Below, one piece after another: positions 1 through 64,000 of a stretch of 64,000 bases of DNA. The notes under the pieces were generated by a model. That model had not been told where the DNA came from, did no database searches, and worked only from the letters and a program-made list of their open reading frames with translations. Where the stretch lies: contig CANQBM010000005.1 in NCBI GenBank assembly GCA_947589575.1, positions 56,674-120,673 of the forward strand. Direction: 5' to 3'. Made by a program: the position numbers and the translations under genes. Every line of letters begins with the position of its first letter. The first letter of the stretch is position 1. This DNA is from an uncultured Clostridia bacterium (lineage in GTDB: Bacteria; Bacillota; Clostridia; Oscillospirales; Acutalibacteraceae).

Positions 1-805
1 CGCAGTTTGAAACAATAACATTTTTGAAATCGCCTACCCCCTCAGTGCCTATTTTAACTGCTGCCGAGGTTGATACAAGCGTACATCCGTTAATAATAAT
101 ATTCTCGCACGGACCGTATTCAGCGTTACCCTTAGATGCTTTAAGACAAATGCAGTCATCAGCGCATGTAACGTGACATCCAAGTATTCTTACATTAGAG
201 CAGTGATCGGGGTCAATACCGTCGCTGTTTGCGACATCAAGGTCATTTAAAATTCTTATTCTGTCAATAAGCACATCATCACAGCCGGCAGGATGAAGCG
301 TCCAAAACGGCGCGTCAATTACAGTAAAATCCTTAAAAGTAATATGATTGCTCTTTTCAATATACATAACTGTCGGACGGGGATAAAAATCACCTGTCAC
401 ATAGTATTGATTCTTGCGCTGAACAAATGCGTGACCGTTGGCGTCTATTGTTCCCTCGCCGCTGATTGTGCAGTTGTCCGCCTCATAGCCGTAAATAAAT
501 ACAAAGCTCGGCTTGCCTGTAACAGGATTTCCGATAAGTGCTGTTTTAGGGTCATTTATCAGCTTATTAGGTCTTATATAACCGTCAATATTTCCTGTAG
601 CCTTAATTACAGCACCTTTTTGAATATGAAGATCAACATTCGCTCTGAGCCTTATTGACTCCGAATAAAAAATGTGGCCGCTTGTTAAAACGACCTGGCC
701 GCCTCCGTTTTTCGCGCAGTCGTCAATAGCGTGCTGAATTGCGAAAGCGTCATTTGTAATCCCGTCGCCCTTCGCGCCATATTGCATTACATTGTATATT
801 TTCAT
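1..805 (-). CDS. Glycoside hydrolase family 28 protein (polygalacturonase-like), 3' end outside window
   Basis: Reading leftwards from an ATG at 805 behind a GAGGTTGAG ribosome site there is an open frame of 268 codons that runs off the window edge. It starts MKIYNVMQYGAKGDG, the usual opening of a pectin-lyase-fold right-handed beta helix, and carries the GH28 acid motifs NSDGID (residues 193-198) and CADDCICLK (214-222). The later GHG-type motif is not recognisable in the visible part, where KIGTEG (251-256) stands in the corresponding region. GH28 enzymes hydrolyse galacturonan or rhamnogalacturonan. No signal peptide is visible, so the enzyme may act inside the cell on imported oligosaccharides. 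Family assignment is good; substrate is unknown. Confidence 0.85.
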   Translation of the reverse strand, partial: MKIYNVMQYGAKGDGITNDAFAIQHAIDDCAKNGGGQVVLTSGHIFYSESIRLRANVDLHIQKGAVIKATGNIDGYIRPNKLINDPKTALIGNPVTGKPSFVFIYGYEADNCTISGEGTIDANGHAFVQRKNQYYVTGDFYPRPTVMYIEKSNHITFKDFTVIDAPFWTLHPAGCDDVLIDRIRILNDLDVANSDGIDPDHCSNVRILGCHVTCADDCICLKASKGNAEYGPCENIIINGCTLVSTSAAVKIGTEGVGDFKNVIVSNC

Positions 806-926
806 ATTCTCAACCTCGTTATTTTGTCTTATTTTTAATATCATATCATAAAAAATATAGCTTTACAACCAAAATAATAACTAAAAATTACAGATGACGT
901 TATAAAAGAGTTAAACAATAATTACA

Positions 927-955
927 TTGACATTACCCGTACCTTATAATATAAT
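927..955 (+). promoter_or_regulatory. Sigma-A promoter of purA
   Basis: TTGACA at 927-932 and TATAAT at 950-955 are separated by 17 bases. The predicted start near 962 gives a leader of about 65 bases before purA. Confidence 0.85.
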
Positions 956-965
956 TAATAAAGAC

Positions 966-1007
966 AGCGGCGATTTTTATCTGCCGCGGCTTTTAGTTTT
1001 TTCTTTT
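966..1007 (+). promoter_or_regulatory. Hairpin and T-rich tract in the purA leader
   Basis: GCGGC (967-971) can pair with GCCGC (983-987), and a T-rich run follows from 991. The hairpin lies within the first bases of the predicted transcript. It looks like a weak terminator, so it could be an attenuator or a stabilising 5' stem. The pairing is only five base pairs, so the call is tentative. Confidence 0.3.
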
Positions 1008-1025
1008 ACGTAGGAGATTAAATCA

Positions 1026-2306
1026 ATGGTAAGAGCAATTGTAGGGGCGAACTGGGGCGATGAAGGCAAGGGTAAAATCACCGATATGTTTGCCGGACAA
1101 AGTGACATCGTTATTCGTTTTCAGGGCGGGGCAAATGCCGGCCACACTATCATTAACGAGCATGGCAGATTTGCATTCCACCTGATGCCGTCGGGGGTCT
1201 GCTATGACCATACTACCTGCATTATAGGCAACGGAGTAGCGCTTGACATCAACAAGTTTTTTAACGAGCTTGAGGATGTAAAAAAAGCAGGACTAAACCC
1301 AAAACTTTTAGTCAGCGAAAGAGCGCAAATACTCATGCCGTACCATATTCTTCTTGATGAATATGAGGAGGAGCGTCTCGGCAAAAACGCATTCGGCTCA
1401 ACAAAATCGGGTATTGCTCCTTTCTTCAGCGATAAATACGCTAAAATCGGTATACAGGTAAACGAGCTTTTTGATGATGAAACACTTAGAGCAAAAATTA
1501 AAAATATATGCACGCTTAAAAATCTTACCTTAAAATATGTCTATAACAAACCACTTCTTGATGAGGAAGAGCTTTATAAAACCTGCGTTGAATACAGAGA
1601 GAAGATTGCTCCGTATGTATGTGACACTCATACATATCTTATGAATGCACTTAAGGAGGGCAAAAATATTCTTCTTGAGGGTCAGCTCGGTACGCTTAAG
1701 GACCCTGATTTCGGTATCTATCCGATGGTTACATCATCTTCCACGCTTGCCGGCTACGGAGCTGTGGGCGCAGGTCTTCCTCCGCACAGCATTGAGGATA
1801 TTGTTGTTGTAACAAAGGCTTACTCATCCGCTGTAGGCGCGGGCGAATTCGTGTCTGAAATTCTTGACGAAAACGAGGCGCAGGAGCTTCGTATTCACGG
1901 CGGTGACAAAGGCGAGTTCGGTGCAACAACAGGCAGGCCGAGACGCGTAGGCTGGTTTGACTGCGTTGCGACCCGTTACGGCGTTGAATGTCAGGGCGCG
2001 ACTCAGGTTGTTATGACAGCGCTTGACTGTCTCTCATATCTTGAAGAAATCAAGATATGCACAGGATATGAAATTGACGGAAAAATTATTAAGGATTTCC
2101 CCACAACCCCTGCGCTGAAAAAATGCAAGCCCGTACTTAAAACAATGAAAGGCTGGCATTGCGATATACGCGGAATTAAAAATTATGATGAGCTTCCTCA
2201 GGAAACTAAGGATTATGTTGAGTTCATTGAAAAGGAGATAGGCTATCCTATCACAATGGTTTCAAACGGTCCCGAACGGGAAGCAATTATTTACAGAAAT
2301 AAATAA
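1026..2306 (+). CDS. purA: Adenylosuccinate synthetase
   Basis: The enzyme joins IMP and aspartate using GTP to give adenylosuccinate, the first committed step from IMP to AMP, in the cytosol. The 426-residue product has the normal family length. It carries the phosphate-binding GDEGKGK motif near residues 11-17, GGANAGHT near 34-41, and GFGATTGRPRR-type sequence late in the protein. The ATG at 1026 follows a TAGGAGA ribosome site. It stands alone, with its own promoter at 927-955 and a terminator at 2322-2361. The gene is divergent from the GH28 gene. Confidence 0.97.
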   Translation: MVRAIVGANWGDEGKGKITDMFAGQSDIVIRFQGGANAGHTIINEHGRFAFHLMPSGVCYDHTTCIIGNGVALDINKFFNELEDVKKAGLNPKLLVSERAQILMPYHILLDEYEEERLGKNAFGSTKSGIAPFFSDKYAKIGIQVNELFDDETLRAKIKNICTLKNLTLKYVYNKPLLDEEELYKTCVEYREKIAPYVCDTHTYLMNALKEGKNILLEGQLGTLKDPDFGIYPMVTSSSTLAGYGAVGAGLPPHSIEDIVVVTKAYSSAVGAGEFVSEILDENEAQELRIHGGDKGEFGATTGRPRRVGWFDCVATRYGVECQGATQVVMTALDCLSYLEEIKICTGYEIDGKIIKDFPTTPALKKCKPVLKTMKGWHCDIRGIKNYDELPQETKDYVEFIEKEIGYPITMVSNGPEREAIIYRNK

Positions 2307-2321
2307 CTTTAATTTTAAAAC

Positions 2322-2361
2322 GCCGACTCGGTTTTTAAATCGAGCCGGCTATGTTCTTTTT
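2322..2361 (+). terminator. Terminator after purA
   Basis: GCCGACTCG (2322-2330) pairs with CGAGCCGGC (2341-2349) with one mismatch, and a T-rich run follows. Confidence 0.7.
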
Positions 2362-2587
2362 ATAGGTACAAGAATTTATTAAATAAACGATTATTGACTG
2401 AAAGCAGTACACAATTTTATGTATTTTTTGCATTATTAATTACTGTTATAATTGTTTATCGCTATGCTCCCGCTCGGTAAACAAGAACCGAATATTGTAA
2501 TAACTGTCCTCAAGGGTATAAAATATATTCCTGTTCACAATATAGAAAACGGACCGTAAACTTTAAATTTGACGGATAATAAGTTTA
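2362..2587. other. Gene-free spacer between purA and pyrG, possible small RNA
   Basis: No convincing ORF is present. An extended -10 (TGTTATAAT, about 2447-2455) points rightwards. Small inverted repeats follow: TCGGT/ACCGA, ATATTGT/ACAATAT and AAACTT/AAGTTT. The stretch then meets the strong hairpin at 2596-2628. A short rightward transcript of about 165 nt is therefore possible, but no known RNA family was recognised. Confidence 0.25.
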
Positions 2588-2628
2588 ATATAAAAAGTAA
2601 AAGGGGCTGTTCACAAGCCCCTTTTACT
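2588..2628. terminator. Strong terminator between purA and pyrG
   Basis: A 13-bp perfect stem (2596-2608 with 2616-2628, core AAAAGGGGCT) has a 7-base loop. On the minus strand it is followed by TTTTTATATT, so it mainly ends the pyrG transcript. Confidence 0.85.
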
Positions 2629-2687
2629 CTTATTGATTATTCATTTTAAGATTTTAAGCAGTTTCAAAAAAATATAAAGCTCAAAAA

Positions 2688-4319
2688 CTAATCTGCATTT
2701 TTTATCTTTTTACTCTTAAGCCTTTCAAACGCTGCTGTTACAAAACCCCTGAAAAGAGGGTGCGGTCTGTTAGGCCTTGATTTGAATTCGGGATGAAACT
2801 GACCTGCCACAAACCACGGATGGCTCGGAATTTCCATCATTTCAACAATATGATTGTCGGGTGATGTACCTGCAAAAATCATACCGCCGTTTAATAAATC
2901 GGTGCGGTAGTCGTTATTTACCTCATATCTGTGTCTGTGGCGCTCGTAAATCATTGATGTACCATAAAGTTCATATGCTTTTGACTCGGGATTGAGCATG
3001 CATGGGTATTGACCGAGACGCATTGTACCGCCCATATCGGTGACATTCTTTTGCTCCGGTAAGATGTCTATTACAGGATACGGCGTTTCGGGATTAATTT
3101 CAGCGGAATTAGCATCTTTAAGTCCAAGCACATTTCTTGCAAATTCAATAATGGCAATCTGCATACCAAGACATATACCGAGATACGGAATATTATGAGT
3201 TCTCGCGTATTCACAGGCCTTTATTTTACCCTCGATACCGCGCGAGCCAAATCCTCCAGGTACAAGAATACCGTCCATATCTCCGAGAATTTCCTCAAGA
3301 TTTATATTATCATCCTCAAGACTTTCGGAGTCAATCCACTGAATATCTACGGCGCTTTTTGTAGCAATTCCGCCGTGTTTCAGCGCTTCGTTTACAGATA
3401 TGTATGAATCGTGAAGTTCAACATATTTTCCTACCATAGCGATTTTAACAGTCTGAACAGGATTTCTAAGCGCGTCAAGCATTGCACTCCAGTCGGCAAG
3501 GTCCGGCAAAGGACAGTCAAGACCGAGTTTTTTGACAACAACATCGTCCATTTTCTGCTCGTGAAGCATCATGGGTACTGCATAAAGAATATCACAGTTG
3601 TTATTTTCAATAACACATTCCTTTTCGACATTACAAAACAAAGCAACCTTATTTTTTATATCGTCTGTAAGCGGGTGTTCAGTACGGCAGACAATAATAT
3701 CGGGATGAATACCGATTGAAAGCATTTCTTTAACAGAGTGCTGGGTCGGCTTTGATTTAAGCTCGTCCGAGGCGGAAAGGTAAGGCACAAGCGTTACGTG
3801 AATAAAAAGACAGTTTTCCCTGCCGACATCAACCGAAAATTGGCGGATAGCCTCAAGAAACGGCTGTGATTCAATATCGCCTACAGTACCTCCGATTTCA
3901 ACAAAGCAGACATCTGCTCCTGTATCAGCGTTTTTTAATATGGAACGCTTTATCTCATTAGTTACATGCGGAATAATCTGAATTGTTTGACCGCCGTATA
4001 TTCCCTTACGCTCGTCGGTAATAACCTTCCAGTAAACTCTGCCGCTTGTCAGATTTGAATTTTGAGAAAGACTTTCGTCAATAAATCTTTCGTAGTGCCC
4101 GAGGTCGAGGTCTGTTTCAGCGCCGTCGTCCGTAACAAATACTTCGCCGTGCTGGACAGGATTCATCGTTCCCGGGTCAACATTAAGATACGGGTCGAGC
4201 TTTTGCGCCGTAATCTTAAGACCGCGTGCTTTTAAAAGCCTGCCGAGCGATGCCGCGGTAATTCCCTTACCCAGCCCGGATACAACTCCTCCTGTAATAA
4301 AAATGTATTTTGTGTCCAT
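2688..4319 (-). CDS. pyrG: CTP synthase
   Basis: The enzyme makes CTP from UTP, ATP and glutamine. The 543-residue protein has the amidoligase synthetase domain first ([16 protein letters not shown] at the N-terminus) and a class I glutamine amidotransferase domain at the C-terminus with the nucleophile motif GICLGMQ and the HPEF motif. The start follows an AAGGAGGACTG ribosome site. The spacer to the upstream DUF1846 gene is only 39 bases with no obvious promoter. The two genes are therefore probably cotranscribed from the promoter at 5957-5985. Confidence 0.97.
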
Positions 4320-4358
4320 TTTCAGTCCTCCTTACCTCCTGAATAAAACAGATATGTA

Positions 4359-5837
4359 TTAATAAATTTTCTTTTTGCTTGATACTGCCGAACAGGTGAG
4401 ACGGATACCGAGCTTTTTAAGCACATTTTCATCAACCATTGAAAGCAGAACAGACGAGTGCATTTCGCAGTTTTTCAGCTTTGAAAGCTGGTCAAGCGCT
4501 TTTTTTGCGTTCTTGTCAGTAACTGCCGAAACTGAAAGAGCAAGCAGAATTTCATCTGTATGAAGTCTTGGATTTTTATTGCCGAGATGATTAACCTTAA
4601 GCTCCTGAATCGGCTTAATAACCTCCGGAACAATCAGCAGAATATCATCGTCAATATTTCCGAGAGCTTTCAGTGCATTGAGCATCATTGCCGATGCACA
4701 GCCGAGAAGCGCCGATGTTTTTCCCGTAATTATCTTCCCGTCGGAAAGTTGAATTGCTGCGGCGGGAGCCTGTGTTCTTTTTGCTAATTCCTCCGCCGCG
4801 CCTGCGCATGGTCTGTCCTCAACTGAAAGCTGTGCATTATTCATCAAAAGTTCCAGCTTATATATTTCATCCTTTTTGCCGCCGGTTCTGAGATTTTCGC
4901 AACATGCTGTGTAGTATCTTCTTATTATCTCCTGCTTTGACGCGTCCCTGACAGCCTCGTCATCGAAAATGCAGTTTCCCGCCATATTAACTCCCATATC
5001 AGTCGGCGATTTATATGGACATTTGCCGTAAATTTTATCAAAGGTTGCTTTTAAAACGGGAAAAATCTCAACATCTCTGTTGTAGTTGACAGTAGTTTTT
5101 CCGTAAGCCTCAAGATGCCATGGGTCTATCATATTAACATCGTTAAGGTCTGCGGTTGCCGCCTCATAGGCGATATTAACGGGATGGTTAAGAGGAATGT
5201 TCCAGATGGGGAAGGTTTCAAACTTAGCATAGCCCGCCTTGATACCGCGCTTATTTTCGTGATAAAGCTGTGAAAGACAAGTCGCCATTTTACCGCTGCC
5301 CGGACCGGGAGCAGTAATAATAACAAGCTCGCGTGTAGTTTCAATATAGTCGTTTTTGCCGTATCCCTCGTCACTTACAATCTGAGTAATATTCGCAGGG
5401 TAACCGTCAATAACATAATGATGATAAAATCTTATATTCGAGTTTTTTAGCTTTTGCTCAAAGGCATTCACTTTTGGAGTTGACACATATTTTGTAAGGA
5501 CAACACTTCCTACCATCAGCCCTCTGCTTTTAAAAGCGTCAATCAGTCTGAACACATCGGTATCATATGTAATTCCGAGGTCGCCGCGTACTTTGTTTTT
5601 TTCAATATCCTCGGCGTTGATAACAATTACAATTTCCGCCTGTTCTTTAAGCTGAAGCAGCATTTGCAATTTGCTGTCGGGCTGAAATCCGGGCAGTACG
5701 CGTGATGCGTGGTAATCGTCAAACAACTTTCCGCCAAACTCAAGATAGAGCTTCCCGCCGAATTCATTAATCCTTTCCTTAATCCTGCTCGACTGCATCA
5801 GCAGATATTTCTCATTGTCAAAGCCTGTTTTAAACAT
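4359..5837 (-). CDS. DUF1846 family protein
   Basis: This 492-residue cytosolic protein matches my memory of the DUF1846 family: N-terminal FDNEKYLLMQSSRIKERI, then LYLEFGGKLFDDYHASRVL, and an ITAPGPGSGKMATCLSQLY stretch that resembles a nucleotide-binding loop. The family is common in Firmicutes and its biochemical role is not settled. I moved the start from the longer open frame at 5930 to the ATG at 5837. The family consensus begins there, GGAGAGGG lies just upstream, and the longer form would begin inside the leader hairpin. The neighbour pyrG suggests a link to nucleotide supply, but that is inference. Confidence 0.85.
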   Translation of the reverse strand: MFKTGFDNEKYLLMQSSRIKERINEFGGKLYLEFGGKLFDDYHASRVLPGFQPDSKLQMLLQLKEQAEIVIVINAEDIEKNKVRGDLGITYDTDVFRLIDAFKSRGLMVGSVVLTKYVSTPKVNAFEQKLKNSNIRFYHHYVIDGYPANITQIVSDEGYGKNDYIETTRELVIITAPGPGSGKMATCLSQLYHENKRGIKAGYAKFETFPIWNIPLNHPVNIAYEAATADLNDVNMIDPWHLEAYGKTTVNYNRDVEIFPVLKATFDKIYGKCPYKSPTDMGVNMAGNCIFDDEAVRDASKQEIIRRYYTACCENLRTGGKKDEIYKLELLMNNAQLSVEDRPCAGAAEELAKRTQAPAAAIQLSDGKIITGKTSALLGCASAMMLNALKALGNIDDDILLIVPEVIKPIQELKVNHLGNKNPRLHTDEILLALSVSAVTDKNAKKALDQLSKLKNCEMHSSVLLSMVDENVLKKLGIRLTCSAVSSKKKIY

Positions 5838-5920
5838 ATTCCCTCTCCAACCGACGCAGAAAGGGATTACCAAACGATCCCCGTTGACCGCGTCAAAAAA
5901 CCTCTTTAAAAAAATATAAA

Positions 5921-5944
5921 ACGGTTGCACTTATGTACAACCGT
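5921..5944 (-). promoter_or_regulatory. 5' hairpin with U-tract in the DUF1846-pyrG leader
   Basis: On the minus strand ACGGTTG (5944-5938) pairs with CAACCGT (5927-5921), with two more pairs after a mismatch. TTTTATATTTTTTT follows immediately. The hairpin starts about six bases after the predicted transcript start. It has the form of an intrinsic terminator placed at the head of the operon and may act as an attenuator. Confidence 0.5.
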
Positions 5945-5956
5945 CTGTACTTACAT

Positions 5957-5985
5957 ATTATACAGTAAAATATCCGTTAAATCAA
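5957..5985 (-). promoter_or_regulatory. Promoter of the DUF1846-pyrG operon
   Basis: On the minus strand TTGATT (5985-5980) and TATAAT (5962-5957) are spaced by 17 bases. Confidence 0.8.
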
Positions 5986-6038
5986 TAGTCTGTGGAAATT
6001 TTTATAATTGCAATTTAAAATATATTATCCAACCCTGT

Positions 6039-6482
6039 CTATTCGCCTTTTAATGTTTCAAGAACTTTATAAAGAAGCCGGTAAAGCTGTAACGCGTCAT
6101 TTGAATCCAAGCTTACACAATTGTAAATTTTTTGCGGAACGGATACCGCTTTTTCTTTTAATGCCTCACCTTCCTGAGTGATTTCCACAAGTAAAACCCT
6201 CTCATCCTCGGAAGAACGGTAACGGCGGACATATCCTTTTGCTTCAAGGCTTTTTAAGACGGGCGTAAGCGTTCCTGAGTCCAAAAACAGCTTTTTGCCA
6301 AGCTCCTTGACGTTAATCTTTTTTTCCTCCCAGAAGATCATCATTGTGATGTACTGTGTATAGGTAAGATTAAGCTTCTCCAAATAAGGTCTGTATTTTT
6401 TTATAATTTCTCTTGAACAGGCGTAGAGCGGAAAGCAAAGCTGATTTTCCAGTTTTAAACCGTCATATTCGGAATTGCTCAT
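6039..6482 (-). CDS. MarR-family regulator of OhrR type
   Basis: This 147-residue winged-helix protein strongly resembles Bacillus OhrR. LENQLCFPLYACSREI places a cysteine at residue 16, the position of the redox-sensing cysteine of one-Cys OhrR, and LDSGTLTPVLKSLEAKGYV and RSSEDERVLLVEITQEG form the recognition helix and wing. OhrR proteins repress peroxide-detoxifying genes until organic hydroperoxide oxidises that cysteine. I chose the ATG at 6482 because AGGAGAATAACT precedes it; the upstream ATG at 6497 lies in the ribosome site. An OhrR-like operator stands before the neighbouring peroxidase gene. A second cysteine at residue 22 could alter the redox chemistry. Confidence 0.88.
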   Translation of the reverse strand: MSNSEYDGLKLENQLCFPLYACSREIIKKYRPYLEKLNLTYTQYITMMIFWEEKKINVKELGKKLFLDSGTLTPVLKSLEAKGYVRRYRSSEDERVLLVEITQEGEALKEKAVSVPQKIYNCVSLDSNDALQLYRLLYKVLETLKGE

Positions 6483-6507
6483 AGTTATTCTCCTCATAAA
6501 ATAAATA

Positions 6508-6544
6508 ATAAAATTATTTTATCACAAGCACTTTGAATATTCAA
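6508..6544 (-). promoter_or_regulatory. Promoter of the OhrR-type gene with palindrome over the -10
   Basis: TTGAAT (6544-6539) and TAAAAT (6521-6516) are 17 bases apart on the minus strand. A perfect palindrome with 7-bp arms, ATAAAATTATTTTAT (6508-6522), covers the -10, which suggests repression at this site, possibly autoregulation. Confidence 0.6.
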
Positions 6545-6973
6545 TTATTTTGAGCTTACCGATTGCTCTTTGCATATCTTTTTTGCGAAATCCGCTGCGT
6601 TTTTTAAATCCTTGCTGTCAGGATGATTTTTATGCATAACGCCAAAGGAGCCGCGACAGTGAAATTCTTTATCTGCCATTTTAATTCCGTTGATTTCAGC
6701 CAGCTTTGAAACCTGCTTGTAGGTAGAGGAAAGTACGGCCGCTGTGCTGAAATTGACAACACATCCGATTGACTGTGCGTTGTCATTTAAAAACGCCTTA
6801 ACAGCGCCGTCCACGCCGGCTGCGTAAACTGAGCTGCCTAAAAACAAAATATCGGCTTTTTCGTTAAGAGGAACAGATACGTTCTCAGCTTTAACTCCGA
6901 CTGCGCCTGCTATGGCGTCAGCAAGCTTTTTGGTGTTGCCTGACCTTGTAAAATATCGTACCGCAATATTCAA
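6545..6973 (-). CDS. Flavodoxin-like protein
   Basis: The product is a 142-residue small flavodoxin-fold protein. The N-terminal strand and phosphate loop read YFTRSGNTKKLADAI, matching the FMN-phosphate loop of flavodoxins. The central strand reads ADILFLGSSVYAAG. It probably carries electrons or reduces a partner using FMN. I prefer a TTG start at 6973, nine bases after AAGGAGG; an in-frame TTG at 6982 lies too close to that site. It is third in the peroxidase operon, 18 bases after the TSCPD gene. A redox partner role for the operon is inferred. Confidence 0.8.
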   Translation of the reverse strand: MNIAVRYFTRSGNTKKLADAIAGAVGVKAENVSVPLNEKADILFLGSSVYAAGVDGAVKAFLNDNAQSIGCVVNFSTAAVLSSTYKQVSKLAEINGIKMADKEFHCRGSFGVMHKNHPDSKDLKNAADFAKKICKEQSVSSK

Positions 6974-6991
6974 TATAATCAACCTCCTTTT

Positions 6992-7252
6992 CTATGCCGC
7001 GTTAATGGTATCGTAGGCTTTTCTTACCGCTTTTGCAAGCTGGTCGGCGCAGGAGGTGGGGCGGCGACCGCAGGTGTTTCCCGCGAGCTTTTCCTCTATC
7101 TCCTGAACAGTACATCCTTCAAGCAGCTTTGCAATCGCTTTCAGATTTCCGTTACAGCCTCCGATAAACTGAATGTTTGTAATAACATTTCCCTCAATAT
7201 GAAATTTAATTTCCGTAGCGCATACAGAGGATGTTTTGTAAGTGTAATCCAT
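6992..7252 (-). CDS. TSCPD-domain protein (TIGR03905 type)
   Basis: This 86-residue protein has the cysteine pattern of the TSCPD family: YKTSSVCATEI, then GGCNGNLKAI, then NTCGRRPTSCADQLA. The domain also occurs at the C-terminus of some ribonucleotide reductases, where its cysteines are thought to bind metal or relay electrons. The last motif reads TSCAD instead of TSCPD, but the cysteines are kept. Its ATG begins immediately after the TAA of the peroxidase gene, so the two are translationally linked. The exact function is unknown. Confidence 0.85.
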   Translation of the reverse strand: MDYTYKTSSVCATEIKFHIEGNVITNIQFIGGCNGNLKAIAKLLEGCTVQEIEEKLAGNTCGRRPTSCADQLAKAVRKAYDTINAA

Positions 7253-7726
7253 TTATAACAACTCCTTAATTTTAGATTCAATTTTTTCCGGTGTTACGGA
7301 TGAACCGTAACGCTCAATAACATTTCCGTTCCTGTCAATAAGAAATTTTGTGAAGTTCCACTTGATTCTGCCTCCAAACGCTCCGCTCTTCTGTGCTTTC
7401 AGATAAGTATAAAGAGGCTCCTCGTGTGAACCGTTTACTTTAATTTTGGAAAATTGACGAAATGTGACACCGTATCGGGACTGACAAAAATCAACGATTT
7501 CGTCATCGGTACCGGGTGCCTGATTTGCAAACTGGTTACACGGAAAATCAAGAATTTCAAAGCCCTTATCCTGATATTTCTCGTATAAATCCTGAAGCCC
7601 GTCATACTGTGGTGTAAAGCCGCAGCCAGTGGCTGTGTTGACAATGAGCAGAACCTTACCCTTGTACTCGGATAATTCAACGTCTGCTCCCGTTGCGTCT
7701 TTTACCGTGTAATCGTAAATGCTCAT
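7253..7726 (-). CDS. Glutathione peroxidase family protein (thiol peroxidase)
   Basis: This 157-residue protein has the thioredoxin-like peroxidase fold. NTATGCGFTPQYDGL puts the peroxidatic cysteine at residue 35. FPCNQF supplies the second conserved cysteine and glutamine, and WNFTKFLI is the conserved tryptophan segment. Bacterial members with cysteine usually use thioredoxin and reduce lipid or organic hydroperoxides. The ATG at 7726 follows CGGAGG. It leads an operon with the TSCPD and flavodoxin genes. An OhrR-like palindrome at 7769-7781, 43 bases upstream of the start, indicates control by the adjacent OhrR-type regulator. Confidence 0.9.
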   Translation of the reverse strand: MSIYDYTVKDATGADVELSEYKGKVLLIVNTATGCGFTPQYDGLQDLYEKYQDKGFEILDFPCNQFANQAPGTDDEIVDFCQSRYGVTFRQFSKIKVNGSHEEPLYTYLKAQKSGAFGGRIKWNFTKFLIDRNGNVIERYGSSVTPEKIESKIKELL

Positions 7727-7768
7727 AAATATACCTCCGATAAACAATTGATATAAACTTAATTTGAC

Positions 7769-7782
7769 ACAATTAAATTGTA
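7769..7782. promoter_or_regulatory. OhrR-like operator in front of the peroxidase gene
   Basis: ACAATTAAATTGTA (7769-7782) contains the perfect inverted repeat ACAATT-A-AATTGT. It matches the known Bacillus OhrR operator TACAATTAAATTGTA except for the first base. It lies between the spacer and the start of the peroxidase operon, where a repressor would block transcription. Confidence 0.75.
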
Positions 7783-7860
7783 ATCTTTTATTTACCCGTT
7801 GTCAATAGTATTGACCAAATTTTTCCTTTAATTCGGTTTAAGAAAATTTTTCTTAAATTA

Positions 7861-7905
7861 AAACAGGCTGTCGTACGTTTTATACGAAAACAGCCTGTTT
7901 TTATA
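7861..7905. terminator. Bidirectional terminator
   Basis: AAACAGGCTGT (7861-7871) pairs with ACAGCCTGTTT (7890-7900) around an internal smaller stem. A/T runs lie on both sides. On the minus strand it directly follows the stop of the gene ending at 7906. Confidence 0.8.
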
Positions 7906-8907
7906 CTATTCATTTTCTTTTTTCTTCTTATTACCGTTTGCCGAACCGATAATCACACAGATTACCCCGACTGTAAATAACACTCCGAATATAATAAGCA
8001 GCAGCTTTGACTGTTTCGACATATTCTGCTTTGCGGATATTGTGCTTTCAGCTTCATATTCTACCTGTGTTTTGTCATTTATATCGCTTTTGCCGTCAGC
8101 CTCCGTGTCCGCGCTTTCATATTTCTTACTTCCTGCCGTATATTCTCCGGATGCTGAAAATTTTGTTGTTTCGTTTCGCGATGTACTGTAATATGATTTG
8201 CCCGTTGCTGAAAATTTTGTACTGCTTTCCTTTACAGCTTTTTCGGTTTTTGATTTTACGGTCGTTTTCTTTTTCGTTGTTTCTTTTTCGGTTGTGGTTT
8301 TCTTTTCAGTTTTTTGCGTTGATGCCTTTGCAGTAACAGGAACATACATATCAAGATTTATTCCGTCAAACAAATTATAATTCCAGCTAAGACCGCAATA
8401 GTATTCACAGCTTATTGAATTGTTGAGACGTCTGTCATCAGCGTTTTTCAGTTTCAGAGCAACGTAAACACCTCCGCCCTGCTTTTTGCACGATGCCTCG
8501 TTAAAGTTATAGTAAACATCAAACGCGTCAAGTGAGTTCTTACTCGGACTGTTTATTACTCCGTCTTTGTCAACCTGAAAGGAATATGTATTTTCCTCAT
8601 TTTTTACGGTGAACCCAAGGGCGATATTTTCCTTGCAGTCCACATCTATTCTGTGATCCGTAAATCTTATAAACAGGTAAAAACAGCCTTCATCCTCGTC
8701 TGTTATATATTTCAAAAATCCTTCAAAATAATCGTCTTTATTATACTGAATTATATTTCCCTTGTTTATCCAGTAAAGCTCATCCTCAACCAAATCAGTA
8801 TTAACAGCAAACGCGGATACAGGAACCGAAATTATTAACAGGAAAATAATAAAAGGAGTGATTTTTCCGAAAAGCCCGGCGCGGAATCGCTCCATTTTGC
8901 TTTTCAT
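7906..8907 (-). CDS. Secreted membrane-anchored protein of unknown function
   Basis: I do not recognise the family. The 333-residue product has an N-terminal signal segment (TPFIIFLLIISVPVSAFA), then a soluble domain of about 170 residues containing five cysteines. A linker rich in Lys, Thr, Glu and Ser follows. A single transmembrane helix (LLLIIFGVLFTVGVICVII) near the C-terminus has a KKKK tail, as in cell-surface proteins of Ruminococcus-like bacteria. The ATG at 8907 follows GAAGGG; the in-frame TTG just upstream was not used. It has its own promoter at 8952-8979. The neighbour at 9011 shares the Thr/Lys linker style. Confidence 0.7.
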   Translation of the reverse strand: MKSKMERFRAGLFGKITPFIIFLLIISVPVSAFAVNTDLVEDELYWINKGNIIQYNKDDYFEGFLKYITDEDEGCFYLFIRFTDHRIDVDCKENIALGFTVKNEENTYSFQVDKDGVINSPSKNSLDAFDVYYNFNEASCKKQGGGVYVALKLKNADDRRLNNSISCEYYCGLSWNYNLFDGINLDMYVPVTAKASTQKTEKKTTTEKETTKKKTTVKSKTEKAVKESSTKFSATGKSYYSTSRNETTKFSASGEYTAGSKKYESADTEADGKSDINDKTQVEYEAESTISAKQNMSKQSKLLLIIFGVLFTVGVICVIIGSANGNKKKKENE

Positions 8908-8951
8908 CAAATCATTCCCTTCGACAAATTTCTACAAATATTCTATACTTA

Positions 8952-8979
8952 ATTATATTTATTTTGTGAATTTTGTCAA
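8952..8979 (-). promoter_or_regulatory. Promoter of the secreted protein gene
   Basis: TTGACA (8979-8974) and TATAAT (8957-8952) lie on the minus strand with a 16-base spacer. Confidence 0.8.
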
Positions 8980-9010
8980 GTGCTTATTTTTATTTGTCAA
9001 TATAGAAAAT

Positions 9011-9589
9011 TTACCTATATTTGAAATTACCGGTCCATTTGCCACAATGTGAGCAAGAATAACATTCATAACCTATAGGCACATTTCTATTAAACTCTTC
9101 TCTGGATATTGATTTGTCATCATAATATTTTTTATTCCATCCATCAGCAACAGATTGATAATATGACACCAATTCACTTCGTGTGTTAAACCATCTGCCC
9201 ATATTGCCTACACCAATATTGTGCTGATTTGAATTTGTAGTAGCTTTCTTCGTTGTTTTCGGTTTTGCGGTAGTTTTTTTCGTAACTGCTTTAGTTGTTG
9301 TTTTAGTCTTTTGTTTCTTAGATGTTGTTTCCTTTTTGGTAGTAGTAACATTAGCTTTAGTCGTATTTTGTTTTGTTGCTGGTACAGTAGTTTTTTTAGT
9401 TGTTTTTTCTGTCGTTTTCTCTGTAGTTGTTTTTGTTGTTGAAGTTGTAACTTCAGTTGTCGTCTCAGTTGGTGCTGTACTCGTTTCATTTGCGGAATTG
9501 TTCTTATCTGCCGAACAGGAACATAGCGTCAAAGATATTACGATTGTAATTAATAATGCAAATAGGTAAAGATGTGTACTGTTTTTCAT
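9011..9589 (-). CDS. Lipoprotein with Thr/Lys linker and Cys-rich C-terminus
   Basis: The family is not recognised. The 192-residue product starts with a lipoprotein signal (LLITIVISLTLCSC, lipidated cysteine about residue 27). It continues with a long low-complexity Thr/Lys linker of about 90 residues. A compact C-terminal domain of about 60 residues ends in ECYSCSHCGKWTG, which looks like a zinc knuckle or a redox-active cysteine cluster. The ATG at 9589 follows AGGAGAG; the longer open frame reaching 9646 overlaps the leader terminator and is not used. Expression is probably controlled by the structured leader at 9603-9772. Confidence 0.75.
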   Translation of the reverse strand: MKNSTHLYLFALLITIVISLTLCSCSADKNNSANETSTAPTETTTEVTTSTTKTTTEKTTEKTTKKTTVPATKQNTTKANVTTTKKETTSKKQKTKTTTKAVTKKTTAKPKTTKKATTNSNQHNIGVGNMGRWFNTRSELVSYYQSVADGWNKKYYDDKSISREEFNRNVPIGYECYSCSHCGKWTGNFKYR

Positions 9590-9602
9590 AAAATACTCTC
9601 CT

Positions 9603-9635
9603 AAAATAAAAAAGTGCGCAGCCGGAGCTACGCAC
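9603..9635 (-). terminator. Leader terminator with an overlapping antiterminator
   Basis: On the minus strand GTGCGTAGC (9635-9627), loop TCCG and GCTGCGCAC (9622-9614) form a 9-bp stem with one G-U pair, followed by TTTTTTATTTT. The alternative pairing CGGAGTTATGCG (9653-9642) with TGCGTAGCTCCG (9634-9623) removes the left arm of the terminator. It lies between the promoter at 9777-9805 and the lipoprotein start. Confidence 0.75.
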
Positions 9636-9772
9636 AAAAAACGCATAACTCCGCTTTGTTGCTACACAAACTTTTAAATTCACAAACCACAAGAGTATGC
9701 AAAATTAGAGTATGCATTTTTAGCATAAAATACATACGCCCGTGGAACGAAATTATTAAGTTTGTGTAGCAA
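9603..9772 (-). ncRNA. Structured leader RNA, riboswitch or attenuator candidate
   Basis: The predicted transcript starts near 9770 and opens with a sequence that pairs perfectly over 15 bp with a later segment (9772-9758 with 9673-9659). This closes a domain of about 115 nt. Inside lie CCAC/GTGG and GTATG/CATAC pairings and a repeated GCATACTCT. Five bases after the closing stem comes the antiterminator/terminator pair. No T-box sequence or known riboswitch core was recognised. A 32-codon ORF overlaps the same region (see findings), so ribosome-mediated attenuation is an alternative. Confidence 0.55.
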
Positions 9773-9776
9773 ATTT

Positions 9777-9805
9777 AGTATATCATAAACACCGGTTTTT
9801 ATCAA
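9777..9805 (-). promoter_or_regulatory. Promoter of the structured leader and lipoprotein
   Basis: TTGATA (9805-9800) and TATACT (9782-9777) are 17 bases apart on the minus strand. Confidence 0.8.
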
Positions 9806-10000
9806 TAAGCTTTTTACACCATAATTTTGATATTGTTGTAATATAGATAATATTTGAACGATGTTTTGTATTAGACAATCAAGTTTTAGGTTAACAGTAC
9901 TAATATCCCTTATTGGTATTTTTACTTGTCAACAAAAACTTTACGGGAATTTTAAATATTCGTGTATTTTTCCGTCTGCCCAAATGATATTGAAAAAAAC

Positions 10001-10217
10001 AATAGAGCCACAAAGCAAAAATAACCCCTGAAAAGTGCCTGCTTAAGCACCCTTTCAGGGATTCTCATTTCTATTCACTCCTAAGCGCAAAACAGATATT
10101 AACTGTTTTCGCTTAGAAATTTTAATTTAATATGATATAAGGTAATACACACTATTTTGATTCTATCAGGTATTTTAACTTTTTCTATCAATAGCGATCA
10201 CTTTGATGTTATAGCTT
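10001..10217. repeat. Direct repeat, copy A (decayed element end)
   Basis: This stretch of about 217 bp aligns with 13282-13498: the same hairpin (CCCCTGAAAAG...CTTTCAGGG), the same CCTAAG segment and the same degenerate CTATCA motifs near the end. The guaA-like core of copy B (TATTCCCACTC) is shortened here to TATTCACTC (10072-10080). It is probably the end of an older integrated element. Confidence 0.7.
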
Positions 10218-10275
10218 TTTTATCTCTATGAAATTTAAATATTATATTTGATAAAATCCATTAATTTGAGAATAA

Positions 10276-11784
10276 TTATTGTTTAAGTGTTATCCAGACT
10301 TCAGGTGTTAAATTTAAATTAGTTACAGATTTTTTAAAATCATTTAATGCGTCAAGCAAATGGAAAGATTTGAAATCCGAAAGTTTGTTCAAAGTTTTTC
10401 TGTTTGTCAACATCCACAAACAAACGTTTCGTCCGTTAAATACATTTTTACCTATCTCGCCTGCATTAGACAATCTTAACGATGTCGTAGCCTGTTTTAC
10501 CAAATAGACCAAATCTGCTTGTTGATGTTGGTCTTTTATCATTATAACATTTTCGTCATCTATAAGATCCGCTTTTTCGATGCAATACTTTCCACCAATA
10601 TATACATTATCTTTATGGAGTTGTGTATATTTCCCGCTTTCCACTAATGCGTCAATCAGTTCTGTTTCTGTTTGATTTGTTGATGGTTTAATTTTGTAAT
10701 TTATACTATCAACTTGTTCTTCGATGAATTTGACGTAAGACTCACTAAATTCAACCCATTCATTTTGAAAGAACACATAGTAACTTTCGTTTAGTTCTAT
10801 AGTAATTTGTAGTAATTCTTTCAGTTTTTTTACAAATAATACCTCATCATTTTCATCATAAAAAATAACTTTAATATCATTATAATTATTATTAATTTTG
10901 TCTTTGTTATTTAAAATTGTTTCACGAATATATTTCGCATCTAAAGTATCACTAATTTCAGACAAATCAGTTCTATAAACTTTAAGAGAATATCGATAAT
11001 CATTAGAAAAAGTAAAACTAACACCCGTCAGCCAATAATCACTAACATCTACTTCTGTAATAAAATCCAAGAAGTGTTTGTCTAATTCCTTGTTTAAGTC
11101 GGCCAATATATTTTTGTCAACGACTTTATGGTATCTCGGCAACCTAATTTTCGCCTGTGATTGTAATGCTTTTTCTATTTCATCGGTAAAACAATATAGT
11201 TCTGTAGGTTTTAATTTAAAAGATTTCCCAAATGAAAAACGTACTGATTCACCAAAGTCTACGGTTTTTCCCCACAAATCTTTATCAACCGTTTTACATT
11301 TAACGTAGCTAAACGCCTCGCCATAATCATGAGAATCATCCAATTTTTTATTTCGTATATATGAGGTTATGTCTTTCTTTCCAGCCGAAGTGAATGTTTG
11401 TGAATGTTTCATTTTCAAACCATTAGTATCAAGAATTCGTTCCGCAAGGTTCAGACCAAAATCTTTATCACAATATTTTCGGATAATAAAGTGTGTTTGT
11501 CCATAGGAAAGCACATATGAATATTCATCCCTTTGTATTAGGAAAAGACCTGAAACAGTTTCGTTTCCGATATTATCAGTATAACTTGTAAACTTGTCAT
11601 CTGATAACAATTGCTGATAATACCATACCCAACCCTTATTTTCAGAACGCTTTTTCCTTAAATACAAGGCAATATAACTATTTTCATCCTCATTATTTGC
11701 TTCACATATAAATCCATTATCTTTCAAATTTAGCGTTAAATCATTTACTTTTTCATTATCAATTTTAAAAACATTAATTTTCAT
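10276..11784 (-). CDS. DUF6119/TIGR04141-like sporadically distributed protein
   Basis: This 502-residue soluble protein begins MKINVFKID and ends with a domain containing KYCIEKADLIDDENVIMIKDQ and LSNAGEIGKNVFNGRN. That resembles the sporadically distributed TIGR04141 (DUF6119) family, which I recall turning up in mobile and restriction-rich regions; its activity is not known. The start follows AAGGAGCGAG. The gene is visibly A+T-rich and lies between direct repeats, both consistent with acquisition by transfer. It stands alone on this strand, so no operon partner helps. The family call is from memory of the motif pattern. Confidence 0.55.
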   Translation of the reverse strand: MKINVFKIDNEKVNDLTLNLKDNGFICEANNEDENSYIALYLRKKRSENKGWVWYYQQLLSDDKFTSYTDNIGNETVSGLFLIQRDEYSYVLSYGQTHFIIRKYCDKDFGLNLAERILDTNGLKMKHSQTFTSAGKKDITSYIRNKKLDDSHDYGEAFSYVKCKTVDKDLWGKTVDFGESVRFSFGKSFKLKPTELYCFTDEIEKALQSQAKIRLPRYHKVVDKNILADLNKELDKHFLDFITEVDVSDYWLTGVSFTFSNDYRYSLKVYRTDLSEISDTLDAKYIRETILNNKDKINNNYNDIKVIFYDENDEVLFVKKLKELLQITIELNESYYVFFQNEWVEFSESYVKFIEEQVDSINYKIKPSTNQTETELIDALVESGKYTQLHKDNVYIGGKYCIEKADLIDDENVIMIKDQHQQADLVYLVKQATTSLRLSNAGEIGKNVFNGRNVCLWMLTNRKTLNKLSDFKSFHLLDALNDFKKSVTNLNLTPEVWITLKQ

Positions 11785-12019
11785 ATTCTCGCTCCTTATA
11801 ATTATATATCCACATTTTTATTATCTTCCATATATAATTAATTTTCCTGTTATCATACTACTTCCCTATTTATCAGTTTTTTATCATTTTGTAAATATAC
11901 ACTGCAAAAATATATATTATTTCTACAAAATTATAGATTTAATCAAAGTGGTTACTCATGGAAATGGGACATCCTCTGCTTTTCTTTTTTCACAATAATC
12001 AACAGCAACAGAGAGTTGC

Positions 12020-12047
12020 TTTACATATTCTAATTATCCTGTATAAT
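12020..12047 (+). promoter_or_regulatory. Promoter of the HTH-methyltransferase gene
   Basis: TTTACA (12020-12025) and TATAAT (12042-12047) are spaced by 16 bases, 17 bases before the ATG. Confidence 0.7.
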
Positions 12048-12063
12048 TAAATCAGGTGATAAT

Positions 12064-13065
12064 ATGGAATTTAAGGATATACTGTTTAATTTAAGAAAAT
12101 CAAATAATTTAACACAGCATGAAATGGCGAAAAAACTGTTTGTCACAAGACAGGCGGTATCTCGCTGGGAGAATGGCGAAACTATTCCGAATGTTGATAC
12201 TCTAAAATTGATTTCAAATATTTTTGATGTTTCTATTAATTCACTCATAACCGATAACAAATTGAATGATATTCAGGATGACAAAATTAATTCAAATCGT
12301 TTTTTTGGATTTGCTCAGCTTTATGAAAACAGCAGACCAACAATTCCTGATTTTGCCTGTAATATAGTGTTAAACTATCTTGAGCAAAAACCTAATCAAA
12401 TTGTTGATTTGGGTTGCGGAACAGGATTGTCAACTACAGCTTGGAGTGGTAAATGCGATAACATAATTGGTATTGATCCGAACGAGAAAATGCTGTCAGT
12501 CGCAAAACAGAAAAGTAATAACATTTCATTTATCAAGGCTTATTCAGACAACACTGCTTTGCCTGAACATTCAGCAGATATTGTTATCTGCTCACAATCA
12601 TTTCATTGGATGAATCCTACCGATACTTTAAAAGAAGTGAATCGTATTCTTAAGCCAAATGGAGTGTTTGCAACGATAGACTGTGACTGGCCGCCTATGT
12701 GCAGTTTAGAGGCAGAATTAGCCTATTCTCAATTGCTCAATAAGGTTAGATTTATTGAACTTGAAGATAAAGATATTTTTAAAACTTTTCGGCGTTGGAA
12801 TAAGGACAAGCATTTGCAGAATATTAAGCAGAGCGGATATTTCAGATATTGCAGAGAAATTGTTTTTATGAACAACGAAAAATGCAATGCAGACAGATTT
12901 ATTGGCATTGCACTCAGTCAGGGCGGCTTGCAGACGATACTCAAAACACAGCCCGATTTAATTGAAAATGATATTGAATTGTTTGAGAAAAAGATAAAAT
13001 CAATTTATGGTAACAGCGAATTTGATATTAGTTTTTGTTATCGTATGCAGATTGGTATCAAGTAA
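12064..13065 (+). CDS. XRE helix-turn-helix protein fused to a class I SAM methyltransferase
   Basis: Residues 1-60 form an XRE-type DNA-binding domain (NLTQHEMAKKLFVTRQAVSRWENG). Residues from about 75 onward form a Methyltransf_11-type fold with the SAM-binding motif VDLGCGTGLST and the later IVICSQSFHWM and LKEVNRILKPNG. Such domains usually methylate small molecules. The pairing with a repressor domain suggests a regulator that senses or modifies a metabolite. RBS AGGTGATA precedes the ATG. It lies in the remnant element and diverges from the DUF6119-like gene. The substrate is unknown. Confidence 0.8.
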   Translation: MEFKDILFNLRKSNNLTQHEMAKKLFVTRQAVSRWENGETIPNVDTLKLISNIFDVSINSLITDNKLNDIQDDKINSNRFFGFAQLYENSRPTIPDFACNIVLNYLEQKPNQIVDLGCGTGLSTTAWSGKCDNIIGIDPNEKMLSVAKQKSNNISFIKAYSDNTALPEHSADIVICSQSFHWMNPTDTLKEVNRILKPNGVFATIDCDWPPMCSLEAELAYSQLLNKVRFIELEDKDIFKTFRRWNKDKHLQNIKQSGYFRYCREIVFMNNEKCNADRFIGIALSQGGLQTILKTQPDLIENDIELFEKKIKSIYGNSEFDISFCYRMQIGIK

Positions 13066-13281
13066 AGAAAAGTTTAACCAAATTATTAATCCGGCTGACC
13101 CACACCAATTACTTTTATTTTTTGGCACATCGGTCACACATTCACACTATTACTATCAGGATATGTAATACATAAGAAGCCGTACACCAAACATAAGCAG
13201 ATTTTTATTCGAGCACCTCAGTGGCTATTGCTTGCGATCTTGACCGACATCAAAATGGAATCGTAACTGATAGAAAAAAGT

Positions 13282-13498
13282 AATAGAGCCACAAAGCAAA
13301 AATAACCCCTGAAAAGTGCCTGTTTAAGCGCCTTTCAGGGATTTTTATTTCTATTCCCACTCCTAAGTACAAAACAGACTTTAACTGATTTTGCTTAGGA
13401 ATTTTGACTTGAAATGATTTAATTTGGTACAGATTATCTCAATTCTATGAGGTATTTCTGCTTTTGCTATCAAATAGCTATCACTTGGGGGCTATCAA
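13282..13498. repeat. Direct repeat, copy B (left end of the guaA element)
   Basis: This copy aligns with 10001-10217. It contains the intact core TATTCCCACTC (13352-13362) and three GCTATCA motifs in the same orientation (13466, 13477, 13491). The 14-mer TTTTGCTATCAAAT (13462-13475) is repeated exactly near guaA at 26114-26127. Confidence 0.75.
13352..13362. mobile_element. Putative left attachment core
   Basis: TATTCCCACTC is identical to the end of guaA at 26184-26194. The 12.83 kb between the two copies contains the integrase, a small DNA-binding protein and mobilisation genes. GCTATCA arm-like motifs lie about 100 bp inside the core. Confidence 0.6.
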
Positions 13499-13569
13499 TT
13501 TCTCCAACCGCATAAAAATGCTCAATAAAGCATATGGTATCCAATCTTTTGTTGCCAAGAATATTTGAT

Positions 13570-15933
13570 TTAATTATAAGCTGATATTTCGCTTATCCAT
13601 TGTTCTATTATTTTTGCACTCTCTTTTAAATGACTATTTATATGGGATTTATTCAAAATATACATAAAACAAAGAATATCCTTTGCCGTTCTTTGTTTTT
13701 CTTCAGGTGATAAATTCTCATAAAAATCAGTCCTAGGAAAGAACCTTGCTGTATCTTGTCCATGACTTTCACCATTTAGTACAATTCTATACATCAAATT
13801 TTCAAAATAATCTTTTAATTCTGGTGTAGGCAATGAATCTAAAATATCTTGTTTTGTACTCAGTTCTTCGATTCCTATTTTAAAAGAAAAGGTCGAAAAT
13901 GCTTCTAAAACTCTTCTCATTTGGTTTCCTATAGAATTATTTTCATCTACACTATCAGAATTTGCATATTCAAAAATTTCTGTAAGCAAATCAGTATATT
14001 CGTTTTGCTTTTTATACATAAATTCATTGATTGATTTATTATGCAAATATAGCAACTTATATGTAGCCTTTTTCCCAATAGAATTACAATATTTAGATAT
14101 TTCTTCTAGTGCTTTGCTGAAGTCCATAAAAAACGATATATCGTGAGTCATAATTATTGCCTTTGTTGAATCTGAGCCTGATAATATACTTTTCATTTTA
14201 AATTTAAGAAAAGACATTATCCCAATTTTGTTTTCGTAATCAAAACTAGATAACGGATCATCGATAACTAAAAACATTTCATCAGAATATGGATTATCTG
14301 CGTTCATATTTTTTGCAATATCTGCAAAAAAATAACATAATGCCAACGCATTTCTTTCTCCACTTGAGATTTTATTTGGTTTTACAGATTTCCCATTAAC
14401 TTTTAATTTGTATCTCTTTTCTTTCTCGTCGACAGTTAACAATAACCTCTTTGAACTATAAAATATATATTGAAGTTCTCTGTTAAGACTGTCTGCAGCA
14501 AGTTGCAAGTTTTGTCTTTCAGCATTTAAATGTTGCAAATCCGTTCTTAATGCCGACAATTTATTTTTAGTTTCAGTTTGTCTACGTATTTCGGCTGATT
14601 TATCATTAACAGATTTATTATATTGCTTATAATCATCTTTAATATTATAATACGCAATTTGGTCGTTTAAATTGCTTAAAGCCTCTTTTAAACGATTTCT
14701 ATCCGAAATTGCATTATTATAGTTCAATCTACATTTTTCAATTTGTTCAATAACCTTATTGAGTTCTTCATAAACCGGAACAATGTTTTTAATTGTGTAT
14801 TCAGCTGATTCAAAGGGATTAGATATTTTCTCTCCGATACAAATGTTATGCTTTACTATCAATTCATTTAACTTATTAATAATAGTAATCAAATCCGAAT
14901 ACAAATGCTCTTCTAATACTTTAAAAACATCATAATCACTTATCGGTATTTCAACTAACAATAATTTTTCTAGTTCTTTCTTAAAGTTCTCAGATTCACG
15001 GCTTATTATATTTGTGATTTTGCTAACTATTTCATTTTTATGTTCAGTTGTTATTACTCTTAAACATTTAGGACAAATTTTGCCAACATTATTAGATATA
15101 TAGTCTTTTGCAGTAGTCAATTCATCAATACCAAATATATTTAATAGTTCAGATTCTCTATCTGTTAAAGCAGGTTTTCTGACAGTACGATGTAATGCTT
15201 CTTTGCTATCATCGAATATATTTTTATTATATGAAATTTTAGATATGCTTTGTGTAATTGGTAAGCTATTTGAATCTGTTGAATTCAAAATCTTTAGTTT
15301 ACTATTAAATTCAATTTGTAATTCATCTTTTTTTAACGAAGGCTTTAACTTGCCAATTCTATGAATAGTATCTTCGTTTACGGTAGCTTTTTTCAGTTTC
15401 CCGTTTATTTTAATCCCTTGAATTTCAGCCCAACTTTCTCGTAGCTTCTTTGAAATAGTAGAAAGCCAAAAGTCAGGGCTATTTGAATTTTTTGCATCAT
15501 TAAAAACCTTTATATTATTATCAATATCCTCTAATTGTTTAACAATTGCCTCGATATCTGTTTCTTTTTGTGTAATTTTTTCTTCTAGTCCAACTTGAGC
15601 ACCCAATAATACGATTGTATCTAACCCATCTTCTTTAAGCTTAACATTATTATTTATATATTCCTCATTAAAAACAAATATTTTTGAAGTTTTGCCATCT
15701 GGCGAAATATAAATTGCACCATCTTTTGTGATTAATTTTAAATCTATGTTTCTCGGATTTATCGAATTAACATATTCTATAAATCCTTGCGCTATGGTGC
15801 TTTTGCCACTTCCATTTCTACCAAATATCATAGCAATTCTATCATTCGTATTTTTAAATAATGTATATTCATTATTGCCGCTAAAGTATTCTGAAGTGAT
15901 AGAAATACCTATAACATCGTTAAAAACCGACAT
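13570..15933 (-). CDS. AAA_13-type ATPase resembling RloC/PrrC anticodon nucleases
   Basis: This 787-residue protein has an SMC/Rad50-like ATPase split by a coiled coil: Walker A GRNGSGKST (38-46), signature SSGER (523-527), Walker B FLVIDDP (554-560) and H-loop MTHD (595-598). CPKC at 287-290 in the middle matches a zinc-hook, as in RloC. After the ATPase, R673-x3-E677 and H724 (in NGESHG) recall the Arg-x3-Glu...His catalytic set of PrrC/RloC tRNA nucleases, though the spacing to the His is longer than in PrrC. It follows the AlwI-type nuclease gene by 32 bases. The nuclease role is inferred; an SMC-like defence ATPase without tRNase activity is the alternative. Confidence 0.75.
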   Translation of the reverse strand: MSVFNDVIGISITSEYFSGNNEYTLFKNTNDRIAMIFGRNGSGKSTIAQGFIEYVNSINPRNIDLKLITKDGAIYISPDGKTSKIFVFNEEYINNNVKLKEDGLDTIVLLGAQVGLEEKITQKETDIEAIVKQLEDIDNNIKVFNDAKNSNSPDFWLSTISKKLRESWAEIQGIKINGKLKKATVNEDTIHRIGKLKPSLKKDELQIEFNSKLKILNSTDSNSLPITQSISKISYNKNIFDDSKEALHRTVRKPALTDRESELLNIFGIDELTTAKDYISNNVGKICPKCLRVITTEHKNEIVSKITNIISRESENFKKELEKLLLVEIPISDYDVFKVLEEHLYSDLITIINKLNELIVKHNICIGEKISNPFESAEYTIKNIVPVYEELNKVIEQIEKCRLNYNNAISDRNRLKEALSNLNDQIAYYNIKDDYKQYNKSVNDKSAEIRRQTETKNKLSALRTDLQHLNAERQNLQLAADSLNRELQYIFYSSKRLLLTVDEKEKRYKLKVNGKSVKPNKISSGERNALALCYFFADIAKNMNADNPYSDEMFLVIDDPLSSFDYENKIGIMSFLKFKMKSILSGSDSTKAIIMTHDISFFMDFSKALEEISKYCNSIGKKATYKLLYLHNKSINEFMYKKQNEYTDLLTEIFEYANSDSVDENNSIGNQMRRVLEAFSTFSFKIGIEELSTKQDILDSLPTPELKDYFENLMYRIVLNGESHGQDTARFFPRTDFYENLSPEEKQRTAKDILCFMYILNKSHINSHLKESAKIIEQWISEISAYN

Positions 15934-15965
15934 GTTATTTATCCCTCTTTATCATCATTAAAAAT

Positions 15966-17936
15966 TCATATGTTATTTACAATAATATTTTCGTACCACA
16001 AATGAGGAGGCAAAACCGAATTATATGCTTCCTCAAACAATGGATACAATTCTTTATATGTTTTGCCATTAGACACGATTTTCTTTAATTCCGATGTTTG
16101 CAAAGGAATAATTTTCATTCCGTTTACAGACTTTGAATAATCTTGCGGATCGTAAAACGGAGTTGTCTTTCTGCTACGAAAGTCGGAAATTACATTTATG
16201 TTAAGATAATTTGTAGCAAACACACAATACGAATTCAAATTACCCGTACGTATCAAATGCATACCTAAATGTCTTGATACCGGCTCCATTTCCATTCTGC
16301 GCTGATTTGTACTGTCAGCAAGAGTTGCTTCAAGCAAAAGTGTGTGCTCCGGATAACAATCAGTAGCTTCATATTCGTAAACTATATCAGCTTCGCCGCC
16401 TGCTGCGTGAGTTTTTGGCAATAAATCGGCGTCAAGTGAAAGTTTCATATAGTCCAGAATTTTGCCGTGTCGCTCGCTTGTTTTATACCATAAGATACCA
16501 AGCACATATTCAAATATAGTTGGTACATCGGCGTTGTCGGTAACCATACTCCTGATTTCGTCATCATTTCTGCTTTCAAAGCAATCCAAAAGCGACAATA
16601 TCTTGTCATCGGTAAATTTAGTATCAATAAGGTGCTGCAATCTTTGATAACGTGTATCTTCAAGAGCAGCATGTGCAGATTGCATATCGGAAACATTTAT
16701 TCCTAGTTCTTCGTTAATTCCGGCAACAATAGCACTATCATCAACTACAAGACAATCGGATATTTCAACCATATCACAGTTTTCATACAACAACTCAGAA
16801 ACAGTAAATGTGTCTTTATATAATTCTTCTGATTTCGTTTTGAAGAAATGCTTCGGAACAATATCAAACTTTATCGTATCATCTTCAAACAAAACAATAT
16901 CTGTCGTTTTAATATATCTTCGATTGAGATCAAGATAATCCAAAAGTGTAGCCTTTGCTTTAAACAAATGCATTATTTTGAAAAATGCAACTCTAAAAGC
17001 GGTTTCACTGTCAACTTCGCTGAATAGTGTAGTTTTCAAATGAGCCGCAGGATGATTACTAATGGATTTTTCAGATGTAGTGTCAAATAAATAATTACGC
17101 CACCATTTGCCTATTTTTATATCTCTGGTTGCACTGTAAACAGAAATCAAGCTATCAACATCATTCAACACAAAGACTTTATACAGAGCTTGATATAACT
17201 TGAGATATGGTTTGTCATACTGTCGACTTTTTCTGTTGAGACCTATTTCACATACTAATTCTTCTGTAACTTCGTTTTCTAAAAAATAGTCTAATGCCGT
17301 TTTGTAGTTAGACATTCCTATCAATCGGTTTATAATAATTTGATCAATAGATGTAGCATTAGAACGCAATCGTGAAATACCGCTAATGATTTCAGCTGTT
17401 TCATTTTCTCCTATACATAGCGGCAAAAGATATGTATACTCATCAAGTGTTAAGTAATCAAACTTGCTAAGTAAATGCAACAACACCAAAAAAGGACGAA
17501 CGATACGACCGTTAATAGTGTAATATGTTTTCAAAAGCTGTTTAAGATATATAAAACTATCCTTATCTATTTGAAACTGATTGTCAGAAGAAAAATCATT
17601 TTCAGTACTTATTTTAAGCAACGCCTTTCCGACATCACTCAATTTTCTTCCGTCATCAATCAAACCAATATCAACTAACCCTGATGTTTTTTCACGAGCG
17701 TCCTTTGGTTTGTTCCCGGCTTCACCTTCGACAAACCCTTTCGTTTTCATAAAATCGTAATAACGAGTTTGCAACTCTTTGTTCCCCGACCAACTTTGGC
17801 CTTTGTTCTCTTCGAGCGTCCAAAACTCATCTAACAGAGCAAGTTGTTCTTCAATGGTTTTATTAAAGTTTTTTGTTCTGAAACTGGTGGTTCCCAAACT
17901 CCAACAAAAACTTTTATATGGAATTACATTTGGCAT
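15966..17936 (-). CDS. AlwI-family type IIS restriction endonuclease
   Basis: This 656-residue protein opens with PYKSFCWSLGTTSFRTKNF, a hallmark of the AlwI family. It has a late catalytic region GGEADIVYEY (513-522) followed by LLLEATLAD (533-541), Q545 and E549, as expected for the PD-(D/E)xK-like site of that family. AlwI recognises GGATC and cuts outside the site. This protein may recognise the same or a related asymmetric sequence, which is inference. Two adenine methylases lie directly upstream, as an asymmetric site requires. The ATG follows GAGGGGAATACGGCT. Confidence 0.85.
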   Translation of the reverse strand: MPNVIPYKSFCWSLGTTSFRTKNFNKTIEEQLALLDEFWTLEENKGQSWSGNKELQTRYYDFMKTKGFVEGEAGNKPKDAREKTSGLVDIGLIDDGRKLSDVGKALLKISTENDFSSDNQFQIDKDSFIYLKQLLKTYYTINGRIVRPFLVLLHLLSKFDYLTLDEYTYLLPLCIGENETAEIISGISRLRSNATSIDQIIINRLIGMSNYKTALDYFLENEVTEELVCEIGLNRKSRQYDKPYLKLYQALYKVFVLNDVDSLISVYSATRDIKIGKWWRNYLFDTTSEKSISNHPAAHLKTTLFSEVDSETAFRVAFFKIMHLFKAKATLLDYLDLNRRYIKTTDIVLFEDDTIKFDIVPKHFFKTKSEELYKDTFTVSELLYENCDMVEISDCLVVDDSAIVAGINEELGINVSDMQSAHAALEDTRYQRLQHLIDTKFTDDKILSLLDCFESRNDDEIRSMVTDNADVPTIFEYVLGILWYKTSERHGKILDYMKLSLDADLLPKTHAAGGEADIVYEYEATDCYPEHTLLLEATLADSTNQRRMEMEPVSRHLGMHLIRTGNLNSYCVFATNYLNINVISDFRSRKTTPFYDPQDYSKSVNGMKIIPLQTSELKKIVSNGKTYKELYPLFEEAYNSVLPPHLWYENIIVNNI

Positions 17937-17949
17937 AGCCGTATTCCCC

Positions 17950-18870
17950 TCAATAATTTATTATCAGCACCTCTTCCGAAGAAGAAGTTTTATCTTTTGT
18001 TTGATAATTTGAATTTGAATAGCTGTAATTAAGTCGTACAATCTTGTATCTGTCAGCATTTCTTTTAAGCCATTCAATTAATATGTCATTTTCCTTACCT
18101 TTGCTTCTCAGTACATTGGATAACGCAAATCGGATATTTTTTCTATTCAGATCATCTAAAAAGGCAAGTAAATCTTTTTCGGCAGTTTCATCCCAGCCAC
18201 CTTGCTCGTTATATGTAGCACAAGTAATTAAATATGGGGGATCTACATATACAAAATCTTGCGATGTTAGTGCGGATGTATCAAACTTTCTAAAGTCACA
18301 GCAGGTAAAAATGCAGTTTTGCTCTTGAATTCTGTCAATAAAATCAACAAGCTTTTGCTCCATTTTCTTATTGAAATCCCTTTTACCGACCGGTAAATTG
18401 AATTCACCGTTAGAGTTAAATCTAATTTGATTATTAAAAGCATATACGATTATCACATAAAGCATAACATAGTAGTAATAATCAAAATTACCATTTGCGT
18501 GTTTATGATTAAAATCCGCACGCAGTTTCAAATAGCCTTCTCTGTTATAATCTCCAAGTCCTTTGCTGCTTTCACAATAGTAATAATCATAGCCGTTTTT
18601 ACTTACAAGGGATAAGCCATATTTTTCTATAATTTCATAAATCCATTCCAAAACAGATTCTTTATCAAGGTTTTTGAAAGTATTATATAAATACAGCAAG
18701 TTTTCATTCAAATCATTATATATAACTCGGTTGCAATCAATATTGATACCGACATTACAGCCACCGCAGAACAAGTCGACAAATACATCTATATCTTTAG
18801 GGAATAGCGGCAATATTTGAGGTAACAACTTATACTTGCCACCGGTATAATTAAGCGGTGATTGTATCAT
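17950..18870 (-). CDS. D12-class adenine-N6 DNA methyltransferase
   Basis: This 306-residue Dam-like enzyme has the SAM-binding VDLFCGGCNVG (31-41) and the catalytic DPPY (210-213). It transfers a methyl group to N6 of adenine in DNA and here is expected to protect one strand of the recognition site of the neighbouring nuclease. The ATG follows GAGGAGTAAATCAAT, and the ribosome site overlaps the end of the other methylase gene. The gap to the nuclease gene is only 13 bases, so they share one transcript. Confidence 0.9.
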   Translation of the reverse strand: MIQSPLNYTGGKYKLLPQILPLFPKDIDVFVDLFCGGCNVGINIDCNRVIYNDLNENLLYLYNTFKNLDKESVLEWIYEIIEKYGLSLVSKNGYDYYYCESSKGLGDYNREGYLKLRADFNHKHANGNFDYYYYVMLYVIIVYAFNNQIRFNSNGEFNLPVGKRDFNKKMEQKLVDFIDRIQEQNCIFTCCDFRKFDTSALTSQDFVYVDPPYLITCATYNEQGGWDETAEKDLLAFLDDLNRKNIRFALSNVLRSKGKENDILIEWLKRNADRYKIVRLNYSYSNSNYQTKDKTSSSEEVLIINY

Positions 18871-18876
18871 ATTGAT

Positions 18877-19917
18877 TTACTCCTCATCAAAGCAAATACA
18901 CAAAAATAATCTTTCGGCGTTTTCCGGTATGTCTGATTTTCCGGTTGTAAACGCTTTGTAGCTTTCCTCAAAAACCTTTACAGTGCCTTTTCGACTAAGT
19001 ATTCTCATAATGTCATCATCGGAAATTTTGGCATTAGAACGGCAGTTGCCTTTTTCAGCCATATTGTTATACGAAAGCAAAATGTATCTAGCCTTTATAT
19101 CATTTATAAGTGTTTCAAATGCTTTTGTTGCTCCGATTGTACAATATTTACTCTTCATACCGCTTCTATCCATCTTTTTAGCCACACCGAAAACCTCGGG
19201 TTTCTCCCAACGTGCAACATTTTCCAGCAAATGATATGAGTCACAATATTGTCTTGAATTATACGGCGGGTCTATATAAACAAGGTCAGCCTCTATTCTC
19301 TTAACAAGATTATTAGCATCCTCATTAAAGCATTGATTTTTCGGATTATTTTTACCCTCTGCCAGAGGAACATAAAGTTCTAATGAGCCCTCAAATTTTG
19401 CGCCTTTTCTGTATGCATCATAATGTCCGCAGGTTACAGCAATTTTATCCATTGCATATAGCAATGATGTAATTAAAATTGCTCTTTCTCGCTTGTTTAA
19501 ATTTCCTTTTTTATAATTTCTTTCTATATCCTCACGAACATATCCTATTTTTGCACAATCTTTTTTACTAAAATAGGTATCGGCAAAATTGCGTGTCATA
19601 TAATTTTCACCGCAATTTGTTTTTGCATTGTACCTAACAACATAATCAATTATTTTTTGTTGGTCATAGCTTTCAGCGCCAAACCACGCATAATTGCAAA
19701 TATAATTACTATACATCAAGTCATTAGTAATAAGTACCTTATCTGCAAAAGCAGAGGAAACAGCACCGGTTCCTGCAAAAATATCCGCAACTGTTTCGAT
19801 GTCAGCACATTCTTCGTTTACAACACCGGTAATAAATGAAAGCAACTTATATTTATTACCTAAGTAACGTCTATTATTAATCAATGAGGTTTTATATGTC
19901 TTTTCAGCTACACTCAT
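18877..19917 (-). CDS. D12-class adenine-N6 DNA methyltransferase, second strand
   Basis: This 346-residue methylase has the SAM motif VADIFAGTGAVSSAF (43-57) and the catalytic DPPY within YIDPPYNSRQY (214-224). The start is placed at 19917, where GGAGGAGTTGCA precedes the ATG; the longer frame has no such site. The sequence differs clearly from the methylase at 17950, so the two are not a simple duplication and probably methylate opposite strands of one asymmetric site. The gap to the next gene is 6 bases. Confidence 0.9.
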   Translation of the reverse strand: MSVAEKTYKTSLINNRRYLGNKYKLLSFITGVVNEECADIETVADIFAGTGAVSSAFADKVLITNDLMYSNYICNYAWFGAESYDQQKIIDYVVRYNAKTNCGENYMTRNFADTYFSKKDCAKIGYVREDIERNYKKGNLNKRERAILITSLLYAMDKIAVTCGHYDAYRKGAKFEGSLELYVPLAEGKNNPKNQCFNEDANNLVKRIEADLVYIDPPYNSRQYCDSYHLLENVARWEKPEVFGVAKKMDRSGMKSKYCTIGATKAFETLINDIKARYILLSYNNMAEKGNCRSNAKISDDDIMRILSRKGTVKVFEESYKAFTTGKSDIPENAERLFLCICFDEE

Positions 19918-19985
19918 TGCAACTCCTCCGACAATCATTCTAACTTTACTATACAAAACATTCCGTCCGGTAAACCGGACTCAGA

Positions 19986-20192
19986 TTAAATATCTTTAAA
20001 CAACTCAGAAAGCGATATTTCCAAACCGTTCGCTATTTTTTCGATGTTAACAATAGAAATGTTTCGTTTTCCAAGCTCAACACTTGCAAAATACGTTCTG
20101 TCCATACCTATTTTTTGAGCAAATTTTTCTTGACTTAATCCTGTTTGGGTTCTCAGTTCACGTATTCTATTTCCAATTTTAGCTGTAATCAT
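19986..20192 (-). CDS. Small XRE regulator, probable controller (C) protein of the restriction operon
   Basis: The 68-residue protein is a single XRE helix-turn-helix domain (LSQEKFAQKIGMDRTYFASVELGKRNIS), the size and pattern of C proteins that time methylase before nuclease expression. It is the first gene of the operon, 68 bases upstream of the first methylase. The ATG follows AGAGGTTGCAAT. It might act on its own promoter at 20240-20268, but no clean C-box was identified. Confidence 0.8.
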   Translation of the reverse strand: MITAKIGNRIRELRTQTGLSQEKFAQKIGMDRTYFASVELGKRNISIVNIEKIANGLEISLSELFKDI

Positions 20193-20239
20193 ATTGCAAC
20201 CTCTATCAAAGTATAAATATCGCAGTTTACAATTTCATA

Positions 20240-20268
20240 TTTTAAGTATATATTAAATCCGTAAATAA
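20240..20268 (-). promoter_or_regulatory. Promoter of the restriction operon
   Basis: TTGACT and TATACT lie on the minus strand with a 17-base spacer. The leader of roughly 45 bases holds GTAAACTGCGATATTTATAC, an imperfect inverted repeat that could be a controller site. Coordinates are accurate to a few bases. Confidence 0.65.
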
Positions 20269-20300
20269 GTCAACTGTTTTTAAGCAACAGCCAGCAAATA

Positions 20301-20330
20301 GCGGCAGAGATTTCTCCCTGCCGCCGTTTT
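20301..20330. terminator. Hairpin after tnpV
   Basis: GCGGCAG (20301-20307) pairs with CTGCCGC (20318-20324) just downstream of the tnpV stop. The T-run on the minus strand is weak; CGTTTTGTTT follows on the plus strand. Confidence 0.5.
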
Positions 20331-20332
20331 GT

Positions 20333-20713
20333 TTATACTGTGTAAATCAATTCTGAATTTACAATTTCCGTTGCACAGTTACGGATATTGTTCATCTTTT
20401 GTACCCACAGCATTTGGTCGGCTGCTTTGAGTTCTTCGGTTACATTTTCTTTTTCGGCGAGTTCTTTTACCAGCCGGAGAAACATAGTGGTTGCCTGTTG
20501 TTCAATGTCATCGAGGTACTCAACAAGCTTTCCCGAAGTCATCAGATTAGCATATAAAACACGATGATTTTCTTTCAAAAACCGTTTACGCCTCATACCC
20601 CATACGCCGATATTTGCTTGCTTTTCTTCTTCGGGCAGTTTCAAATTGGGGAGATAATAATCCCCAACCCGTGTGTAAGTGCCGCCCATTTGTTCAAAAA
20701 TCGTCTTTGCCAT
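20333..20713 (-). CDS. TnpV-type transposon protein
   Basis: The 126-residue protein begins MAKTIFEQMGGTY and contains LPNLKLPEEE and WGMRRKRFLKENHRVLYANL, typical of the transposon-encoded TnpV family found on clostridial mobile elements. Its biochemical role is unknown. The ATG follows AGGAAAACAA. It lies 9 bases after the relaxase gene and is probably cotranscribed with it. Confidence 0.75.
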   Translation of the reverse strand: MAKTIFEQMGGTYTRVGDYYLPNLKLPEEEKQANIGVWGMRRKRFLKENHRVLYANLMTSGKLVEYLDDIEQQATTMFLRLVKELAEKENVTEELKAADQMLWVQKMNNIRNCATEIVNSELIYTV

Positions 20714-20722
20714 TTTGTTTTC

Positions 20723-21925
20723 CTACCTTTCAAAATCATTATTTCTAATGCGCTTTGTGCGCTGATTAGACGGTTGTTTTGTGTGCTTTCGCTGTCGTTC
20801 TTGCTCCTTTGCCTGTGAGATCAGCGCATCGATTTGCTGACTCCCGAATACCTTGCGGAGCAATTTATAATCTTTATTTTCTGCACGAAGAGTAGTGTTT
20901 TCATCAGTCAAACGGTCGTTGATTTTGCTCAAACGCTCGTTCTCACGATAAAGGTTTGCGTTGGTATTATTAAGTCGGTGATAGCTGTCAAGAGCGTGAT
21001 AATAACGGTAGAAGACCTCTTTTATGACCTCTTTCAGCTTCTTTACCAATGGGTCAACAAACTTTTGCTTGTATGACTTTGCCGACATCAATGCAGGAGG
21101 ATCGGGTAGCTGAAATTCGCTGTCTGTTTCAATGCGTTTTTCCAATTCTTCAATAACCTGTGTACCGTTATCGTAATTTTGAATACGTCTTTGCACCGTT
21201 TGAAACTCGTCTTTTTTCTCTGCAAGTTTATCTTCAAGAGCATCAAGTTCTTTCTCTCGTTCCTGCTTTTTATAGTCAAGAACAGACAAATGTTTTTCGT
21301 GATTGCCCTTGTGTTCCCACTCAATTCCGTGGCGTTCCATAACAAACGCAAGTGCAGATTTTTCTGCACTGACCCACTGATTCCACTCGGTATCTCCACG
21401 GGTTCCGCCCTTAAATCCTTGTGCAGCAAGCGCCTGTTTTAGAGATACTCTTGTTTCAAGTCCACGTTTGCTTCCAGTGGTGAACGGAACAAAATCAATG
21501 TGCAAATGGGGTGTTGCTTCATCCATATGAAGATGAGCTGAGAACACTTTTAACTGATGATTTCTTTCCTGAAACCCACGGTAATACTCATCTAAAATTT
21601 GTCTTGCAAGCTCTCCGTTTTCACTCTCAGCGCTCATATTTTCCTTATCGCCAATCTGTAAAATCAGTTCGTGAAATGGTTTTTCCTGTTTGGAATTTCT
21701 GATTTTCTCATAATAATTTTCTATTCTGCGGTCGGCTCTTGTCTGTTTATTGTTGTACCTTTTAAGTGCTTCGTCAAACAATTTGTGATAGACTTTCTTG
21801 ATATTTTCATTGCAGTAGTCGATATTAAGATGTGTTCGGCTGCCGTCTACATTTTCCGCTTTGAACTTGCGGCTGTTGTGATTTACGGAGCCTTTACCGA
21901 CCATTGCACTTATTGTTCTTTGCAT
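20723..21925 (-). CDS. MobV-family relaxase (plasmid recombination/mobilisation protein)
   Basis: This 400-residue protein begins MQRTISAMVGKGSVNHNSR and carries the histidine-rich relaxase signature HMDEATPHLHIDFVP, followed by a long coiled-coil tail. Such proteins nick the origin of transfer and lead single-stranded DNA into a recipient when a conjugation machine is supplied by another element. The ATG at 21925 follows GGAGGTATATAAA; the in-frame TTG inside that site is rejected. The inverted-repeat region just upstream (21955-22090) is a good candidate for its target. Confidence 0.88.
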   Translation of the reverse strand: MQRTISAMVGKGSVNHNSRKFKAENVDGSRTHLNIDYCNENIKKVYHKLFDEALKRYNNKQTRADRRIENYYEKIRNSKQEKPFHELILQIGDKENMSAESENGELARQILDEYYRGFQERNHQLKVFSAHLHMDEATPHLHIDFVPFTTGSKRGLETRVSLKQALAAQGFKGGTRGDTEWNQWVSAEKSALAFVMERHGIEWEHKGNHEKHLSVLDYKKQEREKELDALEDKLAEKKDEFQTVQRRIQNYDNGTQVIEELEKRIETDSEFQLPDPPALMSAKSYKQKFVDPLVKKLKEVIKEVFYRYYHALDSYHRLNNTNANLYRENERLSKINDRLTDENTTLRAENKDYKLLRKVFGSQQIDALISQAKEQERQRKHTKQPSNQRTKRIRNNDFER

Positions 21926-21954
21926 TTTATATACCTCCAATCTCTAAAAATTGA

Positions 21955-22090
21955 CCGTTCTCGGTTCTGTTACTCTTGTCAAGAGTAACGCAAAAGCACT
22001 TTTGACAGGCGAGCCTATCAAAAATGCAACCTGCAAGCAGGTTTTGCGCTCTCCGAGGGGCAAAGAGCTGCCTTTGAAAAGGCACTCTCT
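21955..22090. other. Putative origin of transfer (inverted-repeat cluster)
   Basis: Several inverted repeats crowd the 247-bp spacer between the relaxase and RepA-like genes. Examples are GTTACTCTTG/CAAGAGTAAC (21969-21989), GCACTTTTGACAGGC with a mismatched partner, AACCTGC/GCAGGTT (22028-22043) and GCCTTT/AAAGGC. Position upstream of a MobV gene fits an oriT. The nick site was not identified. Confidence 0.45.
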
Positions 22091-22172
22091 GCACACTCCG
22101 CTAAACTTTCCGTGTCGGTCTGTGACGATTGTGACGATGTTTTGGGTATCGCCTAAAACACCGACACGACCG

Positions 22173-23327
22173 TCACGCATCGTCACGCTGTTCCAACGCA
22201 AGACTAACCCTGCGCCCATCGTGACAGCGTTTGTTTTGATAACGGATTCCATACTCATTGAACAAACGCCCTGCATTGATATTCAGCTTCATCGTCAAAG
22301 CGTTTGCTTTTATATCAACGCCGAGAAAGTCTACAAGCTCTGTGGGAGTGCCTTGCCATTCTGAGTTTTCTCTTGCGATTTTATCAGCGATATTTTCAAG
22401 CAACGGATCAGGCGGCTGTTTCCATAGCTCTGTTTCTGTTTTCTTAAGCTCCCATACAAGCGTTTCGGGATTACGGTTCAGATAAATCTTTTGGTCGGGC
22501 TGGTCTCTGCCTGATACTTCAAGCGTGGCGGCGTTGCTTGTGCGCTTTTCTTTCCGAAGAATAAAACCGCCGTCTGCTGCGCCGAGCAATCCGTTAGTGC
22601 CTGAAATCATATCAAATTTATCATCGGCATTCTGCTTGCGTGTGTGGTGAACAAGCAGCAGACATATTCCGCTGCTGTCCGCAAACTTTTTGAGCCTTGT
22701 GATAATTTCATAATCGTTTGCATAGCTGTAATTATCTCCGCCTACCTCACGCACCTTTTGAAGCGTGTCTATGATAATCAGTTTTGTATCAGGGTGTTCA
22801 GCCATAAACTTTGTAAGCTGTTCATCGAGACCGTTTCCAAGCCGACCAGCTGAAACAGAAAAATGCAAATTATCTGTACTTTCCGTTCCAAACATTCGGT
22901 ACAGCCTTTCCTGCAATCTGTGATAATCATCTTCAAGAGCAAGGTACAGCACGGTTCCTTTTCGGACGGTATAATTCCAAAGCGGCATACCCGTGCTGAT
23001 ATGGTAAGCGAGCTGTGCCATAAGGAAACTTTTACCCAGCTTCGGCGCACCGGCAAAAATATATATGCCGGGGTAAAGCAAGCCGTCTATAAGCGGCGGC
23101 TTGCTTTGATACACGGTATCGTATAACTCGCTCATTGAAACGGTTTTCAGATAGGACGGATCCATTTGCCTAAGCATTTCTCTTTGCATTTCACGAAAAC
23201 TTTCGTCCAAATCCTTGATATTTTCATCGTAATCGGTTATACTATTGTCAGTACATTTTTGGATTGACTGCTCCGTATCTGCGCCAACAGATACATTCGG
23301 AGCGGTCTTTTCTTTTTTATCTATCAT
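22173..23327 (-). CDS. RepA-like AAA ATPase (replicative helicase type)
   Basis: This 384-residue protein has a RecA-fold AAA_25 domain. Walker A is AGAPKLGKS (residues 92-100), Walker B LIIIDTLQ, and a LLVHHTRK segment follows. It resembles RepA helicases of mobilizable elements that unwind DNA at their origin. The N-terminal 60 residues look disordered. Its ATG overlaps the stop of the gene upstream by four bases, so they are coupled. RBS GGAGGAATCAGA. Confidence 0.8.
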   Translation of the reverse strand: MIDKKEKTAPNVSVGADTEQSIQKCTDNSITDYDENIKDLDESFREMQREMLRQMDPSYLKTVSMSELYDTVYQSKPPLIDGLLYPGIYIFAGAPKLGKSFLMAQLAYHISTGMPLWNYTVRKGTVLYLALEDDYHRLQERLYRMFGTESTDNLHFSVSAGRLGNGLDEQLTKFMAEHPDTKLIIIDTLQKVREVGGDNYSYANDYEIITRLKKFADSSGICLLLVHHTRKQNADDKFDMISGTNGLLGAADGGFILRKEKRTSNAATLEVSGRDQPDQKIYLNRNPETLVWELKKTETELWKQPPDPLLENIADKIARENSEWQGTPTELVDFLGVDIKANALTMKLNINAGRLFNEYGIRYQNKRCHDGRRVSLALEQRDDA

Positions 23328-23650
23328 TCTGATTCCTCCTTTAATCCGCCGAGAATATCGGCTATCATTTCAATTACATCCAGCAAATCTTCATCAACCT
23401 CACCGCCAGCCTCAATGCGCTGTAATTCTGCAAGCACCTCGGCAAGTTGATTTCGCAAGGCCTTGAACACTCTCGGATTGCCCTGAACAATTACATTCCT
23501 GTTCATACATCTGCGGTAACAGTATTCCTGTTTCGGCAAGCCGGACAAAGCAACGGCTTTATTAAGAAGTTCATTTTCTTCCGGTGATACTCTAAAGCCT
23601 ACGGTTATATTTCTCCAACGGTTATGCTCGTCTCTGTTTTTTGCTGACAT
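23324..23650 (-). CDS. MobC-like ribbon-helix-helix relaxosome protein
   Basis: The 108-residue protein has an N-terminal ribbon-helix-helix stretch (ITVGFRVSPEENELLNKAVALSG) and a helical acidic C-terminus, as in MobC-type accessory proteins that bind oriT and aid the relaxase. The ATG at 23650 follows AAGGAGATTTTTAGG, lies one base after the integrase stop, and is preferred over the longer frame. It overlaps the RepA-like gene by four bases. Confidence 0.7.
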   Translation of the reverse strand: MSAKNRDEHNRWRNITVGFRVSPEENELLNKAVALSGLPKQEYCYRRCMNRNVIVQGNPRVFKALRNQLAEVLAELQRIEAGGEVDEDLLDVIEMIADILGGLKEESE

Positions 23651-23651
23651 C

Positions 23652-24731
23652 CTAAAAATCTCCTTTTCCCAAATCATCTAATTTATTTGCCATTTCGGTT
23701 TGCTTTGAGGGGAACAGGTGAGCATATCTGTAAGTAACCTCTATGCTTTCGTGTCCGAGCCTGTCCGCAATGGCTAATGCTGTAAATCCCATTTCTATTA
23801 AAAGCGAAACGTGCGAATGTCTTAAATCGTGTATTCTTATACGCTTGACGCCTGCTTCTTTTGCACCTCTGTCCATTTCGTGATGCATATAGCTCTTTGA
23901 AACGGGAAAAATTCTGTCGTTTTCTCCGGCACCGTAAAACATACCGAGATATTCCTGCATTTCTTCACAAAGGAATTTCGGCATTTTAATTGTGCGGTTG
24001 CTTTTCTTTGTCTTAGGCGTAGTGATAACATCTCTGCCTTTTAAACGCTGATACGATTTGTTAATCGTGACCGTTTCCGCTTTGAAGTCAAAATCTTTAG
24101 GCGTTAAGGCAAGCATTTCGCCCTCACGAATACCGCACCAATAAAGCATTTCAAAAGCGTAAAAAGAAATGGTTTTGTCCATCATTGCTTCGGAAAACTT
24201 CTTGTATTCTTCCAAAGTCCAGAATTGCATTTCTTTTCGTTCTTCCGTTCCCATATTGCCTGCGATTGCGGCAGGGTTCGATTTCAAGCCGTAATATCGT
24301 ACTGCGTGGTTAAACAGGGCGCTTAACTGATTATGAACGGTTTTCAGATAGGTCTGAGAATACTTCCTGCCGCTCTTATCGGTAAGTTCTCTGATTTCAT
24401 TCTGCCATTCGATGACATCCTTTGCCGTAATATCGCACAGTCTGCGCTTTGCAAAATACGGCAGAATTTTCTTTTGTATAATGCTTTCCTTTGTAAGCCA
24501 TGTGTTTTCTTTGAGTCTTGGCTTTATGTCTTTCTCATAAAGTTCTGCAAAACTTTCAAAGCTCATTGTCACATCGGCCTGCTTTTGCATCAAAAACTCT
24601 CGTTCCCATTCCTGTGCTTCTCGTTTTGTTGCGAACCCTCGCTTGAATTTCTGCTGTCGTTCGCCTTTCCAGTCTGTGTAACGAAACTGCACATACCAAG
24701 TTCCGTTCTTTTCATTCTTAAATGCCGCCAT
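23652..24731 (-). CDS. Tyrosine recombinase (integrase)
   Basis: This 359-residue integrase has the N-terminal arm-binding domain (WYVQFRYTDWKGERQQKFKR), a SAM-like core-binding domain and the catalytic domain with R202, H301, R304, H327 and Y336. It catalyses recombination between element and chromosome attachment sites. It lies close to the guaA junction, and GCTATCA direct repeats near both ends could be its arm sites. It is the second gene of the leftward mobilisation operon, with a two-base gap after the HTH gene. Confidence 0.92.
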   Translation of the reverse strand: MAAFKNEKNGTWYVQFRYTDWKGERQQKFKRGFATKREAQEWEREFLMQKQADVTMSFESFAELYEKDIKPRLKENTWLTKESIIQKKILPYFAKRRLCDITAKDVIEWQNEIRELTDKSGRKYSQTYLKTVHNQLSALFNHAVRYYGLKSNPAAIAGNMGTEERKEMQFWTLEEYKKFSEAMMDKTISFYAFEMLYWCGIREGEMLALTPKDFDFKAETVTINKSYQRLKGRDVITTPKTKKSNRTIKMPKFLCEEMQEYLGMFYGAGENDRIFPVSKSYMHHEMDRGAKEAGVKRIRIHDLRHSHVSLLIEMGFTALAIADRLGHESIEVTYRYAHLFPSKQTEMANKLDDLGKGDF

Positions 24732-24733
24732 TT

Positions 24734-24931
24734 TTAATCGCTCCTTTCGGTTGTTTTAGTTGAATAGAATTTTTCGTGAAAGAATTTTCGGTCAATTCTG
24801 CCGGATATTGTTATACATCCGGTTGCCTTTAATTCTTTATTTAATTTGCGTATAAGCTTGTAGGCATAGGAAACGGAAACCCCCATTTCTTCTGCTACAT
24901 CTTCAACACGCAAAAACATTTTGTCTGCCAT
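24734..24931 (-). CDS. Small helix-turn-helix protein, excisionase-like
   Basis: The 65-residue product (start placed at the ATG 24931, nine bases after AAAGG) reads RVEDVAEEMGVSVSYAYKLIRKLN, a MerR/Xis-like winged helix. On integrative elements such proteins next to the integrase bend DNA to promote excision. Position directly upstream of the integrase supports this. Alternative ATGs lie within 21 bases upstream. Confidence 0.7.
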   Translation of the reverse strand: MADKMFLRVEDVAEEMGVSVSYAYKLIRKLNKELKATGCITISGRIDRKFFHEKFYSTKTTERSD

Positions 24932-25080
24932 TTTCATCATCCTTTCTTTCATTTTTTACAATTATTTAGTGTCGGAGAACTTTCTGACCGCATTCCGATT
25001 TGCCCGAGCGGATATGCCATTACCGTGACATATGACGGTTATTCAGTTTTTGAAAACGGCTTAACGCTATTTGCTTAACT

Positions 25081-25109
25081 ATTATACTAAACAAATTCCG
25101 TAAAGTCAA
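25081..25109 (-). promoter_or_regulatory. Promoter of the leftward mobilisation operon
   Basis: On the minus strand TTGACT (25109-25104) and TATAAT (25086-25081) are spaced by 17 bases. Confidence 0.8.
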
Positions 25110-25150
25110 GTGGTTTTTGAAAAAATATTTACTTTTTTGCTTTAGTTATC

Positions 25151-25180
25151 TTGACACACACTAACTTGTTATGTTATACT
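25151..25180 (+). promoter_or_regulatory. Promoter of the XRE regulator
   Basis: TTGACA (25151-25156) and TATACT (25175-25180) are spaced by 18 bases. It diverges from the leftward operon promoter, so the regulator may control both. Confidence 0.75.
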
Positions 25181-25210
25181 TCATTTTAGGAATATGAGAG
25201 GAGCATTTTT

Positions 25211-25660
25211 ATGGCTATCGGTGAAAGAATAAGATTCTTTAGAAATTTAAGAGGTATGACTCAAAAATATCTCGGTATACAGGTTGGTTTTCCGGAGAAA
25301 ACTGCGGATATTCGTATGGCGCAGTATGAATCAGGTAGCAGAACTCCTAAGGCTGATTTAACAAATAGCCTTGCCGAGGTTTTCGGCGTATCTACAAGCG
25401 CTTTAACCGTACCCGATATTGATAGCTATAACGGCTTAATGCACACCTTGTTTACCCTTGAAGATTTATACGGTCTCAAAATCACTGAGCTTGACGGAGA
25501 AGTATGTCTGCATTTGGACAAGGGTATGGGCGCAAATTACATTACTATGTTTGAAATGTTCACTGCCTGGAAAGAACAGGCTGAGAAGTTGAAAAACGGC
25601 GAAATTTCAAAAGAGGAATACGACCGTTGGCGTTATAACTATCCAAAACTAACCTTTTAG
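25211..25660 (+). CDS. XRE-family regulator of the element
   Basis: The 149-residue protein has an N-terminal XRE helix-turn-helix (residues 5-65, MTQKYLGIQVGFPEKTADIRMAQYESGSRTP, here written as its parts MTQKYLGIQ, AQYESGSRTP). The C-terminal domain contains ITMFEMFTAWKEQAEKL, typical of repressors on clostridial mobile elements. It is divergently transcribed from the integrase operon and probably acts as its repressor. RBS GAGGAGCATTTTT. Confidence 0.75.
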   Translation: MAIGERIRFFRNLRGMTQKYLGIQVGFPEKTADIRMAQYESGSRTPKADLTNSLAEVFGVSTSALTVPDIDSYNGLMHTLFTLEDLYGLKITELDGEVCLHLDKGMGANYITMFEMFTAWKEQAEKLKNGEISKEEYDRWRYNYPKLTF

Positions 25661-25724
25661 TTATATCACTCCTTTTTCACAAAATGAAGTTACATTATAA
25701 GTAGAGTTTTTAAGGAGGACATAT

Positions 25725-25994
25725 ATGAAACGCTTATTTAAAGCGACAAAGCTGGGTTGGGCAAAAGAAAAGGAAGGAATTTGGTTCGATTCTGATGACT
25801 ATACAGAAGAGGAGGCTAAGCAAGAGTTCAAAGAATATCAAGGAACTACTGAGAGAGGTTATCCATATACAGGGTACGAATATGACGGACAGAAATATCA
25901 TGATGTAACCTATTTAGGCGAATTTGAAGATGATGAGATGCCACATAATGATACTGAATTATTAGACATTCTTTCGAAAAAACGTAAAAAATAA
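25725..25994 (+). CDS. Small acidic hypothetical protein
   Basis: The 89-residue protein is not recognised. It is rich in Glu, Asp and Tyr (EEEAKQEFKEYQGTTERG), has no membrane segment or signal peptide, and lies behind a strong AAGGAGGACATAT ribosome site. It follows the XRE regulator by 64 bases and ends at a terminator, so it may be cotranscribed. It could be an element accessory gene. Confidence 0.6.
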   Translation: MKRLFKATKLGWAKEKEGIWFDSDDYTEEEAKQEFKEYQGTTERGYPYTGYEYDGQKYHDVTYLGEFEDDEMPHNDTELLDILSKKRKK

Positions 25995-26000
25995 ACGCTA

Positions 26001-26040
26001 AAAAGGCATTACCGACTGCAAAAGTCAGTAATGCCTTTTT
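26001..26040 (+). terminator. Terminator after the small acidic protein
   Basis: A long stem (26001-26017 with 26023-26039, one mismatch) ends in AATGCCTTTTT. Confidence 0.8.
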
Positions 26041-26106
26041 AGAATTTATTAAGATAATTGTACCCGCAGACCACAGGGAACGCACAATAAATGCGTTTTG
26101 CGGTCT

Positions 26107-26127
26107 GCTATCATTTTGCTATCAAAT
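26107..26127. promoter_or_regulatory. GCTATCA arm-like motifs near guaA
   Basis: Two GCTATCA motifs (26107 and 26118) are 11 bp apart in the same orientation, just like 13466/13477. The 14-mer TTTTGCTATCAAAT is shared exactly with 13462-13475. They are candidate integrase arm-binding sites. Confidence 0.5.
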
Positions 26128-26182
26128 CGGGAATTTTCAAGCCGAAAATCCTTTGTTTATGCGGTTTTTCAAACTTTACGAT

Positions 26183-27712
26183 TTATTCCCACTCGACTGT
26201 GCCAGGGGGTTTTGAGGTTATATCATATACCACTCTGTTTACGTGGCTGACCTCATTTGTTATTCTGTTTGACACCTTTGCAAGAATATCATATGGTATT
26301 TTTGCCCAATCGGCTGTCATAAAATCATCTGTTGTAACAGCTCTGATTGCTACAAGATGGTCATACGTTCTGTGATCACCCATAACGCCTACTGTCTTAA
26401 CGCACGGAAGCACGCAGAAGAACTGAGCGAGATTTTTTTCATATCCGTTTTTTGCCATCTCGTCACGGAGAACCCAGTCGGCATCCTGCAAAACCTTAAT
26501 CTTATCCGCGGTAATTTCACCTATTATTCTTACTCCGAGACCGGGACCTGGAAACGGCTGGCGCCATACAAGCTCTTTTGGGATACCGAGCATTTCACCT
26601 ACACGCCTTACCTCATCCTTAAACAAATCGCAGAGCGGTTCAATGACTCCGAGAAATTCAACATCCTCAGGAATTTTAACTCTGTTGTGGTGTGTTTTAA
26701 TAACGTCTGCGTCGCCCTTGCCCGACTCAATGCAGTCGGGATAAATAGTTCCCTGCGCAAAAAAGCCGAGCTCATCCTGCCGTCTGATTTCATTCCAGAA
26801 CACATTAAAAAATTCCGTTCCGATAATATGCCTCTTTTTTTCAGGATCAACAACACCTTTAAGCTTTTCAAGGAAAAGCTCACCGCAATTTATACGCAGG
26901 AAATTCATATCAAAAAGCGAGGTGAATGTCTTTTCAACAAAATCGCCTTCATCCTTACGCATAAGCCCTTGGTCAACAAAAACACAGGTAAGCTGTTTGC
27001 CGACAGCTCTTGAAAGCAGACCTGCGGCAACCGACGAATCAACACCGCCGGAAAGACCGAGTATAACCTTTTTATCGCCAATTTGTTCTCTGAGCTTAGC
27101 GACTGTATTGTCGATAAAATTATCCATTACCCAGTCGCCCGAACACCGGCAAATCTCATAAAGGAAATTATAGAGAATTTGTGAGCCGAACTGAGTGTGA
27201 GTAACCTCCGGATGAAACTGAACGGCATAAATATTTTTTTCGGTATTTTCCATAGCCGCGCAGGGACAATCGTTGGTTATTCCCGCAATTTCAAAGCCTT
27301 TTGGAGGGATTGAAATATAGTCCGTATGGCTCATCCATACAATAGATTTCTCATCTACACCGCTGAAAAGCTTTGATTTTTTATTATTAGTAAACTCAAT
27401 TTTCCCATACTCGCTGACTGGAGCGGTTTTCACTTCTCCGTCAGCCATCCACGCTATAAGCTGGCATCCGTAGCATATACCTAAAATCGGCACGCCTAAA
27501 TCAAGAATATCTTTAGCATAATGAGGAGAACTCATATCGTAAACGGAGTTAGGTCCGCCTGTAAAAATAATACCTTTATAACCATTATTTTTAATTATAT
27601 CAATAGATGTGGTATAAGGCAGAATTTCAGCGTAAACATGGTGGTCGCGTACCCGCCTTGCGATTAGCTGATTGTACTGACCGCCGAAGTCAAGAACAAG
27701 TATTTTTTCCAT
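26183..27712 (-). CDS. guaA: GMP synthase (glutamine-hydrolysing)
   Basis: This 509-residue enzyme converts XMP to GMP with ATP and glutamine. It has a class I glutamine amidotransferase domain with GICYGCQ and QFHPEVTHT, followed by the PP-loop ATPase domain with GLSGGVDSSV. The start follows GGGGAGGATACA. Its last 11 bp are the core at which the element at 13352-26194 inserted, and the stop codon TAA is intact. It has its own promoter. Confidence 0.97.
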   Translation of the reverse strand: MEKILVLDFGGQYNQLIARRVRDHHVYAEILPYTTSIDIIKNNGYKGIIFTGGPNSVYDMSSPHYAKDILDLGVPILGICYGCQLIAWMADGEVKTAPVSEYGKIEFTNNKKSKLFSGVDEKSIVWMSHTDYISIPPKGFEIAGITNDCPCAAMENTEKNIYAVQFHPEVTHTQFGSQILYNFLYEICRCSGDWVMDNFIDNTVAKLREQIGDKKVILGLSGGVDSSVAAGLLSRAVGKQLTCVFVDQGLMRKDEGDFVEKTFTSLFDMNFLRINCGELFLEKLKGVVDPEKKRHIIGTEFFNVFWNEIRRQDELGFFAQGTIYPDCIESGKGDADVIKTHHNRVKIPEDVEFLGVIEPLCDLFKDEVRRVGEMLGIPKELVWRQPFPGPGLGVRIIGEITADKIKVLQDADWVLRDEMAKNGYEKNLAQFFCVLPCVKTVGVMGDHRTYDHLVAIRAVTTDDFMTADWAKIPYDILAKVSNRITNEVSHVNRVVYDITSKPPGTVEWE

Positions 27713-27749
27713 TGTATCCTCCCCGTAATTATGTAATCAATTTGTGATT

Positions 27750-27778
27750 ATTATATACAATTTACCTTATCATTTCAA
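27750..27778 (-). promoter_or_regulatory. Promoter of guaA
   Basis: On the minus strand TTGAAA (27778-27773) and TATAAT (27755-27750) are spaced by 17 bases. Confidence 0.8.
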
Positions 27779-27852
27779 GAGATTATATTTTTAATTTGCT
27801 TGACAATTATATAGCATTATTAAAAATCTAAACGCGGAATAACATCTGTGTT

Positions 27853-28032
27853 TTAGTTCTGTTTTCTGACAATATCATATTCACTGCCGTCAGGTCGAAA
27901 ATATCTGCATGTCTTATTCTTATCCTGTATAAGCCTCACATACTCGTCCTCATCAAGAACAAGCGAGCAAAAGCTTTCGTCCGTTTCTTCGTCATATTCA
28001 TTATACCAGCATTTTTCACAAAGGCTGTCCAT
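27853..28032 (-). CDS. Cysteine-rich small protein (DUF6472-like)
   Basis: The 59-residue protein has the pattern LCEKCWYNEYDEE, then FCSLVL and TCRYFRPDG, four cysteines likely to bind metal. I recall this as a DUF6472-type protein common in Clostridia with unknown function. I chose the ATG at 28032. It overlaps the 3' end of the YgjV-like gene by 17 bases, which implies coupled expression. Alternative starts lie up to 27 bases upstream. Confidence 0.65.
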   Translation of the reverse strand: MDSLCEKCWYNEYDEETDESFCSLVLDEDEYVRLIQDKNKTCRYFRPDGSEYDIVRKQN

Positions 28033-28546
28033 TATCTGCATCTTCCTTCTTGTATTCAAATCTAAAATAAGCTACGGCGATTGAACCTAAAGTAAATATT
28101 TCTGTCAATACGCCCGCATAAGAACTGCAAACCAAATCGTAAACCGCCCACACGATGCAAACGGGAACAGTAAGACGTCTTACCGTTTTCGGATTTTTAA
28201 AGGCATATGACAGAGTTGAAAGTAGCTTTCCGACAATGGCAAGCAGACTAATAGGTCCGCTCCACGTAAAAGCGCCTGTTACAATTATAATAATAGAAAA
28301 AATTACAACGGCTGTCCTCACGCCTTTTTTATTTTCAACAAGTTTAGCATAAACAACATTCCTGACGCAGCCGATTCCGTTCATTATTGCGCCCGTGTAA
28401 GCGCCAAGCAATATGAACTGCAAAACAAACATCGCATCGCTTGCGCACTTTAAAAGAGTAATGTTCTTATGCCTGTTTGATTGAAAGGTAATAACTGCAA
28501 GCAGAAATCCGATAAAGCCTATTGCCTGAATAATTATATTTTGAAT
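28016..28546 (-). CDS. YgjV-like inner membrane protein, non-ATG start
   Basis: This 176-residue predicted membrane protein has several hydrophobic helices; NRHKNITLL and FILLGAYTGAIMNGIGCVRN match the YgjV family. The first ATG (28432) would remove the first helix and the conserved SNRHK region. The frame stays open upstream to AGGAAG but offers only ATT codons at 28549 and 28546, so an ATT start is proposed (28546, eight bases from the ribosome site). Function is unknown; homologues are called inner membrane proteins. Confidence 0.6.
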   Translation of the reverse strand: MQNIIIQAIGFIGFLLAVITFQSNRHKNITLLKCASDAMFVLQFILLGAYTGAIMNGIGCVRNVVYAKLVENKKGVRTAVVIFSIIIIVTGAFTWSGPISLLAIVGKLLSTLSYAFKNPKTVRRLTVPVCIVWAVYDLVCSSYAGVLTEIFTLGSIAVAYFRFEYKKEDADNGQPL

Positions 28547-28568
28547 AATTACCGCTTCCTTTTATATC

Positions 28569-28596
28569 CAAAAAGGGCAGGATTATATATCCTGCC
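28569..28596 (-). terminator. Terminator after the AICAR transformylase gene
   Basis: GGCAGGAT (28576-28583) pairs with ATCCTGCC (28589-28596); on the minus strand CTTTTT follows at once. The ygjV-like frame begins 20-odd bases later. Confidence 0.8.
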
Positions 28597-28618
28597 GCAT
28601 AATTTAATTATTTTATTA

Positions 28619-29794
28619 TTAATGATGGAATAATCTTATACCCGTCATTGCCATTGCGATACCGAAGCTGTCGCAGCATTCAATAACGGCATCGTCTCTT
28701 ACAGAACCGCCGGGCTGTGCAATATACTTAACACCTGAACGAACGGCTCTTTCAATATTATCTTCAAACGGGAAGAAGGCGTCAGAACCGAGCGCAACAT
28801 TTGCCATTTTTTCATGCCATGCTTTTTTCTCCTCCTTGGTAAACGGAGCGGGACATTCGGTAAAATACCTCTGCCATACGCCGTCTTTGAGCAAGTCCTC
28901 ATACTCGTCGGAAATATAAAGGTCAATAGCGTTATCAGCGTCACACTTGCGTATACCGTCAATAAACGGAAGATTGATTACCTTTTCGTTGCGGCGAAGC
29001 CATAGATTATCAGCTTTATTTCCCGCAAGACGTGTGCAGTGTATACGGCTCTGCTGGCCCGCGCCGACTCCGATTGTCTGTCCGCCCATAGCGTAGCAAA
29101 CGGAATTTGACTGTGTATATTTAAGTGTAATTAAAGAGATAAGCAAATCAATCTTTGCGATTTCGGGAATATCTTTTACCTTAGTCGGCATATCATTGAA
29201 AAGCTCCATAGTCATTTTTGCATCGTTTCTCTTCTGCTCAAACTTTATGCCGAAAACCTGCTTTGTCTCTGTAATTTCAGGCTCATAGCTTGGGTCGATT
29301 TTAATAATCAGATAGTTTCCCCTTCTTTTTGACTTAAGAATTTCAAGAGCCTCGTCCGTATATGACGGAGCAATAATACCGTCACTGACTTCTTTTACAA
29401 GGAATTTTGCAACTGACGCGTCGCACTCGTCGCTGAGAGCGGCAAAATCACCGAAGGAGGAAACTCTGTCACAACCTCTTGCGCGGACATACGCCTGCGC
29501 AATCGGAGAAAGCTCCAAATCCTCAGGCACCATGCACACCTTTCTGTCCATTTCGTCAAGCGGCTTAGCAACTGCTGCACCTGCCGGTGAAACGTGTTTA
29601 AAGGAGGCGGCGCTCGGCAATCCCGTTGCTTCCTTAAGTTCCCTTACAAGCTGCCATGAGTTAAACGCGTCCAAAAGGTTTATGTAACCTGCCGCTCCGT
29701 TTAAAATCTCAAACGGCAGTTCCTTGCCGTCCATATGTATTCTTGCGGGGTTTTGATTTGGATTACAACCGTATTTAAGTTTATATTCTGTCAT
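28619..29794 (-). CDS. Stand-alone AICAR formyltransferase (PurH C-domain type)
   Basis: The 391-residue protein corresponds only to the AICAR transformylase half of PurH, which adds the formyl group from 10-formyl-tetrahydrofolate in purine synthesis. It starts TEYKLKYGCNPNQNPARI and contains SFKHVSPAGAAVA, the catalytic Lys-His segment, and SDAFFPFEDN near the end. There is no IMP cyclohydrolase domain, so that step must be encoded elsewhere. RBS GCAGGAGGGACTGAAAT. It diverges from the ATP-grasp operon. Confidence 0.9.
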   Translation of the reverse strand: MTEYKLKYGCNPNQNPARIHMDGKELPFEILNGAAGYINLLDAFNSWQLVRELKEATGLPSAASFKHVSPAGAAVAKPLDEMDRKVCMVPEDLELSPIAQAYVRARGCDRVSSFGDFAALSDECDASVAKFLVKEVSDGIIAPSYTDEALEILKSKRRGNYLIIKIDPSYEPEITETKQVFGIKFEQKRNDAKMTMELFNDMPTKVKDIPEIAKIDLLISLITLKYTQSNSVCYAMGGQTIGVGAGQQSRIHCTRLAGNKADNLWLRRNEKVINLPFIDGIRKCDADNAIDLYISDEYEDLLKDGVWQRYFTECPAPFTKEEKKAWHEKMANVALGSDAFFPFEDNIERAVRSGVKYIAQPGGSVRDDAVIECCDSFGIAMAMTGIRLFHH

Positions 29795-29852
29795 ATTTCA
29801 GTCCCTCCTGCTATTTTAATAATTATTAATATTGATATTTTATACTATTACA

Positions 29853-29881
29853 TTGAAAAAAGCAAGGCAGAATGTTACAAT
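29853..29881 (+). promoter_or_regulatory. Promoter of the ATP-grasp operon
   Basis: TTGAAA (29853-29858) and TACAAT (29876-29881) are spaced by 17 bases, 22 bases before the ATG. Confidence 0.65.
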
Positions 29882-29902
29882 ATATTTTACGGAGATAAAG
29901 AA

Positions 29903-30721
29903 ATGACAGGTATTTTAGCAGTTAATCACTTTTTAACCGGCAGTAAATTCAATGAGCTTCATTCTCATATTATATCTGCCGCTGAAAAAATGAATATTAA
30001 TTTAATACTTAAGACAAATCTTGAGCTTGCATTAAAAGAAGAAACGGCTGATTTTGTACTGTTCTGGGATAAGGATATTAACCTTGCGAAAAGGCTTGAA
30101 AAAAGAGGGATTCCTGTTTTCAATTCATCAAGAGCAATCGGGCTTTGCGATGATAAGGCAAAAACCTTTATTGAGCTTGACGGCATTGTTCCTCAGCCAC
30201 AGACGCTTATTGCGCCGAAATGCTTTTTCAAATCGGATATGAGCAAATTTGTTTCTCAGGCTGCCGAAATACTCGGCTTGCCTCTTGTTTTTAAGGAGTG
30301 TTTCGGCTCCTTCGGCGAGCAGGTTCATCTTTGCGGCAGTTTTGATGAAATCATAAATCTTATTACCGAGAAACCGTTTATTCTTCAAAAATATATAGGA
30401 GAAAGCAGAGGCAGAGATACGCGCCTTGAAATTGTCGGCGGGAAATGCGTTGCAGCAGTTAAAAGAGAAAATAAAAATGATTTCCGCTCAAATGTTACAA
30501 ACGGCGGAAAAATGACGCCGTACACACCAAACGCGAAAGAAATCAAGACAGCTGTAACTGCTTGCGATACACTTGGCCTTACCTTTGGCGGGGTTGATAT
30601 TCTTGAAAACGGTATGGTGTGCGAGGTCAATTCAAACGCTCATATTATAAACATAATGAACTGCACAAAAATTGATATTGCGCCGCTGGTTTTAAATGAA
30701 ATAATGGAGAAAATCAAATGA
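29903..30721 (+). CDS. RimK-like ATP-grasp ligase (first)
   Basis: The 272-residue protein has the ATP-grasp fold of the RimK glutamate-ligase group. It has a substrate-binding N-terminal half, then ATP-grasp motifs VFKECFGSFGEQV, the RGRDTRLEIVGGK block and a late NSNAHIINI loop. Such enzymes form amide bonds by activating a carboxylate with ATP. The ATG at 29903 follows GGAGATAAAGAA; a longer open frame starts before the promoter and is rejected. Its TGA overlaps the next gene by four bases. Substrate unknown. Confidence 0.8.
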   Translation: MTGILAVNHFLTGSKFNELHSHIISAAEKMNINLILKTNLELALKEETADFVLFWDKDINLAKRLEKRGIPVFNSSRAIGLCDDKAKTFIELDGIVPQPQTLIAPKCFFKSDMSKFVSQAAEILGLPLVFKECFGSFGEQVHLCGSFDEIINLITEKPFILQKYIGESRGRDTRLEIVGGKCVAAVKRENKNDFRSNVTNGGKMTPYTPNAKEIKTAVTACDTLGLTFGGVDILENGMVCEVNSNAHIINIMNCTKIDIAPLVLNEIMEKIK

Positions 30722-31443
30722 GCGGCGCGCTGATTTATACCAAAAAAGAGGCGGAGAGAAATTCGTTTGCCGTTGAAAAATTCAGGAAAAATCTTGATGT
30801 ATTTTTAGCCGATGAAAATTACAGAGGCAGGGCTGATTTTGTAATTAACAGAACTAATGATTATAAAACAGCGGAATTTTTTGAAAATCAAGGTATCAGG
30901 GTTTTCAACCCGTCGGGCCTTTCAAAGCTTGCAAATAATAAACAGGCGTGCTATGAATTTATGAGAAAAAACGGTATTCCGATTATGCCTGTAAATTATT
31001 CTAAAACGCCCGCGGTAAAAAAGCCTGTTGACGGTCACGGCGGCGAAAATGTAACAATGATTACCCTACCGGAGCCGTTTGAAAAAGATTATGTTTACCA
31101 GATGCCGTGCGATACCTTAGGCAGGGATTTGAGAGTGTGGGTTATCGGAGACGAAATTATTACCTCTATACTGCGTGAAAGCGACACCGACTTTCGCTCA
31201 AACTTTTGTCTCGGCGGACATGCAGTACCTTATAAAATGAATAACGCGGAAACGGTGCTTGTTAAAAAAATCATAAATTTAATTGACAGCGACTATATCG
31301 GAATAGACTTAATTTACCACAAAGGCAAGCCTGTTTTTAATGAAATTGAGGACACGGTCGGCGCGCGAACGGTTTATGAAAAAACCGATATTGATATTAT
31401 TAAGCTGTATTGTAATTATATAAAAAAGGAGCTTGGTAAATGA
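30718..31443 (+). CDS. RimK-like ATP-grasp ligase (second)
   Basis: The 241-residue protein shares its fold and catalytic blocks with the gene upstream (GRDLRVWVIGDE, DTDFRSNFCLGG, FNEIEDTVGARTVYE), but it is shorter and clearly diverged. Overlaps of four bases at both ends show tight translational coupling. Two related ligases in one operon suggest sequential amide bond formation on a small molecule or peptide, or a heteromeric enzyme. That is inference; neither substrate is known. Confidence 0.78.
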   Translation: MSGALIYTKKEAERNSFAVEKFRKNLDVFLADENYRGRADFVINRTNDYKTAEFFENQGIRVFNPSGLSKLANNKQACYEFMRKNGIPIMPVNYSKTPAVKKPVDGHGGENVTMITLPEPFEKDYVYQMPCDTLGRDLRVWVIGDEIITSILRESDTDFRSNFCLGGHAVPYKMNNAETVLVKKIINLIDSDYIGIDLIYHKGKPVFNEIEDTVGARTVYEKTDIDIIKLYCNYIKKELGK

Positions 31444-31832
31444 AATATACCATGACGGTCAATAACAGTGAACAATATATTGAAAAACTTGAAAAAAGCA
31501 AAATGTTCACCTTTAAAAAAAGTATATCGGGACTCAGTCTTAGGTATAACGGTATATTTACATTAATCGGCAATCAAAAAATTAATGTCATTAAATTATC
31601 GGATACTGAAATTGAAATAAATATTATATCGGGTGCTTTTATACCTGTAATCTCATCAATGTTTACAATATTTTTCTGGGCGCTCGGTATTGCTTTATTA
31701 ATAAAATCAAGTCTTAATATTTTGTTAATTATCCTTATATTTTTATTACCGTCAGTAATATGGATTTTGCAATATATTTTTAACAAGACAGTAAACAATC
31801 AAATTTTAACGGATTTAAAAAAGTTTAAATAA
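31440..31832 (+). CDS. Small membrane protein of the ATP-grasp operon
   Basis: The 130-residue protein is not recognised. It has a charged N-terminal half and two adjacent hydrophobic segments near residues 60-100 (PVISSMFTIFFWALGIALLI and NILLIILIFLLPSVIWIL), so it is probably a two-helix membrane protein. It starts inside the stop of the second ligase gene (ATGA overlap), so it is part of the same operon and may export or anchor the product. Confidence 0.6.
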   Translation: MKYTMTVNNSEQYIEKLEKSKMFTFKKSISGLSLRYNGIFTLIGNQKINVIKLSDTEIEINIISGAFIPVISSMFTIFFWALGIALLIKSSLNILLIILIFLLPSVIWILQYIFNKTVNNQILTDLKKFK

Positions 31833-31856
31833 ATTTTTAATTGATTATATTAACAT

Positions 31857-31896
31857 AAAAAATTCGCCTCTGCGTTAAGCAGTGGCGGATTTTTTA
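31857..31896. terminator. Bidirectional terminator in the agrC end
   Basis: TTCGCCTCTGC (31863-31873) pairs with GCAGTGGCGGA (31879-31889) with one mismatch, and A/T runs lie on both sides. It ends the ATP-grasp operon. On the minus strand the agrC stop codon (31875-31877) falls in its loop. Confidence 0.8.
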
Positions 31897-33179
31897 TTGT
31901 CTATTAAAATCACTGTTGTTGAAAATTCCCTGTCCCCTTGATTATAATCCCATCCCAAATCTCCGTCGTATTTTTTAATTACTCTTGCAACACTCTTCAT
32001 TCCTAAGCCGTGGAGCTTTTTGTTTTTCTTTGTAGTTTTTAATTCAAAATCAGTTGCAACCGGAGGGGTATCACAACTGTTTACAACATTTATTAAATCA
32101 TATGTGTTTCTGTGCCCAGTAACCAAAGAAACTTTCTTTTCGTCTGATTTTTGAGCCGCTTCTAAAGCATTATCAAGAATATTTCCGAGTATCGTGACAA
32201 GATCATTGTTATCCAAAAACTTAAAATTTGCCAGCTTAACATCAAAGGTAAACTTAACTTCCTTAATTTTACATTCGGTCACATATTTGTTAATAATAAC
32301 ATCCAACATATGATTGCCGCTGTGGCAAACCTTAGTGTATTCTTTAAGCTGATTTGTCAGCTTAGATAAATATTCCGCAATCAGCGGATTGTCGTTCAGT
32401 TTTTGGATAGCTTCAAGGTGATTTCTGGTATCGTGAGCATAAATCATCAAATCCTCGTTTTGCCTTTTGAGAATTTCATAATATGTTTTTTCTGTATCAA
32501 ACAGGATTATTTCATTTTCAAGTGAGGCGAGCTTGTTTTCTTTTTCAATATTATGCTGATAGATTATAAACAGGACTACGATTGACAAAAAGAGCAGAGC
32601 GCTGACGATTGATAAAGCAAACTGTTGCGAATCGCTTATATTTGACTGCGCGCATATACTCCAGAAAACTAACAAAGAACCTACAACAACTATAGGGTAA
32701 AAAAACAATCCTATCGGGAATTTAATATTGCCTTCGTCTTTTTTAATAAACCTTGCCAAGATTAGACAGGTTAGAAAATATAAGGCTTTGCTTATTGAGC
32801 CTTCTATAAGTAATATTGAAATATTATTAATATATGCCGTTGTTTCATTTTTCGTTATCAGAGATATAATAAAAATTGTAACAAATTCTAATGCTGTCAT
32901 AAATACATTTAAAATTATTGAATAAAAAATAACTCTTGATAATTTTATATTAAATGAATATATCACAAACAGCAGATTAATTAAGAAAAAGCATACAACA
33001 TTTAGCAAAATTATGTTTTCAAAAACAATATCAATAAATGCACCAAATTCAAATAATAATGTTCCGATTAAAATACAGATTTTTTCATCTTTTTTCTTAG
33101 TTGCCATCTGTGAGAAAAAGTTATATGAAATCAGCATTTCAATAAAATATGTAACTATAATTGCCAGATTATAAGCCAT
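31875..33179 (-). CDS. agrC: AgrC-type sensor histidine kinase
   Basis: The 434-residue kinase has about six transmembrane helices in residues 1-205, a linker coiled coil and a GHKL-type kinase domain. The phosphoacceptor region is YAHDTRNHLEAI (H249), the N-box ILGNILDNALEAA (329-342), followed by LHGLGMKSV. This is the arrangement of receptors for cyclic autoinducing peptides. The gene is 2 bases downstream of agrA and ends inside a terminator. The pairing with agrD/agrB at 34507-35245 supports the role. Confidence 0.85.
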   Translation of the reverse strand: MAYNLAIIVTYFIEMLISYNFFSQMATKKKDEKICILIGTLLFEFGAFIDIVFENIILLNVVCFFLINLLFVIYSFNIKLSRVIFYSIILNVFMTALEFVTIFIISLITKNETTAYINNISILLIEGSISKALYFLTCLILARFIKKDEGNIKFPIGLFFYPIVVVGSLLVFWSICAQSNISDSQQFALSIVSALLFLSIVVLFIIYQHNIEKENKLASLENEIILFDTEKTYYEILKRQNEDLMIYAHDTRNHLEAIQKLNDNPLIAEYLSKLTNQLKEYTKVCHSGNHMLDVIINKYVTECKIKEVKFTFDVKLANFKFLDNNDLVTILGNILDNALEAAQKSDEKKVSLVTGHRNTYDLINVVNSCDTPPVATDFELKTTKKNKKLHGLGMKSVARVIKKYDGDLGWDYNQGDREFSTTVILIDNKKSATA

Positions 33180-33181
33180 AA

Positions 33182-33880
33182 TTATCTCCTGTTGACATAT
33201 GAGTACCAGTATTTATGAAAATCAGTCTGCCTCCTGGGAGCAATCGGAATTCTTGTTCCGTCTTCCAAATACAGCTCTTTGTAACAGTATTTTGAAACAT
33301 AGTGCATATTCACAAAAAAGCTTTTGTGAACGTAATAGAAAAATCTGTTTGGCAGTTTTTCACGCCAAAAATCAAATCCCTCTTTTGATACAATCCTGTC
33401 GTTCTTTGTTACAATGTAAATTTTTCTGTTGTCGCTTACAATATAAACAATATCATCTATTAATATTCTGACATGTTCTTTATTCCTGTGAATATATACG
33501 TCAACATAGGATTCATCAATATACTCCATTGCTTTGTCAAGGCTTGAATTAAGCCTTGCGACATCAAAGGGTTTTTCAAAAAATCTGAATATATTGAGGT
33601 CCATAGCCTCGTCTTGATATTCCTCAAAATTAGTTATAAAGAATAAAGCAACCTTTTCATTTCTCTTTTTTAATTCTTTTGCGACGGTTATTCCGTCTGC
33701 CTCATCCATCTGAATATCCAAAAAAGCAAGATCAAAAGCGTCCTTGCTTTCGAGGACTTCCTTTGAGGAAGTCGTTATAATAAACTCCACCGTCATATAA
33801 TGATTGTTCATATACTCTTCAATATGCAGTTTCAGTTCATCGACGCATTTCTGTTCGTCGTCACAAATTAAAATTTTCAT
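33182..33880 (-). CDS. agrA: AgrA-type LytTR response regulator
   Basis: The 232-residue protein has a receiver domain with the acidic pair D7-D8 and the phospho-acceptor D55 (LAFLDIQMDEADG). It is followed by a LytTR DNA-binding domain with YYVHKSFFVNMHYV and GTRIPIAPRR. It should be phosphorylated by AgrC and activate target promoters. RBS GGAGGTAAT. Cotranscribed with agrC. Confidence 0.9.
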   Translation of the reverse strand: MKILICDDEQKCVDELKLHIEEYMNNHYMTVEFIITTSSKEVLESKDAFDLAFLDIQMDEADGITVAKELKKRNEKVALFFITNFEEYQDEAMDLNIFRFFEKPFDVARLNSSLDKAMEYIDESYVDVYIHRNKEHVRILIDDIVYIVSDNRKIYIVTKNDRIVSKEGFDFWREKLPNRFFYYVHKSFFVNMHYVSKYCYKELYLEDGTRIPIAPRRQTDFHKYWYSYVNRR

Positions 33881-33960
33881 ATTACCTCCGATAAAAAAGC
33901 TCTTATCAAATAACCCTTGATAAGAGAAAGTTTATCATTGTTTATTAATTTCGTCAAATA

Positions 33961-34281
33961 TTATTTTATTTCGTCAAGATATGTTGATATTAGTTTAGTC
34001 ATAATTTTCAAACTGTCAGGTGGAAATTTTTCTATCAATGAAATTATTTCGGAGCTTTCATTTTCGTTGATTCTGCCTATAAGATAATAGTCCGGAGTTT
34101 CACCCAAAGTATTGCATAACTTGAATATAAAAGGGACGGTAGGGGCATATATTCCCCTTTCTATATTTGATAAATGATTTTTTGAATAACCTATTTTTTC
34201 GGATAATTCTTCCTGTTTCAGCCCGTGTTCTTTTCGTTTCTGCATAATCCTGATGCCGATTAATTTTTTATTCAGAGTCAA
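33961..34281 (-). CDS. XRE-family regulator between the agr halves
   Basis: The 106-residue protein has a helix-turn-helix domain (LKQEELSEKIGYSKNHLSNIERG) and a short C-terminal helical tail. I chose a TTG start at 34281, because GGGGTGGG lies six bases upstream; the ATG at 34314 has no ribosome site before it and contains that site in its frame. It diverges from agrD, so it may regulate agr expression. Confidence 0.75.
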   Translation of the reverse strand: MTLNKKLIGIRIMQKRKEHGLKQEELSEKIGYSKNHLSNIERGIYAPTVPFIFKLCNTLGETPDYYLIGRINENESSEIISLIEKFPPDSLKIMTKLISTYLDEIK

Positions 34282-34452
34282 TATTGCCCACCCCTTTTTT
34301 TGATAATATATCATTTATTTTTACTAAAATAAACAAAGTATTACAAGTTAGTTTTGTATTACGATTATTTTTCACTAAAATACTTTATTTTTTTTGAATA
34401 ATTTGCCAAATCCGTAATTTTACAAGGATAATAAGCAATATTGTATGTTTAA

Positions 34453-34481
34453 TTGAATAACCTCAAATTAAATGATAGTAT
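34453..34481 (+). promoter_or_regulatory. Promoter of agrDB
   Basis: TTGAAT (34453-34458) and TAGTAT (34476-34481) are spaced by 17 bases, 25 bases before the agrD start. The weak -10 suggests activation by AgrA. Confidence 0.6.
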
Positions 34482-34506
34482 TTAATTAAAAAAAGGAGGT
34501 AATATT

Positions 34507-34659
34507 ATGAACAAAATCAGTTCACTTATCTCAAAGGCTGCAAAAAGCAGTGCGGAGCAGGCACTTAAGAGAGACGCAAACACAACAACATGTGCTGCAA
34601 TCTATCAGCCGAAAGCTCCTGCAGCCCTTAAGAAATTCAGCAAGGTAGATAATGATTAA
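34507..34659 (+). CDS. agrD: AgrD-type autoinducing peptide precursor
   Basis: This 50-residue precursor follows AAAAGGAGGTAATATT and ends inside the agrB start. It has an amphipathic helical leader of about 25 residues, a core with C29 and the typical clostridial tail Y33-Q-P-K-x-P. The predicted thiolactone ring is C29-A-A-I-Y33, with an exocyclic tail such as T-T. The mature sequence and tail length are inference. The overlap with agrB by eight bases supports coupled translation. Confidence 0.8.
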   Translation: MNKISSLISKAAKSSAEQALKRDANTTTCAAIYQPKAPAALKKFSKVDND

Positions 34660-35245
34660 TAATCTGTCAAAGCGCCTTACTGACAAACTGCTTTCAAACG
34701 GCACTATAACCGAGGATGAACGGGAACTGTACATATATGGATTTTTTATGCTGTTATCCCATATAATGTATTTAATTCTTGTTTGCATTGTCGGTTTGAT
34801 ATTAGGATGTGTTTTTGAAAGTATTATTTTCTATATCGCTTTTCAGTTCATAAGAAGATATGCGGGCGGTTATCACGCATCAACTGAGGTAAAATGCCAG
34901 ATTTTTTCTACCCTTTCGTTGACAGGTTGTATCGTTGTTATCAAATTGTCCAAGATGTATGATTTTCAGACTGCGGCGCTTGCTTTTTCAATAGTGGCAG
35001 CAGTTTGCATATTCTTGCTTTCTCCCCTAGATACAGCGGAAAAAACCCTTTCAGAAAAGGAGTTTAAATATTTTCGCAAAATCTCATGGCTGATACTGTT
35101 TATAATAACCGCGGCAATTATTATTTCATATGTTCTGAAAATTAAATTCCTGATGATGCCTTGTTGTATGAGCCTAATTCTTGAAAGTATTTTATTATTT
35201 TCGGGAAAAATTAAAAGGCAATCGCAAAAGGTTAAATCAAATTAA
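34652..35245 (+). CDS. agrB: AgrB-type peptide-processing protease
   Basis: This 197-residue membrane protease has the conserved RRYAGGYHA motif with H75 and C82, seven residues apart like the His-Cys pair of staphylococcal AgrB. Several transmembrane helices follow. It cuts the C-terminal tail of AgrD and forms its thiolactone. The gene begins inside agrD and ends near a terminator. Confidence 0.9.
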   Translation: MINNLSKRLTDKLLSNGTITEDERELYIYGFFMLLSHIMYLILVCIVGLILGCVFESIIFYIAFQFIRRYAGGYHASTEVKCQIFSTLSLTGCIVVIKLSKMYDFQTAALAFSIVAAVCIFLLSPLDTAEKTLSEKEFKYFRKISWLILFIITAAIIISYVLKIKFLMMPCCMSLILESILLFSGKIKRQSQKVKSN

Positions 35246-35265
35246 TTTAATAAGTGTATAGAAAA

Positions 35266-35300
35266 AAGAGGATAGCTTAACGCTATCCTCTTAATTTTTA
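35266..35300. terminator. Terminator after agrB and ppdK
   Basis: AAGAGGATAGC (35266-35276) pairs with GCTATCCTCTT (35282-35292), followed by TAATTTTTATTTT on the plus strand. The genes converge here. Confidence 0.85.
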
Positions 35301-35306
35301 TTTTAA

Positions 35307-37937
35307 TTATTTACCTGACTTTATTGCAGCCTGTGCAGCGGCAAGACGTGCAATCGGTACTCTGAACGGTGAACATGATACATAGTCAAGTCCGATTTCA
35401 TGGCAGAACTCAACTGAACTCGGATCACCGCCGTGCTCACCGCAGATACCGCAGTGAAGCTCAGGACGGGTAGCCTTACCGTTTTCAACAGCCATCTTCA
35501 TAAGCGCGCCGACGCCTGTTGTATCAAGCTTGGCAAACGGGTCTGACTCAAAAATCTTTGCATCATAGTAAGCGTCAAGGAACTTACCTGCATCGTCACG
35601 GCTGAAACCGTATGTCATCTGTGTAAGGTCATTAGTACCAAAGCAGAAGAACTCAGCCTCTGTAGCAATATCGCCTGCTGTAAGAGCGGCACGAGGAATT
35701 TCAATCATTGTTCCAACCTCATATTTCATATCAACGCCTGCAGCGGCAATCTCTTCGTCAGCGGTTGCTACAACTATATCCTTAACAAACTTAAGCTCCT
35801 TAGTATCGCAAGCAAGAGGAATCATAATTTCAGGCTTAATCATTTTGCCTGTTTCCTTAGAAACATTGATTGCGGCGCGGATAACAGCCTTTGTCTGCAT
35901 CTTCGCAATTTCAGGATATGTTACCGCAAGACGGAGGCCGCGGTGACCCATCATCGGGTTAGCCTCGTGGAGTGAGTCGCAGACAGCCTTAAGATCCTGC
36001 GCGGTCATATTAAGTTCTGATGCAAGCTCGGCAATTTCATCGTCCTTCTGAGGAACAAACTCATGAAGAGGAGGATCAAGGAAACGGATTGTCATCGGAC
36101 GACCGTCAAGCTCCTTATACATAGCCTCAAAGTCACCCTGCTGGAGCGGAAGAATTTCATTTAAAGCAGCCTCTCTTGCCTCAACAGTTTCAGCGACAAT
36201 CATCTTACGGATTGACTTAATTCTGTCACCCTCAAAGAACATATGCTCTGTACGGCAGAGACCGATACCCTCTGCGCCGTAAGCAACAGCCTGCGCGGTA
36301 TCTCTCGGATTATCCGCGTTTGTTCTTACCTTAAGTGTTCTGTACTTATCGGCAAGCTTCATAAAGCGGCCGAAATTACCTGAATTTGTATCAGCTGCAA
36401 CTGTCGGGATAGCCTCACCGTAAATTGCACCTGTTGAACCGTCAAGTGAAATGTAGTCACCCTCTTTATATACCTTGCCTGCAAGCTCGAACTTCTTGTT
36501 TTCCTCGTCCATTTTAATATCGCCGCAGCCTGATACACAGCATGTACCCATACCGCGAGCAACAACGGCAGCGTGTGATGTCATACCGCCGCGGACTGTG
36601 AGAATACCCTCAGCGGCAACCATACCCTCGATGTCCTCAGGTGATGTTTCAAGACGAACAAGAACAACCTTCTCGCCTCTCTCAGCCCACTCTTTTGCAT
36701 CGTCAGCCGAAAATACGATTTTTCCGCATGCGGCACCGGGCGATGCTGCAAGAGCCTTTGCAACAGGGGTTGCTGCTTTAAGAGCGGCAGCGTCAAACTG
36801 CGGATGAAGAAGAGCGTCAAGCTGTTTCGGCTCTACGCGGAGAACGGCCTCTTTTTCATCAATCATACCCTCATCAAGAAGGTCGCAGGCAATATTAAGA
36901 GCTGCTGTAGCAGTTCTCTTACCATTACGTGTCTGAAGCATATAGAGCTTTCTGTCCTGAATAGTAAACTCCATATCCTGCATATCGCGATAGTGATTTT
37001 CAAGAATTGAGCAAATCTTTGTAAACTGCTCATAACATTCAGGCATAACCTCGGCAAGCTGAGCAATCGGCTGAGGTGTTCTTACACCCGCAACTACGTC
37101 CTCGCCCTGTGCGTTGAGGAGGAATTCACCCATGAGCTTTTTCTCACCTGTTGCAGGGTCGCGTGTAAATGCAACGCCTGTGCCTGATGTGTCGCCCATA
37201 TTACCGAATGCCATCATCTGAACATTAACAGCCGTACCCCATGAGTAAGGAATATCGTTCATACGGCGGTATACGTTTGCACGGGGGTTGTCCCATGAAC
37301 GGAATACAGCCTTAACCGCACCCATAAGCTGCTCAACAGGGTCTGTCGGGAAATCAACACCGATTTTATCCTTGTACTCAGCCTTGAACTGGTCAGCAAG
37401 AACCTTAAGGTCTTCAGCAGTAAGCTCAACGTCCTGTGTAACACCCTTTTCTTCCTTCATCTCGTCGATAAGCTGCTCAAAATACTTCTTGCCGACTTCC
37501 ATAACTACATCAGAATACATCTGAATAAATCTTCTGTAGCAGTCCCAAGCCCAACGAGGATTACCTGACTTCTTTGCAAGAACCTCAACAACTTCTTCGT
37601 TAAGACCGAGATTAAGAATTGTATCCATCATACCGGGCATTGACGCTCTTGCGCCCGAACGTACGGAAACAAGGAGAGGATTCTCCTTATCGCCGAATTT
37701 CATACCGGTGATTTCTTCCATCTTCTTGATGTATTCCAAGATTTCAGCCTGAATTTCGTCGTTAATTTTTCTGCCGTCCTCATAGTACTGCGTACAAGCT
37801 TCGGTTGTAATGGTAAAGCCCTGGGGAACAGGAAGCCCGAGATTTGTCATCTCCGCGAGGTTTGCGCCTTTACCGCCGAGAAGTTCTCTCATTGAACCGT
37901 TACCTTCTGAGAACAAATAAACATACTTGTGACTCAT
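35307..37937 (-). CDS. ppdK: Pyruvate, phosphate dikinase
   Basis: This 876-residue enzyme converts pyruvate, ATP and phosphate to phosphoenolpyruvate, AMP and pyrophosphate and is common in fermenting Clostridia for glycolytic flux. The N-terminal nucleotide-binding domain begins VYLFSEGNGSMRELLGGKGA. The swivelling central domain has the phosphohistidine motif GGMTSHAAVVARGMG. The PEP-binding barrel ends with CGICGEHGGDP. RBS GGAGGTACTCAAT. Own promoter at 38037-38065. Confidence 0.97.
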   Translation of the reverse strand: MSHKYVYLFSEGNGSMRELLGGKGANLAEMTNLGLPVPQGFTITTEACTQYYEDGRKINDEIQAEILEYIKKMEEITGMKFGDKENPLLVSVRSGARASMPGMMDTILNLGLNEEVVEVLAKKSGNPRWAWDCYRRFIQMYSDVVMEVGKKYFEQLIDEMKEEKGVTQDVELTAEDLKVLADQFKAEYKDKIGVDFPTDPVEQLMGAVKAVFRSWDNPRANVYRRMNDIPYSWGTAVNVQMMAFGNMGDTSGTGVAFTRDPATGEKKLMGEFLLNAQGEDVVAGVRTPQPIAQLAEVMPECYEQFTKICSILENHYRDMQDMEFTIQDRKLYMLQTRNGKRTATAALNIACDLLDEGMIDEKEAVLRVEPKQLDALLHPQFDAAALKAATPVAKALAASPGAACGKIVFSADDAKEWAERGEKVVLVRLETSPEDIEGMVAAEGILTVRGGMTSHAAVVARGMGTCCVSGCGDIKMDEENKKFELAGKVYKEGDYISLDGSTGAIYGEAIPTVAADTNSGNFGRFMKLADKYRTLKVRTNADNPRDTAQAVAYGAEGIGLCRTEHMFFEGDRIKSIRKMIVAETVEAREAALNEILPLQQGDFEAMYKELDGRPMTIRFLDPPLHEFVPQKDDEIAELASELNMTAQDLKAVCDSLHEANPMMGHRGLRLAVTYPEIAKMQTKAVIRAAINVSKETGKMIKPEIMIPLACDTKELKFVKDIVVATADEEIAAAGVDMKYEVGTMIEIPRAALTAGDIATEAEFFCFGTNDLTQMTYGFSRDDAGKFLDAYYDAKIFESDPFAKLDTTGVGALMKMAVENGKATRPELHCGICGEHGGDPSSVEFCHEIGLDYVSCSPFRVPIARLAAAQAAIKSGK

Positions 37938-38036
37938 ATTGAGTACCTCCTAAAAATATTAACAAAATTTAGTAAGCTATACTGGTATTATTGTATAATT
38001 CAAGAATTTTATACCAACACAGTATAATGCGATTGA

Positions 38037-38065
38037 ATTATAACATAATACTTATTAAATTACAA
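38037..38065 (-). promoter_or_regulatory. Promoter of ppdK
   Basis: On the minus strand TTGTAA (38065-38060) and TATAAT (38042-38037) are spaced by 17 bases, about 100 bases before the ATG. Confidence 0.7.
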
Positions 38066-38104
38066 ACATTTTTTGTTATTTTTTTACCATTATCATTAAT
38101 TAAC

Positions 38105-38133
38105 TTGAAAAATATATTTTTTTAGTGCATAAT
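38105..38133 (+). promoter_or_regulatory. Promoter of glmU
   Basis: TTGAAA (38105-38110) and CATAAT (38128-38133) are spaced by 17 bases, 34 bases before the ATG. Confidence 0.65.
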
Positions 38134-38167
38134 GTAACAGAAAACAAGATAATTCGGAGGAACACCT

Positions 38168-39547
38168 ATGAAATGTGCTGTTATACTTGCCGGGGGCAAG
38201 GGTACAAGAATGAAGGCTGACTGCCCGAAAGTAATGTGTAATGTTATATTTAAACCTATGATAAGCTATGTTATCGACGCGGTTAAAGAGGCAGATGTGC
38301 GGGATATTTGCGTTATAACGGGATATAAGCACGAAGAGGTTGAGGCTTATCTTCCCGATAATATAAAAACCGCACTGCAGGAGCCCCAACTCGGTACGGG
38401 ACATGCCGTTATGCAGGCGAAAGAATTTATCAGGACACACGCTGATGATGACATTCTGATTCTTAACGGCGACGGACCGCTTATGGACGCCGAAACGATT
38501 AACAAAGCGTATGACTATCATAAAAATAACAATAATTCCATTACGGTTATCAGCGCGCTTGTTGATGACACGGAAGGAATAGGCCACATCAAGCGTGATG
38601 AAAACGGCACCCTTTTAAGAATTGTGGAACATAAGGACGCTACGCCTGAGGAAAAGCAGATACGCGAATCAAATTCCGGCTGTTACTGGTTTAACGGAGC
38701 GGATCTTATTTATGCGCTTGAAAACATTACAAATGAAAACGCTCAGAAAGAATACTATCTTACTGACAGTCTTGAAATTCTTATAAATGCGAATAAAAAC
38801 GCTGGCGCGTATGTTGTAGAAAACAGTGAGGTCGTACTTGGAGCGAATGACAGAAAGCAGCTTAACGATTTAAATAATATTATGAGAAGAAATATCAACA
38901 CAAAACTTATGCTCGACGGTGTTGATATTCCCTGCACTGACGGCGTTATTATAGGAAAAGACGTCAAAATTGGAAATTCCTCTGTGATACTGCCTAATAC
39001 TATTATATTAGGAGATACTGTTATCGGAAACGGATGCACAATCGGTCCAAACTCCTACCTTGACAATGCTGTCATAGGCGACAATGTAATTCTTGATAAC
39101 TGTAAAATTCTTGACAGCACGGTTGAGGACGGTGTTGACGCAGGTCCGTTTGTTAAAGTAAGGGCAAATTCTACTCTTAAAAAAGGCGTTCATATAGGTA
39201 ATTTTGTTGAGGTTAAAAACTCAGTCGTCGGCGAAGGCTCAAAGAGCGCTCATCTGACATATATCGGCGACAGCGATGTGGGACGGGACGTAAACTTCGG
39301 GTGCGGTACCGTTACCTGCAATTATGACGGAAAAAATAAATCACGCTGCGTTATCGGCGACGGCGCATTTATAGGATGCAACACTAATCTTGTGGCTCCT
39401 GTTGAGATTGGGGAAAAGGCATATATTGCCGCGGGTTCAACCATTACCGACAGCATACCCGAAAAGGCGCTGTCAATAGCGCGCGCAAGACAAGTGATAA
39501 AAGAAGGCTGGGTAGATATTAAAAAGCCTTATAAGGAGAAAAAATAA
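38168..39547 (+). CDS. glmU: Bifunctional UDP-GlcNAc pyrophosphorylase / glucosamine-1-phosphate acetyltransferase
   Basis: This 459-residue enzyme makes UDP-GlcNAc for peptidoglycan. The N-terminal uridylyltransferase domain has LAGGKGTRMKADCPKV. The C-terminal half is a left-handed beta helix of hexapeptide repeats with FVEVKNSVVGEGSKSAHLTY and ends with the acetyltransferase loop (CNYDGKNKSRCVIGD). RBS CGGAGGAACACCT. Followed immediately by the VanW gene. Confidence 0.96.
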   Translation: MKCAVILAGGKGTRMKADCPKVMCNVIFKPMISYVIDAVKEADVRDICVITGYKHEEVEAYLPDNIKTALQEPQLGTGHAVMQAKEFIRTHADDDILILNGDGPLMDAETINKAYDYHKNNNNSITVISALVDDTEGIGHIKRDENGTLLRIVEHKDATPEEKQIRESNSGCYWFNGADLIYALENITNENAQKEYYLTDSLEILINANKNAGAYVVENSEVVLGANDRKQLNDLNNIMRRNINTKLMLDGVDIPCTDGVIIGKDVKIGNSSVILPNTIILGDTVIGNGCTIGPNSYLDNAVIGDNVILDNCKILDSTVEDGVDAGPFVKVRANSTLKKGVHIGNFVEVKNSVVGEGSKSAHLTYIGDSDVGRDVNFGCGTVTCNYDGKNKSRCVIGDGAFIGCNTNLVAPVEIGEKAYIAAGSTITDSIPEKALSIARARQVIKEGWVDIKKPYKEKK

Positions 39548-40369
39548 TTGAAAAAACTTTTAGCGATAGCCCTGGCGTCGGTTATAATAGCGGTAACGCT
39601 TGCAGGATGCAACGAGTCGGCAGATGTAAGCGCTACAACCAAGGCAACAACCGAGTCCACAACTACAACCACTACGACTACAAGAACAACTGAAGATATT
39701 AACACTACCTTTAAAGAGGCAGATACTGTAAAAGTTTATCCCGCTCTTAATAAAGATACGAACGGAAGCTATCCGTATCAGCTTTCAGCCTACACCACCT
39801 ATTATGATTCATCAAACTCAACGAGGACTGTGAATATAAAAAACGCGGTCAAAAAGCTTGACAATCTCAAAATCCCCGACGGCAGTACATTTTCTTTTAA
39901 CCAAACAGTCGGAAAAAGAACTGTCCTCGCAGGATATAAAGAGGCAAAAATTGTTGAGGGCGACGAATTTGTTGACGGTCTGGGAGGAGGAATCTGTCAG
40001 GTAAGTTCTACAATTTTTCAGGCGGCTCTGCGCGCTAATCTCGAAATAACCGTCAGGGCATGCCACTCGCTTGAAATCAGCTATGTTCCACTCGGCGCCG
40101 ATGCAACTGTTCAGTGGAATTCTCAGGATTTTCAATTTAAAAATAATTCGGGTACTGATTTAAGACTCAGCGTTTCTGCATCAGACGGAACACTTACCTG
40201 CTACGTATACGCAGCTGATGACATTGATACGGGTAATGTTAAGATCAAGGTTTCAAAGGACGGAAAATCATACGTGCTGACAAGAACCGTAAACGGAAAC
40301 GTAAACTACACCACATACAGTAAATATAATAAACCCAAAACTTCTTCAACAACCAAAAAAGCTAATTGA
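39548..40369 (+). CDS. VanW-family lipoprotein
   Basis: This 273-residue secreted lipoprotein has a signal peptide with lipobox LAGC, a Thr-rich linker (TTESTTTTTTTTRTTED) and a VanW domain with GSTFSFNQTVG, GGGICQVSSTIFQAAL and a late CHSLEISYVPLGADAT. VanW domains are found near vancomycin operons and in many cell-wall proteins; activity is unknown. It starts with TTG at 39548, immediately after the glmU stop, behind AAGGAGAAAAA. A cell-wall role fits the glmU neighbour. Confidence 0.85.
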   Translation: MKKLLAIALASVIIAVTLAGCNESADVSATTKATTESTTTTTTTTRTTEDINTTFKEADTVKVYPALNKDTNGSYPYQLSAYTTYYDSSNSTRTVNIKNAVKKLDNLKIPDGSTFSFNQTVGKRTVLAGYKEAKIVEGDEFVDGLGGGICQVSSTIFQAALRANLEITVRACHSLEISYVPLGADATVQWNSQDFQFKNNSGTDLRLSVSASDGTLTCYVYAADDIDTGNVKIKVSKDGKSYVLTRTVNGNVNYTTYSKYNKPKTSSTTKKAN

Positions 40370-40374
40370 TTTTT

Positions 40375-40412
40375 AAGCGCAGCGGTAAATTTCCGCTGCG
40401 CTTTTCATTTTT
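40375..40412 (+). terminator. Terminator after the glmU-VanW operon
   Basis: AAGCGCAGCGG (40375-40385) pairs with CCGCTGCGCTT (40393-40403), followed by TTCATTTTTATT. Confidence 0.85.
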
Positions 40413-40522
40413 ATTAACTTTTTATAAACAGCATTGACACACAATCATTTATATGATAAACTGCAACTGTGATACTTATGCTATCACAGTTGTATTAATC
40501 TATCAAAAAGGGGGAGTTTTGA

Positions 40523-40900
40523 TTGATTTTTATAGATTATCATAGTCGGGTTCCGATTTATGAGCAAATTAAGGAACAAATAATTATGCTAATCAACACA
40601 AATGTATACAAACCGAATGACCGCCTGCCTTCAATAAGGGGTCTTTCTAATGAGTTAAACATCAATGTCAACACAATAAAGCGCGCTTTTGCGGAGCTTG
40701 AGAATGATAAGGTTGTTTACTCTGTGCAGGGAAAGGGAGTTTTTGTATGTGAAAATCCTTTGGGCAGCGACAAAATTGTTAAAACAGCAATGGAGGATGT
40801 AAGAACAGTTTTGACATCAGCCAAAACAAAGGGCGTAAAAAAAGAAAATCTGATATTATTAGTTGATGAAATATTCAAGGAGGGTGGTACAAATGATTGA
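40523..40900 (+). CDS. GntR-family regulator of YtrA type
   Basis: The 125-residue protein has the winged helix of the short GntR/YtrA group (IYEQIKEQIIMLI, LPSIRGLSNELNINVNTIKRAFAELE split as LPSIRGLSNELNI and NTIKRAFAELE) and a short helical tail, with no effector domain. YtrA proteins repress the ABC transporter operon they lead. It starts with TTG, six bases after GGGGGAG, and overlaps the ATPase gene by eight bases. Confidence 0.85.
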   Translation: MIFIDYHSRVPIYEQIKEQIIMLINTNVYKPNDRLPSIRGLSNELNINVNTIKRAFAELENDKVVYSVQGKGVFVCENPLGSDKIVKTAMEDVRTVLTSAKTKGVKKENLILLVDEIFKEGGTND

Positions 40901-41789
40901 AATAAAAAATGTGACAAAAAAATTCGGTAAACTTACCGCTATTGAAAATATTACCTTTAATATTAAAAAATCGTCAATTTACGGACTTGTAGGTTATAAC
41001 GGCGCGGGTAAAACAACTCTGCTTAAAACGTGCGCCGGAATATACGCTCCCGAGGAGGGCGCCGTTATGATTGACGGTGAAAATGTTTACGATAACGGAA
41101 AAATCAGAAATAATATTTTCTTTGTTCCCGATGAGATGTATTTTCCGAAAGGCGCCACACTGCTTAGAATGAAAAACTTTTATAAAGGATATTATGAAAA
41201 TTTTTCAGAAAAGGTATTCGCTAAAATGGCCGGTGCAATGGGACTCAGCCTGACCGCAAACATTCAGTCCTTTTCAAAAGGAATGCAAAGGCAGGCTGAA
41301 ATTATACTTGCAATGTCAACAAGACCGAAATACCTTTTTCTTGACGAGGTATTTGACGGAATAGACCCGCAGAAAAGAAATCTCTGCAAAAATATATTTA
41401 TTGAATATATGGCGGAAACGGACTGCTCAATCCTTATGAGCAGTCACAATCTTCAGGAGGTAGCGGATCTCTGCGACCATGTTGCACTTATAAACGGCAA
41501 GACATTGAAAATGAATGTTTCTGTTGACGATATTAGCAACGCTTACAAAAAATACAGACTTATCTTTGACAGAAAAATTACCGCGGAAGATTTTGCGGAT
41601 ATTGCTTATAAGGATATTGCCATAGAAAATAAAATGGTTACGATAACTGTTGAAAACAACTTTGACCCGCAGGTATTTGAGCCGCTTGCTCCTATATTTA
41701 CGGACAGCGTTACACTCTCTCTTGAAGAGGTATTTTTAAATGAAATGGAGGATAGTAAATATGACATCACTTCAATTTTCAGCGAATAA
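40893..41789 (+). CDS. ABC transporter ATPase subunit
   Basis: This 298-residue ATPase has Walker A GYNGAGKTT, the diverged signature FSKGMQRQ and Walker B LFLDEVFDGIDPQ, as in the YtrB/bacitracin-type exporters. The start at 40893 follows AAGGAGGGTGGTACAA. It overlaps the GntR gene upstream and the permease downstream (29 bases), so the three are coupled. It powers the permease at 41761. Substrate unknown. Confidence 0.9.
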   Translation: MIEIKNVTKKFGKLTAIENITFNIKKSSIYGLVGYNGAGKTTLLKTCAGIYAPEEGAVMIDGENVYDNGKIRNNIFFVPDEMYFPKGATLLRMKNFYKGYYENFSEKVFAKMAGAMGLSLTANIQSFSKGMQRQAEIILAMSTRPKYLFLDEVFDGIDPQKRNLCKNIFIEYMAETDCSILMSSHNLQEVADLCDHVALINGKTLKMNVSVDDISNAYKKYRLIFDRKITAEDFADIAYKDIAIENKMVTITVENNFDPQVFEPLAPIFTDSVTLSLEEVFLNEMEDSKYDITSIFSE

Positions 41790-44292
41790 AAACGCCGCTA
41801 AATACGATTTTAAAAGAGCGCTGAAAAGTACAATTATTCCTGCAATTTTTACTTTTCTTGTGTCTGTATATTGTTTTGTATTATCACCTTTAAGTTTTTT
41901 ATTAATAAATTTCAGGAGTATGAAAAACATTCTTGATATAGTTAGTATACGCAAAAACATTTCACTTTGTTTAACGGTTTTCTCTGCGGATATAAGTGAT
42001 TTTTCAGGTGAAAACGCAGGATTATTGTTTTTAATTCTCGGCGCTCTTTTTGCGCTTGTTTCATTTAGATTTGTAATGAAAAAGAGGGATGTCAATGTCT
42101 TTTTTTCATCAAGCATTGACAGAAGAACAATGTTTAAAAACAGGGTTGCAGCCTGTTTATTAATAATGGCGGCGGCGCTGCTTATTCCGATAATTGTTGA
42201 TATTATTATAAATATATCCATTCTTACCAAAGCAGGATATATTATAAAATACGGACTGCTTATATTTGCCGAGTGTTATGTTTATTTACTCACGGGATTT
42301 TCTATAATGCTTATTGCAATGTCATACTGCTCAACCATTGTTGAAAGCATTTTCTTCTACGGCTCAATAGCCTGCGCTCCGACAGCCGTGATGTATTTTA
42401 TACATTCCACAGGCGCCGCGTTTTTAAGAGGTTATAACTATGCCGATTTTCCAAACTACTCCGATTACGGTTTTCTTCAGCCGAGTCTTTTCCATTATAC
42501 CTCAATCATTAATCCCCTTATGCTTGGAAAAGCGTTCGGACCTTTCTATTCCATGGATAACAACTTAATTAATTTCGGCTTTCATTCATTATATATGGAA
42601 AACGCGGACGCAAACATTGAAGTATACAGCAATTTGTTCCAAGACTATGAGGAGGCATCATTTGATTATATTCTCCCTCTTATTGTATGGGCGGTAATCG
42701 GCATCTGTTTCATCCTTATTTCAAGACGTCTTTTCATTAATATTAAAGCGGAAAACGCGGGTATTCACGGCAAAAAACCGTTTGTTTCAAATCTTTTTGC
42801 CGTTGAAGTCATAATATTAGCCTTTGCGCTTTGGGTAAACGTGTTCTACGGTACTATCCAGTCCGCTGCTGCAAAAAGCTCTGCAAATATGATTTTAACC
42901 TTAGCGGTAGGCGCTTTTATAATGCTTGCTTTATATTTCATTATTCTATCAATTTGCAAAAGAACGATTAAGCGTAAGGTAAAAGAGCTTACCGTTCCCG
43001 TATCTGTAATCGGTGTTACTCTCGTAATATCAGTTATATTGATTACAGGAGGTTTTGGATTTTCTACATATGTACCCGATGCCGAAGATATAAGCTGTGC
43101 AATAATTACTGCAAGCGACACAAATTTCGCGTCGGGAGAAATAAACAGCGAACCCTCCGAGCACTCATATTACGGCGAAATATTTAACCCAGAGTCTTTA
43201 AACGCTATCGGTCCTTTCACAGAAAAGGAGGATTTGGAGGCGCTGACAAAGATTAACGAAAAGCTCGTTGAAAAAACAGACAATATGACGCGAAACTGTG
43301 TATGTGTTTACTATGAGCTTAAAAACGGCAAAGTTGTCAGCAGATTGTACGATAAAACCGACTATGACGCCCAGTACAGCATTCTTTCGCTCCGTGACAG
43401 CAAGGCGGCGCGCGAGGAGCTTACTTACCTGTTTGCAGGCAATTCAAAACAACAGCCTATGACCGATAAGCTTAAAAATTCAACCATTGATATTGATAAA
43501 GTTTTAAATTATGAATTGGAAAAAAATATTTATACCGTATTCCAAAAAGGAAAGGTGTGGATTATTGATTCAAATAATATAATGACCTACAAGAATATTA
43601 AAAACACTCCGGAATTCAGAGAGGCTCTATTAAGCGATTTGCTTTCCCAAACATACGAACAGCGTTTCAGATCTAAAGAGCAGGCAATCGGCGGAATATA
43701 TATAACCACGTTAAATTTTGACAAAGAGGGTAACTATTATTATAATGACTATTCTACATCTTTCGGCACAGGATATTATATCTATCCGTCAATGACAAAT
43801 ACGGTCAAATATCTAAAATCGACAGGCGAGTACGAGTTGTTTGCCCCGCAGTCCGGCGAAATAGAATCAATTAGTATTAATACTGTAAAGACAATCCGTT
43901 CAGAAAATTCTTTGCAGGATGATTCATTGTTGTCGCATACGGCAAGTTTAATTCGTTCAAACAGTCCTTTGCAGGATGATTCGTTTTTATCGCATCAGTT
44001 TATATCGCAAAATGAAACCTATTCTGAAATTGCGGAATATGATGAATACTATACTCCTGATGAAGAATATGAAGAATATAATGGTTTTTATAATATAAAA
44101 GATTATTTCAAAAACGCAAAAACCTTTACCGACAGCCGTCAAATCAAGGAGCTTTTAGGGAAATCGAGTATTTACTATTTCTCGAATAATGATGACTTTA
44201 TCATTATGATTAAATACAAAAAGGCAGGATATGTTACAAAGATAATACCTGCAAACGAGATCCCGAAATGGGTTGCAGGACAGAAAAGTTAA
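41761..44292 (+). CDS. Large ABC transporter membrane subunit
   Basis: This 843-residue protein has several membrane helices in residues 30-440, ending near SVIGVTLVISVILITGGFGF. A large soluble, probably extracytoplasmic part of 400 residues follows. It resembles the permeases of GntR/YtrA-type ABC operons, which handle antibiotics or envelope stress. The start follows GGAGGATAGTAAAT inside the ATPase gene. The soluble part contains a 19-residue tandem repeat (see findings). Substrate unknown. Confidence 0.75.
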   Translation: MTSLQFSANKNAAKYDFKRALKSTIIPAIFTFLVSVYCFVLSPLSFLLINFRSMKNILDIVSIRKNISLCLTVFSADISDFSGENAGLLFLILGALFALVSFRFVMKKRDVNVFFSSSIDRRTMFKNRVAACLLIMAAALLIPIIVDIIINISILTKAGYIIKYGLLIFAECYVYLLTGFSIMLIAMSYCSTIVESIFFYGSIACAPTAVMYFIHSTGAAFLRGYNYADFPNYSDYGFLQPSLFHYTSIINPLMLGKAFGPFYSMDNNLINFGFHSLYMENADANIEVYSNLFQDYEEASFDYILPLIVWAVIGICFILISRRLFINIKAENAGIHGKKPFVSNLFAVEVIILAFALWVNVFYGTIQSAAAKSSANMILTLAVGAFIMLALYFIILSICKRTIKRKVKELTVPVSVIGVTLVISVILITGGFGFSTYVPDAEDISCAIITASDTNFASGEINSEPSEHSYYGEIFNPESLNAIGPFTEKEDLEALTKINEKLVEKTDNMTRNCVCVYYELKNGKVVSRLYDKTDYDAQYSILSLRDSKAAREELTYLFAGNSKQQPMTDKLKNSTIDIDKVLNYELEKNIYTVFQKGKVWIIDSNNIMTYKNIKNTPEFREALLSDLLSQTYEQRFRSKEQAIGGIYITTLNFDKEGNYYYNDYSTSFGTGYYIYPSMTNTVKYLKSTGEYELFAPQSGEIESISINTVKTIRSENSLQDDSLLSHTASLIRSNSPLQDDSFLSHQFISQNETYSEIAEYDEYYTPDEEYEEYNGFYNIKDYFKNAKTFTDSRQIKELLGKSSIYYFSNNDDFIIMIKYKKAGYVTKIIPANEIPKWVAGQKS

Positions 44293-44312
44293 TAAATTAT
44301 AAGATAACAGTC

Positions 44313-44347
44313 AGCCAGCGGAGTTTTCTCCGCTGGCTTTCTTGTTT
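44313..44347 (+). terminator. Terminator after the ABC operon
   Basis: AGCCAGCGGAG (44313-44323) and CTCCGCTGGCT (44328-44338) form a perfect 11-bp stem with a TTTT loop, followed by TTCTTGTTT. Confidence 0.9.
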
Positions 44348-44432
44348 ATTGAAAAATTTGTTGAAAAAAGTTATTATTATTGCGTCAACTTTTTTTGCCG
44401 AATCGGGACTACTATATGAAGGAGGTGGTCAT

Positions 44433-44957
44433 TTGGATATCAATGGCAAAAAAAGGACTCTGCAGGATAGATTTACACAAATATATAACCGGTACAAGAG
44501 CTCTATATATAAATTCTGTTTGGTTAAGCTGAACGGTGACAGTAATAGCGCTGAGGATTGTATGCAAAATGCATTTATTGTTTTATACAAGAAAATGAAG
44601 AATGGTGAAGAAATCAATAATCCAAGGGCCTTTTTATACAAAACAGCAGGAAATTATGTTTTCAAGTGTATTGAAGAAAAAACGAAGGAGAACGCCAAAA
44701 CCGTACCCATATCGGAATATGAGGATAAAGCGGTCGACCGTCAAAATATTATTGACAGTGATATTGATTATTCAATATTAAACCAAAAACTTAATGACGT
44801 GCTTAATCCGGATGAAAAGCAGCTCCTGAAATTAAAATACATAGATGACCTGACAATTGAGCAGGTTGCAGACATACTTAACATTACAAAGCCTGCCGTT
44901 GCTAAACGACTACAGCGATTAAGAGAAAAAATAAAAAATTCTATTATAATAGAATAG
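44433..44957 (+). CDS. ECF-like sigma factor
   Basis: This 174-residue sigma-70 family protein has region 2 (FTQIYNRYKSSIYKFCLVK, then AEDCMQNAFIVLYKKM) and region 4 with a helix-turn-helix (LTIEQVADILNITKPAVAKRLQRL in parts: LTIEQVADILNI, AVAKRLQRL). The TTG start at 44433 follows GAAGGAGGTGGTCA; the longer frame begins before the terminator region and is rejected. A GTCAACTTTTTT stretch (44384-44396) could be its own -35 site. It is followed by a membrane protein with a short gap of 13 bases, a typical sigma/anti-sigma arrangement. Confidence 0.82.
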   Translation: MDINGKKRTLQDRFTQIYNRYKSSIYKFCLVKLNGDSNSAEDCMQNAFIVLYKKMKNGEEINNPRAFLYKTAGNYVFKCIEEKTKENAKTVPISEYEDKAVDRQNIIDSDIDYSILNQKLNDVLNPDEKQLLKLKYIDDLTIEQVADILNITKPAVAKRLQRLREKIKNSIIIE

Positions 44958-44970
44958 AAAGGAGAACGGC

Positions 44971-47900
44971 ATGAATACTTTAGTTAATGACAAGGTCATA
45001 AGTTCCTTTTTTAATGACGATAATTTTAATACAGAGCTTAAGGCTATGCTCAACAAAACGATAGATGAAGAGCTTTCAAAAGAGCCTGATGATATGGACT
45101 GCGATTTAATTGACGAATGTGTGCAGACACTCATTGAAATAGAGCAAAGCAGTAATGACGGATTTGCTGCTTTAATTTCTCTTTTGAGTAGTAAAAAAAT
45201 CATATCCGCATGTGAAAAAGATAGGTTTAAAAATCTCAACAAGAGTATTAAAGCATCTCTTATTGCCTGCATAATTTTAATTTCCGCAATGACTGCTAAC
45301 GCCGCTGTGGCAAAAATATTTAACTATAATATTGCGCAGGAGGTCGTAAACACAATTTCCGAAAAGCTGAAGGACTGGGGAATTGTTGCAAGCGCCAACG
45401 ACAACGGAGAAATTGTAATAGACGAGATTCCTGCTGCATCTGAAAATTCTCAAGTTAATGAGAGCAAAAAAGAAGCAAAGCTTAATAAAAATGAGGATAA
45501 AGAAGAAACGAAACTTAATAACAATACAGATACAAAAAAAGTAAATGCTAAGGCTTACACCGAAAATAATGACAAAAAAGTTATATCGGCAATAGCAGAA
45601 AATAACACAAAGCCTGTTGCATTAAGGCTTACGTTTTCAGACAGTTTTAAGACGGAATACCTTTGGGGTGAAAGCCTTGACACAAGCGGCTTAGCCGTAA
45701 CCGCAGTATATGACGGCGGCACGACGAAGGAAATTGATATCAAGGACTGCTCTTTTACAGGCTATAACAAGGTTACCGAAGGAACACAAAAGATAGTTGT
45801 AACCTATGAAGGCACAAGTGCAACCTTTGAAATAACTCTTAAAAAAACAACACAAAATACAGAAAAGGTGATAACTAATATCATTGGCAAGGCACCTGAT
45901 AAAATTGCATATACCACTAATGACAAATTCATTAATCTGGCCGGTCTTGAAATCAGAGCAACATACTCTGACGGCTCATTTTCAAGAGTATATACGGATA
46001 AGGATGCCGTTATCGTATCGGATATTGACCTTTCAACAGAAGGTGAAAAAACCGTTACATTAAAAATTGATAATTCATTTGATTATACATATGACATTAT
46101 TGTTTATAAATCTGTTGAGGAGGTTGAAATTGAATCAATTAGACCCTATCCTTTTACAAATTATACATTCTATCTTGGTGAAGATGTAGATTTATCTGAA
46201 TTTTCAATACGTGTCACATATAAGGATAAAACCAAGGAAAAGACTAAAAATGATATAGTTCATTATAACAGCAATTTTATTATTACAGGAATTGATACGT
46301 CTACTCAGACTCTCGGAATCAACCGAACCCTGACTATTTACTATAAAGGCGCTGTTTGCAGCGCTCCTTATGAGGTTAAAGCAAAAAGTACGGTAGCTTA
46401 TACAAGCTTTAACTCTGACGAAAGACCTAAATTCCTTTATTACTACGGTGAGCCATTGTCCATAGGCAAGGATTATGCAATTGATGAAATCGAGAATTTA
46501 AAATCATCACAGCAAATGGTTGACGGCTCAGACAAATATTGGGACTTATTTGATGGCTATTTTTGGGGACTTCAGGTTTGGTGGAATGACACATCCGTCA
46601 CTACTGACGGTCGTTTATATTATCATACGGATTGCGATTTTTACGGCTATGACCCCTATAAATACGGATATCAGACAATTGATACATTCATTGATGGGGT
46701 GTACGTTATGAGCTTTTCCGTTTTTGTATACGGTGATGAAGGATTCGCACCATTACGCAGACCTGAAATGAATATAAGGGTAGGCTCCGAGCAAAACGAT
46801 TTACGCACCGGCAAGTGGGCGGCCTGCACAGGTGATGCCGGTTTATCTATAAATGAGGCGCTACGTCGGTACGCTGAAAATTATGATGAAAGCAAAAAAC
46901 ACATTTATAATAATACACCTGAATGTAAGTTTATCAATGGTATAACAAGCTATGCTACGCTTGATAATGAGGATGAAATCGGAATCCAGACGGCGACGAT
47001 AACGCTGCCTGACGGAACAATTTATAAATATGACGTATATCACGTTTATGATGTAAAATCTTACAAAATCAAAAATCCCGTTCCATATTATAAATTGAGT
47101 GTAGAAGATGCAAAAAATAATAATTTTGGGGATATGAGCCTTGAAATCACTACAAAAGACGGTCAGCTTCTTAACGAAAGTATAGAAAATTCTAACGTTA
47201 ATTATCAGGTTACCAAAGAGCTTGATTTAAACAACATCAACTCTGTGTTTGCAGGCGCCCACATCAGTCTTGACAGAACAAAATATTATTTTGACGGCAG
47301 AAACTTTGCATATATACCGTTATATATTTATTCCGAGGGCTATGAAAATACGATTTCTATGGAAATTGTAAATCGTGGGCTTCAGTCCGAAAATCGGGAA
47401 ATATTTACTGTTGGTGCATTCAATGACAGAGATATAACAGATTTCTATTATACAATAAGACTTCATGCCTTTGATAATTACGTGGATGTTCAAAGTGATT
47501 ATATAATCTTAAGCGGTATTGATTTCAATACTGTCGGTAAATATAACGTTGGATTTTCTGTTGAGCTTAACGGTGAAACATACACCCTTTATAAAACGTT
47601 ATATATCGCTGATCCGGTTCCGGATCGCGGCCTAAAAATTGTTACAGACCCAAATACAGGTCATAAATTTATGCCGGGTGATACGGTAGATATTAACGGA
47701 ATCAGTCTTACTTATAAAAACAGATTGGGGGAAACTACCAAACTGACCGCTGATGATATAACATACGAAATCACTTATGGCGGCAAAGGTCACACAATCG
47801 ACAGTGAATTAAATACAAGTTATATAACAATAACTTATAAATACGTAGATAATTGGGAAGAAGAGTTTACGTGTACTGCTCAATACAGTACTTGGGGATA

Positions 47901-48192
47901 TATGCCATACTTTAATTCTTATTATTTTTCAAAAGAAAAAAATGCCGTGGTTGTAAATTGGAATAAGGTTGACGATGCTGATTATTATATAGTGACGTTT
48001 TTAGGCGAATCATATATAACCTCTGACACTTATGTATATTGTGACAGAAATCTGAGAAACGATACATTCAGCAAAGAACGTGTTACAATTAAACCGGTTA
48101 AAGTTGTTGACGGTAAAAAGCTAATTGGATATGGTGCTAATTTTTGTTATTTGTATTTTACAATAGACGGATATGTACCACCTGAAGAATAA
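44971..48192 (+). CDS. Giant membrane protein, possible anti-sigma sensor with Big_3-like repeats
   Basis: The 1073-residue protein has a cytoplasmic N-terminal region of about 90 residues (DEELSKEPDDMDCDLIDECV), one transmembrane helix at 94-113 and a long extracellular region. The external part contains several bacterial-Ig-like (Big_3) domains, with repeating LDTSGLAVTAVYDGG and LGEDVDLSEFSIRVTY type strands. The gene directly follows the sigma factor, so the N-terminus is probably an anti-sigma domain and the exterior a sensor or adhesin. This is inference from layout. Conserved binding partners are unknown. Confidence 0.7.
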   Translation: MNTLVNDKVISSFFNDDNFNTELKAMLNKTIDEELSKEPDDMDCDLIDECVQTLIEIEQSSNDGFAALISLLSSKKIISACEKDRFKNLNKSIKASLIACIILISAMTANAAVAKIFNYNIAQEVVNTISEKLKDWGIVASANDNGEIVIDEIPAASENSQVNESKKEAKLNKNEDKEETKLNNNTDTKKVNAKAYTENNDKKVISAIAENNTKPVALRLTFSDSFKTEYLWGESLDTSGLAVTAVYDGGTTKEIDIKDCSFTGYNKVTEGTQKIVVTYEGTSATFEITLKKTTQNTEKVITNIIGKAPDKIAYTTNDKFINLAGLEIRATYSDGSFSRVYTDKDAVIVSDIDLSTEGEKTVTLKIDNSFDYTYDIIVYKSVEEVEIESIRPYPFTNYTFYLGEDVDLSEFSIRVTYKDKTKEKTKNDIVHYNSNFIITGIDTSTQTLGINRTLTIYYKGAVCSAPYEVKAKSTVAYTSFNSDERPKFLYYYGEPLSIGKDYAIDEIENLKSSQQMVDGSDKYWDLFDGYFWGLQVWWNDTSVTTDGRLYYHTDCDFYGYDPYKYGYQTIDTFIDGVYVMSFSVFVYGDEGFAPLRRPEMNIRVGSEQNDLRTGKWAACTGDAGLSINEALRRYAENYDESKKHIYNNTPECKFINGITSYATLDNEDEIGIQTATITLPDGTIYKYDVYHVYDVKSYKIKNPVPYYKLSVEDAKNNNFGDMSLEITTKDGQLLNESIENSNVNYQVTKELDLNNINSVFAGAHISLDRTKYYFDGRNFAYIPLYIYSEGYENTISMEIVNRGLQSENREIFTVGAFNDRDITDFYYTIRLHAFDNYVDVQSDYIILSGIDFNTVGKYNVGFSVELNGETYTLYKTLYIADPVPDRGLKIVTDPNTGHKFMPGDTVDINGISLTYKNRLGETTKLTADDITYEITYGGKGHTIDSELNTSYITITYKYVDNWEEEFTCTAQYSTWGYMPYFNSYYFSKEKNAVVVNWNKVDDADYYIVTFLGESYITSDTYVYCDRNLRNDTFSKERVTIKPVKVVDGKKLIGYGANFCYLYFTIDGYVPPEE

Positions 48193-48196
48193 ATAA

Positions 48197-48236
48197 AAGG
48201 GCAGTGGGTAAAGCCACTGCCCTTAATCTATATTTT
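48197..48236. terminator. Terminator between the giant membrane protein and trpA
   Basis: AAGGGCAGTGG (48197-48207) pairs with CCACTGCCCTT (48214-48224), with A/T-rich flanks on both strands. The genes converge here. Confidence 0.85.
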
Positions 48237-48237
48237 A

Positions 48238-49008
48238 TTACCTTATTGCGTCCTTCATTGACTTAACGTAATCATAAACCTTTTCAGGAGAATTTACGCC
48301 GTGCTCGGCAATAATTTTTACAATCGCGGAGCCGACTATAACGCCGTCCGCAATGTGCGAATATTTTTTTGCCTGCTCGGGCGTATTAATACCAAAGCCA
48401 ATCGCAACGGGGGTATCCGTAACCTCCTTGATTGCCTTTGTAATTGATTCAAGGTCGGTCTTTATTTCACTTCTCGTTCCGGTTACGCCGAGTGACGACA
48501 CGGTATATACAAAGCCTTTCGCCTCAGACGCAATCATTTTAATCCTGTCCTCGCTTGTGGGAGCAATTAGCGATATAACATCTATATCGTAATTTACGGC
48601 GACGCTTTGAAGCTCCTCCTTTTCCTCATACGGTAAATCGGGAATAATTACTCCGCTGATGCCCGCGTTTTTTGCTTTTTGAAGAAATTTATCATAGCCG
48701 TATTTAAAAAGCACGTTAAGATAAGTCATATAAACAAGTGGAATATCCACCTGAGCAGACACCTTTTTTGTAAGCTCAAAAACCTTATCGGTGGTAGTGC
48801 CCTGCGAAAGCGAGCGGATATTTGCCTCCTGAATAACAGGTCCCTCCGCAATAGGGTCGGAAAACGGAATACCGATTTCTATTAAATCGCAACCTGCCTT
48901 TGCCATACTAAGCATAATCTTCTCGCTTACCTCAAGGTCGGGATCGCCCGCGGTAACAAATCCTATAAACGCTTTTCCTTTTTCAAACGCATTTTTTATC
49001 TTACTCAT
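48238..49008 (-). CDS. trpA: Tryptophan synthase alpha subunit
   Basis: The 256-residue alpha subunit splits indole-3-glycerol phosphate to indole and glyceraldehyde 3-phosphate. It has [19 protein letters not shown] with the catalytic acid, and the phosphate-binding [10 protein letters not shown]. It overlaps trpB by eight bases and is the last gene of the operon, ending at the shared terminator. Confidence 0.96.
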
Positions 49009-50185
49009 TTATCTCTATCCCCCTGTACCTTGCGATTGCCGCAACGTCCTTGTCGCCTCTGCCCGAAAGGCAGCAGATAATAATATCATCCTTACTCATA
49101 TCGGGAGCAATCTTAATAAGCTGTGCGACCGCGTGAGCCGATTCAATGGCACAGATAATACCCTCCGTTTTGGCAATATACTCAAAGGCATTTACCGCCT
49201 CGTCATCTGTTACAGCTACGTATTCCGCTCTGCCCGTGTCGTGAAGATATGCGTGCTCAGGACCTACTCCCGGATAATCAAGCCCTGCGCTTATTGAATA
49301 AACAGGAGCAATCTGACCATATTCGTTCTGGCAGAAATACGATTTCATACCGTGGAAGACGCCGAGCGTGCCTGTTGAAATAGTCGCGGCGGTTTCGCCT
49401 GTATGGATACCTCTTCCCGCAGCCTCGCACCCAATGAGGCGGACGTCCCTGTCATTAATAAAATTATAGAACATACCCATAGCGTTTGAGCCGCCTCCGA
49501 CGCATGCCATAACGGCTGTAGGAAGCTTGCCCTCAAGTTCAAGTATCTGCGCTCTTGCCTCTTTTGAAATAACCGACTGAAAATCTCTTACAATCATCGG
49601 ATAGGGGTGGGGTCCCATAACAGAGCCGAGAACATACAAAGTATCGTCAACACGCGACACCCATTCGCGCATTGCCTCATTTACAGCGTCCTTGAGCGTC
49701 ATAGTTCCCGTTGTGACGGGATGCACCTTTGCGCCCAAAAGCTCCATACGGTAAACATTGAGCGCTTGACGGTCCGTGTCCTCCTTGCCCATAAAGATTT
49801 CACATTCCATGCCCATAAGCGCCGCTGCTGTTGCCGTCGCAACGCCGTGCTGTCCGGCGCCCGTTTCGGCAATAACACGCGTCTTGCCCATTTTTTTTGC
49901 AAGCAGGCATTGCCCGAGAACATTATTAATCTTATGGCTTCCCGTATGGTTAAGGTCCTCGCGCTTAAAATAGATTTTGGCTCCGCCTAAATCTTTTGTC
50001 ATCTTCTCTGCATAATAAAGAAGCGACGGTCTGCCCGCATATTCCCTGAAGAGCTTATCAAGCTCGGCGTTAAATTCAGGGTCGCTTTTATAATGTTCAT
50101 ACGCATTTTCAAGATTCTTTATTTCATTCATCAGCGTTTCCGGTATATATTGACCGCCGTGAATACCATATCGTCCTTTGCTCAT
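49001..50185 (-). CDS. trpB: Tryptophan synthase beta subunit
   Basis: The 394-residue PLP enzyme joins indole and serine. The PLP lysine lies in TGSHKINN, and GGGSNAMG binds the phosphate. I place the start at the ATG 50185, overlapping the trpF stop (ATGA) behind GGAGTGTACGAA; an in-frame ATG nine bases upstream is less likely. Confidence 0.96.
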
Positions 50186-50754
50186 TTCGTACACTCCATA
50201 ACTTGTTTTATCTTATTATAGTCCTTGACTCCGTTAGTTTCAACTGCTGAGGACAAATCAATGCAGTAAGGATTTATCTCCCTGACTGCCTGTTTTATAT
50301 TATCTGCATTAAGTCCTCCCGCAAGGAAAAAAGGCTTATCTGTTTTAGGAACTTTGCTCCAGTCAAACGTCTTTCCCGTGCCTGTTCCCGAATCAAACAG
50401 AAAATAATCGGTATTATATTCATCTGTCCTATTAAACATATCCGGACTGAAATATTTTATTACAGGCCCTTTAATTTTATCGCAGAATTCCGAAGATTCC
50501 TGCCCGTGAAGCTGAACAATGTCAATAATTCCTTCATTTACAAGCCTGTTTATTTTGACGGCATCATCATTAACAAAAACGCCGACAGCCTTAATGCTTT
50601 TATCAAGTCCCGCCTTAAGCACAGCCGCCTGCTCTTCGCCGATACTGCGTTTAAAACCGTCTGTCAGGATAAAACCTATAAAATCAGGTTTAAGTTCATT
50701 GACGTATTCAATATCTTCTTTGCGCCTTAAACCGCAAATTTTAATTTTTGCCAT
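50182..50754 (-). CDS. trpF: Phosphoribosylanthranilate isomerase
   Basis: The 190-residue TIM barrel has KICGLR at the start with the catalytic cysteine and [15 protein letters not shown] with the catalytic aspartate. It isomerises phosphoribosylanthranilate. It overlaps trpC by 14 bases and trpB by four. Confidence 0.95.
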
Positions 50755-51529
50755 ATAAAAGCTCCTTCAGGACAGCCCTTTTATCATCGGCTCTCATTAG
50801 GGTTTCACCTATTAAAACGGCGTCGGTTTTGTTATTAAGCAAAACCCTTATATCTTCGTGATTTTCTATACCGCTTTCGGATACAAATATAACATCACGC
50901 GGTATCATACTGCGGTATTTTGTTGAGTTGTTCACATCAACCGTAAAATCGTTAAGATTCCTGTTATTTACTCCGATAATCCTTGCGCCCGCCTTAAGGG
51001 CTGAATTTACTTCATTTTCATCGTGCGCCTCAACAAGAGCGGAAATACCGAGACTGTCGCAAATTTTAATGTATCCGCTTATTATATCCGTATCAAGTAG
51101 AGCACAGATTAAAAGCACCGCCTTTGCTCCGAGGAGCTTTGCCTCATATATCTGATATTCGCATACCGTAAAATCCTTTCTCAAAACAGGAATGGAAACG
51201 GCTTGCGCAATCTCCTTTAAATACATATCGCTGCCCATAAACCATTTTGGCTCGGTAAGACAGCTGATACAGGCGGCTCCTGCTTTTTCGTATTCACGAG
51301 CAATTTTAAGATAAGGAAAATCCTCCGCGATAACACCCTTTGACGGTGACGCCTTTTTAACCTCACATATAAACGAAAGTCCGTCTTTTTTTAACGCTTT
51401 TTCAAACTCAAAGCTTCCCTTCGGCATTGCAAGCGCCTGCGCCTTAATCTCTTCAAGCGGTTTGTTTTTAATTATTGAGGCATATCTTTCTTTCGTATAT
51501 TGAGCAATGGTATTTAAGATTGTACCCAT
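50741..51529 (-). CDS. trpC: Indole-3-glycerol phosphate synthase
   Basis: The 262-residue TIM barrel has VKKASPSKG, VLRKDF and GVNNRNL. It closes the indole ring. The ATG at 51529 is preferred: GGGG lies seven bases upstream. A TTG six bases upstream overlapping the trpD stop is possible. Confidence 0.95.
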   Translation of the reverse strand: MGTILNTIAQYTKERYASIIKNKPLEEIKAQALAMPKGSFEFEKALKKDGLSFICEVKKASPSKGVIAEDFPYLKIAREYEKAGAACISCLTEPKWFMGSDMYLKEIAQAVSIPVLRKDFTVCEYQIYEAKLLGAKAVLLICALLDTDIISGYIKICDSLGISALVEAHDENEVNSALKAGARIIGVNNRNLNDFTVDVNNSTKYRSMIPRDVIFVSESGIENHEDIRVLLNNKTDAVLIGETLMRADDKRAVLKELLYGKN

Positions 51530-51531
51530 AA

Positions 51532-52545
51532 TCAAACCCCGTTTGTTGTTCTTATAAAGCCCTGAAGTACCTTATAGCCCTCGCCCGACATAATAATTTC
51601 CTCAGCCTTTTTGACCGCGTCTTTCATAGGAATATCCCTTTGGTTTGCATAAATACAAGCGCCTGCGTTAAGGATAACTGCTGTATTCTGCGCCTTAGTG
51701 CCTCGTCCCTGAAGAATGTTTACGGCAATTTCTGCGTTTTCCTGCGGGGTTCCGCCGAGAAGCTCCTTCCTGTCCACTCTTTCAAGACCGAAGTCCTCAG
51801 GCTTGATTTCATATTCGGTGATTTTTCCGTCGCGGATTTCGGCAACCGCTGTTTCTTTGCTTGCGCTGATTTCATCAAGACCGTCAAGGCCATAAACGAC
51901 AAGGGCGTCCGTTACGCCGAGCTTTGTGAGCGCCTTTGCAATCTTAGGTACAAACTCACGGCTGAATACACCGAGCACCATCCTGTCGGCATGACCCGGG
52001 TTTGTAAGCGGACCGAGGATGTTAAATACTGTTCTTATGCCGATTTCCTTTCGAACAGGACCTACAAAGCGCATTGCGCTGTGGTACTTCTGCGCAAAGA
52101 AAAATGCAATCCTGTTTTCAGCGAGGCTCTTTTTCATAATATCAGGCTCACAGTCAATTTTTACACCGAGAGCCTCAAGGCAATCGGCTGTTCCGCACTT
52201 TGACGACGCCGCGCGGTTGCCGTGCTTGGCGATTGTAACACCCGCCGCTGCCGCAACAAACGCGGATACGGTTGAAATATTAAAAGAATTTGACTTATCC
52301 CCGCCTGTTCCGACAATATCAAGCGCATGACCGTCGATTTTAAACTCAAGCGCCTTTGAGCGCATACCTTCAGCTGCGCCTGCGATTTCCTCATCTGTTT
52401 CACCTTTCATTGCAAGAGCTGTCAGAAAAGAGGATATGACAACGGGAGAAACCTCGCCGCTCATAATTTCGTCAACCGCCTGTCTTGCCTCTTCAAAAGT
52501 AAGGTCTTTTTTTTCCGCAACTTTGTTCAATAATTTATTTATCAT
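51532..52545 (-). CDS. trpD: Anthranilate phosphoribosyltransferase
   Basis: The 337-residue enzyme has GTGGDKSNSFNIST for phosphoribosyl pyrophosphate and KHGNRAASS. It joins anthranilate and PRPP. The trpG stop is two bases upstream of its ATG. Confidence 0.96.
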   Translation of the reverse strand: MINKLLNKVAEKKDLTFEEARQAVDEIMSGEVSPVVISSFLTALAMKGETDEEIAGAAEGMRSKALEFKIDGHALDIVGTGGDKSNSFNISTVSAFVAAAAGVTIAKHGNRAASSKCGTADCLEALGVKIDCEPDIMKKSLAENRIAFFFAQKYHSAMRFVGPVRKEIGIRTVFNILGPLTNPGHADRMVLGVFSREFVPKIAKALTKLGVTDALVVYGLDGLDEISASKETAVAEIRDGKITEYEIKPEDFGLERVDRKELLGGTPQENAEIAVNILQGRGTKAQNTAVILNAGACIYANQRDIPMKDAVKKAEEIIMSGEGYKVLQGFIRTTNGV

Positions 52546-52547
52546 AA

Positions 52548-53114
52548 CTATACCTCCAAAAAATTTTTAAATATTGTAATTCCGTCCGGCGTCATAATTG
52601 ACTCTGGATGAAACTGTAAACCGTATATATCCATATCCCTGTGCTTTACCGCCATTATTTCGCCGTCATCTGTTCTTGCAATAATCTGTAAGCAGTCGGG
52701 CATTGTGCTTTCGACAGCGGAAAGGGAGTGATACCTTGCAACAGGAATTTTATCATTAAGCCCTCTGAAAAGAGGTGATGTGTTGTCAATCGTACACACG
52801 CTCTGCTTACCGTGCATCAGCTCCTTTGCGTAGCTTACCTTTGCGCCGAATGCCTCACAAATTGACTGGTGGCCGAGGCATACGCCGAGTATTTTTGATG
52901 TTTTGCCAAGCTGTTTCGCAACTTCAATACAAACTCCCGCGTCGGCAGGCCGTTTAGGACCGGGTGAGAGAATGATATATTCCGGCGCAAGCTTTCTGAC
53001 TTCATCAACTGTCATTTCGTCGTTTCTGATTACTTTAATATCGGGATTTATTGTGCCGATAAGCTGATAAAGATTATATGAAAAGGAATCGTAATTATCA
53101 ATTAAAAGAATCAT
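52548..53114 (-). CDS. trpG: Anthranilate synthase glutaminase subunit
   Basis: The 188-residue class I amidotransferase has the nucleophile GVCLGHQ and the late LQFHPES. It supplies ammonia to TrpE. It overlaps trpE by four bases. Homologues are often shared with folate synthesis (PabA). Confidence 0.95.
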   Translation of the reverse strand: MILLIDNYDSFSYNLYQLIGTINPDIKVIRNDEMTVDEVRKLAPEYIILSPGPKRPADAGVCIEVAKQLGKTSKILGVCLGHQSICEAFGAKVSYAKELMHGKQSVCTIDNTSPLFRGLNDKIPVARYHSLSAVESTMPDCLQIIARTDDGEIMAVKHRDMDIYGLQFHPESIMTPDGITIFKNFLEV

Positions 53115-54577
53115 TCATTTCCCTCCTGACTGATTTCCAAAGCCTTTATAACAGCCTTTGCCTTGTTTATACATTCCTGATGCTCCTTTGCGGGAACTGA
53201 ATCGGCAACTATCCCCGCGCCCGAACGGACATAAACTCTGCCGTTTTTCTTAAAAGCGATACGAATAGCAATACAGGTGTCAAGATTACCGGTTAAATCA
53301 ATGTAGCCGATTGCTCCGCCGTATATACCCCTTTTATTGTTTTCGAGTTCGTTTATTATTTCCATAGCCCTTATTTTAGGTGCGCCGGAGAGTGTACCGG
53401 CGGGAAGAACGGCATCAACCGCGTCAAGCGCTGATTTATCATCACGTATCTCTCCCTTAACGGTAGAGCCGATGTGCATAACGTGGCTGAATTTGAGTAT
53501 CTGATGAAACTTGTCAACCTTGACTGTACCGAATTTGCTGATTTTTCCCAAATCGTTTCTGCCGAGGTCCACGAGCATATTGTGTTCCGACAACTCCTTA
53601 GGATCTTTTAAAAGCCCTTTTTCAAGCTCCTCGTCCTCCTGAATCGTCTTTCCTCTCGGTCGCGTTCCCGCAAGCGGATATGTGTACAGAGTTTTATTGT
53701 CAAGCTTTACAAGCGTTTCCGGCGACGCGCCTGCAATCTCTATGTCGTCTGATGAAAAATAAAACATATACGGTGAAGGGTTCAGCTTTCTTAACACCTC
53801 ATATGCGCCGAAAAGAGAACCTTCCATTTCAGCCTCAAGACGGTTTGAGAGAACGACCTGAAAAATATCGCCCTCACGTATATACCGCTTTGCCTTTTCA
53901 ACCATTGCGCCATACTGCCCGCCGTTAAAAAGAGGCTTAAACCGTGATTTAAGTACGGGCTTCGGCGGATTATCCGATTCGCCGTTTTCAATAATGTCTG
54001 CCATTATTTCAAGTTCCCGAACGGCAACCGCATAATTTTCCTCAATATTCCGTGTCTGAATATTTACGATAAGAAAAATTTTGTTTTCCCTGTTATCAAA
54101 TGCTATAACCTTGTCAAAAAGCATAAGGTCAACGTCTTTAAAACTTCCGTCGTCATCGGCGTCAAGATTAAGATTAGGCTCGCTGTATTTAATATAATCA
54201 TAGCCGAAATAACCTACAAGTCCGCCCGTAAAGGTGGGAAGAAAATCAAGCTTCGGGCTTTTATGCTCGTCAAGAATTTTCTTAATATATGCCTTAGGAT
54301 TGTCGTGAACTCTTTTTACCGAGTATTCGTCAATCACCGTGACATCATAATTTTTACAGCTTATTTCAGCTTTCGGGTCAAATCCGAGAAAGGTGTAACG
54401 TCCCGTTTCGCTTGTATCCTCAACAGATTCAAGCATATAGCAGTGCGAGCTGATTTTTTTCAGCTTTTTAAGCACCTCAATCGCGCTTATTCCGGCAGGC
54501 ATCTGAGTGCTTACGGGAACGGTTTTAAATGAAGAAAAATTATTTTTAATTTCTTCAAGCGTCGGTTTAGTAATCAT
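53111..54577 (-). CDS. trpE: Anthranilate synthase component I
   Basis: The 488-residue enzyme makes anthranilate from chorismate. It has the chorismate-binding region with YPLAGTRPRG, KFSHVMHIGS and RSGAGIVADS. The start is the ATG at 54577 behind GGGAGATGACTTT; the open frame further upstream runs through the T-box and is not coding. It leads the trp operon under T-box control. Confidence 0.96.
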   Translation of the reverse strand: MITKPTLEEIKNNFSSFKTVPVSTQMPAGISAIEVLKKLKKISSHCYMLESVEDTSETGRYTFLGFDPKAEISCKNYDVTVIDEYSVKRVHDNPKAYIKKILDEHKSPKLDFLPTFTGGLVGYFGYDYIKYSEPNLNLDADDDGSFKDVDLMLFDKVIAFDNRENKIFLIVNIQTRNIEENYAVAVRELEIMADIIENGESDNPPKPVLKSRFKPLFNGGQYGAMVEKAKRYIREGDIFQVVLSNRLEAEMEGSLFGAYEVLRKLNPSPYMFYFSSDDIEIAGASPETLVKLDNKTLYTYPLAGTRPRGKTIQEDEELEKGLLKDPKELSEHNMLVDLGRNDLGKISKFGTVKVDKFHQILKFSHVMHIGSTVKGEIRDDKSALDAVDAVLPAGTLSGAPKIRAMEIINELENNKRGIYGGAIGYIDLTGNLDTCIAIRIAFKKNGRVYVRSGAGIVADSVPAKEHQECINKAKAVIKALEISQEGNE

Positions 54578-54619
54578 AAAGTCATCTCCCAAAATTCTGA
54601 CCTTGCAAGATACAAAAGA

Positions 54620-54661
54620 AAATAAAAAAGTCCTCGGCAATACATACGTATTACCAAGGAC
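54620..54661 (-). terminator. T-box terminator of the trp operon
   Basis: On the minus strand GTCCTTGGTAATAC (54661-54648) pairs with GTATTGCCGAGGAC (54643-54630), with few mismatches, and TTTTTTATTTTC follows. Confidence 0.9.
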
Positions 54662-54899
54662 GAAATTACATTCCGCGGTGCCACCTTGATTTATGGGACC
54701 CCCATACTCTTTGCAAGATACTATCATATCTCCGACCGTTAACGCAGGCCAACACGTTACGGAATACTCGGCATTTGCCTTTCACCGTACCCTCAGCGGT
54801 CCATTTAATAAGCCGTTTAATGCTCCTTTTCAGCGCCGGATGCTCTCTGTAATTGCGTATCTTATTTTTATCTCCGCCTCATCGGTTTAATATTCGGTT
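54620..54899 (-). promoter_or_regulatory. Tryptophan T-box leader
   Basis: The leader has the conserved T-box sequence AAGGTGGCACCGCGGAA (54687-54671) that pairs with the CCA end of uncharged tRNA. An AGAGAGC and GCTGAAAAGGAGC stem I region contains the specifier TGG (54803-54801) in AAATGGACC, the tryptophan codon. The terminator follows. Uncharged tRNA-Trp should favour the antiterminator. Confidence 0.92.
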
Positions 54900-54905
54900 T
54901 TGTTA

Positions 54906-54934
54906 ATAATAGCATTATTTTTTTATTTTGTCAA
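54906..54934 (-). promoter_or_regulatory. Promoter of the trp operon
   Basis: On the minus strand TTGACA (54934-54929) and TATTAT (54911-54906) are spaced by 17 bases. The -35 lies inside the 3' end of the asparaginase gene. Confidence 0.85.
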
Positions 54935-55717
54935 CAGCAATCTTGCAAAAGCATTTTCAACGGTTGAATTAAAAATTATATTTTCAAAATCCTTTGAGCT
55001 TTCATAGTCGGCGCTCGACTTTGGCGTTACAAAATAAAACGGAATATTTTTATCTTTGCATTTTTTTATAAACGCCTTAACCTCATCGGGCGCGGTTGCG
55101 GAATGATACATTGCATGAAGCACCGCATCAACCCTGTCAAGATTATAATTGTCATAATCTATGCCGACATACGGTCTGATAACAAGAATATTTTTTCTGT
55201 TGAGCTTACAGTTTTTAACAGGCTCAAGCTGTTTTCCCACAGCCGAAAACTCGTCGTTGTCATCAGCGCTTACCGTCCTGACGGCGCGAAACAGTTTATC
55301 AAAGCTTATATATACACCGACAACCTTGTCACAGATAAAATCAACGGCGTTTTCAAAATTCGGAATTGCATTTGACGTAACATCTTCAAGCGGTTTATCC
55401 GACGCAACAAAAACGATTGTCCTGTCATAAAAAATATTGCCGATTAGCGCGCCCGTATACGCTAATGTATCGGAACCGTGAAGGATAATTACTCCGTCAT
55501 ATTTTTCAAAATCAACCGTGTTTAAATAATCAATAAGCTCCTGCCACAAATCAAGACTTATATTTTCCGATAATACTGAAAACGGTGACACACAATCAAA
55601 GGCAACATTTTTACATTCAACATAATCAAGTATTTTAAACGGATTGTCAAGGCTGATATTTTTACCCTTTACCGAGGCAATAGTACCGCCTGTACCCACT
55701 ACAAGAATTTTGTTCAT
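54923..55717 (-). CDS. Type I-like asparaginase
   Basis: The 264-residue protein has the nucleophile motif GTGGTIAS near the start and the second catalytic motif LHGSDTLAYTG. It probably hydrolyses asparagine to aspartate and ammonia in the cytosol. It is shorter than the classical 330-residue enzymes. It lacks a signal peptide. Its end overlaps the trp promoter. Confidence 0.85.
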   Translation of the reverse strand: MNKILVVGTGGTIASVKGKNISLDNPFKILDYVECKNVAFDCVSPFSVLSENISLDLWQELIDYLNTVDFEKYDGVIILHGSDTLAYTGALIGNIFYDRTIVFVASDKPLEDVTSNAIPNFENAVDFICDKVVGVYISFDKLFRAVRTVSADDNDEFSAVGKQLEPVKNCKLNRKNILVIRPYVGIDYDNYNLDRVDAVLHAMYHSATAPDEVKAFIKKCKDKNIPFYFVTPKSSADYESSKDFENIIFNSTVENAFARLLLTK

Positions 55718-55768
55718 AGTATCACCATTACCATTATATTAAACAATCCTGATAAAGCCACCTGTGTT

Positions 55769-57175
55769 TTATTTTTCAAAAAACGTAACAAATGCCTTAT
55801 AAGCCATATAGGTGTCAATCTTGCTGACAATTTCATAAGGCGAATGCATTGAAAGAACAGGCACGCCCACGTCAATAACATCAACGTCAAGATTTGCAAT
55901 ATACATAGCGACCGTTCCTCCGCCGCCCGCGTCAACCTTGCCAAGCTCTCCGCTCTGCCAAAGGACTCCGTTGCTTTCAAGCAGATTCTTGACAAAGCTT
56001 ACATATTCAGCGGACGCGTCGCTCGTTCCGCTCTTACCCCTTGCGCCCGTGAATTTTGTAACAACAACGCCCTCATTTATAAATGAGGCATTATTCTTTT
56101 CAAACTGAGTCGGCCAAGTCGGATCAAACGCCGCGTTTACATCGGCTGAAAGGCATTTTGAATTTGAAAGAACATCTCTGCCCTCGCAACCTTCAAGACG
56201 CGCCAAATCTTCAATAAAGTATTTGAGATAACTTGAGTTAAGACCTGTATTTCCGTCAGAGCCTGTTTCCTCTTTATCCGTTAAAACGGTAATTGCTGTG
56301 TACTCGGGCGCATCTTTAAGCGCAAAAACCGCCTGCATTGCAGGGTATGAACACACTCTGTCATCATGACCGTATCCGCCGATAAGACTTCTGTCAAAGC
56401 CGATATCATCAACGGTAAAGGCAGGCACAAGCTCAAGCTCCGCGGAAAGAAAATCACGCTCAACTATGCCGTACTTTTCATAAAGAATATTAAGTATGTT
56501 AAGTTTAATCTTTTCGCTTTCCTTGTCATCCTTAAACGGACGCGAACCAATAACAACATTAAGCTCCTCGCCTTTAACTATTTCGTTCGCCTTTCTCGCC
56601 ATCTGCTCAGCTCCAAGATGAGGTAAAATATCCGTGATACAGAACTTGGGTTCACCCGGATTTTCTCCAACCTTAACATCTACATAACTGCCGTCGTTCT
56701 TACAGATTCTTCCGTGGAGCGAAAGCGGAACAGCCGTCCACTGATACTTTTTGATACCTCCGTAATAATGCGTCTTGAAAAAGCCGAGCGAACCGTCCTC
56801 ATAAACAGGGCACTGCTTAAGGTCAAGACGCGGAGAGTCAATATGCGCGGCACTGATACGTACGCCGTCCTTAACCGGACGGGTACCCTTAACACAAAGG
56901 ATAACAGCCTTTCCTCGGTTAAAATAATAAACCTTTGAGCCGGCTTTAAGCTCACCGCCGAATTTGTCAAATTCAGTAAATCCGTTTTTCTTTGCGAGTT
57001 CTAAAACGGATTTTGCAAATTCTCTTTCGGTTTTGTTTTCAAACAGGAATTTTTTATATCCCTCGCAGAAATCGTCGCAGACTTTGAGCTCCTCCTCGCT
57101 CATAAAATCAACGCCGTTTTCCTTTTTGTTGAAAAGGAGCTCCTTAAGTTCCTGCGCCTTTGTCTTTTCGCTCAT
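55769..57175 (-). CDS. M18-family aminopeptidase
   Basis: The 468-residue zinc aminopeptidase has the metal-binding blocks AAHIDSPRLDLK, TDKEETGSDGNTG and a late LSMHSPYEIVSK, as in bacterial ApeA/aspartyl aminopeptidases. It trims N-terminal residues from peptides in the cytosol. Its ATG overlaps the stop of the fusion gene by four bases (57172-57175). Confidence 0.92.
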   Translation of the reverse strand: MSEKTKAQELKELLFNKKENGVDFMSEEELKVCDDFCEGYKKFLFENKTEREFAKSVLELAKKNGFTEFDKFGGELKAGSKVYYFNRGKAVILCVKGTRPVKDGVRISAAHIDSPRLDLKQCPVYEDGSLGFFKTHYYGGIKKYQWTAVPLSLHGRICKNDGSYVDVKVGENPGEPKFCITDILPHLGAEQMARKANEIVKGEELNVVIGSRPFKDDKESEKIKLNILNILYEKYGIVERDFLSAELELVPAFTVDDIGFDRSLIGGYGHDDRVCSYPAMQAVFALKDAPEYTAITVLTDKEETGSDGNTGLNSSYLKYFIEDLARLEGCEGRDVLSNSKCLSADVNAAFDPTWPTQFEKNNASFINEGVVVTKFTGARGKSGTSDASAEYVSFVKNLLESNGVLWQSGELGKVDAGGGGTVAMYIANLDVDVIDVGVPVLSMHSPYEIVSKIDTYMAYKAFVTFFEK

Positions 57176-58740
57176 AGTATTTCCTCCATAATTTTTTCAA
57201 TTTGTTTTTCAATATTTTCTCCGTTGTTATAAATAACAAAGTCGGAATTATTTATATAATATTCTTCGTCAAGCTGTGCGTTAATTCTTGCGTCTGCCTG
57301 CTCTTTTGTTATACCGTCTCTCGACATAATCCTTTTAAGCCTCGTTTTATAAGGAGCAACAACGCTTATCACCTTATAACAGCGCGACTGCGCGTTTGCC
57401 TCAAAAAGCTGGGGCGCATCAAGAACAGTAAGAGGCTTTGCCTCTTTTTCGCAAAGCGAAATTACCTCGGGATGAACGATTTTATTGAGCTTTTTTGTAT
57501 TTTCCTTTGATGAAAACGCAATATTCGCAAGCCTTTTTCTGTCAAGTTTTCCGTTTACTAATATATCATTCCCGAATTCTTCCGCAAGTTTCTTTAAAAG
57601 AGCGGGATTATTTTCATAAATTTTTTTTACAGATTTGTCGCTGTCAAGAATATTAAAGCCGAGCCTTGAAAGATACCGGCAAACATATCCCTTCCCCGCG
57701 CCCGTTTGACCTGTAAGACCTATAAAAAACGGTTTCTTCAAATCAATAATTTTAAAAGCGGCGGCTCTTATAAGCCTGTTGTAAACAGCCATACCGACGC
57801 CGTCGGTATTCGGTATTCTTGCATATACTCTTTCCGCGCCCATTTCATCAAGCCGTCTCAGCGCGTCAAAAAGCTCCCTCGCTTGTGATAAATCATCATC
57901 CTCTTTTCCATAGGTCAGCTTTGGAATAATGACATTATCACCCTCAAAACAGAGAGCAAAGGCGTTTTCTCTTGAATTAACGAAATCCTCGTATGTCTTT
58001 CTATCGGCGTCTACGATAATCACCTTTGCCTTAGGGGCGTAATGTTTGTATTTCATACCGGGGGAAACTGCAGTCCCGCTGCTGTCCATACCCTCTAAAA
58101 CGGCGCGGTCTACATTTACCTTTCCTATTACGGACTCAATCATTTCTTTAGTTACCGCACCCGGTCTGAGAATTGACGGAGTATCTGCCGCAAGGGTAAT
58201 AACGGTTGACTCCACGCCGAATTCGCAGTCGCCGCCGTCGATTATCGCGTCAATCTTGCCGTTCATATCATCAATAACATACTTTGCTTTTGTAGGTGAA
58301 GGCAAACCCGACGTGTTTGCACTCGGTGCGGCAACCGGACAGCCTGCGGCTTTTATCAGTCTTCTCGCGGTACCGTTTTCAGGCATACGCACAGCTACTG
58401 TATCAAGTCCTCCGCTGACGGTATTTCCCACCAAACTGCTCTTAGGCAGAATAATTGTAAGAGGCGCGGGGAAAAAAGCGTCAATAAGCGCCTTTGCCTT
58501 TGGTGTGATTTCCTTAACCAAAGGCGCAATATCTTCCTTTTCGCTTATATGAACAATAAGAGGATTATCGCTCGGTCTGCCCTTAGCTTTATAAATTTTT
58601 TTAACCGCGTTTTCATCAAGCGCATTTGCGCCTAAGCCGTATACCGTTTCGGTAGGAAAAGCTACAAGTCCGCCGTTTCTGATAATTTCACCCGCAAGAG
58701 CAATATCATATTCACTTGTAGATAAAATTTTAGTTTCCAT
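57172..58740 (-). CDS. Fusion of threonylcarbamoyl-AMP synthase (Sua5) and dephospho-CoA kinase (CoaE)
   Basis: The 522-residue protein joins two enzymes. Residues 1-205 are a YrdC/Sua5 domain (GRPSDNPLIVH, APSANTSG) that makes threonylcarbamoyl-AMP for tRNA t6A. Residues about 206-335 form the Sua5 C-terminal domain with the SPGMKYKHYAPKAKV linker. Residues 338-522 are a CoaE domain with Walker A GQTGAGKG (343-350) and DAPQLFEA. CoaE adds the last phosphate in CoA synthesis. The fusion is unusual; both parts look intact. Confidence 0.9.
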   Translation of the reverse strand: METKILSTSEYDIALAGEIIRNGGLVAFPTETVYGLGANALDENAVKKIYKAKGRPSDNPLIVHISEKEDIAPLVKEITPKAKALIDAFFPAPLTIILPKSSLVGNTVSGGLDTVAVRMPENGTARRLIKAAGCPVAAPSANTSGLPSPTKAKYVIDDMNGKIDAIIDGGDCEFGVESTVITLAADTPSILRPGAVTKEMIESVIGKVNVDRAVLEGMDSSGTAVSPGMKYKHYAPKAKVIIVDADRKTYEDFVNSRENAFALCFEGDNVIIPKLTYGKEDDDLSQARELFDALRRLDEMGAERVYARIPNTDGVGMAVYNRLIRAAAFKIIDLKKPFFIGLTGQTGAGKGYVCRYLSRLGFNILDSDKSVKKIYENNPALLKKLAEEFGNDILVNGKLDRKRLANIAFSSKENTKKLNKIVHPEVISLCEKEAKPLTVLDAPQLFEANAQSRCYKVISVVAPYKTRLKRIMSRDGITKEQADARINAQLDEEYYINNSDFVIYNNGENIEKQIEKIMEEIL

Positions 58741-58843
58741 ATGTTTTATTTATTTCTGTATATATTTGTCAGTTATTGTTATATATTTTTAAGGCCTTTA
58801 TAAGTGGCAAATATATCTTTAAATACTGTCTAGAAAAATAATA

Positions 58844-59920
58844 TTAATCTTCTCCCTGAGCCTTTAGCTTTTCAGCTGTGTCGGCAGTAATCAGTGCGTC
58901 AATCATTTCGTCCAAATCACCGTTTATAAACTGCTCTAACTTATAGAGAGTAAGTCCTATTCTGTGGTCGGACACACGCCCCTGGGGATAATTATATGTT
59001 CTTATCCTTTCGCTCCTGTCACCTGTACCCACCTGTGATTTACGCTCGCCTGCAATCTCGGCGTCGTGCTTTGCCTTTTCCGCGTCATAAAGACGTGAAC
59101 GCAAAACCTTAAGCGCCTTTTCTTTATTCTTATGCTGAGAGCGCTCATCCTGGCACTCGACTACAGTACCTGTGGGAATATGGGTAATACGGATTGCAGA
59201 TGAGGTTTTGTTGATATGCTGTCCGCCCGCGCCTGACGAGCGGAAGGTGTCAATCTGCAAATCCTTCGGATTAATTTCAAAATCGACCTCCTCTGCCTCG
59301 GGCAAAACGGCGACAGTAGTTGTCGATGTATGAATTCTGCCCTGACTTTCGGTTTCAGGCACACGCTGTACGCGGTGGACTCCCGACTCGAACTTAAATC
59401 TTGAATAAGCGCCGTCGCCCTCAACCGAAAAGCTGATTTCCTTATATCCGCCGAGTCCTGTTTCATTTGCGTTTATGACTTCTGTTTTATAACCCTTCGC
59501 CTCGGCATACATTGAATACATACGGAAGAGAACTCCTGCGAAAAGCGCGCTTTCCTCCCCGCCTGCGCCGCCTCTGATTTCTATAATAACATTCTTGTCA
59601 TCGTTAGGGTCACGCGGTAAAAGCAGGATTTTAAGCTCCTCCGATATACGCTCCATATTCTGCTTGCTCTGTTCAAATTCTTCCCTTACCATCTGCGCAA
59701 AATCGGCGTCCATACCGCCTTCGTCAAGCATCAGCTTTGACTCATTAAAGGTTTCCTCCGCCTTTTTATATTCCCTGAACTTTTCGACAACAGGGGTAAG
59801 GTGCTTAAGCTCCCTCATAAGCTTTGTATATTTTTCCTGGTCGGAAACAATATCAGGGCTGCACACCAACTCGTTTACCTCTTCAAATCTTTTTTCTACC
59901 TCAATAAGTTTTTCAATCAT
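58844..59920 (-). CDS. prfA: Peptide chain release factor 1
   Basis: The 358-residue factor has the GGQ motif ([13 protein letters not shown]) that triggers peptide release, and a [15 protein letters not shown] domain. It reads UAA and UAG stop codons. The start follows AGAGGATTAAGT, which overlaps the DUF951 gene end by spacing of two bases. Confidence 0.95.
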
Positions 59921-59922
59921 AC

Positions 59923-60102
59923 TTAATCCTCTTTTTTGCGTCTGATACTTTTCTCTGCTTTAATTCTGGGTATCATAACCTCATGTCCGCATCCCAGGCA
60001 TTTTAACTTGTAATCGACTCCCAGACGTGTTATTTCAAATTCCTTTGAACCGCATGGGTGCGGTTTTTTCATTATAACGACATCCCCAAGTTCCAAATTC
60101 AT
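59923..60102 (-). CDS. DUF951 family protein
   Basis: The 59-residue protein has the DUF951 pattern [18 protein letters not shown] and [12 protein letters not shown], with three cysteines likely to bind zinc. Function is unknown. I chose the ATG at 60102 behind GGGTGATTTT over one 12 bases upstream. It is cotranscribed with prfA. Confidence 0.85.
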
Positions 60103-60259
60103 AAAATCACCCATATTAATTATAATTCAGATTATTATAACACCTGTTTTATATTTTTACAATATAGATAACGGTAAGACAACCATAATTTTCCTCATAT
60201 GTGAATTATGTGTAATTTTTCAACATATATTTAATTATCATTAAAAAGAGAGTGATGTT

Positions 60260-61177
60260 ATGAAATTTTACCCGGAGGGGAAAAATCAGGAATTATCAAA
60301 ACAGTTTGAATCGGTTGATGAATTAAAAACGGCAATGATACAGGGAGAGGTTCTTGAATCAAAAGTTCTTCTCTGTGACAGGGAGCATAATCTGCATGTT
60401 GATCTAGGCGCTGTGCGCGGTATTATTCCGAGGATTGAGGGCGCCGTGGGAATTGATGACGGCTCCGTGCGTGATATAGCGCTTATCTCAAAGGTGAATA
60501 AGAGTGTCTGTTTCACCGTTCTCGGCTTTCAGCGTGATATATATGACAATTATCTTGCAATCCTGTCGCGCCGCGCCGTCCAGCTTAGGTGTCTGAACGA
60601 ATACCTCAACAAACTTGTTGTCGGCGATGTGATAGACGCGCGTGTTACCCACCTTGAAAAATTCGGCGCTTTCATAGATATAGGGTCGGGCATTAACGCG
60701 CTTATACCGATTGATATGCTGTCCGTATCACGAATAACACATCCTAACGAAAGGCTCACGGAGGGACAGAACATCAAGGTTGCGCTTAGAAAAAAAGAGC
60801 CTGACAAAATGACCTTTTCCCTAAAAGAACTGCTTGGAAGCTGGGAGGAAAACGCTGATAATTTTTCACCCGGAGAAACTGTAACGGGAGTTGTCAGGAG
60901 CATTGAGGATTACGGTGTTTTTGTTGAGCTTGCGCCGAATCTTGCGGGACTTGCCGAACCGCAGGATAATCTTTTTATAGGTCAGCAGGTAGCCGTTTAT
61001 GTTAAATCCGTAATTCCGTCAAAAATGAAAATCAAGCTTGTTGTCGTTGAAACCTTTAACGAAATTGCGAAACCCTCGCCGCTGAAATACTACATAGACG
61101 ACGGACATATAAACCGCTGGCAATACTCGCCGAAAGAAAGCCAAAAACAGATTTATACGGATTTTGAAGAGGAATAG
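60260..61177 (+). CDS. S1-domain RNA-binding protein
   Basis: The 305-residue protein has two recognisable S1 domains, one from about residue 115 (VGDVIDARVTHLEKFGAFIDIG) and one from about 205 (GETVTGVVRSIEDYGVFVELAP in parts VTGVVRSIEDYGVFVEL). The N-terminal third looks like a degenerate S1 domain. It resembles short RpsA-like proteins of Clostridia that bind RNA. It stands alone, divergent from DUF951-prfA. Confidence 0.85.
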   Translation: MKFYPEGKNQELSKQFESVDELKTAMIQGEVLESKVLLCDREHNLHVDLGAVRGIIPRIEGAVGIDDGSVRDIALISKVNKSVCFTVLGFQRDIYDNYLAILSRRAVQLRCLNEYLNKLVVGDVIDARVTHLEKFGAFIDIGSGINALIPIDMLSVSRITHPNERLTEGQNIKVALRKKEPDKMTFSLKELLGSWEENADNFSPGETVTGVVRSIEDYGVFVELAPNLAGLAEPQDNLFIGQQVAVYVKSVIPSKMKIKLVVVETFNEIAKPSPLKYYIDDGHINRWQYSPKESQKQIYTDFEEE

Positions 61178-61184
61178 AAAATAT

Positions 61185-61217
61185 AAGACCGCCGCGTTTT
61201 CAGCGGCGGTCTTTCTC
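61185..61217. terminator. Bidirectional terminator
   Basis: AAGACCGCCGC (61185-61195) pairs with GCGGCGGTCTT (61203-61213). The S1 gene and the DUF308 gene converge here. Confidence 0.88.
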
Positions 61218-61794
61218 AGTTGTCTGTATGCTCTTGAGCCTCGACATCAATCTGCGGTTTAAGACTGTATTTAACAATTTTTCTGACCTGGATAAAGGTA
61301 ATTAAGTCCATAACAGCATATATAATAAGGCTTATTCCGAGAATTCTTGCAAGCGCCATTACACTGTCGAACGGGTTTACAATAACGATTATACCGAGAA
61401 TTATTGTTGCAACAGACATCAGAAGAGATATTATCCAGCTTTTTAAATCGTTTCTTTTTGCGTCAATAGCTGAGATGAAATCAACTACTCCGCTGACAAC
61501 AACAAATATCCCGAATATGAAAAGTACAGCGGTTATGATACTTTTATATCTTATACAAATAACTATTCCCGCTATAATTTCAAGCGTACCGAGCGCTGCT
61601 GTGAGAACAGATTTCATTTTTGAAAAATACGAAATCCAAGTACCTGTTCCAAGCAGAATTACCGTTACGCCGCAAAGTATACTGACAATATGTACCGTTT
61701 CATCGGGCTTGAGCAAAAGCACAATACCGATTATTAATCCCGCGGCGATTGTTATAAGTGATAAATTTTTTAGTTTAATATAATATTCTCTCAT
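61216..61794 (-). CDS. DUF308/HdeD-like membrane protein
   Basis: The 192-residue protein has six hydrophobic segments in repeated pairs (LITIAAGLIIGIVLLL; ALGTLEIIAGIVICI; FIFGIFVVVSGVVDFI), the layout of HdeD/DUF308 proteins. Function in Firmicutes is unknown. The gene lies 5 bases after the DnaC-like gene on the same strand. Confidence 0.75.
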   Translation of the reverse strand: MREYYIKLKNLSLITIAAGLIIGIVLLLKPDETVHIVSILCGVTVILLGTGTWISYFSKMKSVLTAALGTLEIIAGIVICIRYKSIITAVLFIFGIFVVVSGVVDFISAIDAKRNDLKSWIISLLMSVATIILGIIVIVNPFDSVMALARILGISLIIYAVMDLITFIQVRKIVKYSLKPQIDVEAQEHTDN

Positions 61795-61799
61795 AATTA

Positions 61800-62774
61800 T
61801 TAATCCTTAATATGTCTTATGTCGTTACCGACTAATACCAGCTTACTGTATCCGCCTGTTATCCTTGATGTAATTCTTTGGTCGTACTTTTCCTCAAGCT
61901 CGTCAAGAGAAAAGTTTGTTGAAATTATTGTGGGCAGTTTCGCGTTCATCCGTGAATTAATAATATTATAAAGACACGCTACGGTATATGCGTTTTTATA
62001 TTCCGTGCCTAAATCATCAATTATTAACAAGTCGCAGTTAAGTACTGCTCTTTCATAATATATTAAGTCATCATCCCTGCCGAAATTTTCATTCTGCAAA
62101 TCTCTTAATATATTCTGCGCCGTTCCGTATATAACACTGAAACCCTTATTTATTACAACATTTGCTATCGCGAGCGAAAGGTGGGTTTTACCAAGTCCCG
62201 TACCGCCCATAAACATAATACTTTTTGCAGAAGTATTAAAATTAACGGCATATTTACTGCAGCTGTTTTTAATTTTTTCCGCCTTATCTCTCGGTGAAAC
62301 GCCGTTTTCCGCAGCATGCTGAGGATAGTAATTTATATCAAAGGTGTCAAAGGTACATTCCTCAATCGGAGCAATTTTTGCAATATTTTCACGTTCAATG
62401 TCCTTTAAAAGCTCGGTATGGCATTTGCACCGTCTGTTTTTTATAAAACCCGTATCATTGCATACGGGACATGAATACTGCACGTCAAGTGCATTTTCGC
62501 TGTAACCGTTTTTTGACAATATATCTTTTTTTTGTTCCTGAAGAGAAAGGCTTTCCTGCATAAGCTGATTTATGTCAGCCTGCTTGTCTGAACTGTAAAG
62601 AAATATTTTTGAAATATTAAAACCGATTTGCGCGAGCCGTTGACGGATTTTATCAAGCTCGGGTAGTTTTTCACTTATTTCGTCAAAACGCTCCTGCGCT
62701 TCAATATTCGCCCGCTCGCGTCTTCGTTCAAGAATATTAATTGCCCTGTTATAAACTTCCTGTGAATATGACAT
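61800..62774 (-). CDS. DnaC-like replicative helicase loader
   Basis: The 324-residue ATPase has an N-terminal helical part, a zinc-binding cluster (C102, C105, C116, C118: CPVCNDTGF and CKC) and an AAA domain with Walker A GGTGLGKTH (190-198) and Walker B LLIIDDLGTEYKN. It loads DnaB at the origin or at stalled forks. It lies downstream of the DnaD-like gene, a common pairing in Clostridia. Confidence 0.88.
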   Translation of the reverse strand: MSYSQEVYNRAINILERRRERANIEAQERFDEISEKLPELDKIRQRLAQIGFNISKIFLYSSDKQADINQLMQESLSLQEQKKDILSKNGYSENALDVQYSCPVCNDTGFIKNRRCKCHTELLKDIERENIAKIAPIEECTFDTFDINYYPQHAAENGVSPRDKAEKIKNSCSKYAVNFNTSAKSIMFMGGTGLGKTHLSLAIANVVINKGFSVIYGTAQNILRDLQNENFGRDDDLIYYERAVLNCDLLIIDDLGTEYKNAYTVACLYNIINSRMNAKLPTIISTNFSLDELEEKYDQRITSRITGGYSKLVLVGNDIRHIKD

Positions 62775-62798
62775 TAATGCACCTCCTCGTTTTTTTAA

Positions 62799-63791
62799 TT
62801 AAATCTCCGTATTATCCATTGCCTCTTTTTTGATTTTTTCCAAATCATATGACGGTTTACTCTTTATCCTGTCTTGGTTTTTCTCTGCTTTGCTCTTGGC
62901 AAAAGCCTCCTGCTCCGCCTTTACCTGCGCAGGCGAGGTAATCTCCTTTTTCTTCCATTCCTTTAAAACTTTATTTATGTAAGCAAGCGAGGGCTCGGCA
63001 GTATTTTCCTTCATAATATCAGATGCAAGGGTAACCATTTCAATGTTAAAATCCTTAAACCACGCATCAACCATCTCACGCTGTTTTACTGTCGGACGCC
63101 TATGGCGGATGCCCGTTATCGCAACAATCTCATTCCAAAGTCTGTCGCTTCTCGCAATATCCTGAAGCTTTGTTTCAGCGTCGGAAATTGAATTGATACC
63201 CTCCTCGGCCCAGTTCTTTGCCATTGAATTTACGTAAGCAATACCGATTGATTTTCCCCGTTCCTTTTCACTGCGGTAAAATTCAAGTATCATTAAAATT
63301 ACTTCAGCCCTCAGCCCGTAGTAATTCACCATATTCACAAGCATTTCCTGCTCGGCGTGGCTGATTGTCCTTCCGAGCACAGTCTGCGCCTCAGAAAGAA
63401 GGAAGCGTATATTTTCATCTTCTCTTGAAAAGACAATTATATCTTTCGGCGTAAGTCTGGGCGGTGAAAAGGTTTCGCGTACGGATTTTTTCTCTGTCTG
63501 CTCCTTCGGCTTTTCCTTTTCAGCCGGTATAACGGTTTTCTCTTGACCGTCAACGGCTATAACATTCTCTTCAACCCAGAATTCCAGCAAATCATCAATA
63601 TCCGAAGCGGTCTGGCCCAGCGCCTTCGCTATCATTGAGGAGGATGCCCGTCCGCCGTTTCTCAAAATATACAGCAGCGCCTTGAGCTGATACTCGCTTG
63701 CCAGCTTCAAATACTTATCCGCAAGGTCGTTGGGCACATTAAAAATCCCGTTGCTCCATACGTTTCCGAACGGCATAACACGGTAGTCCAC
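62799..63791 (-). CDS. DnaD-domain replication protein
   Basis: The 330-residue protein has a winged-helix N-terminus (LLYILRNGGRASSSMIAKALG) and two DnaD domains (ISHAEQEMLVNMVNYYGLRAEVI and a second from about residue 215). DnaD-type proteins help initiate replication and load helicase. It is 24 bases upstream of the DnaC-like gene, which supports a shared role. Confidence 0.85.
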   Translation of the reverse strand: MDYRVMPFGNVWSNGIFNVPNDLADKYLKLASEYQLKALLYILRNGGRASSSMIAKALGQTASDIDDLLEFWVEENVIAVDGQEKTVIPAEKEKPKEQTEKKSVRETFSPPRLTPKDIIVFSREDENIRFLLSEAQTVLGRTISHAEQEMLVNMVNYYGLRAEVILMILEFYRSEKERGKSIGIAYVNSMAKNWAEEGINSISDAETKLQDIARSDRLWNEIVAITGIRHRRPTVKQREMVDAWFKDFNIEMVTLASDIMKENTAEPSLAYINKVLKEWKKKEITSPAQVKAEQEAFAKSKAEKNQDRIKSKPSYDLEKIKKEAMDNTEI

Positions 63792-63882
63792 GCAAACATC
63801 TCCTCTCTTTAATCCGGACTTTTATTTTATCAAAAATACGGCTGTATGTAAACATATATTTAAACAAAATTTTTAAAATCAC

Positions 63883-63911
63883 TTGACAAAGTTAATTCCT
63901 ATATGTATAAT
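63883..63911 (+). promoter_or_regulatory. Promoter of tRNA-Gly
   Basis: TTGACA (63883-63888) and TATAAT (63906-63911) are spaced by 17 bases, with the tRNA starting 13 bases after the -10. Confidence 0.9.
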
Positions 63912-63924
63912 TACATTTGCGTCT

Positions 63925-64000
63925 GCGGATGTAGCTCACCCGGTAGAGCGCAACCTTGCCAAGGTTGAGGTAGCGAGTTCGAGCCTCGTCATCCGCTCCA
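63925..64000 (+). tRNA. tRNA-Gly (anticodon GCC)
   Basis: The 76-nt cloverleaf has an acceptor GCGGATG/CATCCGC, the anticodon loop CTTGCCAAG giving GCC, the T-arm with GTTCGAG, and an encoded CCA at the end. The window ends with it, so a tRNA cluster may continue. Confidence 0.97.

Follow-up and report, generated by a model that had tools for sequence, protein, structure and literature searches.

An RloC-like ATPase at the end of an AlwI-type restriction operon, and the changing restriction partners of its relatives

The 64,000-nucleotide stretch of DNA analysed here (the window) carries a leftward restriction-modification (R-M) operon whose last gene was described in a first-pass annotation as an RloC/PrrC-like ATPase, with the suggestion that it guards the adjoining type IIS system and acts when phage blocks restriction. 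This raised the question of whether such a protein watches over one R-M enzyme, answers to a signal of its own, or travels with the R-M genes without acting on them. In the sections of the literature drawn on here PrrC is already known with type I, RloC with type I or III, and HEPN proteins with diverse R-M systems; type I and III are also the systems named for toxin-like partners in the part cited of PMC3506569, while the RloC survey in the sections used of PMC2610378 placed 8 of 72 RloC specimens at type I or III loci and called R-M linkage rare. We found no description of RloC behind an AlwI-type or Eco57I-type II operon in the portions searched of the literature on RloC/PrrC with type II systems.

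The operon and its last gene

An ORF check of the window placed five leftward genes at 13570-20192 (C protein, two D12 methylases, AlwI-family nuclease, and AAA_13 ATPase), in agreement with the first-pass annotation as to places, strand and families, the last being backed by Pfam, PADLOC and NCBIfam searches. The genes, sites and motif codons are as follows.

20245..20273, minus strand: promoter-like site TTGACT-17-TATACT upstream of the C gene (a kind of match that chance often produces)
19986..20192, minus strand: C (control) protein, 68-residue HTH protein (PADLOC Control_protein, 86.6 bits)
19965..19980, minus strand: palindrome in the gap from the C gene to methylase 1, resembling a terminator or an operator and absent from the related contig L004
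18877..19956, minus strand: D12 N6-adenine methylase 1 (PF02086 MethyltransfD12; PADLOC MTase_II, 502 bits)
17950..18870, minus strand: D12 N6-adenine methylase 2, 306 residues (PF02086; TIGR00571 above cut-off)
15966..17936, minus strand: AlwI-family type IIS restriction endonuclease, 656 residues (RE_AlwI PF09491, 234.7 bits, cut-off 23.1)
13570..15933, minus strand: RloC-like ABC ATPase and predicted HEPN-type RNase, 787 residues, last gene of the operon (AAA_13, 181.8 bits, cut-off 36)
15799..15822, minus strand: Walker A GRNGSGKS, residues 38-45
15064..15075, minus strand: zinc-hook motif C287-P-K-C290
13915..13917, minus strand: codon of R673, read on the DNA
13903..13905, minus strand: codon of E677, read on the DNA
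13762..13764, minus strand: codon of H724, read on the DNA

With its RE_AlwI nuclease, two D12 methylases and C protein the operon resembles the AlwI-family type IIS R-M systems; an asymmetric recognition site is expected to need two adenine methylases, and the two D12 genes match this expectation. The gaps given earlier as 68, 6, 13 and 32 bases were also recovered, the first being 68 bases only with the ATG start of methylase 1 at 19917 (346 residues) and 29 bases with the TTG start at 19956 (359 residues); AAAGAGGGA precedes the ATG of the RloC-like gene in the 32-base gap. Two terminator-like sites were seen in the operon (19980-19965 and one within methylase 1) compared with 2.6 in shuffles, and since the operon scan found none between the methylases, the AlwI gene and the last gene, the last four genes may plausibly be co-transcribed. 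In C-protein-controlled R-M systems the C gene lies upstream with a C-box operator; the C gene is present here, but a C-box at the 19965-19980 palindrome looks doubtful, as the palindrome is absent from the 98.6% identical L004 copy; no similar palindrome lies ahead of methylase 1 in loci L006, L068 or L072.

RloC is defined in the sections used of PMC2610378 by an R-x3-E-x36-52-H triad, often with a serine before the histidine, and a CxxC hook in a Rad50-like ABC ATPase. The hook, R673, E677 and H724 of the window protein lie where they had been reported: the triad reads R673-x3-E677-x46-H724 with Ser723 ahead of the histidine, and C287-P-K-C290 falls between the Walker A motif and the signature (523-526), with helices on both sides in the model. 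RloC is known as a wobble-excising tRNA nuclease that DNA ends activate, and changing a hook cysteine is reported to raise its activity. With ABC ATPase motifs and a Rad50-like fold also present, the protein thus resembles RloC of Geobacillus kaustophilus and Acinetobacter baylyi in triad, serine, hook, ATPase type and length (RloC, 658-897 residues), a likeness at the level of motifs and length, and it differs in its partner, an AlwI-type operon of type IIS carried by a likely mobilizable element. Judged by its sequence, then, the window ATPase falls within the published RloC definition (triad, CxxC hook, ABC motifs, 787 residues), and the earlier RloC/PrrC-like label holds as RloC-like. PrrC-EcoprrI likewise joins an ABC ATPase to an R/E/H nuclease linked to R-M genes; however, the 341-416 residues of PrrC include no hook insert, and the protein is tied to type Ic R-M (PMC2610378, sections cited), whereas the window protein has 787 residues with a CxxC insert, and the neighbours of its gene are AlwI-type and D12 genes rather than a type Ic hsd locus.

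The first-pass annotation had allowed that the R/E/H set could be coincidental, and the pattern is indeed not rare in a single sequence: when the last 187 residues were shuffled 20,000 times, it arose in 13.9% of cases (1.5% when a serine before the histidine is included). However, R673, E677, S723, H724 and both hook cysteines were identical between the query and 103/103 homologs of 740-940 residues, a set left after 7 of 110 collected homologs were removed by length and including one (P0001) that is 99% identical and may be the window's own protein. On this conservation the R/E/H set is not a coincidence, and the earlier reservation falls away.

The nuclease domain looked for after the ATPase may have a counterpart in the predicted structure (83.7 pLDDT, pTM 0.50), whose C-terminal part is an all-helical bundle following the ATPase, with modest matches to HEPN structures. 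Strong structure matches were confined to the Rad50-like part, AriA being among the rows; no entry titled RloC or PrrC was among the structure matches listed, and a sequence search of solved structures gave five weak matches (best E-value 0.02). Confinement of the strong matches to that part of the model would suit an AAA_13-type ABC ATPase without RNase activity, e.g., a DNA-end tethering protein. We regard such a protein as very improbable here, given the invariance of the triad and its serine in all 103 homologs and the report that replacing any of the three matching triad residues abolished RloC activity (PMC2610378, in the sections used).

The element that carries the operon

Around the operon we observed a pair of direct repeats and a set of mobility genes, listed below.

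13352..13362, no strand: direct repeat TATTCCCACTC, left copy, at the element's left end (L004 homology stops at 13353)
20333..20713, minus strand: TnpV-family gene of the element (PF14198)
20723..21940, minus strand: relaxase, Mob_Pre family (PF01076)
22173..23327, minus strand: AAA_25 ATPase of the element (PF13481)
23324..23677, minus strand: MbpA-like mobilization protein (NF041418, 25.6 bits, below the cut-off of 90)
23652..24731, minus strand: tyrosine integrase (XerA/XerC-type hits, below their cut-offs)
26184..26194, no strand: direct repeat TATTCCCACTC, right copy, at the 3' end of guaA (guaA, 26183-27712)

The right copy of TATTCCCACTC spells the last codons of guaA, and the repeat-to-repeat distance is 12.8 kb. 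A contig of a Clostridia MAG (L004, CANRKQ010000023.1, isolate name Lapin-020) matched window 22056-13353 at 98.6% identity; the match covers 8.7 kb of the element and ends at the repeat, with other DNA beyond, and L004 itself starts at the match's opposite side. The repeat pair, the mobility genes and the L004 match that ends at the repeat indicate that the operon is most likely cargo of a mobilizable 12.8-kb element integrated in the 3' end of guaA. Another repeat, TTTTGCTATCAAA at 13462/26114, was set aside as the element's end because L004 homology reaches only to 13353, within the guaA-type repeat. The RloC-like frame of L004 is broken at about residue 554, by decay or by assembly.

Among plasmids, 143 records held AAA_13 relatives, all below 60% identity, and a search of the plasmid records for near matches did not find the element itself. 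Phage records gave two weak matches; among viral contigs a single-sequence search gave no match, a profile search gave 38 distant matches, and an AlwI search gave one match, on a contig that ends 0.4 kb behind the AlwI gene. Outside the element, the window also encodes an HTH-methyltransferase fusion (12064-13065) and a DUF6119 protein (10276-11784) in a stretch of 29% GC.

Neighbours of AlwI-type and RloC-like genes

Absence of a consistent linkage of AAA_13 genes to AlwI-type nucleases had been named beforehand as grounds for refuting the first-pass reading, and for AlwI the survey did show such an absence. RE_AlwI matches were found in 13/391 genomes of the class, and among these 13 an AAA_13 match near the AlwI gene on the same contig was present in the window's genome and G138 only; 10 of them show the DNA that follows AlwI, which in G106, G376 and G292 runs off the contig end. 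We did not count G376 as linked, its AAA_13 fragments and AlwI gene being on different contigs, and we set G138 aside as a member, its ATPase being devoid of the triad; the AlwI match in G138 is weak (E-value 8.8e-5), and Pfam assigns the gene to HNH_2. A second sample, searched with the window's AlwI protein as query, gave 2/315 genomes of the order at an E-value of 1e-30 (the window's and G449). An RloC-like neighbour was therefore seen in the window's genome only, i.e., 1 of 14 AlwI genomes, or 1 of the 11 with a visible tail, and an AlwI-specific linkage was rejected.

Other AlwI-type loci have different genes behind the nuclease, among them a YobI-type ATPase (G245), an HTH-M78 protein (G016), a DUF6414 gene (G362), and a zinc-ribbon protein with a protein lacking a Pfam match (G370). 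This account covers all of the 10 visible loci but G331 and G243. AlwI operons have a varied tail, of which the RloC-like gene is one occupant. We also recorded a Hachiman-type HamA with a DEAD helicase directly behind the AlwI gene of G306 (L071:3686-7160), and, behind AlwI in both G341 and G449, one and the same set of four genes that includes a SIR2-like gene (L068:1928-5491 and L144:5367-8963), the two sets being equated by sequence resemblance. In G138 (L067:2824-8126) the AAA_13-like ATPase stands in one row with a pair of C5 methylases and the HNH nuclease that gave the weak AlwI match.

Approached from the other gene, strong RloC-like members (>540 bits, profile) were found in eight genomes over the class, order and phylum samples. 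Per sample, with overlap, these were at least 2/391, at least 6/394 and at least 4/398, respectively, or at least 8/394 (order) and 10/398 (phylum) when weaker matches (E-value <1e-20) are included; mostly two candidates per genome were scored, so the counts are lower bounds. One family sample of 87 genomes gave no further strong member. By raw count, R-M genes adjoin the RloC-like gene in five of the eight close relatives, the window's included, and these genes are of four kinds: AlwI type IIS genes (G000), an Eco57I-type pair 45 bp upstream (G142), hsdM-hsdS-hsdR 26 and 40 bp upstream (G702 and G586, the RloC-like gene of G586 being broken), and mod-RhuM-res with mod 4 bp downstream (G775). 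In G496, G703 and G911 no R-M gene was found among 6, 5 and 7 flanking ORFs by Pfam, or among the listed ORFs by BLAST against the R-M references of this locus set; a Uma2 gene ('putative restriction endonuclease') lies ~1.7 kb from the strong RloC-like gene of G703. The plasmid loci L002 and L003 had no R-M gene directly adjacent, with methylase and endonuclease genes ~4 kb away in L002. Directly downstream of the RloC-like gene of G496 is a gene whose 749-residue product matches PF05183 (RNA-dependent RNA polymerase family, 1.7e-7; L119:6152-8401).

Among nine weaker loci, that of G948 sits between type I-like genes, and those of G897, G898 and G971 have the AAA_13/RloC-like gene after type III mod-res with a 440-residue gene in between, their Res being ~70% identical to Res of G775. 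The second locus of G703 is followed by a small ORF, a C5-methylase-like gene 0.2 kb on, a C5 methylase and a type ISP gene, in that order, and the loci of G604, G643, G1012 and G1080 showed no R-M gene by BLAST against this set's references. The triad with Ser-His was present in 9/9 full-length close proteins examined (including the window's and two plasmid proteins) and in 3/9 distant proteins, a set to which G643 does not belong; the six without this form include the three behind type III genes. In a 32-row tree with too few labelled rows for a test, the changes numbered four, the minimum possible, with shuffles equally low in 35/200 and a warning of long branches, including that of G142. 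As a separate observation, the closely related type III genes of L134 and L139-L141 (Res ~70% identical) carry RloC-like/AAA_13 genes of two branches on different sides of the operon. Going by these neighbourhoods, the RloC-like gene changes partners between R-M types and looks like an interchangeable backup. A conserved AlwI partnership thus finds no support, whereas linkage to R-M genes in general is seen in 5/8 close relatives.

It is also conceivable that the RloC-like and R-M genes share the element without mutual action, the slot behind AlwI simply collecting defence genes. The RloC-like gene has its own base composition, and the same slot elsewhere holds Hachiman HamA with its helicase, the YobI-type ATPase or the SIR2 set, all of which would fit independent cargo; the direct adjacency to R-M genes in five of eight close relatives, taken as a raw count, speaks against it, and we consider it unlikely.

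Twelve RloC-like proteins carry a C-terminal LexA-type Peptidase_S24 domain: 11 of the 110 homologs (P0050, P0054, P0066, P0073, P0077, P0079, P0081, P0083, P0085, P0089 and P0092) and that of G702, the last gene of its type I operon (L121:9981-12722). All twelve keep an Ala-Gly site, an SG[DN]SM serine and a lysine, which we take to be the cleavage residues of LexA. No published description of an RloC-LexA-type fusion was found in our literature search.

Guard of one enzyme or sensor of DNA ends

In a PrrC-like arrangement the AlwI-type nuclease or the methylases would silence the RloC-like protein by contact and a phage anti-restriction factor would release it, as happens with PrrC, which its linked type Ic enzyme keeps silent until T4 Stp releases it (PMC2610378, sections used); that only 32 bases separate the RloC-like and AlwI genes would suit such a pairing. 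The close subfamily, however, stands beside R-M types I, II and III and also without R-M genes, which makes conserved contact with one R-M protein unlikely, and in A. baylyi double-strand breaks activated RloC also when the cells were deficient in R-M, although the authors leave room for R-M control during infection (PMC3874168, part cited). The same part of that paper sets PrrC, which a single type Ic enzyme restrains until a phage peptide frees it, against RloC, whose internal switch responds to DNA ends. Of two papers from 2025, in the portions cited, one still gives RloC as triggered by type I R-M inactivation (PMC12322248), and the other, a review, has PrrC and PARIS as R-M guardians and RloC answering to breaks (PMC12707154). 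PARIS shares with the window protein a Rad50/SMC-like ATPase (AriA), but its nuclease AriB is a Toprim protein (PMC12409363, part cited), not a HEPN-type domain in the same chain. The earlier suggestion that the protein acts when phage blocks restriction is in effect the PrrC model, and the swapping of partners fits a break-responsive RloC better; guarding by contact we consider doubtful.

We lean, with some reservation, toward a backup weapon: an RloC-family protein behind AlwI-type restriction, its predicted RNase triggered by DNA ends to cut tRNA and stop translation. The AlwI-type enzyme would first cut unmodified phage DNA, and the ends that it or the phage makes would arm the RloC-like nuclease in the same cell. 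By prediction, the Rad50-like head binds the ends of broken DNA and thereby activates the likewise predicted RNase domain at the C-terminus; cleavage of tRNA anticodons by that domain would halt translation, so that the infection may be aborted if restriction is insufficient. The trigger would be the DNA end and not the state of one particular R-M protein, and loss of the methylases would arm the nuclease against the host, which may help to retain the element. Since the subfamily stands beside four R-M kinds and also without any, a shared signal such as DNA ends appears easier than contact with each enzyme, and the LexA-type fusions point the same way. The partner changes thus favour, as far as gene neighbourhoods can indicate, a self-contained sensor of DNA ends over a protein that guards one R-M enzyme.

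More tentatively, RloC-like nucleases in general may be a plug-in second stage that reads the ends made by whichever enzyme adjoins it (type I, IIS, Eco57I-type II or III), restriction being the alarm and tRNA cutting the response, with the sister branch carrying the LexA-type autocleavage domain answering to the cell's own DNA-damage signal.

Members of one RloC-like subfamily follow type I genes and type II genes of two kinds, and they also stand beside type III genes. The guard-versus-sensor question is now testable, as a single laboratory host would allow related nucleases with different R-M partners to be compared. If DNA ends are what is read, an abortive arrest of translation could follow from ordinary type II restriction, an outcome with which type II systems have, to our knowledge, not been credited. 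The RloC-like protein would likely shut down protein synthesis upon DNA breakage during phage attack.
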